Part shown: positions 1 through 27,629 of the stretch, in pieces
How the letters are laid out: each line of letters begins with the position of its first letter
How positions within the stretch are numbered: position 1 is the stretch's first letter
Virus record (IMG/VR): IMGVR_UViG_3300047369_000307
Coordinates: 1-27,629 of that record
Strand: one strand, 5' to 3'
Origin: a virus
Length of the DNA: 27,629 nt
Position numbers and translations under genes: made by a program
The notes under the pieces: model-generated
Database searches by the model: none
What the model was told of the DNA's origin: nothing
Seen by the model: the letters and a program-made list of their open reading frames with translations, nothing else

Positions 1-2503
1 CAGACTTGGTTTTAACGATAAGCTCGGCAGAGGCGAGGCTGTTGCTTTCTGACTCAAGAATCTCAATAAAACTCAGGTCAGAATCCGACGGCATGTCATA
101 GTTCAGCTTGATTTGCTGAATGCCGCCGGTAGCTGTGATGTTTTCTGGCAGTGCCGGTGCGGTCTGGTCGCCCTGCAAGTTTATCTCGCCGGTCAGGAAG
201 TCAGATGTCTTGCCGGTGAAGGTGACCGCTCTGATTTGGAACGTGTATTCCTCAAGCTCTTTGATGCCGGTGATTACAGTGCTGTCGCCATAGATAGAAA
301 CAGAGCTAAAGGTTTCAGTCTGGCCTGGGACCGTGTCTGCGACAGTGCCGTAATCTAATTCCAAAGTCTGCGCTGTGGCGATGCTGCCGTAGTTCTCAGT
401 CGCCGTATAAGCGTCTTCAATCAGCCCGTAGTTGAACTCGAAAGTCGAGGACAGTTTGTACTGTAGCTCGTAAAAGCTGACATATGTGGATGCTGTTGGC
501 GCTGTCCACGAAACCCTTATCGCCGGTAACACCGTCCCGTCATTGCCGAGGACAGTCGTTTCCACCAAAACCAAGCTATTCGGCGCGTCCTGCGTTGGCG
601 TATCGTCAACAATGTCTGAGTAGTCTGGGTTGTTTGGCCCCACCGTGGCGACGATGTTGGATGTGTCGTTGTCTGGGTTTCGGTCTGAGCGAACAAAGGG
701 GTCATCACTTCCACCTCCATAAGCTAAAGCACGAACCCAGTAATAGCGGGTGTCGCCTACCGCTAATGGGTCTATGGCGTTGGATGCGTCATGAAAGAAC
801 TGGGTGCCACGAGTCTCGCCAATCAGTTGACTATTAGCCCAAGAAGAATCCGCAGAGGCATAAACCGCGATAGTCTCAAAGAGCTTCGAGTTTGCTGGGT
901 TAGTCCAGTTGAGTTCGATGTTTTTTAGCCCTGCCGTAGCAGATAGGTTCTGAGGATCAGGTACGCCACGGAAGGCTTCTGTGATGACGCCGGTGGCGTT
1001 GACAACACTGTACTCAGCAACAGTCGGGTCAGCGTAGGAGCCAGAGTCATCTTCTAGCAAGGTAAGGTTAACCACCCCGCTCTCTGTGTCACTAAACGAC
1101 CAGCCAGCACAACGAAAGACCTTGTTGCTATAGTTTAGCTCGGCAATTGTTATTTGAACCCTGTCCCCAACGTCCACGCGCAGCCCTGTGAGGTTAGTAG
1201 GGAAGGTCAGCACCTTTTGCTGGTCTGTCATCTGGACTTGCTTGTGCGCGATCCTCTGCGCCATGTAGACGTTGTTCGTGAAAGGCAGTTGTACGTCCCT
1301 TGTTAGAACTTCACCATTATCTCGGTCAACTGCGCTCGTAAGGCCAACCGCTGGCGCTTCGATGCTTTTGTGGTTGTTTGTGGGGTCAACAAAAATCGTG
1401 CGGACTGTATTAAAACGCTGACCGCGCTCCACCGAAGTGTTAATCGATACTGGGCCTGCGAGGTCATCTTCATCGAGGCTCTCTGTGGGCGCTTCATAGA
1501 TACCTGCTCTAATCGTATATATGCCATTTGAATACACTAGGCTGCCATTCATGGCGCTGAGGAGTTTATCTATATTGTTCTGGTGCGTATCAGTTGCATA
1601 GATAACACCGTTAGCAGTGAACCGCTTTTGCGTTGTAGCGGGTACGCTTACCACCACATCACAAGCATCAGCCGCAGTTTCTACCGCAGCCCAATCAATC
1701 TTACTAACTGGAATAGACAGGCCAAACTTCGTATCGGTCAGGTAGTTAGCCACACACAGAGCGGGGTTATCCGACCACTGCTGATAGCTTGCGTTAGTAG
1801 GGTTGGCCCCCGCACTTGTATCGAGGCGGGGGTCGTAGATATCTTTTTTGCCTTTGACCAAAGCCTTGATGTTGTTTGGCTTTTTTCTGTCCCAGATTTC
1901 TTGGGAGCCATCAGTCAACCGCCACCTAGTAGAAAGCGTAGCGATCCCACGGTTTCTGTAATCTGCACCCCAGTTCAATCCGACGAAGGGCTGAAGGAGG
2001 GTGTCATACGTCTGGTCATCAGCGCCTAATCGCCGGTTGATTTGACAGATATTCTGAACCGCGCCACCTTCCTCGTCAGCCACTGGGCCGTAGGTTCCAG
2101 AGGTTACGTTGGTGAAGCTAATCTGCGCGTCAGTGATAACCTCATTGTCGAAGTAGATATCAGTGATATCCTCAACCTCATGCCCCGTTAGCGCGAGAGC
2201 GTGATATAAATCTTTGTTTTCTGTTCCGCTGAGTCCGACAAAGAATATAGGGCCACTCACCAAAGCCTCACCATATACGAGCTTCTGTGGCTCTATGGTT
2301 CCCTTTACGGTTTGCTGTCTAGTTGAATCAGTGTCGCTTTGGAACATCGACAGGTCAGGCATCATGCCGCGCATAGCTAGAACGCCACCGACAACCGTGA
2401 CAGCGCCGATAGCCATAGCTAGCCCGCCGGTAGCTACGCCCAACGTGACCGCCGTCCCGATAGTTGTTAAGCCTGCCCCTATTGCTACGGCTACTGGCGG
2501 CAT
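1..2503 (-). CDS. Tail tip / central fibre protein, lambda J-like (C-terminus cut by window edge)
   Basis: Open without a stop from an ATG at 2503 to the left edge (834 residues present). The N-terminus (residues about 4-44) is a Gly/Ala-rich hydrophobic stretch, followed by a region with the composition of phage tail-tip J proteins. From about residue 508 the chain turns into fibronectin-III-like segments, near 508-600, 640-720 and 785 onward, each opening with a pattern such as PQNLSATAG or PENITATGG followed by a beta-rich stretch. J proteins sit at the tail tip and determine host contact; that role is family knowledge, and receptor binding probably lies in the missing C-terminus. The start lies one base after the stop of the K-like gene, as expected for the K-(I)-J order. 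Family assignment rests on gene order, size and domain style. Confidence 0.8.
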   Translation of the reverse strand, partial: MPPVAVAIGAGLTTIGTAVTLGVATGGLAMAIGAVTVVGGVLAMRGMMPDLSMFQSDTDSTRQQTVKGTIEPQKLVYGEALVSGPIFFVGLSGTENKDLYHALALTGHEVEDITDIYFDNEVITDAQISFTNVTSGTYGPVADEEGGAVQNICQINRRLGADDQTYDTLLQPFVGLNWGADYRNRGIATLSTRWRLTDGSQEIWDRKKPNNIKALVKGKKDIYDPRLDTSAGANPTNASYQQWSDNPALCVANYLTDTKFGLSIPVSKIDWAAVETAADACDVVVSVPATTQKRFTANGVIYATDTHQNNIDKLLSAMNGSLVYSNGIYTIRAGIYEAPTESLDEDDLAGPVSINTSVERGQRFNTVRTIFVDPTNNHKSIEAPAVGLTSAVDRDNGEVLTRDVQLPFTNNVYMAQRIAHKQVQMTDQQKVLTFPTNLTGLRVDVGDRVQITIAELNYSNKVFRCAGWSFSDTESGVVNLTLLEDDSGSYADPTVAEYSVVNATGVITEAFRGVPDPQNLSATAGLKNIELNWTNPANSKLFETIAVYASADSSWANSQLIGETRGTQFFHDASNAIDPLAVGDTRYYWVRALAYGGGSDDPFVRSDRNPDNDTSNIVATVGPNNPDYSDIVDDTPTQDAPNSLVLVETTVLGNDGTVLPAIRVSWTAPTASTYVSFYELQYKLSSTFEFNYGLIEDAYTATENYGSIATAQTLELDYGTVADTVPGQTETFSSVSIYGDSTVITGIKELEEYTFQIRAVTFTGKTSDFLTGEINLQGDQTAPALPENITATGGIQQIKLNYDMPSDSDLSFIEILESESNSLASAELIVKTKS

Positions 2504-2504
2504 T

Positions 2505-2876
2505 TTATACGCTCCATCCTGCTATCAAGTATCGGTCTGGTATTTGAACCATCCCCTTTTGGGTCAGACAAACAATGCGATCTGACAGCTTAACCCCGCA
2601 CACCTGCCCAATCATCGGGATATCAACAATGCAAGGGTCGCCGTCTTTTATGTCAGAACTGACATCACCCAAAATGCTGCCGATAAAATCCACAAGCTCA
2701 CCCTCTCGCCCCACTAAAACTTCAGCCTGCGCCTCTGAATCGTATTTGAACTGCTCAGAGTAATCCTTGCCGGTTAGCTCTTTGACGATGAAAGCCGCGA
2801 ACTGGCAGCAGTCGGCATCGCCATAGCTGAACTCTCGACGCTTCCACTTGCTTAACGCCAAATGCACACGCATCAA
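2505..2876 (-). CDS. Tail assembly protein, NlpC/P60-like (lambda K position; DUF6950-like)
   Basis: 123 residues. The N-terminal half carries the pattern W-x(4)-F-x-YGDADCCQFAA, resembling the catalytic-Cys motif of NlpC/P60-type phage tail peptidases and the DUF6950 group. The C-terminal half has a small beta region ending in GVKLSDRIVCLTQKGMVQIP. I do not see a clear catalytic His in the usual place after the Cys motif (GQVCGVKLSD occupies it), so peptidase activity is uncertain. Such proteins cap the tail tip and may locally degrade the cell wall at infection. It overlaps the upstream gene by 4 bases and ends 1 base before the J-like start. The start could be either of two adjacent Met codons. 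Confidence 0.7.
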   Translation of the reverse strand: MMRVHLALSKWKRREFSYGDADCCQFAAFIVKELTGKDYSEQFKYDSEAQAEVLVGREGELVDFIGSILGDVSSDIKDGDPCIVDIPMIGQVCGVKLSDRIVCLTQKGMVQIPDRYLIAGWSV

Positions 2877-3523
2877 ACACCCTTTGGCATGTTTATGTTC
2901 CCAGCGTCAAATCCACCCGTAAAGGTGCCGGGTCTGACAGTGCCGATAATCGCGCTGGAATCTGCGTCGCCCCACCGCAACTTCGCGCCTTCTATTTCGG
3001 CGAGCAGGCTGAACCCTAGGTCACCAGAAAAGTCTTTTTGCTGCTGCGCGTCAGTGTATTTCAGGTTGGAGGCTTTGTTGAATCGGGCTAACTCAGACTC
3101 TGCTGTTAATGATATGGAATCACCAGATGCTTGCCCAACAGACACGACCATCTGATCCATTGCCCCTTCCCAGACAATCGTGGGGTCAGCAATCAAACCA
3201 TCACTAGAATCCAGAACGCCGAGATAAACTGTCACCGGCTGTAGGTAATAGTCTTCCGTTAGCGCGGCACCACTTATTGTCGGTTCTAAGCCACTGAGCG
3301 TGAGAGTTATCTTGTATGGGCTTATCTCTGCGCCTTCCTCAATCTCGCTTATTTCGCCAAGATCACCGACGCCTAACCAGTCTTGACCGCCCCAAGTATA
3401 GGTGCCGATTGAGTTGTGCAAGTACAAAGTCCCACTAGGAAACTCCAACTTGGCAAACGTAACCAATGCGACATGCTGTGCTGATAACGCATCGAGAACT
3501 GCTGAAGGGAAACCTCTACTCAT
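2873..3523 (-). CDS. Distal tail / tail-tip protein (DUF2163-like N-terminus possible)
   Basis: 216 residues, lying between a 200-residue tail protein and the K-like protein, the slot of lambda L or the GTA DUF2163 gene. The sequence is beta-rich. Residues 25-60 (LEFPSGTLYLHNSIGTYTWGG) and the region around ISPYKITLTLSGLEP resemble phage tail proteins that describe a 'yz' sheet at the tip, as in the phiJL001 gp84/DUF2163 N-terminal family. No Cys cluster typical of lambda L is visible. It probably forms part of the distal tail complex joining tube to tip. The ATG overlaps the upstream stop by 4 bases, implying coupled translation. Structural role is inferred mainly from context. Confidence 0.6.
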   Translation of the reverse strand: MSRGFPSAVLDALSAQHVALVTFAKLEFPSGTLYLHNSIGTYTWGGQDWLGVGDLGEISEIEEGAEISPYKITLTLSGLEPTISGAALTEDYYLQPVTVYLGVLDSSDGLIADPTIVWEGAMDQMVVSVGQASGDSISLTAESELARFNKASNLKYTDAQQQKDFSGDLGFSLLAEIEGAKLRWGDADSSAIIGTVRPGTFTGGFDAGNINMPKGV

Positions 3524-4122
3524 GTTGCTAGAACATCCTGTACTGCTTCAAGTGTAAAATTAGAAACTATACCCAGCTGCGTATCCCAAGATGCTGGGCC
3601 TGCCAACATGAACACGCCTTCCACATCACCCGAATATGTGACAATCCTGTTGTTAACAGGTGAAAACCTCAAAGGGGGAGCTATTGAAAGCGTGACTTGC
3701 CCAGAGACATCGCTGTTGGCGTCAGCGACGACCATATAAAGTTGGCCGTCAAAACTTATGTAATCACCGGCTCTTAAATAATTGTTAACGCTGGCAGTCG
3801 CGCCGTCACAAAGAAGAGTGGTGCCCGATTGACTACCACCGTTGACGCGCAAAGTCCCGCCACCAGCGCCCCTTCTAGTGTACGAGTGATCTTTCAACTC
3901 AAACCTATGCTGCTGCCCGTTCAGCTTAACTAAGAACGCCTGCATCTCGGCTCGCTCATCACCAGTCAGGTTGGAAAACTGCAATGTCGCTTTCCACATA
4001 GAACCTTTGCGGGAGCTAGTTTGGACAGCGTTAGTGAGCGGGGACTGGAATACCCTTGTGTTAGAAACAAGCTCAAACGTGCTACTGGTAGGGGTGATGT
4101 CAGGGAAGGCGAAAGTAGTCAT
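3520..4122 (-). CDS. Distal tail protein (lambda M position), unidentified family
   Basis: 200 residues immediately after the tape measure gene; the ATG at 4122 directly abuts the tape-measure stop. Composition is Ser/Thr/Gly-rich and beta-rich, with a central hairpin-like segment (GGGTLRVNGGSQSGTTLLCDG) and a possible small barrel at residues 100-165. Gene position equals lambda M, or the Dit-like protein of other siphophages, that closes the tube and starts the tip. I recognise no sequence motif that fixes the family. It has no signal peptide or membrane segment and is presumably a virion component. Confidence 0.6.
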   Translation of the reverse strand: MTTFAFPDITPTSSTFELVSNTRVFQSPLTNAVQTSSRKGSMWKATLQFSNLTGDERAEMQAFLVKLNGQQHRFELKDHSYTRRGAGGGTLRVNGGSQSGTTLLCDGATASVNNYLRAGDYISFDGQLYMVVADANSDVSGQVTLSIAPPLRFSPVNNRIVTYSGDVEGVFMLAGPASWDTQLGIVSNFTLEAVQDVLAT

Positions 4123-5817
4123 CTATGCGAATCTCCCGCGCCGCTTCAAGTCTTGGATCTTCATTATAGTCTGCTGGGAAGTCAGTTGCATTGCTGATCT
4201 AATCTTTTGGTCTACATCGGCGCCGGCACCCCTAGCGTCCACGTTGTTAACAACAGTAACGCCCCCGCCCATCCCTTTGTTCGGCACAATAGAGCCTGAC
4301 TGGTTAGGCACAAACATCTCCGGCCCACGCTCCCCAACCATGTAAGGCTGACCAGACTGAACAGGGCCGCCGATAGCCTTGCCGGTTAAACCTTTGGCAA
4401 AAGACATAAAGCCGCCAGTTATCTTGTCGATGATAAACATCTGTATCATCTGCGCGATCATATCCAGCGCCATTTTCTTGAACGCATCTTTCAGCGACAT
4501 CGTGCCCTTGACTACATTCATCAGGCCGTCCGACATGTTCTTCATTGTTGTGCCGGCGATTTTGTCTAGGCTCTTTTGAACAGTCGGCATATCTTTAAGT
4601 AGCTTGTCGAAGCTGTCGTGTAGTCTGTCAGCGATGTTTTTAGCGCCATCGTCAGTTCCAGTTGCCCCTGTCACTGCGGCCGATACGGCAGCTATGTCCT
4701 CTGCTGTTTTTCTGCTAGCCACGCCAAAGGCTTCCATATCAACTACTAGCTGCGCCCCAGGATTTGACTCCTTCAATGTTTCTAAAGCGGTAGTAGTTGC
4801 AGCTATCGCCTCAGGCAAGCCAGCGACCAGTTCCTTGCCGGTTGTGCCTAGCTTCTCCATGCCGAGTAGACCGCCGACCATACTGGCCGCCATCTTGTTG
4901 TACTTTTCTATGAAGAAATCTAAGACGGGTACTAGCTTTTGCCCAAAAGCGTTAGCAAGTTGCAGGACAGCTAACTTGATATGAGTAAACATTATCTGCA
5001 AAAAGTGCAAATTGTTTCTCACAAAACCGAAAGCCCTTATCATCGCGCTCGCTACTTTTTGGCCTATCGCCCCGAAGTCAGACGCATCTAGGGCGGATTG
5101 GCGGAATGCGTTGGCGACAAACGTGATAATCGGCGAGAAAGCTACCGCTAGTTGATTGGTCAGGCCAGTGAATACTGCCTTGAGCCTTGTGATGGCATCG
5201 TTGGCCTCCTCCATCTGCGCTGTATCAGTGCGGGAGAGCGTAACGCCAAAGTGCTCGGCTTCCGCCGTCATAGCCTTTAGCGCCTCAGATCCACCGCCAA
5301 GGGTGTTGACCAGTGCCACACCCTCACTGTCAAACAGCTTCATGGCTATGCGTACTTTGTCAGCCTGACTGTCCAAGCCTTTCATAGCGTCCGCTACGAC
5401 GTTCATTTGCTCATCTAGCGGCAGTCTAGTTATAGATTCGGCATCTATCCCAAGCTCACGGAGTGCTCCTACAGCTTCTCCAGTGCCTTGTGCGGCTTCC
5501 GCAGCGCGTCTGGTGAAACGCTGCATCGCCATGTCCATCGTGCCCGTAGAGACGCCTGTAAGCTCTGCTGCGTGACGTAAGCCCGCAAGGGCTTCTGTAG
5601 TGACGCCTAACTTGTCAGCGGTTTTAGCTAACTGGTCCCCCGCGTCAATTGATGATTTGATTAAGGCACCGAAACCGCCAGCGCCAACTACCCCAACTAG
5701 CGCAGTCTTCAGGTTTAGGACTTTACCGGCGAGGCTCTTGATACCACTAGCAGCTTTTGCGAAGCCCTTTTTAGTCTGGTCTATCGCCTTGATATAGATT
5801 TTGACTTCTTCAGCCAT
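4123..5817 (-). CDS. Tail tape measure protein
   Basis: 564 residues, the longest protein in the tail module. The N-terminus is predicted helical with a Gly/Ala hydrophobic patch (VGVVGAGGFGALI, about residues 41-53). It continues with long amphipathic helices (ALAGLRHAAELTGVS, GLDSQADKVRIAMKLFD) typical of TP901-type tape measures. The C-terminus has the very common tape-measure ending AIGGPVQSGQPYMVGERGPE. Tape measures set tail length and are ejected ahead of DNA. At about 1.5 angstrom per residue, 564 residues would give a tail of roughly 85 nm (inference). The start overlaps the end of the frameshifted chaperone product by 8 bases, the classical T/H arrangement. Confidence 0.92.
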   Translation of the reverse strand: MAEEVKIYIKAIDQTKKGFAKAASGIKSLAGKVLNLKTALVGVVGAGGFGALIKSSIDAGDQLAKTADKLGVTTEALAGLRHAAELTGVSTGTMDMAMQRFTRRAAEAAQGTGEAVGALRELGIDAESITRLPLDEQMNVVADAMKGLDSQADKVRIAMKLFDSEGVALVNTLGGGSEALKAMTAEAEHFGVTLSRTDTAQMEEANDAITRLKAVFTGLTNQLAVAFSPIITFVANAFRQSALDASDFGAIGQKVASAMIRAFGFVRNNLHFLQIMFTHIKLAVLQLANAFGQKLVPVLDFFIEKYNKMAASMVGGLLGMEKLGTTGKELVAGLPEAIAATTTALETLKESNPGAQLVVDMEAFGVASRKTAEDIAAVSAAVTGATGTDDGAKNIADRLHDSFDKLLKDMPTVQKSLDKIAGTTMKNMSDGLMNVVKGTMSLKDAFKKMALDMIAQMIQMFIIDKITGGFMSFAKGLTGKAIGGPVQSGQPYMVGERGPEMFVPNQSGSIVPNKGMGGGVTVVNNVDARGAGADVDQKIRSAMQLTSQQTIMKIQDLKRRGRFA

Positions 5818-6306
5818 CTTCTTGCCTCTCGCTCATTATCTTGAAGTACGCCACCCATTCATAGAACTCAGAGAGGGGCATCTGCTCGGCTTCGCCGATG
5901 CTCATGTGTAGCCGATCCGCCAAGGATATGAGGTTGAACCTCAACGAATCGGCAATCAGTTTTTTTCCAAATCCTCCGTGGATTCGATTTCAGCGAACAT
6001 CTGTTCAGCGATACTGGAAATAACGCCCGTCTCCTCGCCCATCAAATCGTTTTTGTCTTCTGCCGACGTAAACAACCGATTACCATCCTCGTCGCTGGCT
6101 TTCATGACGATCAGGTCAATCATTGCCGCCATCGTCGTGTTTTCCATAAACTTAGGATGCTTCTTTTGGAGTTGGTTGATGTCATAGCAGGTGATCGGGA
6201 AGCAGAACATGGCATAGGGCTGTCCATCAGGATCAGCCCACGCCTCGACCTCTATCCGTCTCGCATTCACTTGTCTTCTGTTTCGTAATTCTTTAGCTAA
6301 ACCCAT
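5810..6306 (-). CDS. Tail assembly chaperone fusion made by -1 frameshift (lambda GT-like)
   Basis: The upstream 116-codon gene ends GAA AAA AAC TGA. A -1 shift on A AAA AAC (5965-5959) opens a further 49 codons, beginning L-I-A-D-S-L-R-F-N, running through LADRLHMSIGEAEQMPLSEF and a YEWVAYFK segment, and stopping at TGA 5812-5810. The extension has the helix style and the M-x(3)-E-F-x-x-W-x-A-Y signature common in siphophage T-like domains. It ends 8 bases inside the tape-measure start. The total is about 165 residues. In lambda, G coats the tape measure while GT recruits tube protein, so the same division is inferred here. The extension has no good start codon of its own, which favours frameshifting. 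Confidence 0.85.
5956..6306 (-). CDS. Tail assembly chaperone, unshifted form (lambda G-like)
   Basis: 116 residues between the tail tube gene and the tape measure gene, the fixed position of the G-type chaperone. The sequence begins MGLAKELRNRRQVNARRIEV and has a central helical region (QKKHPKFMENTTMAAMIDLI). It ends in an acidic tail (ESTEDLEKN) whose last codons form the slippery sequence. The product is cytoplasmic, acts during tail assembly and is absent from the virion in known systems. Family similarity is not obvious by eye; the assignment relies on position, size and the frameshift. Confidence 0.85.
   Translation of the reverse strand: MGLAKELRNRRQVNARRIEVEAWADPDGQPYAMFCFPITCYDINQLQKKHPKFMENTTMAAMIDLIVMKASDEDGNRLFTSAEDKNDLMGEETGVISSIAEQMFAEIESTEDLEKN
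5959..5965 (-). promoter_or_regulatory. Programmed -1 ribosomal frameshift site (A AAA AAC)
   Basis: The minus strand reads A AAA AAC T GA, with the heptamer phased X-XXY-YYZ relative to the upstream reading frame and the zero-frame stop immediately following. The heptamer is one of the most efficient bacterial -1 slippery sequences. The shifted frame stays open for 49 codons with a chaperone-like sequence. No strong stimulatory hairpin was identified by eye just downstream. Confidence 0.85.
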
Positions 6307-6317
6307 TCTAGGATTCC

Positions 6318-6719
6318 TTATGCGGTTGCTTCGGTAATGCCGCCTGAGACTTGAATCTCAAAACTTCCCTCTACCATACCATCAAAGGCCGCCGTGATTT
6401 CTTTGCTGGTTAGGATGCCGCTGCCGCTGTAATACTTCTCGCCAGTACCACTTCCTGTTGGATACAGTTCCCAATCTAGGTCTGCTTTCGTGTCCATCAC
6501 TAGCTGGACTGCGTCTGCATCATCCCAATAAACGTCCATAGAAAGAGAGGCAGTGCTCAACGAGGCAACATAGGTTCGGGCGGTGTCGCCCATAACCGAA
6601 TCCTCGATGGTGTCTGCTGATTCTGAAAGCGTGAAGCTACGGACTTCACCCATAGCAGTGGCACTGCCGCCACTTACCGCCAATTTGACTACGCCGCTTG
6701 AGCCTTTAGTCGTTGCCAT
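6318..6719 (-). CDS. Major tail tube protein
   Basis: 133 residues, located directly before the G/GT chaperone genes. It begins MATTKGSSGVVKLAVSGG, followed by a beta-rich chain with the pattern SFTLSESADTIEDSVMGDTA and the aromatic VYWDDADAVQLVMDTKADLD segment. The run IEDSVMGD...SLSTASLSMDVYWDD resembles small siphophage tube proteins of about 130-150 residues. It is expected to form stacked rings around the tape measure. A ribosome binding site AAGGGG lies 9 bases before the ATG. No C-terminal Ig domain is present. Confidence 0.85.
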   Translation of the reverse strand: MATTKGSSGVVKLAVSGGSATAMGEVRSFTLSESADTIEDSVMGDTARTYVASLSTASLSMDVYWDDADAVQLVMDTKADLDWELYPTGSGTGEKYYSGSGILTSKEITAAFDGMVEGSFEIQVSGGITEATA

Positions 6720-6730
6720 GATTAAACCCC

Positions 6731-7165
6731 TTAGGTTGTTCCACGAGTGTACTGGTACTCAATGCGTACCGTTAAAATCACCCCACCGATGGGGGTAATG
6801 CTGCCGTCGTCGGTTTCTACGCTGACAATCTGTGTGTCAATTGCATAGCCGCCGCGCGATCTGTCTTCGTCTAGCTTTTCCTCTATAGCCTCGACGATGT
6901 TATTCCTTGCTTCGTCCAAGCCCGTCCCTTTGACATAGCAGACAAGTTGGTAATCAATCGTGCCGAACCGCTGGGTCATACTCCCGCCCACGGTTGCATC
7001 TTCCCTGTTTTCGTTCGTGGTTCTGACTAGCACCGCCGGATATTGCGCGTTGCTCAACTTGTCAAAATCAAACGGCTCGCGGGTCACGAACTTGATGTCT
7101 GTTGGTGTTGTCACCGCTTGTAGCGAAGTCACCAGATTGCCTGCTATGTTCTCTCTCGCGCTCAT
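6731..7165 (-). CDS. Tail terminator-like protein
   Basis: 144 residues between the neck protein and the tail tube gene, the lambda U slot. Alpha/beta composition: an N-terminal helix (ENIAGNLVTSLQAV), a beta strand with YPAVLVRT, a second helix rich in Glu/Asp (EARNNIVEAIEEKLDEDRSR), then a final strand pair (GVILTVRIEYQYTRG). That topology fits U/gp17-type proteins that cap the tube and join it to the head. The start overlaps the preceding stop by 4 bases. Assignment is from context and fold style. Confidence 0.72.
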   Translation of the reverse strand: MSARENIAGNLVTSLQAVTTPTDIKFVTREPFDFDKLSNAQYPAVLVRTTNENREDATVGGSMTQRFGTIDYQLVCYVKGTGLDEARNNIVEAIEEKLDEDRSRGGYAIDTQIVSVETDDGSITPIGGVILTVRIEYQYTRGTT

Positions 7166-7596
7166 AGTTGTAACTGCTTCCTGAACACATCAGCCAACAC
7201 CTTTTCTTCCTTCTTGTTGAAACCAAAGAAAGGTCTGATACGGTTGTTAAACGCCGCTTTCTTAGCTTGCGTAGCGTTATCAAAGTACAAGACAGCCTCA
7301 TTAGAGCTAGTGACCGCCGCTTGCATAGATCGCAGCATGTCGCCTTCGTTCTCTAAGTCAACGGGCGTAGTAGGGTAGCCAGCAGCTTCAAGCCATGTTT
7401 TATATTTCTCTGGGTAGCCTGCGAACTTGCCGTTGATACCCATGCCCCTACTGGTGCGCTCGTCAATGATCTCCTTACCTTTTAATGCCGCCCGAGCTAT
7501 ACCTTTGGTCACACCGCGCTTCACATCACGCCTCTGCGCCCTTGTAATCTTCGTGAAGTCTTCAGGGAACGTCTTGACGTCAATCTTGATGCTCAT
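7162..7596 (-). CDS. Neck protein, HK97 gp10 / minor tail Z-like
   Basis: 144 residues, Lys/Arg-rich (KITRAQRRDVKRGVTKGIAR near residues 17-36), with ERTSRGMGINGKFAGYPEKY and a C-terminal helix EEKVLADVFRKQLQL. HK97 gp10-like proteins of this size precede the tail terminator in siphophages and attach tail to head, which is exactly the position here. It overlaps both neighbours by 4 bases. Confidence comes mostly from order, size and the N-terminal basic helix. Confidence 0.68.
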   Translation of the reverse strand: MSIKIDVKTFPEDFTKITRAQRRDVKRGVTKGIARAALKGKEIIDERTSRGMGINGKFAGYPEKYKTWLEAAGYPTTPVDLENEGDMLRSMQAAVTSSNEAVLYFDNATQAKKAAFNNRIRPFFGFNKKEEKVLADVFRKQLQL

Positions 7597-8006
7597 CGTG
7601 TGAGTCGCCCATAAGCGACAATACCTTTCTCATCATCTTCAATGGTGCCGCTGTTGTCATCGTCATACTCAACACCGTCAGCAAACACCGCAACCAACTC
7701 CTCGTTGTAACGCTGCTGATAGAAAGTAATCATGTTGAGGAATCGGTCATCCTGCACCCAGTTAGTTAACTGAGGGAGCGCGTACTTCCACAGAACGAGA
7801 TATGAATTACAGCGTGTCCACTGGGAGTCGGTCAGGTAGGCAGGGTTCATTTCCCCTGGGATCTGCTTCTTATACCACCACTCGTTTCGGATGGTACGGG
7901 TCAAATCTGTTTGAGCTTTCGCGTGCTCGGTCGCAAAAGATGTAATGCCAAAGTCCAGAATGTCAGGGACAAGGGCTACCAGATCGGAGTCTTGAGAAAA
8001 TGCCAT
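7593..8006 (-). CDS. Head-tail connector protein with an EF-hand-type loop
   Basis: 137 residues. Mostly helical, with SDLVALVPDILDFGITSFATEHAKA at the N-terminus (a pattern common in adaptor proteins that bind under the portal), then several Trp residues (NEWWYKK, SQWTRCN, LWKYALPQL, NWVQDDRFL). Near the C-terminus residues 115-126 read DDDNSGTIEDDE, which matches the canonical 12-position EF-hand calcium loop at positions 1, 3, 5, 6, 8 and 12. Position in the operon (after capsid, before neck) supports a connector. Calcium binding is inferred and has not been shown for this family as far as I know. Confidence 0.62.
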   Translation of the reverse strand: MAFSQDSDLVALVPDILDFGITSFATEHAKAQTDLTRTIRNEWWYKKQIPGEMNPAYLTDSQWTRCNSYLVLWKYALPQLTNWVQDDRFLNMITFYQQRYNEELVAVFADGVEYDDDNSGTIEDDEKGIVAYGRLTR

Positions 8007-8015
8007 GTTATGCCC

Positions 8016-8291
8016 CTACCATTTAACCTTATCGGCCCAAAATGCCGCAGACATCTTGCCTTTGGCGATATTCTTGGCGTGTCGCGCTTTGAAGGATCTG
8101 CGCTTTGCCTTGTCTGCTTCGCTTTCACCCTTCCTTGGCGGTTTAGTGTCAGCGCCCTGCGCCCCAAAACGAATTAAACGAACCTTGTCGCCTTCCTTTG
8201 CCAATACTGCATGGCTTTTCTCTGGGTGCTTGGGTGTGCGCTTGGGTTTGTTGTAACCCTCGAACCGCTCGCCTCGGTAAGTTATAGCCAA
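8016..8291 (-). CDS. Small basic protein (DUF6321/DUF5872-like), TTG start
   Basis: 91 residues from a TTG at 8291-8289 preceded by a strong ribosome site (GGAGG, 6 bases upstream). The frame is open upstream to an ATG at 8348, but that region is occupied by a terminator hairpin, so the TTG start is preferred. The protein starts MAITYRGERFEGYNKPKR and has KSHAVLAKEGDKVRLIRFG and the C-terminal block SFKARHAKNIAKGKMSAAFW, a motif I associate with small phage proteins of the DUF5872/DUF6321 type. The function is unknown to me. High Lys/Arg content suggests nucleic-acid or capsid contact. Confidence 0.72.
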   Translation of the reverse strand: MAITYRGERFEGYNKPKRTPKHPEKSHAVLAKEGDKVRLIRFGAQGADTKPPRKGESEADKAKRRSFKARHAKNIAKGKMSAAFWADKVKW

Positions 8292-8301
8292 TAGAACCTC
8301 C

Positions 8302-8350
8302 AAAAAAGGGACGGCCCCACCCCAAAGGAGAGATAGGGGCAGGGCCATCC
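8302..8350 (-). terminator. Intrinsic terminator after the major capsid gene
   Basis: On the minus strand GGATGGCCCTGCCCC, a 12-base loop, then GGGGTGGGGCCGTCC form a 15-bp stem with three G-U pairs, followed by CTTTTTT. It begins 8 bases after the capsid stop codon and is transcribed in the same direction. It should strongly reduce transcription into the connector and tail genes unless antiterminated. Confidence 0.88.
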
Positions 8351-8357
8351 AAACGCT

Positions 8358-9191
8358 CTAGATGCTAGCGTCGAACAACATCTCGCAGCCATAGGTGTCA
8401 TCAAGCTCGCCCACACCATAAATGGCGGTAGCGTTAAGCTCGAAGGCCCGTAGCGATGCGTCTCGTTGCGCTTCGATCTGGAAGTCGCGCTTCATAGCGA
8501 TAGCCAAAGCCTCGCGTGAGAAGACAGCGCCTTTCGCGTCACCAGAACCGTCTACAGTCACATTGGATGACTCGTAGATGTCGATTCCAGCGATGGTTCC
8601 AACGTAAGCGTTAACCATAGCCGTGTTCTGCGCGTCACCACCGTTGGGGTTAGCGAAGGTATTGGTTAGGTTGGCTTTCAGTTGATACGCTTGGAAAGGG
8701 TTTACAACCGCGAAGATGTCGCCTTGTGCCTTGTTGTTACGCAAGGTAGCAGCAGCCTTGAACAGATCAGCAACAGTGATCTCTTGCGCGGCAGCGCCAA
8801 AGGCAGTGCTGAACCCATCGAACAAAGCGATTAGGTCTGCATCCATCTTTGTGGCGATAGCGTTACCCAGTACCGTACCCAACTCTTCAGCAGGGTTGCC
8901 GGCACCCATAGCAGCCAAGTCGGTCAATACTACCTGCGCGCCAACTTCACCAACGGTAATGTCAACAGAGGAAGTAGAAACAGTCGTGCTGGTCAGGTCG
9001 GTGCCTTCGGTTAGGTCAGCGGCAGTGATTGCAGGGTACTTTGGCACCTGAATCGTCTTGCCGGCTTCGTCGCCGATGTTGTACTGCGTCACCAATCCCA
9101 TCATCAGGGATTCTTCTTCAGCGGTAAATCGTGCCTGAGCGATGATGTTCGCAAACAGGTCGTCTAGGGTTGTGCTAGTTGTAGCAGCCAT
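8358..9191 (-). CDS. Major capsid protein (HK97-fold type)
   Basis: 277 residues following the scaffold gene. The N-terminus MAATTSTTLDDLFANIIAQA, the KTIQVPKYPAITAADLTEGT segment, VSTSSVDITVGEVGAQVVLT and the end region AFELNATAIYGVGELDDTYG are typical of coat proteins of marine and P22/N4-like phages that have an HK97 fold without a large N-terminal prodomain. Such proteins form the icosahedral shell with a separate scaffold. A ribosome site AGGACC lies upstream of the ATG. A terminator lies immediately downstream and a consensus promoter upstream of the scaffold gene, so the pair forms a separately boosted unit. Confidence 0.9.
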   Translation of the reverse strand: MAATTSTTLDDLFANIIAQARFTAEEESLMMGLVTQYNIGDEAGKTIQVPKYPAITAADLTEGTDLTSTTVSTSSVDITVGEVGAQVVLTDLAAMGAGNPAEELGTVLGNAIATKMDADLIALFDGFSTAFGAAAQEITVADLFKAAATLRNNKAQGDIFAVVNPFQAYQLKANLTNTFANPNGGDAQNTAMVNAYVGTIAGIDIYESSNVTVDGSGDAKGAVFSREALAIAMKRDFQIEAQRDASLRAFELNATAIYGVGELDDTYGCEMLFDASI

Positions 9192-9216
9192 ATTAGTGGT
9201 CCTATATCAAAGTGGT

Positions 9217-9885
9217 TTATTTGGCTTTCTTCTTTAACGCGGCAAAGGCTTCTCGCCCTCCGTCGTTCCAGTTTTCTACCATGTCAGCCACAGATATAGG
9301 CTTCTGCGTGGAGCCACCAGCCATTCCCTGAGTGCCAGCGCCACCTTGGGAGGCTCTGACAAAATGCGGGTTAGCCGTAAGAAAGTCACCCACCAACTCA
9401 TCAACTGAGAGGGGGTCGGCTTTGTCGTTGTATCTGACTGCGCCGTTATCGTCTAAGACTTCAACCGAACCATCGTCGGAGAGTTTTACACGATTCCGCA
9501 GTAACTGCGATACCTGTTGAGAGTCTACAGCGTTGTGCTTGCTAGCTGCTGTCAGTAACGCACCGTCTATCTTGGTGGTTTCTAACGCGGCTCGCATAGC
9601 GGCAAGCTCCAGATCCTTCTTTTCGACAGTCTGCTTCAGTACCTGCTCGAACTCGCCTTTTTCCTTTTGGCGTTCAATCTGCGCCTGTTCACGCTCAAGC
9701 ATGAGTTGGCGAGCTTCCTCGATGTCGATACCTTCCAGCTTCTTGTCTAGCTTGCGCCTCTCCCTTTGGATTCGATCAGCAACAATGCGATCAAGCTCCT
9801 CTTGGGTAAACGTCTTGCTTTCCTGAACTTCCGTATCCTGCACTGGTTCAGTTTCAGCGCTTCCTTCCATGACTTCTTCGCTCAT
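9217..9885 (-). CDS. Capsid scaffold protein
   Basis: 222 residues from ATG 9885. The ORF is open to 9912, but that upstream ATG lies inside a promoter -10 box, and AGAGGT stands 7 bases before 9885. Acidic N-terminus, long Glu/Lys/Arg coiled coil (about residues 25-115, including FTQEELDRIVADRIQRERRK), then a less charged C-terminal part ending AFAALKKKAK. This composition, with a long coiled coil and a basic C-terminus that would touch the shell, is the hallmark of GP20-type scaffolds encoded immediately before the coat gene. It should direct procapsid assembly and exit or be degraded before packaging. Confidence 0.87.
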   Translation of the reverse strand: MSEEVMEGSAETEPVQDTEVQESKTFTQEELDRIVADRIQRERRKLDKKLEGIDIEEARQLMLEREQAQIERQKEKGEFEQVLKQTVEKKDLELAAMRAALETTKIDGALLTAASKHNAVDSQQVSQLLRNRVKLSDDGSVEVLDDNGAVRYNDKADPLSVDELVGDFLTANPHFVRASQGGAGTQGMAGGSTQKPISVADMVENWNDGGREAFAALKKKAK

Positions 9886-9910
9886 GTGCGAACCTCTTTC
9901 GAGTGGGGGC

Positions 9911-9937
9911 ATTATACCAGCATCACAGGGATGTCAA
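9911..9937 (-). promoter_or_regulatory. Sigma70-type promoter driving scaffold and capsid genes
   Basis: The minus strand reads TTGACA (9937-9932), 15 bases, then TATAAT (9916-9911), with TGG before the -10 giving an extended -10 (TGnTATAAT). Both hexamers are perfect consensus. The 15-base spacer is short, but the extended -10 can compensate. The expected start site near 9904 gives a leader of about 20 bases containing the scaffold ribosome site. Confidence 0.75.
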
Positions 9938-9947
9938 TAGCTGGCGG

Positions 9948-10028
9948 TTACTTTTTAGACTTCTTTTTCTTCTTCTTGCCAATCTGCTTCAGGCTCTTGC
10001 CGTATTTGCTCGGGTTCATCTTCGGCAT
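9948..10028 (-). CDS. Possible 26-residue Lys-rich peptide overlapping the 85-residue gene
   Basis: In a frame different from the longer gene there is a short ORF from ATG 10028 to TAA 9948. It reads MPKMNPSKYGKSLKQIG and then a Lys-rich run ending SKK. An AAGGA motif stands 11 bases before its ATG. Tiny strongly basic peptides of this style occur in phage structural regions. It could equally be the shadow of a purine-rich C-terminus in the overlapping frame, or the -1/+1 alternative end of that gene. I cannot decide which frame is translated. Confidence 0.3.
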   Translation of the reverse strand: MPKMNPSKYGKSLKQIGKKKKKKSKK

Positions 10029-10212
10029 CTTTCTTTTTCCTTGTCTTTTTGGGTAGGGGCAGCAAAACATTCACTATTCCATAAAGATCATCAAATTCTA
10101 GCTTCTCGTCCTCTGGTGCCGCCGCTGCTAACGGCTCCAGCAGTTCGCGGATAGCTGGTGGGATTGGCCGTCTAGCGACCAAATTCTTTGCTCTATCTAG
10201 CTCTTTGCTCAT
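9955..10212 (-). CDS. Small charged protein of unknown function
   Basis: 85 residues starting 4 bases inside the stop of the head-morphogenesis gene (coupled). The N-terminal 50 residues look folded (IPPAIRELLEPLAAAAPEDE, FDDLYGIVNVLLPLPKK). The C-terminal 30 are alternating basic and acidic (KKTRKKKDAEDEPEQIRQEP), ending in a Glu-rich tail. No family recognised. Its place between head-morphogenesis and scaffold genes suggests a head-assembly accessory. An alternative-frame Lys-rich peptide overlaps its 3' end. Confidence 0.65.
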   Translation of the reverse strand: MSKELDRAKNLVARRPIPPAIRELLEPLAAAAPEDEKLEFDDLYGIVNVLLPLPKKTRKKKDAEDEPEQIRQEPEADWQEEEKEV

Positions 10213-11093
10213 ACTTCTTCCTCTACTATTGGTATCCAGCGATGACGGCAGTTGTAGCCGCCACGGACTATGAACGGGTCACCGGCACTTTTACCAGCCC
10301 AACTCCCAGCCCATATCTCAGCTATCTCATCACGGGTGTATGTCTTGTTTCTGTGCTTCTTACAGAATTCTCGGGTATCGCGTATGACGTTGCCCCGATA
10401 CCTAAACTTCTCTATTCCCGCCTGATTAGCGATGTCAATCGTGAGCGAAGCCGAAAACTGGTTGATTGAATCTGTTGCGTAAGTTGTCGCATAACGCCGA
10501 AGGTTATTGCCAAGGCGATCTGAGTTATAAACTCCATGGAGTCTATCAACCGCTGCCTGTTGCGTGGCTCCAGTCGTTGTTTTAGCGACTTCCACCAATT
10601 CTTCAATCTCTGCCTGATCGCTTGCTTGATAGATTCCATTGATGCGCCCTCTGACCTCTTTGATGAAGTCCTGTTTTGACCTGCCAGACAAGGACGCCTG
10701 ATAGACCCCGTTCGCCAAGGCATCCAGTTGTGATTGCGCCAAAGCCTCAAAGCCTTGGAATGATAGCCTCTGAAGCCCTGAAATAACCTGTGGCTGTACT
10801 TTTGCGAAGTCCCCATAAGTGCCTAGCATCTCCTGTAAATCGCCTGAGAGGCCTCTGTAGTCGCCCAGAATGGTCTGTACGCTAGAAAGGTAATCATCCT
10901 CAAGTATTCGGCGCATCTCAGAGCGAGCATTTATCGCCCACTCCAAGTCAAATAGCTTGCCCGCGCTATCTGGCGCCGACTGTATGAGGTCAGCCATATC
11001 CCGCTCGGTTAGGTCAAAAGCATTGGACAAGAATTCCTTGTGCCGCTCCTCCATAGCCTCTTGGATATTTTCATAGACGTCATCTGCCGCCAT
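10209..11093 (-). CDS. Head morphogenesis protein (SPP1 gp7 / Mu F-like)
   Basis: 294 residues directly after the portal gene. The N-terminal two-thirds is helical; the C-terminal domain contains RDTREFCKKHRNKTYTRDEI, EIWAGSW and GGYNCRHRWIPI. The C-x-K-H ... GYNCRH-x-W pattern is diagnostic of the SPP1 gp7/Mu gpF minor head protein domain. In SPP1 this protein binds the portal and is present in a few copies per virion, influencing DNA ejection. Only a 2-base gap separates it from the portal stop. Confidence 0.9.
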   Translation of the reverse strand: MAADDVYENIQEAMEERHKEFLSNAFDLTERDMADLIQSAPDSAGKLFDLEWAINARSEMRRILEDDYLSSVQTILGDYRGLSGDLQEMLGTYGDFAKVQPQVISGLQRLSFQGFEALAQSQLDALANGVYQASLSGRSKQDFIKEVRGRINGIYQASDQAEIEELVEVAKTTTGATQQAAVDRLHGVYNSDRLGNNLRRYATTYATDSINQFSASLTIDIANQAGIEKFRYRGNVIRDTREFCKKHRNKTYTRDEIAEIWAGSWAGKSAGDPFIVRGGYNCRHRWIPIVEEEV

Positions 11094-11095
11094 TA

Positions 11096-12484
11096 CTACG
11101 CCTCAGTCTCCACTGGGAACTGCCCTAAAACCTGGGACTGCCCTTCAATCTCGACATGTGCTTGCGCTAACTTGTCATCATCTAGCACGAGGTCGGCTAT
11201 CTGCTTGTCCACTTCTTGGGATAGCGTGGTAGACCTGACGCCGCTAGCTTTCATTTGCTGCAAAAACAACAACTCTTTGTCGTAGTCGCGTATATCAAAG
11301 GAGTCAGGATAGAACACCTCAACGTCTGGCGTTACGTCTAGCCAGTTGCAGAAGTACGTCCACAAGTGTTCCTCAGCTAACTCTAGCAAGTCGGCTTTCT
11401 CCGATAGTTTGGCGTTAAGCATTTGAAACTCGGTCTGCATGGCAATGCCAGACATCGTCTTAGCTTCTGTGCCGCGTACAGCTCCCATCTGTGCCATACG
11501 GTTAATCGACTCCACCTTGTCCTTGATAGACTCGCGGATGCTGTTGATGTTCTGCCCTGAGGGCTGCAACAGGTACGGCTGAACTGAGTTGTCCATGTCA
11601 TCAGGAACATTGATCACAGCGCCTGCTCCCGCGCTCGCATCTGTGTCGTAGGTCTTAACCAGAGAGGGGTGATTGCTGATGCGGATTAGTTGCTCAATCT
11701 CTGAAAGCTCACTGTAGATGGCCTTTTGCATGTAAGCGATGTCTGACAGGTCACTAATTCCCACCCCACGGGTGACACTGCGCTGAGCCGGTAGATAGAC
11801 CGCTGGAATCTTACCTAGCGGGTTAGCTATCTCGCTAATCATCTGCTCCTTGTCGCCGTCAGACTTCCATTGCTGGATCGTGTCTTTGCGCCAGATGCGG
11901 TAATAACTAACCTTCGTTGTGGCGTTTTCACGGTCTACCGCCTCCCGCAGCTTCAGGTAGGTCAGTTCGAAGCGTCCAGAGGGGGTGCGCTCCCACTTCC
12001 AGTCGAAGACGTTTTCAGGGGTAAACAGCGACAGATAGGGCCGTATGTCTTGGTCTAGCTCCTCCGCTCTCGTCTGCGCGTTGGACTCTGGCTTGTCCAC
12101 AAGAATCCAGACGTGCCCATAAACCGATGACCATATCTGGGCCTGCTTCATAAAACTGTTGAGGCTTTCGCCGTCCAAGTCGGCATCTCTTATCATCGCC
12201 TCTAGCGCTGGGTTATTGGCTAGAGAGTTGAACACGCGAACAGGGGGAGTGCGCCACAAGAACGAACTGTAGATGTGCACCACGTTGCGGCAGTGGTTAT
12301 CAATCGGGGTCAACTGTATGCGTCGGGCATACTCGTTCTCTGACTCATTCTGGTAGCCAGTCAGGTAGTTGCCTGCCTGATACTCCTCACCCCCAAGGTA
12401 TGAGCGAACATAAAGCTCCCACCTATTCTCGTTGGCATCGTAGTCGGGATGTTGATACTCGATATTGCTGGCCACTATGTCCAC
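11096..12484 (-). CDS. Portal protein (SPP1 gp6-like, DUF4055 type)
   Basis: 462 residues between the large terminase and gp7-like genes. The N-terminus has ENRWELYVRSYLGGEEYQ and YARRIQLTPIDNHCRNVVHI with SFLWRTPPVRVF, typical for the DUF4055/SPP1 portal group. A clip/stem region follows (SDLSDIAYMQKAIYSELSEI), then a long helix SIRESIKDKVESINRMAQMG and the familiar GTEAKTMSGIAMQTEFQMLN segment. Twelve copies should form the DNA channel at one capsid vertex. It overlaps terminase by 10 bases. Confidence 0.92.
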   Translation of the reverse strand: MDIVASNIEYQHPDYDANENRWELYVRSYLGGEEYQAGNYLTGYQNESENEYARRIQLTPIDNHCRNVVHIYSSFLWRTPPVRVFNSLANNPALEAMIRDADLDGESLNSFMKQAQIWSSVYGHVWILVDKPESNAQTRAEELDQDIRPYLSLFTPENVFDWKWERTPSGRFELTYLKLREAVDRENATTKVSYYRIWRKDTIQQWKSDGDKEQMISEIANPLGKIPAVYLPAQRSVTRGVGISDLSDIAYMQKAIYSELSEIEQLIRISNHPSLVKTYDTDASAGAGAVINVPDDMDNSVQPYLLQPSGQNINSIRESIKDKVESINRMAQMGAVRGTEAKTMSGIAMQTEFQMLNAKLSEKADLLELAEEHLWTYFCNWLDVTPDVEVFYPDSFDIRDYDKELLFLQQMKASGVRSTTLSQEVDKQIADLVLDDDKLAQAHVEIEGQSQVLGQFPVETEA

Positions 12485-13683
12485 CTCACTGGTTGTTCAA
12501 TTTCTCTTTGCTTCCTGATTGGATATAGGTATTCCACCAGATATCCCAGCGCGTCATTCATGTGGTCGTAGCCATCTTTGTTTGGTTGGCTGGTGCCTTC
12601 TTTGTAGGTTTGTCTTTCCAAGCCCGCGATCGTCTGCTTACACTTGGAGTCAACGAACAGTTTGCGCTCACCCCTACTTGAGCAGAGCCGGCTGTTCACG
12701 CTGTTAATTCTGTCTCTGATAGCAGGGTGACTGTTCCGAACCTTTACCGCAAACCCAGCGTTCTGAAGGATTGATAAGTCTGTCCGCCCTCCCGCGCTAG
12801 TCTTTCTCTGCTTGCTGGCTGGGTCAGGGTATATTGTAATCCTTCTGTCGCCGTATCGCTGCCGTATCTCATCGGCCATTTCATCAGTGTTACTGCCGTA
12901 GATAACTATTTCATCTACCACATGGATAATATCACCGCCCCTAACGCACACAGCGGCGCTCATAGGGTCTAAATTGAAGTCCATGCCTATGTGTAGCTCA
13001 TCAGCTAAACCGCCCCTCTGTACGCTCTCCTCCCTGCTGAATGCGTAGTATATGGTGCCCTGATAATTAACAAAGCGAGCCTCATACTCTTGCTGGAACG
13101 TCCTTTCGTCTAGGTCATTCCGCGCTGCCTCAATCTCATCTTCCTCAACATTACCGCCCTCGATGGTCGTGTATTGGAAGGATTGCCAGCCCTCTTCGCC
13201 ATCCGTCCCTCGCGTCCAGATGTCATAGAAGTGATTTCTGCCTTTTGGCGTTCCTATGAATAATGACTGCCCCTTGCGATCCGATAAACTGGGCCTGAGC
13301 ACCTCATACCATGCTTCAGGGCGCATATCTGCGAACTCATCCAACACCGCAAAGTCTAACGCTCTGCCTCGCAGGTTGTCTGGCTTTTCTGCGCCTTTCA
13401 GGGAGATTGTAGAGCCGTTGCGCAATATCAGCGAGAGAGCGCTTTCGTTCTTCTTTGTAATGTATCCTTCGGGCAGCGCATCTATGAGCATGTCCCAGGC
13501 TATTTCTTTCGCCGCCTTGTAAGTAGGAGCGACATACCAGCAGTTCTGGTTCTTAGCTTTGAGTGCGGCTCGTATCAATTCATGCGTGGACAGGTATGTC
13601 TTACCGAACCGGCGACCTGCTACTACCGCCCTGAACCGCGTTTCACAGAAGAATATGTCATCCTGTGGCTTAGTTAGCTTCAC
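12475..13683 (-). CDS. terL: Terminase large subunit
   Basis: 402 residues. ATPase domain: Walker A GRRFGKTY at 23-30, Walker B FAVLDEFAD at 111-119 (D115, E116), coupling motif FIGTPKGRNHFYDIW at 142-156. RNase H-like nuclease domain: D235 in HIGMDFNLDP, a YPDP segment at 285-288 and D377 in DHMNDALGYLVEY. All expected catalytic acids are present. The enzyme powers DNA packaging through the portal and cuts the concatemer. It overlaps TerS by 14 bases and the portal gene by 10 bases. The packaging strategy (cos or headful) cannot be read from the window. Confidence 0.95.
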   Translation of the reverse strand: MKLTKPQDDIFFCETRFRAVVAGRRFGKTYLSTHELIRAALKAKNQNCWYVAPTYKAAKEIAWDMLIDALPEGYITKKNESALSLILRNGSTISLKGAEKPDNLRGRALDFAVLDEFADMRPEAWYEVLRPSLSDRKGQSLFIGTPKGRNHFYDIWTRGTDGEEGWQSFQYTTIEGGNVEEDEIEAARNDLDERTFQQEYEARFVNYQGTIYYAFSREESVQRGGLADELHIGMDFNLDPMSAAVCVRGGDIIHVVDEIVIYGSNTDEMADEIRQRYGDRRITIYPDPASKQRKTSAGGRTDLSILQNAGFAVKVRNSHPAIRDRINSVNSRLCSSRGERKLFVDSKCKQTIAGLERQTYKEGTSQPNKDGYDHMNDALGYLVEYLYPIRKQREIEQPVRWT

Positions 13684-14011
13684 TCGCTCGCTCTATGACT
13701 ATCGGTGGCAAGTCTTGCGCTTCTGGTTCTTGCTGGTCTGACTGACTGAGCCAGTTCTTGCCTAGCCACACGAGCATTGTCGTGTTCCCATCCATCGCTG
13801 CGCTGTATTGCTTGCGCCTCAAGGACATTTTGCCGTGGCTGGCCTTTTGCTTGAAATACTCCGCAAAACTGATCTCATATTCGCGCTTACAAGCACGATT
13901 CAGCGTATCGTAACTTACCCCCAAAATGGCAGCCTGCTCCTCCCCTGTACAGTGTATGGCGCACATCTTGTTGACCTGATCCCAGTCTATGTCCTTCAAT
14001 GGTCTTGCCAC
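13670..14011 (-). CDS. terS: Terminase small subunit (GTG start)
   Basis: 113 residues starting with GTG, where the preceding stop and the start overlap as TAGTG. Residues about 10-45 form a helix-turn-helix-like unit (IHCTGEEQAAILGVSYDTLN). The later motif YSAAMDGNTTMLVWLGKNWL is very common in small terminases. It recognises the phage packaging site and hands DNA to TerL. The C-terminal tail (DLPPIVIERASEAN) resembles tails that contact the large subunit. Confidence 0.88.
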   Translation of the reverse strand: MARPLKDIDWDQVNKMCAIHCTGEEQAAILGVSYDTLNRACKREYEISFAEYFKQKASHGKMSLRRKQYSAAMDGNTTMLVWLGKNWLSQSDQQEPEAQDLPPIVIERASEAN

Positions 14012-14835
14012 TACACCCCCGTCCTTGGGTCTATATTTTTAGCGCGTTTTCGGGCGCGCTCTGTCGTTACTTTCTTTGCCCTCGCTAGTTCTTCTTTTTT
14101 TGGCAAGCAGTGCTGCAAGTTTCCCAAGGTATAGAATACGACACTAGACCGTTCCCATTTATCTGACGTTGGCTCTATCGCAGTCACACCATGCGGCACT
14201 TTTACGCCGTCGACGATTACTAGCGCGCCATCATCTTGCGCTAACGCTATGCGGTACTGTGGCAGAACGAAATGCCCACCTTTCGCGTGTTTCTTACTTA
14301 TGAGCACATTGCTGTACACGCCACCATAATTTGCTGCGTCTAGGTGGTACCCGATGGCGTAGTTTTTGTTGACGTTTACCGTTGTAAAGGGTGTGCCGGT
14401 TTTCTTCCAATCAGAAGGTATTTTGCGTGAGAACTTTTCAAACTCAAGCGCCACAGATGGAAACCTATCTTTGTAAACCGACCAAAGGTATTGCGCCACA
14501 GTGGCCAAGCCAAAAAATACTTCTGGCTGCGACTTGGTTGGCGCAGAAAACCGACAATAGTCTTCCCGAACAGCTACCCTTGGCAACGCACCAAAGACAG
14601 CGGAATTTTGCACAACGCCTAGCGTCCGAGCCGACTTCTGGCATTTTGCCTTTTTGACACAAGCAGAAAGCGTTGCACTAACCTCTGGCGGCAGCTTTCG
14701 GTATGAACAAACCACAACGCCATCAACTTTGATGTCAGTGTCTTCTGTTACCAGAATGTCATAATCGGCACTGGTTGGTCGCTTTCCTTTGTTCGCTTGG
14801 TAATCGAACGGGTATGTTTTTGGGGTGAGCGTCAT
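14011..14835 (-). CDS. TET/JBP-like 2-oxoglutarate/Fe(II) dioxygenase (candidate DNA base oxidase)
   Basis: 274 residues from ATG 14835 (TAATG overlap with the ParB gene; a GTG at 14841 is the alternative). Residues numbered from the ATG: the double-stranded beta-helix core shows FTTVNVNKNYAIGYHLDAAN with the iron motif H164-x-D166, then GGHFVLPQYRIALAQDDGAL, the distal H215 in KVPHGVTAIE, and R229 in ERSSVVFYTL as the likely 2-oxoglutarate anchor. This order and spacing match the TET/JBP group, which hydroxylates 5-methylcytosine or thymine in DNA, and is seen in phages and kinetoplastids. The N-terminal 130 residues carry several Cys. The C-terminus is Lys/Arg-rich, fitting DNA contact. No cytosine methylase or glycosyltransferase is visible here, so the substrate is open. 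Confidence 0.72.
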   Translation of the reverse strand: MTLTPKTYPFDYQANKGKRPTSADYDILVTEDTDIKVDGVVVCSYRKLPPEVSATLSACVKKAKCQKSARTLGVVQNSAVFGALPRVAVREDYCRFSAPTKSQPEVFFGLATVAQYLWSVYKDRFPSVALEFEKFSRKIPSDWKKTGTPFTTVNVNKNYAIGYHLDAANYGGVYSNVLISKKHAKGGHFVLPQYRIALAQDDGALVIVDGVKVPHGVTAIEPTSDKWERSSVVFYTLGNLQHCLPKKEELARAKKVTTERARKRAKNIDPRTGV

Positions 14836-15434
14836 TACCACCTTGTAGACGCCTCCCTCACTATGCTGTAAACGAGTGAACTATAGTCATCCAGCCCTGT
14901 TGCCGATAGCCCTTTGTCTAGCATAGCAACAAGCGACTCCATCTCGTCTTCATCATAGGCCAACCGTAGTATCTTGGTGTCTCCGTTTAGAAAGTTGTCT
15001 AGCTTCTGTTCTGGCGTCAGGCCGAGCGCCACGCTTTCCGGCTCTGTAAACTCTAAGTCTGATAACTCAAAACCCAACAAACCTATGTCGGCGTCAAGCT
15101 CTTTGAGCCTATCTACTTCGATAGCCAAGGTGTCGTAATCCCACCCCCCGTTCTCGGTCAGTTTGTTGTCTGCTATCACATACGCCTTGCGCTGCGCTTC
15201 CGTCAGCCCTTCAAGGGTTATCGTGGGCACCAACCCCATACCCAGCTTTTGCGCCGCTGCAAGCCTGCCGTGACCTGCGATGATGCTGTTGTGCTCATCA
15301 ATCAGGATTGGATTATTGAACCCGAATTCTTGGATGCTCGCCGCTACTTGCGCCACTTGCTGATCGCTGTGTGTGCGCGGGTTGTTGGCATACGGGATTA
15401 GATCAGTCGTGGATATATATGCGACTTCTAGCAT
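14835..15434 (-). CDS. ParB/Srx-type N-terminal domain protein
   Basis: 199 residues. Residues about 8-95 form a ParB N-terminal domain: LIPYANNPRTHSDQQVAQVA, FGFNNPILIDEHNSIIAGHG and RLAAAQKLGM, then LTEAQRKAYVIADNKLTENG. The GHGR motif and the ADNKLTENGGWD ending are typical of ParB domains linked to phage or plasmid DNA methylases, not of chromosome-segregation ParB (GERR). No methylase domain, DNA-binding HTH or dimerisation domain is visible in the remaining 100 residues. It is joined by TAATG overlaps to the holin-like gene before it and the dioxygenase after it, suggesting a shared role in DNA modification or packaging. Function unproven. Confidence 0.82.
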   Translation of the reverse strand: MLEVAYISTTDLIPYANNPRTHSDQQVAQVAASIQEFGFNNPILIDEHNSIIAGHGRLAAAQKLGMGLVPTITLEGLTEAQRKAYVIADNKLTENGGWDYDTLAIEVDRLKELDADIGLLGFELSDLEFTEPESVALGLTPEQKLDNFLNGDTKILRLAYDEDEMESLVAMLDKGLSATGLDDYSSLVYSIVREASTRW

Positions 15435-15907
15435 TACTTTTCAGCCTTATGGCTTGCGCCAAAGTAGAAACTCACAACAGCGGAAACGATGCCGCCCAAG
15501 TAACCCAAGACCAGATTAATGATGGCCTCGTTCTGCTGATACGGACTGATGGTTACGACGGTGACGTATCCACCAAAGAACAGAAACGCCAACAACGCCA
15601 GAACCTTTGGTGTCCAATCCGCTTTGCCTGATGCTCTGGCATTCTGAATGTCAGCAGTCTCAAGCTCGAAGATGTCCACCTCTAACTCTGCAAGACGGGT
15701 CTTGTAGGCGAGGTCGGCCTTCTTGATCTCTGCTAGCTGTTCCGGTGAGGCTTCACTAAGAGCCTTCTGAACCGCCTGCGGCTCTGCTGGCACCCCAAGT
15801 ACCTGAGCCAGTATTTTCCCCGCTCCGGCCCCTACTGGGCCTCCTATGGCACTTCCTATGGTCGGTGCTACTGCGCCTACCAAATTTTTGATTGAATCCC
15901 ACTTCAT
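15434..15907 (-). CDS. Holin-like membrane protein (HOL3/3TM type)
   Basis: 157 residues. N-terminal Gly-rich amphipathic segment (LVGAVAPTIGSAIGGPVGAG), a middle coiled-coil part (SPEQLAEIKKADLAYKTRLA and following), then two clear membrane helices near residues 103-122 (VLALLAFLFFGGYVTVVTIS) and 130-152 (INLVLGYLGGIVSAVVSFYF) with a short basic C-terminus. This matches the phage holin group with an Ala/Gly N-terminal stretch. It should permeabilise the inner membrane at lysis. It overlaps the DUF5675 gene by 4 bases. Confidence 0.8.
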   Translation of the reverse strand: MKWDSIKNLVGAVAPTIGSAIGGPVGAGAGKILAQVLGVPAEPQAVQKALSEASPEQLAEIKKADLAYKTRLAELEVDIFELETADIQNARASGKADWTPKVLALLAFLFFGGYVTVVTISPYQQNEAIINLVLGYLGGIVSAVVSFYFGASHKAEK

Positions 15908-16308
15908 ACCTCAGCCCTCACACCCGTGATCTTCAGGGTCATTCGTTCTTCATGCCCGTTGAATATCTCCATCAGCTTTTGCAGCGTCTTCTTGGAGTTG
16001 TAAACAGCAGGCTCTAGCGCATCTGACACAAACCTGTCCCCAACACCGACACATCCCTCAATGTCATACGGGAAGTTAGCTACATGGAACAGGATATAGC
16101 TGCGGTTCGGTACATCCATAATCTGTATGACGCCCTTGAACCTTTCACCGCTGAACGGCTGACAGGCATACACTCCCTCAGGGATGCAAGATACGTTCGG
16201 TTGATTATCCTTCCAAGGGCGCTCAATGGTGAAGCATTCCCAGTCACCTATCGTTAACCTGCCCAGCGTCCCGCTTTCTAGGTACGCAAATCGGCGTAGT
16301 AGAGCCAT
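15904..16308 (-). CDS. DUF5675 family protein, possible lysis enzyme
   Basis: 134 residues, first gene of the long minus-strand operon. It begins MALLRRFAYLESGTLGRLTI and contains the DUF5675 signature: GDWECFTIERPWKDNQPNVS, CIPEGVY, FHVANFPYDIEGCVGVGDRF. The conserved H and C within that last block suggest an active site. The family is often encoded beside phage holins and has been proposed to act on cell wall or act as an endolysin, but I know of no firm activity. A ribosome site AAGGATC precedes the ATG. No other endolysin is visible, which strengthens the case for a lysis role. Confidence 0.75.
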   Translation of the reverse strand: MALLRRFAYLESGTLGRLTIGDWECFTIERPWKDNQPNVSCIPEGVYACQPFSGERFKGVIQIMDVPNRSYILFHVANFPYDIEGCVGVGDRFVSDALEPAVYNSKKTLQKLMEIFNGHEERMTLKITGVRAEV

Positions 16309-16399
16309 TTATGATCCTTGTTTTGGATTCAATTATGTGCTAACCGCTGACAATACACGAAAATTTTATAAAAAAGTGCCTTTTTTTACCTTTTCCCCT

Positions 16400-16427
16400 T
16401 TGTGTCTATACACTTTTGGTATATGAT
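16400..16427 (+). promoter_or_regulatory. Early promoter with embedded operator palindrome
   Basis: TTGTGT (16400-16405), 16 bases, TATGAT (16422-16427). Between and partly over the boxes lies TATACACTTTTGGTATA (16407-16423), an inverted repeat with perfect 5-base arms. The 15-base word ACACTTTTGGTATAT (16410-16424) recurs in the promoter of the Cro-like gene. The rest of the 16309-16453 gap is AT-rich. I find no convincing minus-strand promoter for the late operon there. Confidence 0.6.
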
Positions 16428-16433
16428 GATTCC

Positions 16434-16448
16434 ATCAACAACAGGGAA
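16434..16448 (+). repeat. Early-leader motif ATCAACAACAGGGAA, copy 1
   Basis: This 15-base sequence stands between the early promoter and the ATG at 16454. It is repeated, with one extra AAC triplet, at 20675-20692 in front of the gene at 20698. It includes the AGGGA ribosome site, so both plus-strand early messages have nearly the same untranslated leader. Confidence 0.7.
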
Positions 16449-16453
16449 ACATA

Positions 16454-16813
16454 ATGTCTACACGAGCTACCTACCAAATCAAAAGCGGCTTTAGCACCGT
16501 CACATTCTACATCCACCATGATGGCTACTTTGAGGGTGCCGCCCTCTACTTCCGCAACACGCTGGACTTCATGCGTGTCGCTGAACGCCCCTTCCTCCCT
16601 TGCTTCCTTTGGGCTAACGAGCGAGCAGAACTGACTTCTGGGCACAAAGCTCATGGCGATACTGAATACCATTACGACCTAGAAAAAAGGTCTGGGGTGT
16701 GGTGGGTTTACGCCCTCCAGCGCAAATCTTGGGACACAGCAGACTTTGAGTTGGAATGGGCTGGCCCAGTATCACTATTTGTTGACGAGTTTAATCCACA
16801 AGAGGCCGCGTAA
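16454..16813 (+). CDS. Early protein of unknown function
   Basis: 119 residues. Starts MSTRATYQIKSGFSTVTFYI and continues HHDGYFEGAALYFRNTLDFM; the HHDG motif followed by YFEGAA is something I associate with small phage or plasmid hypothetical proteins, without known function. Aromatic-rich C-terminal half (SGVWWVYALQRKSWDTADFE). No membrane segment. It is the first gene behind an operator-controlled promoter, opposite in direction to the late genes, so probably expressed early. The stop codon lies in the loop of a stable hairpin. Confidence 0.75.
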   Translation: MSTRATYQIKSGFSTVTFYIHHDGYFEGAALYFRNTLDFMRVAERPFLPCFLWANERAELTSGHKAHGDTEYHYDLEKRSGVWWVYALQRKSWDTADFELEWAGPVSLFVDEFNPQEAA

Positions 16814-16819
16814 GCGGCC
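16804..16819 (+). other. GC-rich hairpin with GNRA tetraloop across a stop codon
   Basis: GGCCGC-GTAA-GCGGCC: a perfect 6-bp stem with a GUAA loop of the stable GNRA class. The stop codon TAA lies in the loop. No U-tract follows, so it is not a standard terminator. The next gene's AGGAGA ribosome site begins 1 base after the stem. It may stabilise the message or limit ribosome carry-over. Confidence 0.7.
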
Positions 16820-16831
16820 GAGGAGAAAGTG

Positions 16832-17038
16832 ATGAATGAACAGAGAATGAGTGAATACCGCGAGGCGTTACTAGCTATCACGGGCATGGTTTACGACGAA
16901 AACCCAGCAGAAGTGATTTTTGCTGGCCTGACTTTCTTTAGCCAGATGGCCTATGACTTAGCGCCTGAAGATTTGGCAGAAAGAACGATAGCCGCTTGTA
17001 TCGCTAGCGGCAAAGAAGCATCGGAGGCAAGCGCATGA
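16832..17038 (+). CDS. Small early protein of unknown function
   Basis: 68 residues from ATG 16832, preceded by AGGAGA at a good distance; a GTG three bases upstream is less likely. Helical and mostly acidic: YREALLAITGMVYDENPAEV, QMAYDLAPEDLAERTIAACI. No motif recognised. It follows the hairpin after the previous gene, and its stop overlaps the next start (ATGA). Confidence 0.7.
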   Translation: MNEQRMSEYREALLAITGMVYDENPAEVIFAGLTFFSQMAYDLAPEDLAERTIAACIASGKEASEASA

Positions 17039-17193
17039 AACTACGTTACCCTCTTGCCCTGCTCTTGATCGTCGGTTTCTTTGCTGCCGGTCAGAACGAC
17101 TACGAAAACGAAATAATGGAGGAGCAGCAGTACATCGAGAGAGTCTGCGACGGAGTCCACAAGGACTATCTCAATCTGCGGCCTTCTTGCTAA
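17035..17193 (+). CDS. Short exported or membrane peptide
   Basis: 52 residues. ATG overlaps the preceding stop as ATGA. N-terminus MKLRYPLALLLIVGFFAAGQ is a basic start plus a hydrophobic core of about 12 residues, as in a signal peptide or single membrane anchor. The remaining 30 residues are acidic (YENEIMEEQQYIERVCDG) with two Cys. Small exported early proteins in phages can act at the envelope, for example in superinfection exclusion, but nothing in the sequence proves that. Its 3' end overlaps the convergent gene by 23 bases. Confidence 0.6.
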   Translation: MKLRYPLALLLIVGFFAAGQNDYENEIMEEQQYIERVCDGVHKDYLNLRPSC

Positions 17194-17332
17194 CTAGCCA
17201 GATATTCTCCCGCTCCTGATCCTCTGGCATTTTTGCTGGAGGATTAGGTTCTGGCGCTTCTTCATACAACTCTGAAATGATAACCGTCACCTGACAGTTT
17301 ATATCAAGATCCTCAATCAGGACTGTTGGCAC
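17171..17332 (-). CDS. Small protein, last gene of the recombination/accessory operon (GTG start)
   Basis: 53 residues if the GTG at 17332 is used; GAGGAGAG lies just upstream. The frame is open to an ATG at 17377 without a good ribosome site. Sequence begins (M)PTVLIEDLDINCQVTVIISE, then a Pro/Glu-rich middle (EEAPEPNPPAKMPEDQ) and ENIWLVSKKAAD. No family recognised. It overlaps the previous gene by 20 bases and the convergent plus-strand gene by 23 bases, with no terminator between the two operons. Confidence 0.5.
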   Translation of the reverse strand: MPTVLIEDLDINCQVTVIISELYEEAPEPNPPAKMPEDQERENIWLVSKKAAD

Positions 17333-17513
17333 CGAATCTCTCCTCAATGAACCGCTCACGCTGAACAAGTGTTGCAAGGTCTCGACAGGCTTCTTCTAGA
17401 AGTTGTATGTCTTTCGTCGCCCCATATTCTGTCACCAAGTGTACAACTCTCCCACTCAGATAGTTCAGTTGATTGGCGACTATATACTCTGCCGGCTCAA
17501 TCTCTTTCATCAT
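17313..17513 (-). CDS. Small helical protein of unknown function
   Basis: 66 residues, starting inside the stop of the phosphoesterase gene (AATGATG, coupled). Predicted fully helical: EPAEYIVANQLNYLSGRVVH, IQLLEEACRDLATLVQRERF. No motif recognised. It is probably real because of the coupling and the absence of gaps in the operon. Confidence 0.65.
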   Translation of the reverse strand: MMKEIEPAEYIVANQLNYLSGRVVHLVTEYGATKDIQLLEEACRDLATLVQRERFIEERFGANSPD

Positions 17514-18475
17514 TGATAGTCTACCTTATGCACTTGCCCTCGCCACTCATATTCCGCGGGCGTGTGAACTTTCACAAACTCTGGCGTCAGTAGGAAGTTA
17601 TCACGGACGGTAAGCACGACAAAGCCTGACACCCAATTCTTTGGCGTGTCCTCGGCATAGTCAAAGGTCGGTTGGTGCGGGTCTGCCATCGTCCCGCATT
17701 GCACCCCATAGCGATGCGCGTTGTAGTCAGACCAAGACTTACACTCCATTTGATGCGTATGGCCAGTGACCATGTGTATCCCAGATTTGAGGGCATTGTT
17801 ATAGCCTGCGTGGACCCCGCCATTGAATCGGTGCTTGATCATTATGGGCTTTTCTGCCCCCTCTACCCAAAGGGACATACAGAAAGTCCAGCTTGGGAAA
17901 TGATCCTTCAAGCTGAAACCTGGGACCCCCTGAAACATCGCCGCGTTCTGCGCCAGCGACATATCAAAGCGCTGATCGTGGTTGCCCATCGTCCAGAATC
18001 GCTCCGCGTTAGGCGCTGCCTTCTCAATCTCTGAAAGCCTCTGCGTTACAGTGCTGAGCTCTTGCTCTACTGTGGGCTTTTCCTCCCACCCCAGTGGGGC
18101 GTGGCGGCTGATGCTCGCGCCATCCATCAAGTCACCATTCAAGACGATGACATCTGGCTGGAGTTGCTTGGCTAACTCAACAAAAGCAAGGTGAGCCGTG
18201 GTTACAGTGTTGGCCTCGTAGTGCGCGTCTGAACCAATCAAGAAGGTTTTGTCTTTCTCTATGGTGAGCGTCTGACGAACCGCCTTTCTCGGCCCGTTAG
18301 TCTTGGATAGGTGCGCAGGTACGTTCAAAGTCCTGCCCAACATGCCCTCCACCCGCTTGCGTTTAGCAAACACGTTTCTCACCGAGACGTTGTACTTGGC
18401 CGCCATATTTGTCGCGCCCAATGCCTCAAACTCTACTGCGAACACCTCTGGATCAGGTAGGATCGGTTTTGCCAT
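17510..18475 (-). CDS. Metallophosphoesterase with N-terminal helix-turn-helix
   Basis: 321 residues from ATG 18475, with GAGGGG just upstream; an upstream ATG at 18538 has no such site. Residues about 20-42 look like a HTH (ALGATNMAAKYNVSVRNVFA). The calcineurin-like domain has D83-x-H85 (GSDAHYEAN), GD115LMDG, GN166HD and GHTH at 238-241, with an H in the KHRFNGGVH region, so the two-metal site is complete. Members hydrolyse phosphodiesters or phosphomonoesters. In phages similar proteins sit in DNA metabolism operons, and here it follows NinG and the exonuclease, suggesting a nuclease or phosphatase role in recombination. The substrate is unknown. Confidence 0.85.
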   Translation of the reverse strand: MAKPILPDPEVFAVEFEALGATNMAAKYNVSVRNVFAKRKRVEGMLGRTLNVPAHLSKTNGPRKAVRQTLTIEKDKTFLIGSDAHYEANTVTTAHLAFVELAKQLQPDVIVLNGDLMDGASISRHAPLGWEEKPTVEQELSTVTQRLSEIEKAAPNAERFWTMGNHDQRFDMSLAQNAAMFQGVPGFSLKDHFPSWTFCMSLWVEGAEKPIMIKHRFNGGVHAGYNNALKSGIHMVTGHTHQMECKSWSDYNAHRYGVQCGTMADPHQPTFDYAEDTPKNWVSGFVVLTVRDNFLLTPEFVKVHTPAEYEWRGQVHKVDYQ

Positions 18476-18632
18476 AGGCCCCTCGCCTTGCGTAAGAATT
18501 GCAGACGTGGCTAAACACCAACGCCTTAAGCTTTTCATCCGATTCTTTTTTTGGTTCCGATTCCCAGACTGATCTTGCTGCTAAATCCATGGCTTTGACC
18601 ATGTCTTGCGCAATAGCCCTTGGCGCTCTCAT
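18453..18632 (-). CDS. 59-residue protein between NinG and phosphoesterase
   Basis: ATG at 18632 overlaps the NinG stop as ATGA, and the TGA at 18455-18453 lies 23 bases inside the phosphoesterase gene. The sequence starts MRAPRAIAQDMVKAMDLAAR and continues with a Lys/Glu-rich helix and a final HVCNSYARRGAYGK. No family recognised. The coupled start and the way it fills a gap between two well-supported genes argue that it is translated. Confidence 0.62.
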   Translation of the reverse strand: MRAPRAIAQDMVKAMDLAARSVWESEPKKESDEKLKALVFSHVCNSYARRGAYGKTDPT

Positions 18633-19063
18633 CTGCCACGCTCACCGATGCGACGCTCATGAGCCATGATCTGCTGGCCCCAATCATCTATCATTTCACG
18701 ATAGTCGGCAGCGTAATACTTTACCGGCTCTTTCTTGGTCGCCAGCATGTTCGCCACCGCTTCTTTCCCGTACCAATCCAACATCCATATTGTGTACTGC
18801 GCTTCCGCGCTGCCATGCTTCATTCCGAAGCCGTTGCAGCCCTTACACTGTGGATGCACGTTCTGCTCTTCCAGCGCCCACCGGCTTGAGGATCCTTTCG
18901 GGATAAAGTGACCGCCGTCCATGTTCTTGTAGTGATCTGTCCTACCGCACGAAACGCACTTGGCATATCCGTTATCATCAGCAGCAGCGATTCTTGCAAG
19001 TTTTTGAAGCGTCTTCAATGCCTTGGCTCGCAAGGTTGCACTGTTGCCCTTCTTTGCTTTCAT
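18629..19063 (-). CDS. ninG: NinG/Rap-family recombination nuclease
   Basis: 144 residues. HNH-like zinc core: C36-x-x-C39 (YAKCVSCGRTDHY), GGH52FIPKGSSS, NVH70PQC73KGC76N and KH83GSAEAQYTIWML. This set and order match lambda NinG (Rap), which promotes recombination and cleaves branched DNA. The N-terminus is Lys-rich. It overlaps the exonuclease gene as ATGA. NinG next to an exonuclease makes a recombination cassette together with the ERF gene on the other strand. Confidence 0.88.
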   Translation of the reverse strand: MKAKKGNSATLRAKALKTLQKLARIAAADDNGYAKCVSCGRTDHYKNMDGGHFIPKGSSSRWALEEQNVHPQCKGCNGFGMKHGSAEAQYTIWMLDWYGKEAVANMLATKKEPVKYYAADYREMIDDWGQQIMAHERRIGERGR

Positions 19064-19692
19064 GAATGCGCTGCGAAATTTGCGTCTATCGAAACCTCAT
19101 AATCCCGTACCCTGTCGCGGGTTTCCTGCAAGAATTCAATAACCGCTAGCTCTAAACTTTCTACTTCTTCCCTTGACGGCTGGAACCTTTTTATCCAGAT
19201 GTTGCGACTATCAGGTAGCCTGGGATCGTACATGACAAAGTCACACCAATCCCGCTGGGTACACGCTAATTGCCACATCATCTGCGTTTTGTAGTTGTCA
19301 GGTATCTCGCCCTTGATGACTGTATTGACCATCGTTGTTGTGTTGGGACATTTGATTTCTATCAGGCCGTCCTCACCCACTAAACCGTCAGGACTAGCAC
19401 TAGATTCATCTATCAGTGGATGCGGCACGCTGCCAGTTTCGTAAACATCACAACCTTTTATCAACTCATAGGCTTGCCGCGCCAACGGCTCAGTTTCTAC
19501 GCCCCACTGCATTGCCGCGCTTTGTGTTATCACTCTGCGCTCACCCGTGAGCCTTTCGTTAACAAGATCATCCATCAGCTTGTAGCGCGACGCGCTATAA
19601 CCGCTTTTTGTTCTGGCAACCGCGTCATGGCACCTACTCGCCGTCAGGTTGCCTATCCTAGATAAGTGCCATTCATCACTGCCTTGTATCAT
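19060..19692 (-). CDS. YqaJ/lambda-Exo type viral recombinase exonuclease
   Basis: 210 residues. Begins MIQGSDEWHLSRIGNLTASR (typical W-x(3)-R-x-G-x-x-TAS motif). Catalytic PD-(D/E)XK residues: E66 in WGVETEPLAR, D102 in SPDG, E112-x-K114 in IEIKCP, and Q137 in YKTQMMWQL. Lambda-Exo relatives are trimeric 5'-3' exonucleases that produce single strands for an annealing protein. The partner is likely the ERF protein at 21298. The start overlaps the previous stop as TAATG. Confidence 0.92.
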   Translation of the reverse strand: MIQGSDEWHLSRIGNLTASRCHDAVARTKSGYSASRYKLMDDLVNERLTGERRVITQSAAMQWGVETEPLARQAYELIKGCDVYETGSVPHPLIDESSASPDGLVGEDGLIEIKCPNTTTMVNTVIKGEIPDNYKTQMMWQLACTQRDWCDFVMYDPRLPDSRNIWIKRFQPSREEVESLELAVIEFLQETRDRVRDYEVSIDANFAAHS

Positions 19693-20009
19693 TACACAAT
19701 CCTCCGCTGATTCGCCTGCTTGGTGCGCTCTGCGTCAAACATCAGTTGAGTTAGTGATATCAGCTTTTTTACTTTTTCAGCTTCTAGGTTAGTTCGCTGG
19801 ACTCCTGCGTAGTACTCAGCCCATCGCTTGCTAGATCTTGTTTCGATTTGCGCTTTAGCAGCACTTGACCCAGAATCCATGTGCGCCTTCTGGACAGCCG
19901 CTTCGTAAGACTTGAAAGTTGTTTCCGCTTCAATTGCTTCTCTGCTTGCCTCCTCCCACTCATAAATACGCTCACTCAGTAAACTTAAGATCTTATCCAT
20001 GTCATCCAT
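19692..20009 (-). CDS. Coiled-coil protein of unknown function before the exonuclease
   Basis: 105 residues from ATG 20009, with GGGAG 7 bases upstream; the ORF extends to 20033 without a ribosome site. Fully helical and charged: LLSERIYEWEEASREAIEAE, TNLEAEKVKKLISLTQLMFD. The shape fits a coiled-coil accessory to recombination proteins, but I recognise no family. First gene of the minus-strand recombination operon, coupled to the exonuclease by TAATG. Confidence 0.7.
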   Translation of the reverse strand: MDDMDKILSLLSERIYEWEEASREAIEAETTFKSYEAAVQKAHMDSGSSAAKAQIETRSSKRWAEYYAGVQRTNLEAEKVKKLISLTQLMFDAERTKQANQRRIV

Positions 20010-20047
20010 TTTGTTGCTCCCACGTCGTGTCATTTAGTGGGGTTAGG

Positions 20048-20134
20048 TGACCCACTAGGATATCCATATCAACAGGCTGTATTTTCACTCAATCATTTTC
20101 CGGTATATGGAGGCTGACCCAGACCTGACCCACT
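20048..20134 (+). repeat. Three direct repeats of TGACCCA
   Basis: TGACCCACT occurs at 20048-20056 and again at 20126-20134, and TGACCCAGA at 20115-20123. The last two copies are 11 bases apart, about one helical turn, like protein-binding iterons. They lie within the untranslated region upstream of the exonuclease operon. Confidence 0.6.
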
Positions 20135-20162
20135 CCCCTGTCTATCTAAAATAGAGGGGGAG
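20133..20162. other. Long hairpin CTCCCC ... GGGGAG
   Basis: CTCCCC pairs with GGGGAG and an inner CTAT pairs with ATAG around a 5-base loop, with a small asymmetric bulge. On the plus strand it is followed by AGTTTTGTC, a weak U-tract. It could be a weak terminator, an antitermination element or a protein site. Confidence 0.5.
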
Positions 20163-20320
20163 AGTTTTGTCACCATTAACGAGTGTTCAGTTTGGCGCTC
20201 CCACTAATGCGCCCAGCTTCTGTCGAATTGTTGTTGGTCATTTTGTCCAACCGGCTAACCACCGGCACTCGTACGTAATTGCGTACAAGCCTCTGCTGCT
20301 TTCGGCGCAGGACTTACCGT

Positions 20321-20351
20321 AAAAAAAAGGGCCAGCCCCTCACAACAGGGG
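20321..20351 (-). terminator. Probable terminator of the Cro-like gene
   Basis: Minus strand CCCCT-GTTGTG-AGGGG (an alternative GCCCC/GGGGC pairing also exists), then 7 bases and a run of eight T. It stands 28 bases after the stop codon of the regulator gene. The distance from stem to T-run is longer than ideal. Confidence 0.55.
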
Positions 20352-20378
20352 AGGGAGGGTGGGGCAAGGGACTGACCG

Positions 20379-20576
20379 CTAATCGTAGAAAACATCTGGC
20401 CGTAGATCTTCGCGCCTGACAGCTCCATCCGTTAACTTCTCCAACTTTACCACGTGAACAGCAGGAACTTTGCTTTTCCACTTTTGGATGTGTTGGTCTG
20501 TTACCCCACACTGTCTAGCTATTTCGGCTTTTGAACCGACTATCTGAACTACTTTTTTGAATGCTTCTGTTTCCAT
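20379..20576 (-). CDS. Cro/YdaS-type helix-turn-helix regulator
   Basis: 65 residues from ATG 20576. The HTH spans about residues 12-33: IVGSKAEIARQCGVTDQHIQ followed by KWKSKVPAVHVVKLEKL. The order A-x-x-G-x-K-x-x-I-A-x-x-x-G-V-x-x-x-x-I-x-x-W and the ending LRPDVFYD are characteristic of Cro-like YdaS proteins. It is probably a repressor of early genes and of itself. The predicted promoter places the start of transcription almost at the ATG. No second, larger CI-type repressor or integrase is visible, so lysogeny is uncertain. Confidence 0.85.
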   Translation of the reverse strand: METEAFKKVVQIVGSKAEIARQCGVTDQHIQKWKSKVPAVHVVKLEKLTDGAVRREDLRPDVFYD

Positions 20577-20583
20577 CCCCCTC

Positions 20584-20611
20584 ACAATACCTATATACCA
20601 AAAGTGTGCAA
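20584..20611 (-). promoter_or_regulatory. Promoter of the Cro-like gene with operator
   Basis: Minus strand TTGCAC (20611-20606), 16 bases, TATTGT (20589-20584). The spacer and the -35 edge carry ACACTTTTGGTATAT (20607-20593), identical to 15 bases of the promoter at 16400. The predicted start lies near 20577, within a few bases of the ATG at 20576, so the message may be leaderless. Confidence 0.6.
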
Positions 20612-20643
20612 GTTAAATTTACAAAAAAAGTTTATTTTGTCAC

Positions 20644-20671
20644 TTGTATTGCTAAACTCAAAGTTTATACT
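20644..20671 (+). promoter_or_regulatory. Early rightward promoter
   Basis: TTGTAT (20644-20649), 16 bases, TATACT (20666-20671), followed by the leader ATCAAC-AAC-AACAGGGAA and ATG 20698. The -10 region reads TATACTGGTATC, with two operator-like half sites (TATAC and GGTAT) closer together than in the other two promoters. Confidence 0.6.
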
Positions 20672-20674
20672 GGT

Positions 20675-20692
20675 ATCAACAACAACAGGGAA
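20675..20692 (+). repeat. Early-leader motif, copy 2 (one extra AAC)
   Basis: ATCAACAACAACAGGGAA, the same as the leader at 16434-16448 except for one additional AAC triplet. It ends 5 bases before the ATG at 20698 and includes the AGGGA ribosome site. Confidence 0.7.
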
Positions 20693-20697
20693 TCAAC

Positions 20698-21132
20698 ATG
20701 GAACGTCAAGATTATCACTTTCACAACCCTCACGCCCTAGATGCAGACATGTGTGGTGTTTGCCACGAAGTCTGCACCTATGCCGAGGATGACATGGGCC
20801 GCATGATGCCTTTCTGCGAGTATTGCAGCGGCGATAAGATCCGCGACGCTGACCGCGAGTTCAAGGTTCACTGGTACGGCCAAGATGACAACGGCGGGTA
20901 TCGCGGATGGCCTCAAGGCTTGATTGCTGAAAACCGAGAAGAAATGCAATTCGTCGTTGAGTATATGCGCAACAACGATTCACTCCTAACCATGCAACAC
21001 CAGCACAATGGCAAAGAGTCAGATATCGGCGCTGCTCTAGAACGTGCTGACGTTATCAACTCCAACCCTGCTCGCCAGTATTTTTTCTATCACAACGGCA
21101 GGCAGGTCGGCTGTTTGACGGAGGTCCTATAA
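20698..21132 (+). CDS. Early protein with zinc-ribbon-like cysteines
   Basis: 144 residues, first gene of the plus-strand operon. Near the N-terminus CGVCHEVC and, about 20 residues later, CEYC make a C-x2-C ... C-x2-C pattern that would bind one zinc. The rest is acidic with aromatic residues (FKVHWYGQDDNGGYRGWPQG) and a C-terminal segment YFFYHNGRQVGCLTEVL. No family recognised. It could bind nucleic acid or a host protein. The stop TAA overlaps the next ATG (TAATG). Confidence 0.75.
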   Translation: MERQDYHFHNPHALDADMCGVCHEVCTYAEDDMGRMMPFCEYCSGDKIRDADREFKVHWYGQDDNGGYRGWPQGLIAENREEMQFVVEYMRNNDSLLTMQHQHNGKESDIGAALERADVINSNPARQYFFYHNGRQVGCLTEVL

Positions 21133-21323
21133 TGGGCCGCGTTAAATCAGACATGTTTGAAGATCAGTTAGGGCTAGACGATGAGCTAGTCCCGCTGCCC
21201 ACATCTCAGCTGATGGAAAATATCCGCAGCTGCGATCACCCGCGTAACTCAGTCGAGAGATTTGATTACATCCAAAACGAAATAAGGAAACTACTGAATG
21301 AACTCAAAACAAACACTGATTGA
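21132..21323 (+). CDS. Small acidic protein of unknown function
   Basis: 63 residues, TAATG-coupled to the previous gene, with GAGGT upstream. Sequence MGRVKSDMFEDQLGLDDELV, then LPTSQLMENIRSCDHPRNS and a C-terminal helix FDYIQNEIRKLLNELKTNTD. No family recognised. It overlaps the ERF gene start by 26 bases. Confidence 0.65.
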   Translation: MGRVKSDMFEDQLGLDDELVPLPTSQLMENIRSCDHPRNSVERFDYIQNEIRKLLNELKTNTD

Positions 21324-21912
21324 AGCATTTGTACAGGCGCAAAAGATGATGACTCACGCGGCGCTTGATTCAAACAACCCAGCGTTCAACAGCAAATACG
21401 CAAGCCTGTCGAGCGTGTTAGACGCCGTCAAGCCAGCTTTAAACGCCTTCGGCATCGCGCTCATACAAAAGAGTGTGCCGACAGAAGCCGGCATAGCAGT
21501 AGAAACTTGTTTCTATGGACATGGCGAGGAGCTTTGTACTGGACCAGTGCCCGTACCCATCGGCAAGGCTAACGCTCATGGGTTCGGTTCTGCTCTGACA
21601 TACGCAAAAAGATACAGTCTGTGTCTGGCCTGCGGCATATCTGCTGAGGAGGACGATGACGGCAACATAGCGACATCGCAGTATAAGAAAACAGCTCCCC
21701 CCGCCCCGAAGGCCCCTGTCGTGGATGAGGATAAAGTCACAGAATATCAAGCAAAGATAATAGACCTCGTCGATGCCGGCACTGACGCTGAGGGGATCCA
21801 AGCCGTCTTCAAAGAAATGGGCGCAACAAAAAACCTGAGATCCGCTGTTGTCGCAAAACTGCCAGAGGATTACCAGCGCAAACTGATGAGCTTAGGAGGT
21901 GAGAAGAAATGA
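21298..21912 (+). CDS. ERF-family single-strand annealing protein
   Basis: 204 residues. Characteristic ERF blocks: NNPAFNSKYASLSSVLDAVK, GIALIQKSVPTEAGIAVETC, GSALTYAKRYSLCLACGISA and EEDDDGN, in the usual order within the first 125 residues. The C-terminal part has a short linker rich in Pro/Lys and a helical end (VTEYQAKIIDLVDAGTDAEG). ERF proteins anneal complementary single strands; the partner nuclease is likely the YqaJ-type exonuclease at 19060, which is transcribed from the opposite strand. AAGGA lies upstream of the ATG. Confidence 0.93.
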   Translation: MNSKQTLIEAFVQAQKMMTHAALDSNNPAFNSKYASLSSVLDAVKPALNAFGIALIQKSVPTEAGIAVETCFYGHGEELCTGPVPVPIGKANAHGFGSALTYAKRYSLCLACGISAEEDDDGNIATSQYKKTAPPAPKAPVVDEDKVTEYQAKIIDLVDAGTDAEGIQAVFKEMGATKNLRSAVVAKLPEDYQRKLMSLGGEKK

Positions 21913-22556
21913 GGCCAAGAAAGAAAGGGATGTCTCGGGATATATACGACCTGATTGAAAAGACAGGGGAGCTAACAACGCTGCAGATACTGGATAAGTT
22001 GCAGGCAAAGGGAAGCCCGATAACAATGCGGCAGGTGCGGGTTGCAACGACAAACATGAAGTCGAAGCAATCACTTTGCATTACGAAAAAAACGGGGGAA
22101 GGTTACTGTTTTGACGTTGTTGTAGAGCCGATTGTCAGCCGCTCGCAGACAGATTGGCGAAAGACAACAATGTACGAAAAAATCACCACGTTACTGGAAG
22201 CCAAGCAGCCGTTAACAGCCTTAGAAATGCGGCGGCAGCTTAGGCTCCTAGGGTTGCACAAAACCACCAAGCAAATGAGCGACGCGCTAAGTTTTGCTAA
22301 AAGAAAAGGGCTTATCAACCGTAACGGTTTGCAATACACGTTGCGCAGGCCAGAGCAAAACGCCTTAAAGTTCTCCTCAGGGGGCGCAACCCCTAAACCT
22401 ATGCAACATATCACGGAGGTCGAAAAAACGCCTGAGAAGGCGCTAATAGGGCAGCATGAGCCCTTAAACGAAACAGGCTGGCGCGATGTTGTGCTAGTGA
22501 CTGCAATAGCCGCTATATCAGCGGCGCTAACCACGATAATCTTGGAGTATCTATGA
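21909..22556 (+). CDS. Tandem winged-helix protein with C-terminal membrane anchor
   Basis: 215 residues, ATGA-coupled to ERF. Two similar winged-helix-type units: residues about 10-70 (DIYDLIEKTGELTTLQILDK and MRQVRVATTNMKSKQSLCIT) and about 85-145 (TTMYEKITTLLEAKQPLTAL and ALSFAKRKGLINRNGLQYTL). A polar linker follows, then a hydrophobic C-terminus DVVLVTAIAAISAALTTIIL of about 20 residues. The topology suggests a tail-anchored protein with DNA-binding domains in the cytoplasm. It may tether phage DNA to the membrane or act as a regulator. The DNA-binding fold and anchor are inferred from sequence pattern only. Confidence 0.7.
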   Translation: MRPRKKGMSRDIYDLIEKTGELTTLQILDKLQAKGSPITMRQVRVATTNMKSKQSLCITKKTGEGYCFDVVVEPIVSRSQTDWRKTTMYEKITTLLEAKQPLTALEMRRQLRLLGLHKTTKQMSDALSFAKRKGLINRNGLQYTLRRPEQNALKFSSGGATPKPMQHITEVEKTPEKALIGQHEPLNETGWRDVVLVTAIAAISAALTTIILEYL

Positions 22557-22816
22557 GTGATAGAGAATTTGCTGATGGTCTTTATGTCAAAGAGCCTTGG
22601 CCCAACTCACCAGACTTTGTTAAGTTTCGCATCAATATCGAAAAAGAACGGTTGATGGCGTGGCTGCTAACGCAAGAAACCGACAAAGGCTGGATAAACA
22701 TGGAGGTCAAGCTCAACAAAAAAGGCGAGCTATTCGCTGATGTGCAAAGGGGCAAAGGTCAGCAGGCACCAGTAGCCCAGCAGCAACCAGAAGTTGATGA
22801 CGGGATCCCGTTCTAG
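22553..22816 (+). CDS. Small protein with an SSB-type C-terminal tail
   Basis: 87 residues, ATGA-coupled to the preceding gene. Residues 20-65 alternate in a beta-strand style (FVKFRINIEKERLMAWLLTQ, KGWINMEVKLNKKGELFADV), then a Gln-rich linker and the ending EVDDGIPF. This ending closely resembles the DDDIPF tail by which bacterial SSB recruits repair and replication proteins. It may be a minimal single-strand-binding protein or a protein that mimics that tail. It sits in the replication/recombination operon after ERF. Confidence 0.75.
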   Translation: MSDREFADGLYVKEPWPNSPDFVKFRINIEKERLMAWLLTQETDKGWINMEVKLNKKGELFADVQRGKGQQAPVAQQQPEVDDGIPF

Positions 22817-22993
22817 GTTAGTATAGTCCAGCGGGTAATTCAGGCAGGCGAGCCGCAGCGTCAGCCTCCCCACTGGGGCATGAGAGACAGGTCGCTTGTG
22901 TGCGGCCCGCAACATTCACCGTCAAAGCGATCGACTGCGGCACTCAAACTGATATTTCAAAACCTGGGATATCATATGAATCAGGGGAAGGAT
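22817..22993 (+). other. Non-coding gap with two small hairpins
   Basis: 177 bases without a supported gene. It contains CCCC-ACT-GGGG (22868-22878) and GGTCGC-TTGTGT-GCGGCC (22890-22907, one G-U pair). The frame of the next gene is open back to 22880, but ribosome-site evidence favours the later ATG at 22994. There is no tRNA-like T-loop and no U-tract. Confidence 0.45.
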
Positions 22994-23461
22994 ATGGATA
23001 CAACAAAAGAAGATTTCACGGCGCTCTACAAACAGTGGTTCGCCTTGCACCCTTTCAAGAAACGCGACTGGCCTGAGCTTGGCAAGGTTCACTATCAAGC
23101 CTTTGCACGAGAAAGCGTTTCTCTAATGACTGAAGCGTTAGGCCAGCTAACGGAAGAACAGTCTGCGTTCCCATCACCGGCTGACATAAGAAAAAAGCTC
23201 AACAAGCTCTCCAGCAGCAAGACTGAGGACGGGCAGGGCAAGACTAATGTAACGTCAGATTCGGAAACCATAGCCACAAGACTGCTAGAGCATCTCGCCG
23301 GTGTTGAATATGCTGGGAAACCAGTGCCGAGGCCAGAAAACGTGCCAAACTGGATAGAGCAATTGGTAGAGAAGGTACGCGCAGATCTGCCGCATTATCC
23401 TTTGAAAGCGCAGCTAGGCTCTGTCGGCTATGCTGTAGCACAAACGGAGGGGCAGCGATGA
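22994..23461 (+). CDS. Possible helicase loader / replication accessory protein
   Basis: 155 residues from ATG 22994, with AGGGG 6 bases upstream; ATG 22976 or the frame-open ATG 22880 are alternatives. The N-terminal half, TKEDFTALYKQWFALHPFKK with YQAFARESVSLMTEALGQLT and FPSPADIRKKL, resembles phage helicase-loader proteins (lambda P/G39P-like) in which a helical bundle ends in F-P-S-P-x-E-I. The middle is a Ser/Lys/Thr linker (SSSKTEDGQGKTNVTSDSET). The C-terminal third is helical. No helicase gene is visible in this window, so it would load the host helicase. Tentative. Confidence 0.5.
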   Translation: MDTTKEDFTALYKQWFALHPFKKRDWPELGKVHYQAFARESVSLMTEALGQLTEEQSAFPSPADIRKKLNKLSSSKTEDGQGKTNVTSDSETIATRLLEHLAGVEYAGKPVPRPENVPNWIEQLVEKVRADLPHYPLKAQLGSVGYAVAQTEGQR

Positions 23462-23649
23462 ATGAAGCCGTCAAGAAATTTCTAGAGGAAGGTGGTCAAA
23501 TCACGCAACTGCCCTACGGCGTTCCTCGCGATATGCAAGTTTGCATGAACTGCAAAGGGTTATTTGAGACTAAGGAACTCACAAAGGGGATAACAAGACG
23601 ATGCCAGAAGTGCCACCAAAGGCATACGAGCTACAAGGAGCGCCGGTAG
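23458..23649 (+). CDS. Small zinc-ribbon protein
   Basis: 63 residues, ATGA-coupled to the preceding gene. C-terminal half has CMNC ... CQKCHQRHTSYKERR, a C-x2-C ... C-x2-C zinc ribbon with a basic tail, probably binding nucleic acid. N-terminus is a short helix (NEAVKKFLEEGGQITQLPYG). No further family assignment. Confidence 0.7.
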   Translation: MNEAVKKFLEEGGQITQLPYGVPRDMQVCMNCKGLFETKELTKGITRRCQKCHQRHTSYKERR

Positions 23650-23651
23650 AC

Positions 23652-23882
23652 ATGTTCATGCGAGCTATTGTGTGCCAAGAGAAACTTAGAGAACGGTATA
23701 TCTCTGAGGTTCTAGCTTCAGTGATAGCGCCGTTCAGCGAGCAAACCAAGCGGCAGATTTACGAATGGCAGAGAGAGGGAATGAGCACTAGGTGGATGGC
23801 AGACCAGCTAGGTGTCACACGACACAAAGTGATGCTGCTAACCAAGCGGACTTCTTGGCCCTCTCCCTCCAACCTTTCTTAG
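23652..23882 (+). CDS. Small helix-turn-helix protein
   Basis: 76 residues from ATG 23652, just after the previous stop, with AAGGAG 11 bases upstream. The frame is open to ATG 23601, which would overlap the zinc-ribbon gene by 49 bases. The C-terminal half has YEWQREGMSTRWMADQLGVT followed by RHKVMLLTKR, a resolvase-like HTH. Possibly a late regulator or TerS-like DNA binder. Last gene of the operon; its stop is followed directly by the parS-like palindrome. Confidence 0.68.
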   Translation: MFMRAIVCQEKLRERYISEVLASVIAPFSEQTKRQIYEWQREGMSTRWMADQLGVTRHKVMLLTKRTSWPSPSNLS

Positions 23883-23883
23883 T

Positions 23884-23897
23884 GTTCCACGTGGAAC
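23884..23897. promoter_or_regulatory. parS-like: Perfect parS-like palindrome GTTCCACGTGGAAC
   Basis: A 14-bp perfect palindrome that occupies the gap between two convergent stop codons, the plus-strand TAG ending at 23882 and the minus-strand TAG whose last base is at 23897. It matches the core of bacterial chromosomal parS (GTTnCACGTGnAAC), including the GTTCCACGTGGAAC form. It lacks U-tracts on either side, so an ordinary terminator is a poor explanation. Confidence 0.65.
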
Positions 23898-24091
23898 TAT
23901 TCGTCTTCCTCGGATGGTTCCATGATTTGCTTAATCAACTGAGCTTGGAAGGTTATCAACTGCTCTAGCTCCTGCTGACGCATGATAGCCTCCAATAGTT
24001 GCTCACGATGCGCTGCAATTCTGCGGACGCGCTGCTTCGCATCATCAGTCAACTCTTCTTCTGTATACTCAACGCCGTCAATTGTGATCAT
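23897..24091 (-). CDS. Small DUF6447-like protein
   Basis: 64 residues. MITIDGVEYTEEELTDDAKQ followed by an amphipathic helix (RRIAAHREQLLEAIMRQQEL) and an acidic end (EPSEEDE). Proteins of this pattern (DUF6447-type) are common in marine phages near tail genes; the function is unknown, possibly structural or chaperone. It is the last gene of the right-hand minus-strand operon. Confidence 0.68.
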   Translation of the reverse strand: MITIDGVEYTEEELTDDAKQRVRRIAAHREQLLEAIMRQQELEQLITFQAQLIKQIMEPSEEDE

Positions 24092-24100
24092 TCAATTCTC

Positions 24101-24811
24101 CTAGTTTTTAATCAACACACACTCCACGAAGACAGCAACTTCATTGTCACCGCTACTGGACTTCGCTTGGAACTCAAAGTCAGTCTTTTCCGCTATCTTG
24201 AACGGCACCTGCCGGTCATAGCTTACCTGACTGGTCGCAAATGTCGCCTCTGCGACGTGAAGAACCCTCCCAGTGTCATTGGCTAGCTTGTTTCTAACCG
24301 TTAGATACTTGTTCGGGTTAGCTGTCGCACTGTTGAAGTCGATGCGGAAGATGTAGAGCGAATACCCTGCTGGCACCGTGTAGATGCAAGCCTGCGTGGT
24401 TCCCAGGTTGGTGTCGATGAAAGCGTAGGTTGTGCCGCCATTGCTGATAGAGATTTCACCAGCGTTCTGCCCTGACAGGATGATGGCAGAGTTAACCCGC
24501 AGGAAGCTCGCAGAAGTTGTGACTGCTGATGTGCCGGTGAGTGTTACAGTCTCGGTGATCTGGTTGTAGCTGGAATCCAACCCCGCCACCAGAACGTCCA
24601 TGGTGTCGCTAACGCTCGTTGAAACCAGATCCATGGTAACAGCGGAGGAAGGGAATACATACGCTCCACCGTCGTTCCAGAGCGTCTCAAAGGATGTTCC
24701 CACAAGGGTGTTGAATCCGAATATGTTGACGGCTGACTGATCCCACATCTTGCCTTGTGCAACATCAAATAAGAGATGGGGGGTGGGTCTTTGCTGATGG
24801 TATTGGTACAT
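24101..24811 (-). CDS. Putative virion surface or tail protein
   Basis: 236 residues, beta-rich, with the N-terminus MYQYHQQRPTPHLLFDVAQG. The sequence GTSFETLWNDGGAYVFPSSA and the alternation of Ser/Thr with hydrophobic residues afterwards resemble proteins often annotated as structural in marine podo- and siphoviruses. No signal peptide, no catalytic motif. Its place in the tail-fibre operon supports a virion role. The identity is tentative. Confidence 0.6.
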   Translation of the reverse strand: MYQYHQQRPTPHLLFDVAQGKMWDQSAVNIFGFNTLVGTSFETLWNDGGAYVFPSSAVTMDLVSTSVSDTMDVLVAGLDSSYNQITETVTLTGTSAVTTSASFLRVNSAIILSGQNAGEISISNGGTTYAFIDTNLGTTQACIYTVPAGYSLYIFRIDFNSATANPNKYLTVRNKLANDTGRVLHVAEATFATSQVSYDRQVPFKIAEKTDFEFQAKSSSGDNEVAVFVECVLIKN

Positions 24812-24867
24812 GTTGCCTCAAATTGTGTAAGCCAGCCAGACAGCCAGCACTATCCCGACGATCATAG

Positions 24868-25311
24868 TTAAGACGTAGCCCACCAGACCACCAGTGCAAT
24901 AGCCACAGGGACTAACCCAAGGGCGATAGCGAGAACAATCAGAACCTCGATCATCTGCTTTTTGCGCTTCTTGGCAGCTAATTCTTGCCGCTTGATTTCT
25001 TCTTGTCGCGCCTTCCTAGCTTCGGCCATCTTCCTTTGCATGTCGTTCCACAAATCCAGCCGATTTGTAGCAAGGAACACGTTGTAGATATTTTCCTTGG
25101 ACTGGCGAACCATCTCTTCGGCCATGACCGCTTTTGCAGCCTCGGCCTCGTTCATGCTTCTGGTTTGGTTCTTGGCTCGCTGTAGGTCGAATTCTGCGGC
25201 CCCCATGCGCCCTATGAAGACGCCCAAGGACTCAATGTTGTTGGCCGCTCCCGCCGCCATTTCCAAGGCTTTGCAGGCAGTCGTCACCGCTGCAACAGCC
25301 TCGATAATCAC
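24868..25311 (-). CDS. Coiled-coil protein with C-terminal membrane helix
   Basis: 147 residues. N-terminal part mostly Ala-rich helix (AAVTTACKALEMAAGAANNI). The middle is a charged coiled coil (MQRKMAEARKARQEEIKRQE, AAKKRKK). One membrane segment lies near the C-terminus (MIEVLIVLAIALGLVPVAIA, continuing LVVWW). It overlaps the previous gene's stop by 4 bases. A lysis accessory such as a spanin or holin partner, or a virion membrane-interacting protein, are possible; no family recognised. Confidence 0.65.
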   Translation of the reverse strand: MIIEAVAAVTTACKALEMAAGAANNIESLGVFIGRMGAAEFDLQRAKNQTRSMNEAEAAKAVMAEEMVRQSKENIYNVFLATNRLDLWNDMQRKMAEARKARQEEIKRQELAAKKRKKQMIEVLIVLAIALGLVPVAIALVVWWATS

Positions 25312-25514
25312 TGGAGGTTACTTACCACAACAGTGACAACACCCGTCACGGCAGAGGCGACAACAAGCCACGCCAGCTTCTCCCAACGCAGAGCGTGGGC
25401 ATCAGTAGCCTTACGTAGCTCTCGAAGCTCCACTAGAGCCTCCCCCCATCGTTGGGCACATTCTTGCTCATGCTTCGCGATCTTTTCTAGGGCTTGCTCT
25501 GCTCTGTCAGACAT
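25308..25514 (-). CDS. XhlA-like small membrane protein (holin accessory candidate)
   Basis: 68 residues from ATG 25514; a GTG three bases upstream is the alternative. Charged coiled coil (RAEQALEKIAKHEQECAQRW, ALVELRELRK), then one membrane segment at the C-terminus (LAWLVVASAVTGVVTVVVSN). This size and topology are those of haemolysin XhlA-type phage proteins, which assist lysis. The family match is by topology, not by clear motif. It is separate from the holin-like gene at 15434. Confidence 0.65.
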   Translation of the reverse strand: MSDRAEQALEKIAKHEQECAQRWGEALVELRELRKATDAHALRWEKLAWLVVASAVTGVVTVVVSNLQ

Positions 25515-25525
25515 CACGGCCCCCG

Positions 25526-25777
25526 TTATTCGCTAGAATTCAAAGAGGCCTGAAACGCGGCGATTGCATCAGCGTCGTGGTACAGGTTACAGATTGCTTG
25601 CACGTCCGCAGGCTCGGCGCTCCAATCGTCAATCGGGCTAATCACCTTCCTGTGGTTGCTGCGCGATATTTCCACGTCATCGCGGTACACGACAGCAGCT
25701 GTTCGCACCCCCACCATTTTCCACTGCGGGTGTGTGGTGATTTCTACTTTGTCTGTCTCGGTTGATTCTGTCAGCAT
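25526..25777 (-). CDS. Small protein downstream of the tail fibre
   Basis: 83 residues between the tail fibre and the XhlA-like gene. Starts MLTESTETDKVEITTHPQWK, with a beta-rich middle (MVGVRTAAVVYRDDVEISRS) and HRKVISPIDDWSAEPADVQA, then a helical acidic end. Similar short proteins follow tail fibres in marine phages, and a role in fibre assembly is possible. Not firmly recognised. Confidence 0.6.
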   Translation of the reverse strand: MLTESTETDKVEITTHPQWKMVGVRTAAVVYRDDVEISRSNHRKVISPIDDWSAEPADVQAICNLYHDADAIAAFQASLNSSE

Positions 25778-25786
25778 GTGTTTCTC

Positions 25787-27580
25787 CTATGCTTTTTTGT
25801 AAGTGATGTGTGCCATCAAGTCGTTTTTGTTGCCGCCGTCAATCAGCATAGCACTGGCCGATGTAGCAGTGTTTGTGTTCAGCGATGTCAATGCCACTAC
25901 AACGATTGTTGCTGCGTTGTCCGAGGCATAACCACCGATCGGGAAATAAGTCCCAAAGTTGTGCGCTCGACCAACAACCAGTGAGCCACCCTGACCCGCC
26001 GTAGTTACATTTCTTGCGGCAAATGGCAGACCACCGATTAACAAGCCTCCAGTGACCCCGCTCATACCATCAGTTCTAAGCCTAAACGACGCATGCACCA
26101 CGTCACCAATCAACGTGTAATATCCTTTCTGGATAGTGTCGTAGGTAAACGTCCCGTCACTGTTGGTAGTCGTGTAAGTCGGCGTCCACGTCCCTTCTTC
26201 GTAAGCGTCTAATTTATTCGATCCTGTGTCGCCATCAAAATACACCCCGCCATGAAGATAGACATCTTGCCAAGGAGAATCTCCGTGGCCTAAGTCAGCC
26301 TCAGGTGTCGCGGCAGGGGCATCGTCTATGATAGGCACAATTTGAAAGCCGGAGGCAGTTCCTCGCCTGATTCCGAAACCGTTATCATCTGTGTTGATAA
26401 AACTAACCCGCTCCACCCCGCTTTGGTCCCAAGAAGAAATACTGCCGACCTCAGTGCCGTTAAACCTTGCGCGGATGATAGAGCCACGGCTGCTCAACCT
26501 GTTCACATCGACGGGCGCATTGTTAACCGATGCCGCGCCGATGCGCCCTTCTGCCGAAATGTAAGCTCCGTCAGAGGTGCCGGTGTTGTTCCAAGGCGTT
26601 ACATCAGTCGTGCCGACAAGAAATCCACCTGCTGTGTAGCTGTCTACCTCATCAGCGATGTACAGACCCCACGCATTGGTGGGGAGAGTGCCCGCGTAGT
26701 TGCCGTAATACAGATAGCCGTTGTCGATTGTCGTGGCACCCGCAGAATTGTTATCGAACTGCGCCTCAAAACACATCGCATTTGTTATTGTCTGGCCTGT
26801 TAAGGCCGCGATTTGAGCCTCACCGTAAACGCCGACCATCTTGTTGACATCTGACTCTTGCGTGGTACTAAAGTTCGCCATGTTCCAAGAACCGTAAACG
26901 TTTGTGATGGTCGTGCCAGAACTAGCGCCAAGAGTAACAATGTTGTATGAGCCGTAGCTGTTCGTAATCTGCCCAGCAGCAGCGTCAGCAACTGCTGAAA
27001 GGTAGGCTCCGTAGAGCGCAGACACGGTTCCAGTGGTCTGTTCCGCCTCAGCAGTGTTGTAGATGCCGTAGATAAGATCTGAGTCGCCCGTTGCTTTTGT
27101 AATCGCCCGAATGCCGTGTAACCGGTGCTCGTTGGCCGTATCTCCTCCTGCAACATCGCTATTCGCGTTAATCGTTAGGGCAGCTTTAGTTCTGTCAGCG
27201 GTTAGGGTCTGCGAACCTGTGCTGGTGTAGTCAATTCTTGCGCCGTTAAAACTGGCATTGGCTTGGCTATCAACAACTTGGAAATCAACAGAGTTGGAAC
27301 TAGTGGTGTCAATCTGAAGCCCAGCGCCGACGAACTGCCTGCTAGCGTCGATGATAGTGGTTCCGTTCATCTCGTAGACGCCAGAAACATCAACACGGGT
27401 TACATCCCAATTGACAACATTATTTCCGTCGGCCCTAGCTAAAGGGAAACCGCCAGTAGTTGACCCGTCATGGACGTGTAGCGTTTCTGTCGTTGTGTTG
27501 ACGCTGATTTCTCCGACAGCGCCAGTGAACGAATTGTGCTGTGTCGTGCTCCCTCTACGGAACTGAACTTGAGTAGCCAT
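25787..27580 (-). CDS. Tail fibre protein with Mtd-type N-terminus
   Basis: 597 residues. N-terminus MATQVQFRRGSTTQHNSFTG with GEISVNTTTETLHVHDGSTT matches the N-terminal attachment domain found in many tail fibres (Mtd_N/hyaluronidase-like). Residues about 153-310 contain a repeated unit around G-x-Y (YGIYN, YGAYL, YGSYN, YGSWN, VYGEA, LYYGNY, WGLYI) spaced about 17-30 residues, like a beta-helix or shaft. Around residue 455 the common LDAYEEGTWTPTYTTTNSDG block begins, followed by a C-terminal beta-rich domain that could bind the receptor. It directly follows the partial gene at the right edge. Confidence 0.85.
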   Translation of the reverse strand: MATQVQFRRGSTTQHNSFTGAVGEISVNTTTETLHVHDGSTTGGFPLARADGNNVVNWDVTRVDVSGVYEMNGTTIIDASRQFVGAGLQIDTTSSNSVDFQVVDSQANASFNGARIDYTSTGSQTLTADRTKAALTINANSDVAGGDTANEHRLHGIRAITKATGDSDLIYGIYNTAEAEQTTGTVSALYGAYLSAVADAAAGQITNSYGSYNIVTLGASSGTTITNVYGSWNMANFSTTQESDVNKMVGVYGEAQIAALTGQTITNAMCFEAQFDNNSAGATTIDNGYLYYGNYAGTLPTNAWGLYIADEVDSYTAGGFLVGTTDVTPWNNTGTSDGAYISAEGRIGAASVNNAPVDVNRLSSRGSIIRARFNGTEVGSISSWDQSGVERVSFINTDDNGFGIRRGTASGFQIVPIIDDAPAATPEADLGHGDSPWQDVYLHGGVYFDGDTGSNKLDAYEEGTWTPTYTTTNSDGTFTYDTIQKGYYTLIGDVVHASFRLRTDGMSGVTGGLLIGGLPFAARNVTTAGQGGSLVVGRAHNFGTYFPIGGYASDNAATIVVVALTSLNTNTATSASAMLIDGGNKNDLMAHITYKKA

Positions 27581-27629
27581 CTAAATCTCCAGTGTGGGCC
27601 AGTCTTCCTCTTGAAGCTCAGGCCAGTTT
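27581..27629 (-). CDS. C-terminus of a gene entering from the right edge
   Basis: The minus strand at the right edge is open and reads NWPELQEEDWPTLEI then TAG at 27583-27581. The stop lies just before the tail-fibre ATG (27580). Too short to identify. Because tail fibre genes often follow the J-like gene, this could be the C-terminal end of the tail-tip protein cut at the left edge, if the genome is circularly permuted. A direct joining of the window ends does not keep that reading frame, so bases would be missing. Confidence 0.6.
   Translation of the reverse strand, partial: NWPELQEEDWPTLEI

Follow-up and report, generated by a model that had tools for sequence, protein, structure and literature searches.

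Genes at the locus

The window, by which we mean the whole stretch of DNA that was analysed, is 27,629 nt long (IMG/VR record IMGVR_UViG_3300047369_000307, positions 1 to 27,629) and comes from a marine phage. Four genes follow each other on its minus strand in the order ParB, TET, TerS and TerL. They are given below together with the two upstream neighbours of the slot that the ParB-TET pair occupies.

15904-16308, minus strand: DUF5675 protein, upstream neighbour of the slot (PF18925, 101 bits)
15434-15907, minus strand: holin-like small membrane protein of tentative function, upstream neighbour of the slot (phrog_1544, unknown function)
14835-15434, minus strand: ParB/Srx-fold protein of 199 aa, predicted adaptor for TET (PF02195; model pLDDT 83, matching Noc, ParB and KorB)
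14011-14835, minus strand: TET/JBP-family Fe(II)/2OG dioxygenase of 274 aa (PF12851 profile, conserved ligands, fold search)
13670-14011, minus strand: putative TerS, named by position (weak match to phrog_606, E=0.004; homologues precede TerL in dozens of relatives)
12475-13683, minus strand: TerL, a clear assignment, used here as the phage backbone marker (PF03237 and PF17289)

Read directly in the DNA, the ParB stop overlaps the TET start in TAATG, and a second overlap, TAGTG, joins the TET stop to the start of TerS, so both overlaps described in the initial annotation are present. The name TerS is putative, suggested mainly by its position and by a weak PHROG profile match. The "lysis genes" that had been placed upstream are only tentative as such: the DUF5675 protein is clearly identified, and the 157-aa membrane-type protein is without a curated match.

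A tail-tip ORF runs off the left end of the record, which is therefore a fragment. Because whole-size relatives measure about 29.5-31 kb, roughly 2-4 kb of the phage genome is probably missing. No DNA similarity to known phages was found at the megablast level, and the search of bacterial genomes returned no relative and hence no host link. At the other end of the window (25787-27580, minus strand) lies a gene for a tail fibre whose Mtd_N domain (PF18454, 53 bits) corresponds to the N-terminus of a major tropism determinant. No reverse transcriptase was noticed alongside it in the window.

The TET/JBP dioxygenase

The TET gene starts with an ATG at 14835, giving 274 aa (an upstream GTG would give 276 aa), and stops at 14011. 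Its product is matched by the Tet_JBP profile PF12851 with E=1.4e-13 and 50.8 bits, the curated cut-off being 34.9. The four active-site codons, located by alignment columns and read in the DNA, are as follows.

14344-14346, minus strand: iron ligand H164
14338-14340, minus strand: iron ligand D166
14191-14193, minus strand: iron ligand H215
14149-14151, minus strand: 2OG-binding R229

When 23 marine TET relatives were aligned, these four residues were invariant or present in at least 90% of the rows; the same ligands, H166/D168/H217/R231 in GTG numbering, were invariant in the 14 phage TETs aligned. An AlphaFold2 model built from a 23-sequence alignment reached a pLDDT of 84.7 and a pTM of 0.80. 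Its top 26 PDB matches are all TET enzymes (CcTet, NgTet1, TET2 and CMD1; E 6e-12 to 3e-9), while FTO and AlkB-type enzymes follow well behind, at 1.5e-6 and worse. This ranking rules out an AlkB, FTO or protein hydroxylase identity for the product of 14011-14835. The earlier reading of a TET/JBP-type dioxygenase with H164-x-D166, H215 and R229 is thus exact in ATG numbering, and profile, ligands and fold agree on it. By prediction, the target of the enzyme is the 5-methyl group of a DNA pyrimidine, which it would oxidise. The solved enzymes CcTet, NgTet1, TET2 and CMD1 share its active-site ligands as well as its fold; however, the window TET is only 11-20% identical to them, is small, and is without their extra domains and inserts.

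As a single-protein query the window TET found no relatives, whereas a query with the TET of phage L023 (relatives are given here by L numbers) and a query with the A6 alignment did. In the TET tree the window sequence forms a separate deep subclade with those of L023 and L254 (support 100/99), and a clade joining window-type TETs with actinophage TETs is weakly rejected (p-AU 0.031).

The label "queuine tRNA-ribosyltransferase" of PHROG 6059 was also considered as a function and ruled out, Pfam and fold both giving Tet_JBP. The same label, or "SNF2 DNA repair protein", is carried by TET homologues in phrog_6059 and in NC_011044, NC_023701 and other RefSeq mycobacteriophages. These labels look wrong, as the profile and fold evidence is that of the TET/JBP family.

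The ParB partner

The ParB_N profile PF02195 matches the window ParB with 27.8 bits (cut-off 26.3). In the structural model a confident domain of about 127 residues is followed by a low-confidence linker and a two-helix tail; its fold matches are Noc, ParB and KorB, with sulfiredoxin and free serine kinase as weaker ones. The NTP-binding P-motif reads GHGR and aligns to the GERR motif of ParB/Noc, and R57 within it is invariant in relatives. The ParB fold binds CTP, ATP or GTP, and in phages it is found fused to N6/N4 methylases (2025 survey, PMC12704722). The protein had been described as a ParB of the methylase-associated kind, which is borne out by its residues 1-110: they share 93% identity with the N-terminal part of a ParB fused to an N6/N4 methylase in the sister phage L024. 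Unlike in such fusions, its partner is a separate TET protein and its tail is of the TET type.

A canonical ParABS partition protein was rejected as an identity: there is no central HTH in the window ParB, which consists of the ParB domain of about 127 aa and the tail only, no ParA match was found among the window proteins scanned, and TIGR00180 stays below its cut-off.

An exchangeable slot before the terminase genes

Relatives were drawn from IMG/VR by TerL alone, and those with a distinct TerL and enough upstream sequence were counted. Among the 48 phages of this set, a base-modifying enzyme is present in all 25 that have ParB, and a modification gene is absent from all 23 that lack it (Fisher p ~3e-14). 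Outside the 48, the L135 locus begins within the ParB tail and carries TET together with TAGT, a "TET-associated glycosyltransferase". The slot-sharing phages have TerL proteins that are 73-87% identical, and the interval before TerS is either empty or filled with ParB plus enzyme. In the empty phage L109, for example, the upstream gene abuts TerS directly.

When the TerL set is combined with a second set drawn by ParB, which is biased for ParB while the TerL set is free of that bias, the enzyme classes are an N6/N4 methylase fused to ParB (31), an ATPase-GNAT protein (15), Mom (13), TAGT alone (4), TET alone (3), FkbM with TET (3), TAGT with TET (3) and loci with a C5 methylase (2). The borders of the exchanged segment were obtained by comparing the window with 22 same-group phages that carry other alleles.

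14994-15134, no strand: 5' exchange zone inside parB, the end of DNA homology with the same-group phages (22 phages; parB nt 302-440, median 350)
14010-14030, no strand: 3' exchange point at the TerS start, where homology resumes (22 phages; TerS nt -19 to +2)

The 5' break thus falls in parB codons 101-147. A DNA tree built from the TerL genes of 83 phages requires at least 34 changes of cassette class, and the six TET rows represent six separate changes; a few outlying TerL rows are long-branched and uncertain, and the picture in the main group is unaffected by them. The ParB-TET pair is one allele of a swappable slot.

The all-or-none pairing bears on what ParB does. The strongest rival to an adaptor role is a pair that resembles restriction-modification, in which ParB would be a nuclease or nickase attacking unmodified host or rival DNA, the enzyme would modify the phage DNA so that it is spared, and the tail would read the modification state. 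Such a pair would account for the finding that every ParB in the slot is accompanied by a modification enzyme, and also for gain and loss as one unit. Nuclease activity is also known for some ParB domains, including nicking by a ParB-adenine methylase fusion, according to literature cited in PMC5512222. However, the window ParB has no curated nuclease motif and its domain matches the NTP-binding proteins ParB, Noc and KorB; NTP binding is documented for many proteins of the fold (PMC12704722). We regard the restriction-like pair as unlikely and prefer to read ParB as an adaptor for the enzyme.

A mosaic parB gene with an enzyme-matched tail

The 5' exchange zone divides parB into parts of different relationship.

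15084-15434, minus strand: constant part of parB, codons 1-117, the ParB domain with P-motif GHGR (R57), defined by the identity of residues 1-110 and the invariance of R57
14838-15053, minus strand: swappable tail of parB, codons 128-199, with 58% identity to the L023 and L254 tails only
about 14940-15023, minus strand: tail core KLDNFLNGDTKILRLAY, lying in residues 138-165; no other stretch of the cassette is better conserved

Residues 1-110 of the window ParB are 89-93% identical to those of same-group ParBs whose partner is an ATPase-GNAT protein, Mom or a fused methylase; against the TET-linked ParBs of L023 and L254 the figure drops to 64-70%. For residues 128-199 the relation is the reverse: they are 58% identical to the L023 and L254 tails and essentially unalignable to ParBs with other partners. 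The window parB is therefore a mosaic gene with a constant front and a partner-specific tail.

A tail profile trained on marine TET cassettes matched 79/79 TET-linked ParBs and none of the ParBs with methylase (0/40), Mom (0/20) or ATPase-GNAT partners (0/19), the marine counts being in-sample. It had two other matches, L045 and L102, whose contigs end before a TET could show. Among held-out actinophages, the window-type tail profile found the ParB of Ottawa, which adjoins its TET (E=1.1e-4), and the marine profile found that of MementoMori (E=7.8e-4). A direct profile match between the window-type tail and the marine FkbM/TAGT-type tails was not significant, and each of them matches actinophage tails.

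It could also be that ParB and the enzymes are functionally unrelated and lie together only as easily exchanged late-gene cargo, with the tail as a neutral passenger. Tail and enzyme do fall within one exchanged segment, and the ParB-TET association could partly be hitch-hiking, the two being physically linked. Against neutral cargo as the whole account, the same ParB domain is fused to methylases, its co-occurrence with an enzyme is perfect, and related tails are found in actinophage TET operons. Moreover, between the window and L257 residues 138-165 are 86% identical, compared with 58% for the ParB domain and 52% for TET. We therefore consider mere cargo very unlikely, and the adaptor reading is kept in what follows.

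Position of the cassette and packaging

The order ParB-TET-TerS-TerL is also found in mycobacteriophage Nigel, Microbacterium phage MementoMori and L254/L255. In L257/L258 the ParB-TET pair stands ahead of an unrelated PBSX-type terminase. Other chemistries take a similar place: the order is ParB-Mom-TerS-TerL in Psychrobacter phage Y8A, and in pOW20-A a fusion of ParB and methylase precedes a short gene and then TerL.

The initial annotation had suggested that the module is tied to packaging, perhaps by marking DNA for TerS; the oxidised base or ParB itself would then be what TerS recognises on phage DNA. That marine phages and actinophages alike keep the cassette right before TerS/TerL speaks for such a link. 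However, phages with TerL 73-87% identical, close relatives in their TerS and TerL, have a Mom, methylase or GNAT allele in this place or an empty slot, and in L257/L258 the same pair precedes a terminase of another kind. The suggestion is not supported by this comparison, and we judge a specific packaging link highly improbable. The position is thus general, being shared by several phage groups and terminases, and no single terminase is the partner of the cassette. We infer that the slot lies where it does for late expression, just before packaging.

Substrate of the oxidation

The statement that the window has no methylase or glycosyltransferase is upheld: none was found among the window proteins scanned, and PF00145 (C5 methylase) and PF20691 (TAGT) are absent in a search of the whole record, which therefore lacks both marker genes of a 5mC-TET phage system with glycosylation. 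The proteins scanned, from a record that probably lacks about 2-4 kb, likewise include no 5hmU DNA kinase and no amino-acid:DNA transferase. A C5 methylase occurs in 0/6 records with a window-type TET (the window and a 34-kb record included) and in 2/20 other TET-bearing phage records, the latter having an N6/N4 methylase in 0/20. In addition, the ParB-TET operon of Rhodococcus phage Tonitrus is described as one of thymidine hypermodification (PMC11955845). As a C5 methylase is rare in TET records and the Tonitrus operon is so described, the likeliest substrate is thymine, converted to 5-hydroxymethyluracil or a higher oxidation state. The tree neighbours are of no help in reading the substrate because the window-type TET subclade is deep and distinct.

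The alternative is 5-methylcytosine made by host methylases, so that the phage would rewrite or erase host-imposed methylation. Among enzymes of solved structure, the closest homologues of the window TET have methylated bases, mostly 5mC, as their substrates, and the two C5 methylase records among the 20 also agree with a 5mC substrate. On the other hand, a C5 methylase is absent in 6/6 window-type and 18/20 other TET records, and the actinophage pair is described as part of a thymidine system (PMC11955845). Host-made 5-methylcytosine is thus possible but rather doubtful, and we keep thymine as the preferred substrate. With neither a kinase nor ADDT nor TAGT among the proteins scanned, the pathway probably ends at the oxidised base, although genes in the missing 2-4 kb or host enzymes could modify it further.

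Proposed mechanism

That these genes form a small DNA-modification module, composed of a TET/JBP dioxygenase and a ParB of the methylase-associated kind, agrees with all of the above. We favour, with moderate confidence, a cassette that oxidises DNA after replication and uses ParB as its adaptor, a protein that joins a constant NTP-binding domain to a tail specific to the enzyme. The N-terminal domain of ParB would bind nucleotide and DNA like a ParB clamp and load on the phage DNA, and the C-terminal tail would bind the partner enzyme or tune the complex for it. TET would then act on a pyrimidine that replication has already placed in the phage DNA and oxidise its 5-methyl group, and the oxidised DNA may be harder to recognise for restriction or other nucleases before it is packaged. 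Protection against restriction would be a plausible role of the cassette. The enzyme would be exchanged by recombination between the 5' DNA of parB and the TerS start, with the matching tail travelling along.

More tentatively, such ParBs in general may be a nucleotide-switched delivery platform for base-modifying enzymes, a constant clamp with an exchangeable docking tail, whose chemistry is changed through recombination in parB and at the terminase start. If ParB is indeed a common adaptor, this would explain why ParB genes recur beside phage modification enzymes. ParB and the small TET would form a testable protein pair for recruiting TET to DNA.

Comparison with known systems

Phage TETs, ParB-TET pairs before the terminase in actinophages (PMC9302106) and ParB-methylase fusions are already known. 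The known phage TETs (Nigel, MementoMori, Rhodococcus phage Tonitrus, cyanophage MED4-117 and Nonlabens phage P12024L) have the same PF12851 domain and HxD...H...R ligands at 24-27% identity, and several have an upstream ParB gene or the pre-terminase place, as in the window. The window TET differs from them in belonging to a separate deep subclade and in having no TAGT, methylase, kinase or amino-acid transferase alongside.

A parallel in gene order is given by the ParB-TET-aGPT/ADDT-kinase operons of actinophages, which have been proposed to carry out thymidine hypermodification (Tonitrus, PMC11955845; CaiB, PMC9302106, citing Iyer et al. 2013). In these operons, too, ParB is followed by TET with short overlaps ahead of the terminase. 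The TET-linked ParB tails of the actinophages Ottawa and MementoMori resemble that of the window, Ottawa's by the window-type profile and MementoMori's by the marine one. In contrast, the window is without the downstream kinase and ADDT genes, so that at most the first oxidation step would be encoded.

The main text of PMC12704722 treats the fusions and not the operon slot, and mentions neither Mom nor the terminase. A single slot in which Mom, GNAT, methylase, glycosyltransferase and TET are swapped behind a constant ParB with a matched tail appears to be without a report in the searchable literature; Iyer et al. 2013 may hold part of it. A cassette swap at one sharply bounded site appears to be the way in which phages with one backbone alter the modification of their DNA (methylation, Mom, GNAT, glycosylation or oxidation), which gives a search rule for new modification enzymes: look at the gene after ParB and before the terminase.

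Other cassette types

Several observations concern the other contents of the slot. In at least 15 phages the gene product behind ParB is an ABC-type ATPase fused to a GNAT acetyltransferase, about 355-382 aa long (for example L031:4582-5655 and L118:1660-2760); it is probably a Mom-like modification enzyme with its own ATPase. TAGT stands behind ParB with no TET seen in L042 (6764-7636, 113.6 bits), L058, L092 and L095, and in L092 it is followed by a cytidylyltransferase-like gene. The substrate of TAGT in these cassettes is not a cassette-made TET product. TET has an FkbM-type methyltransferase as its companion in many cassettes from cyanophages and marine phages (L008:5045-5743, L046, L086, L088 and L010:6530-7225), which suggests O-methylation of an oxidised base.

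Between the holin-like gene and TerS, several cassette-less phages, L104 and L112 among them, encode a lysine-rich protein of 123 aa. Finally, the ParBs of L032 and L131, whose partner is one type of Mom, carry the motif CPHCGKEF at their C-termini, like half a zinc site, and this end presumably resembles the small zinc protein Com of phage Mu.
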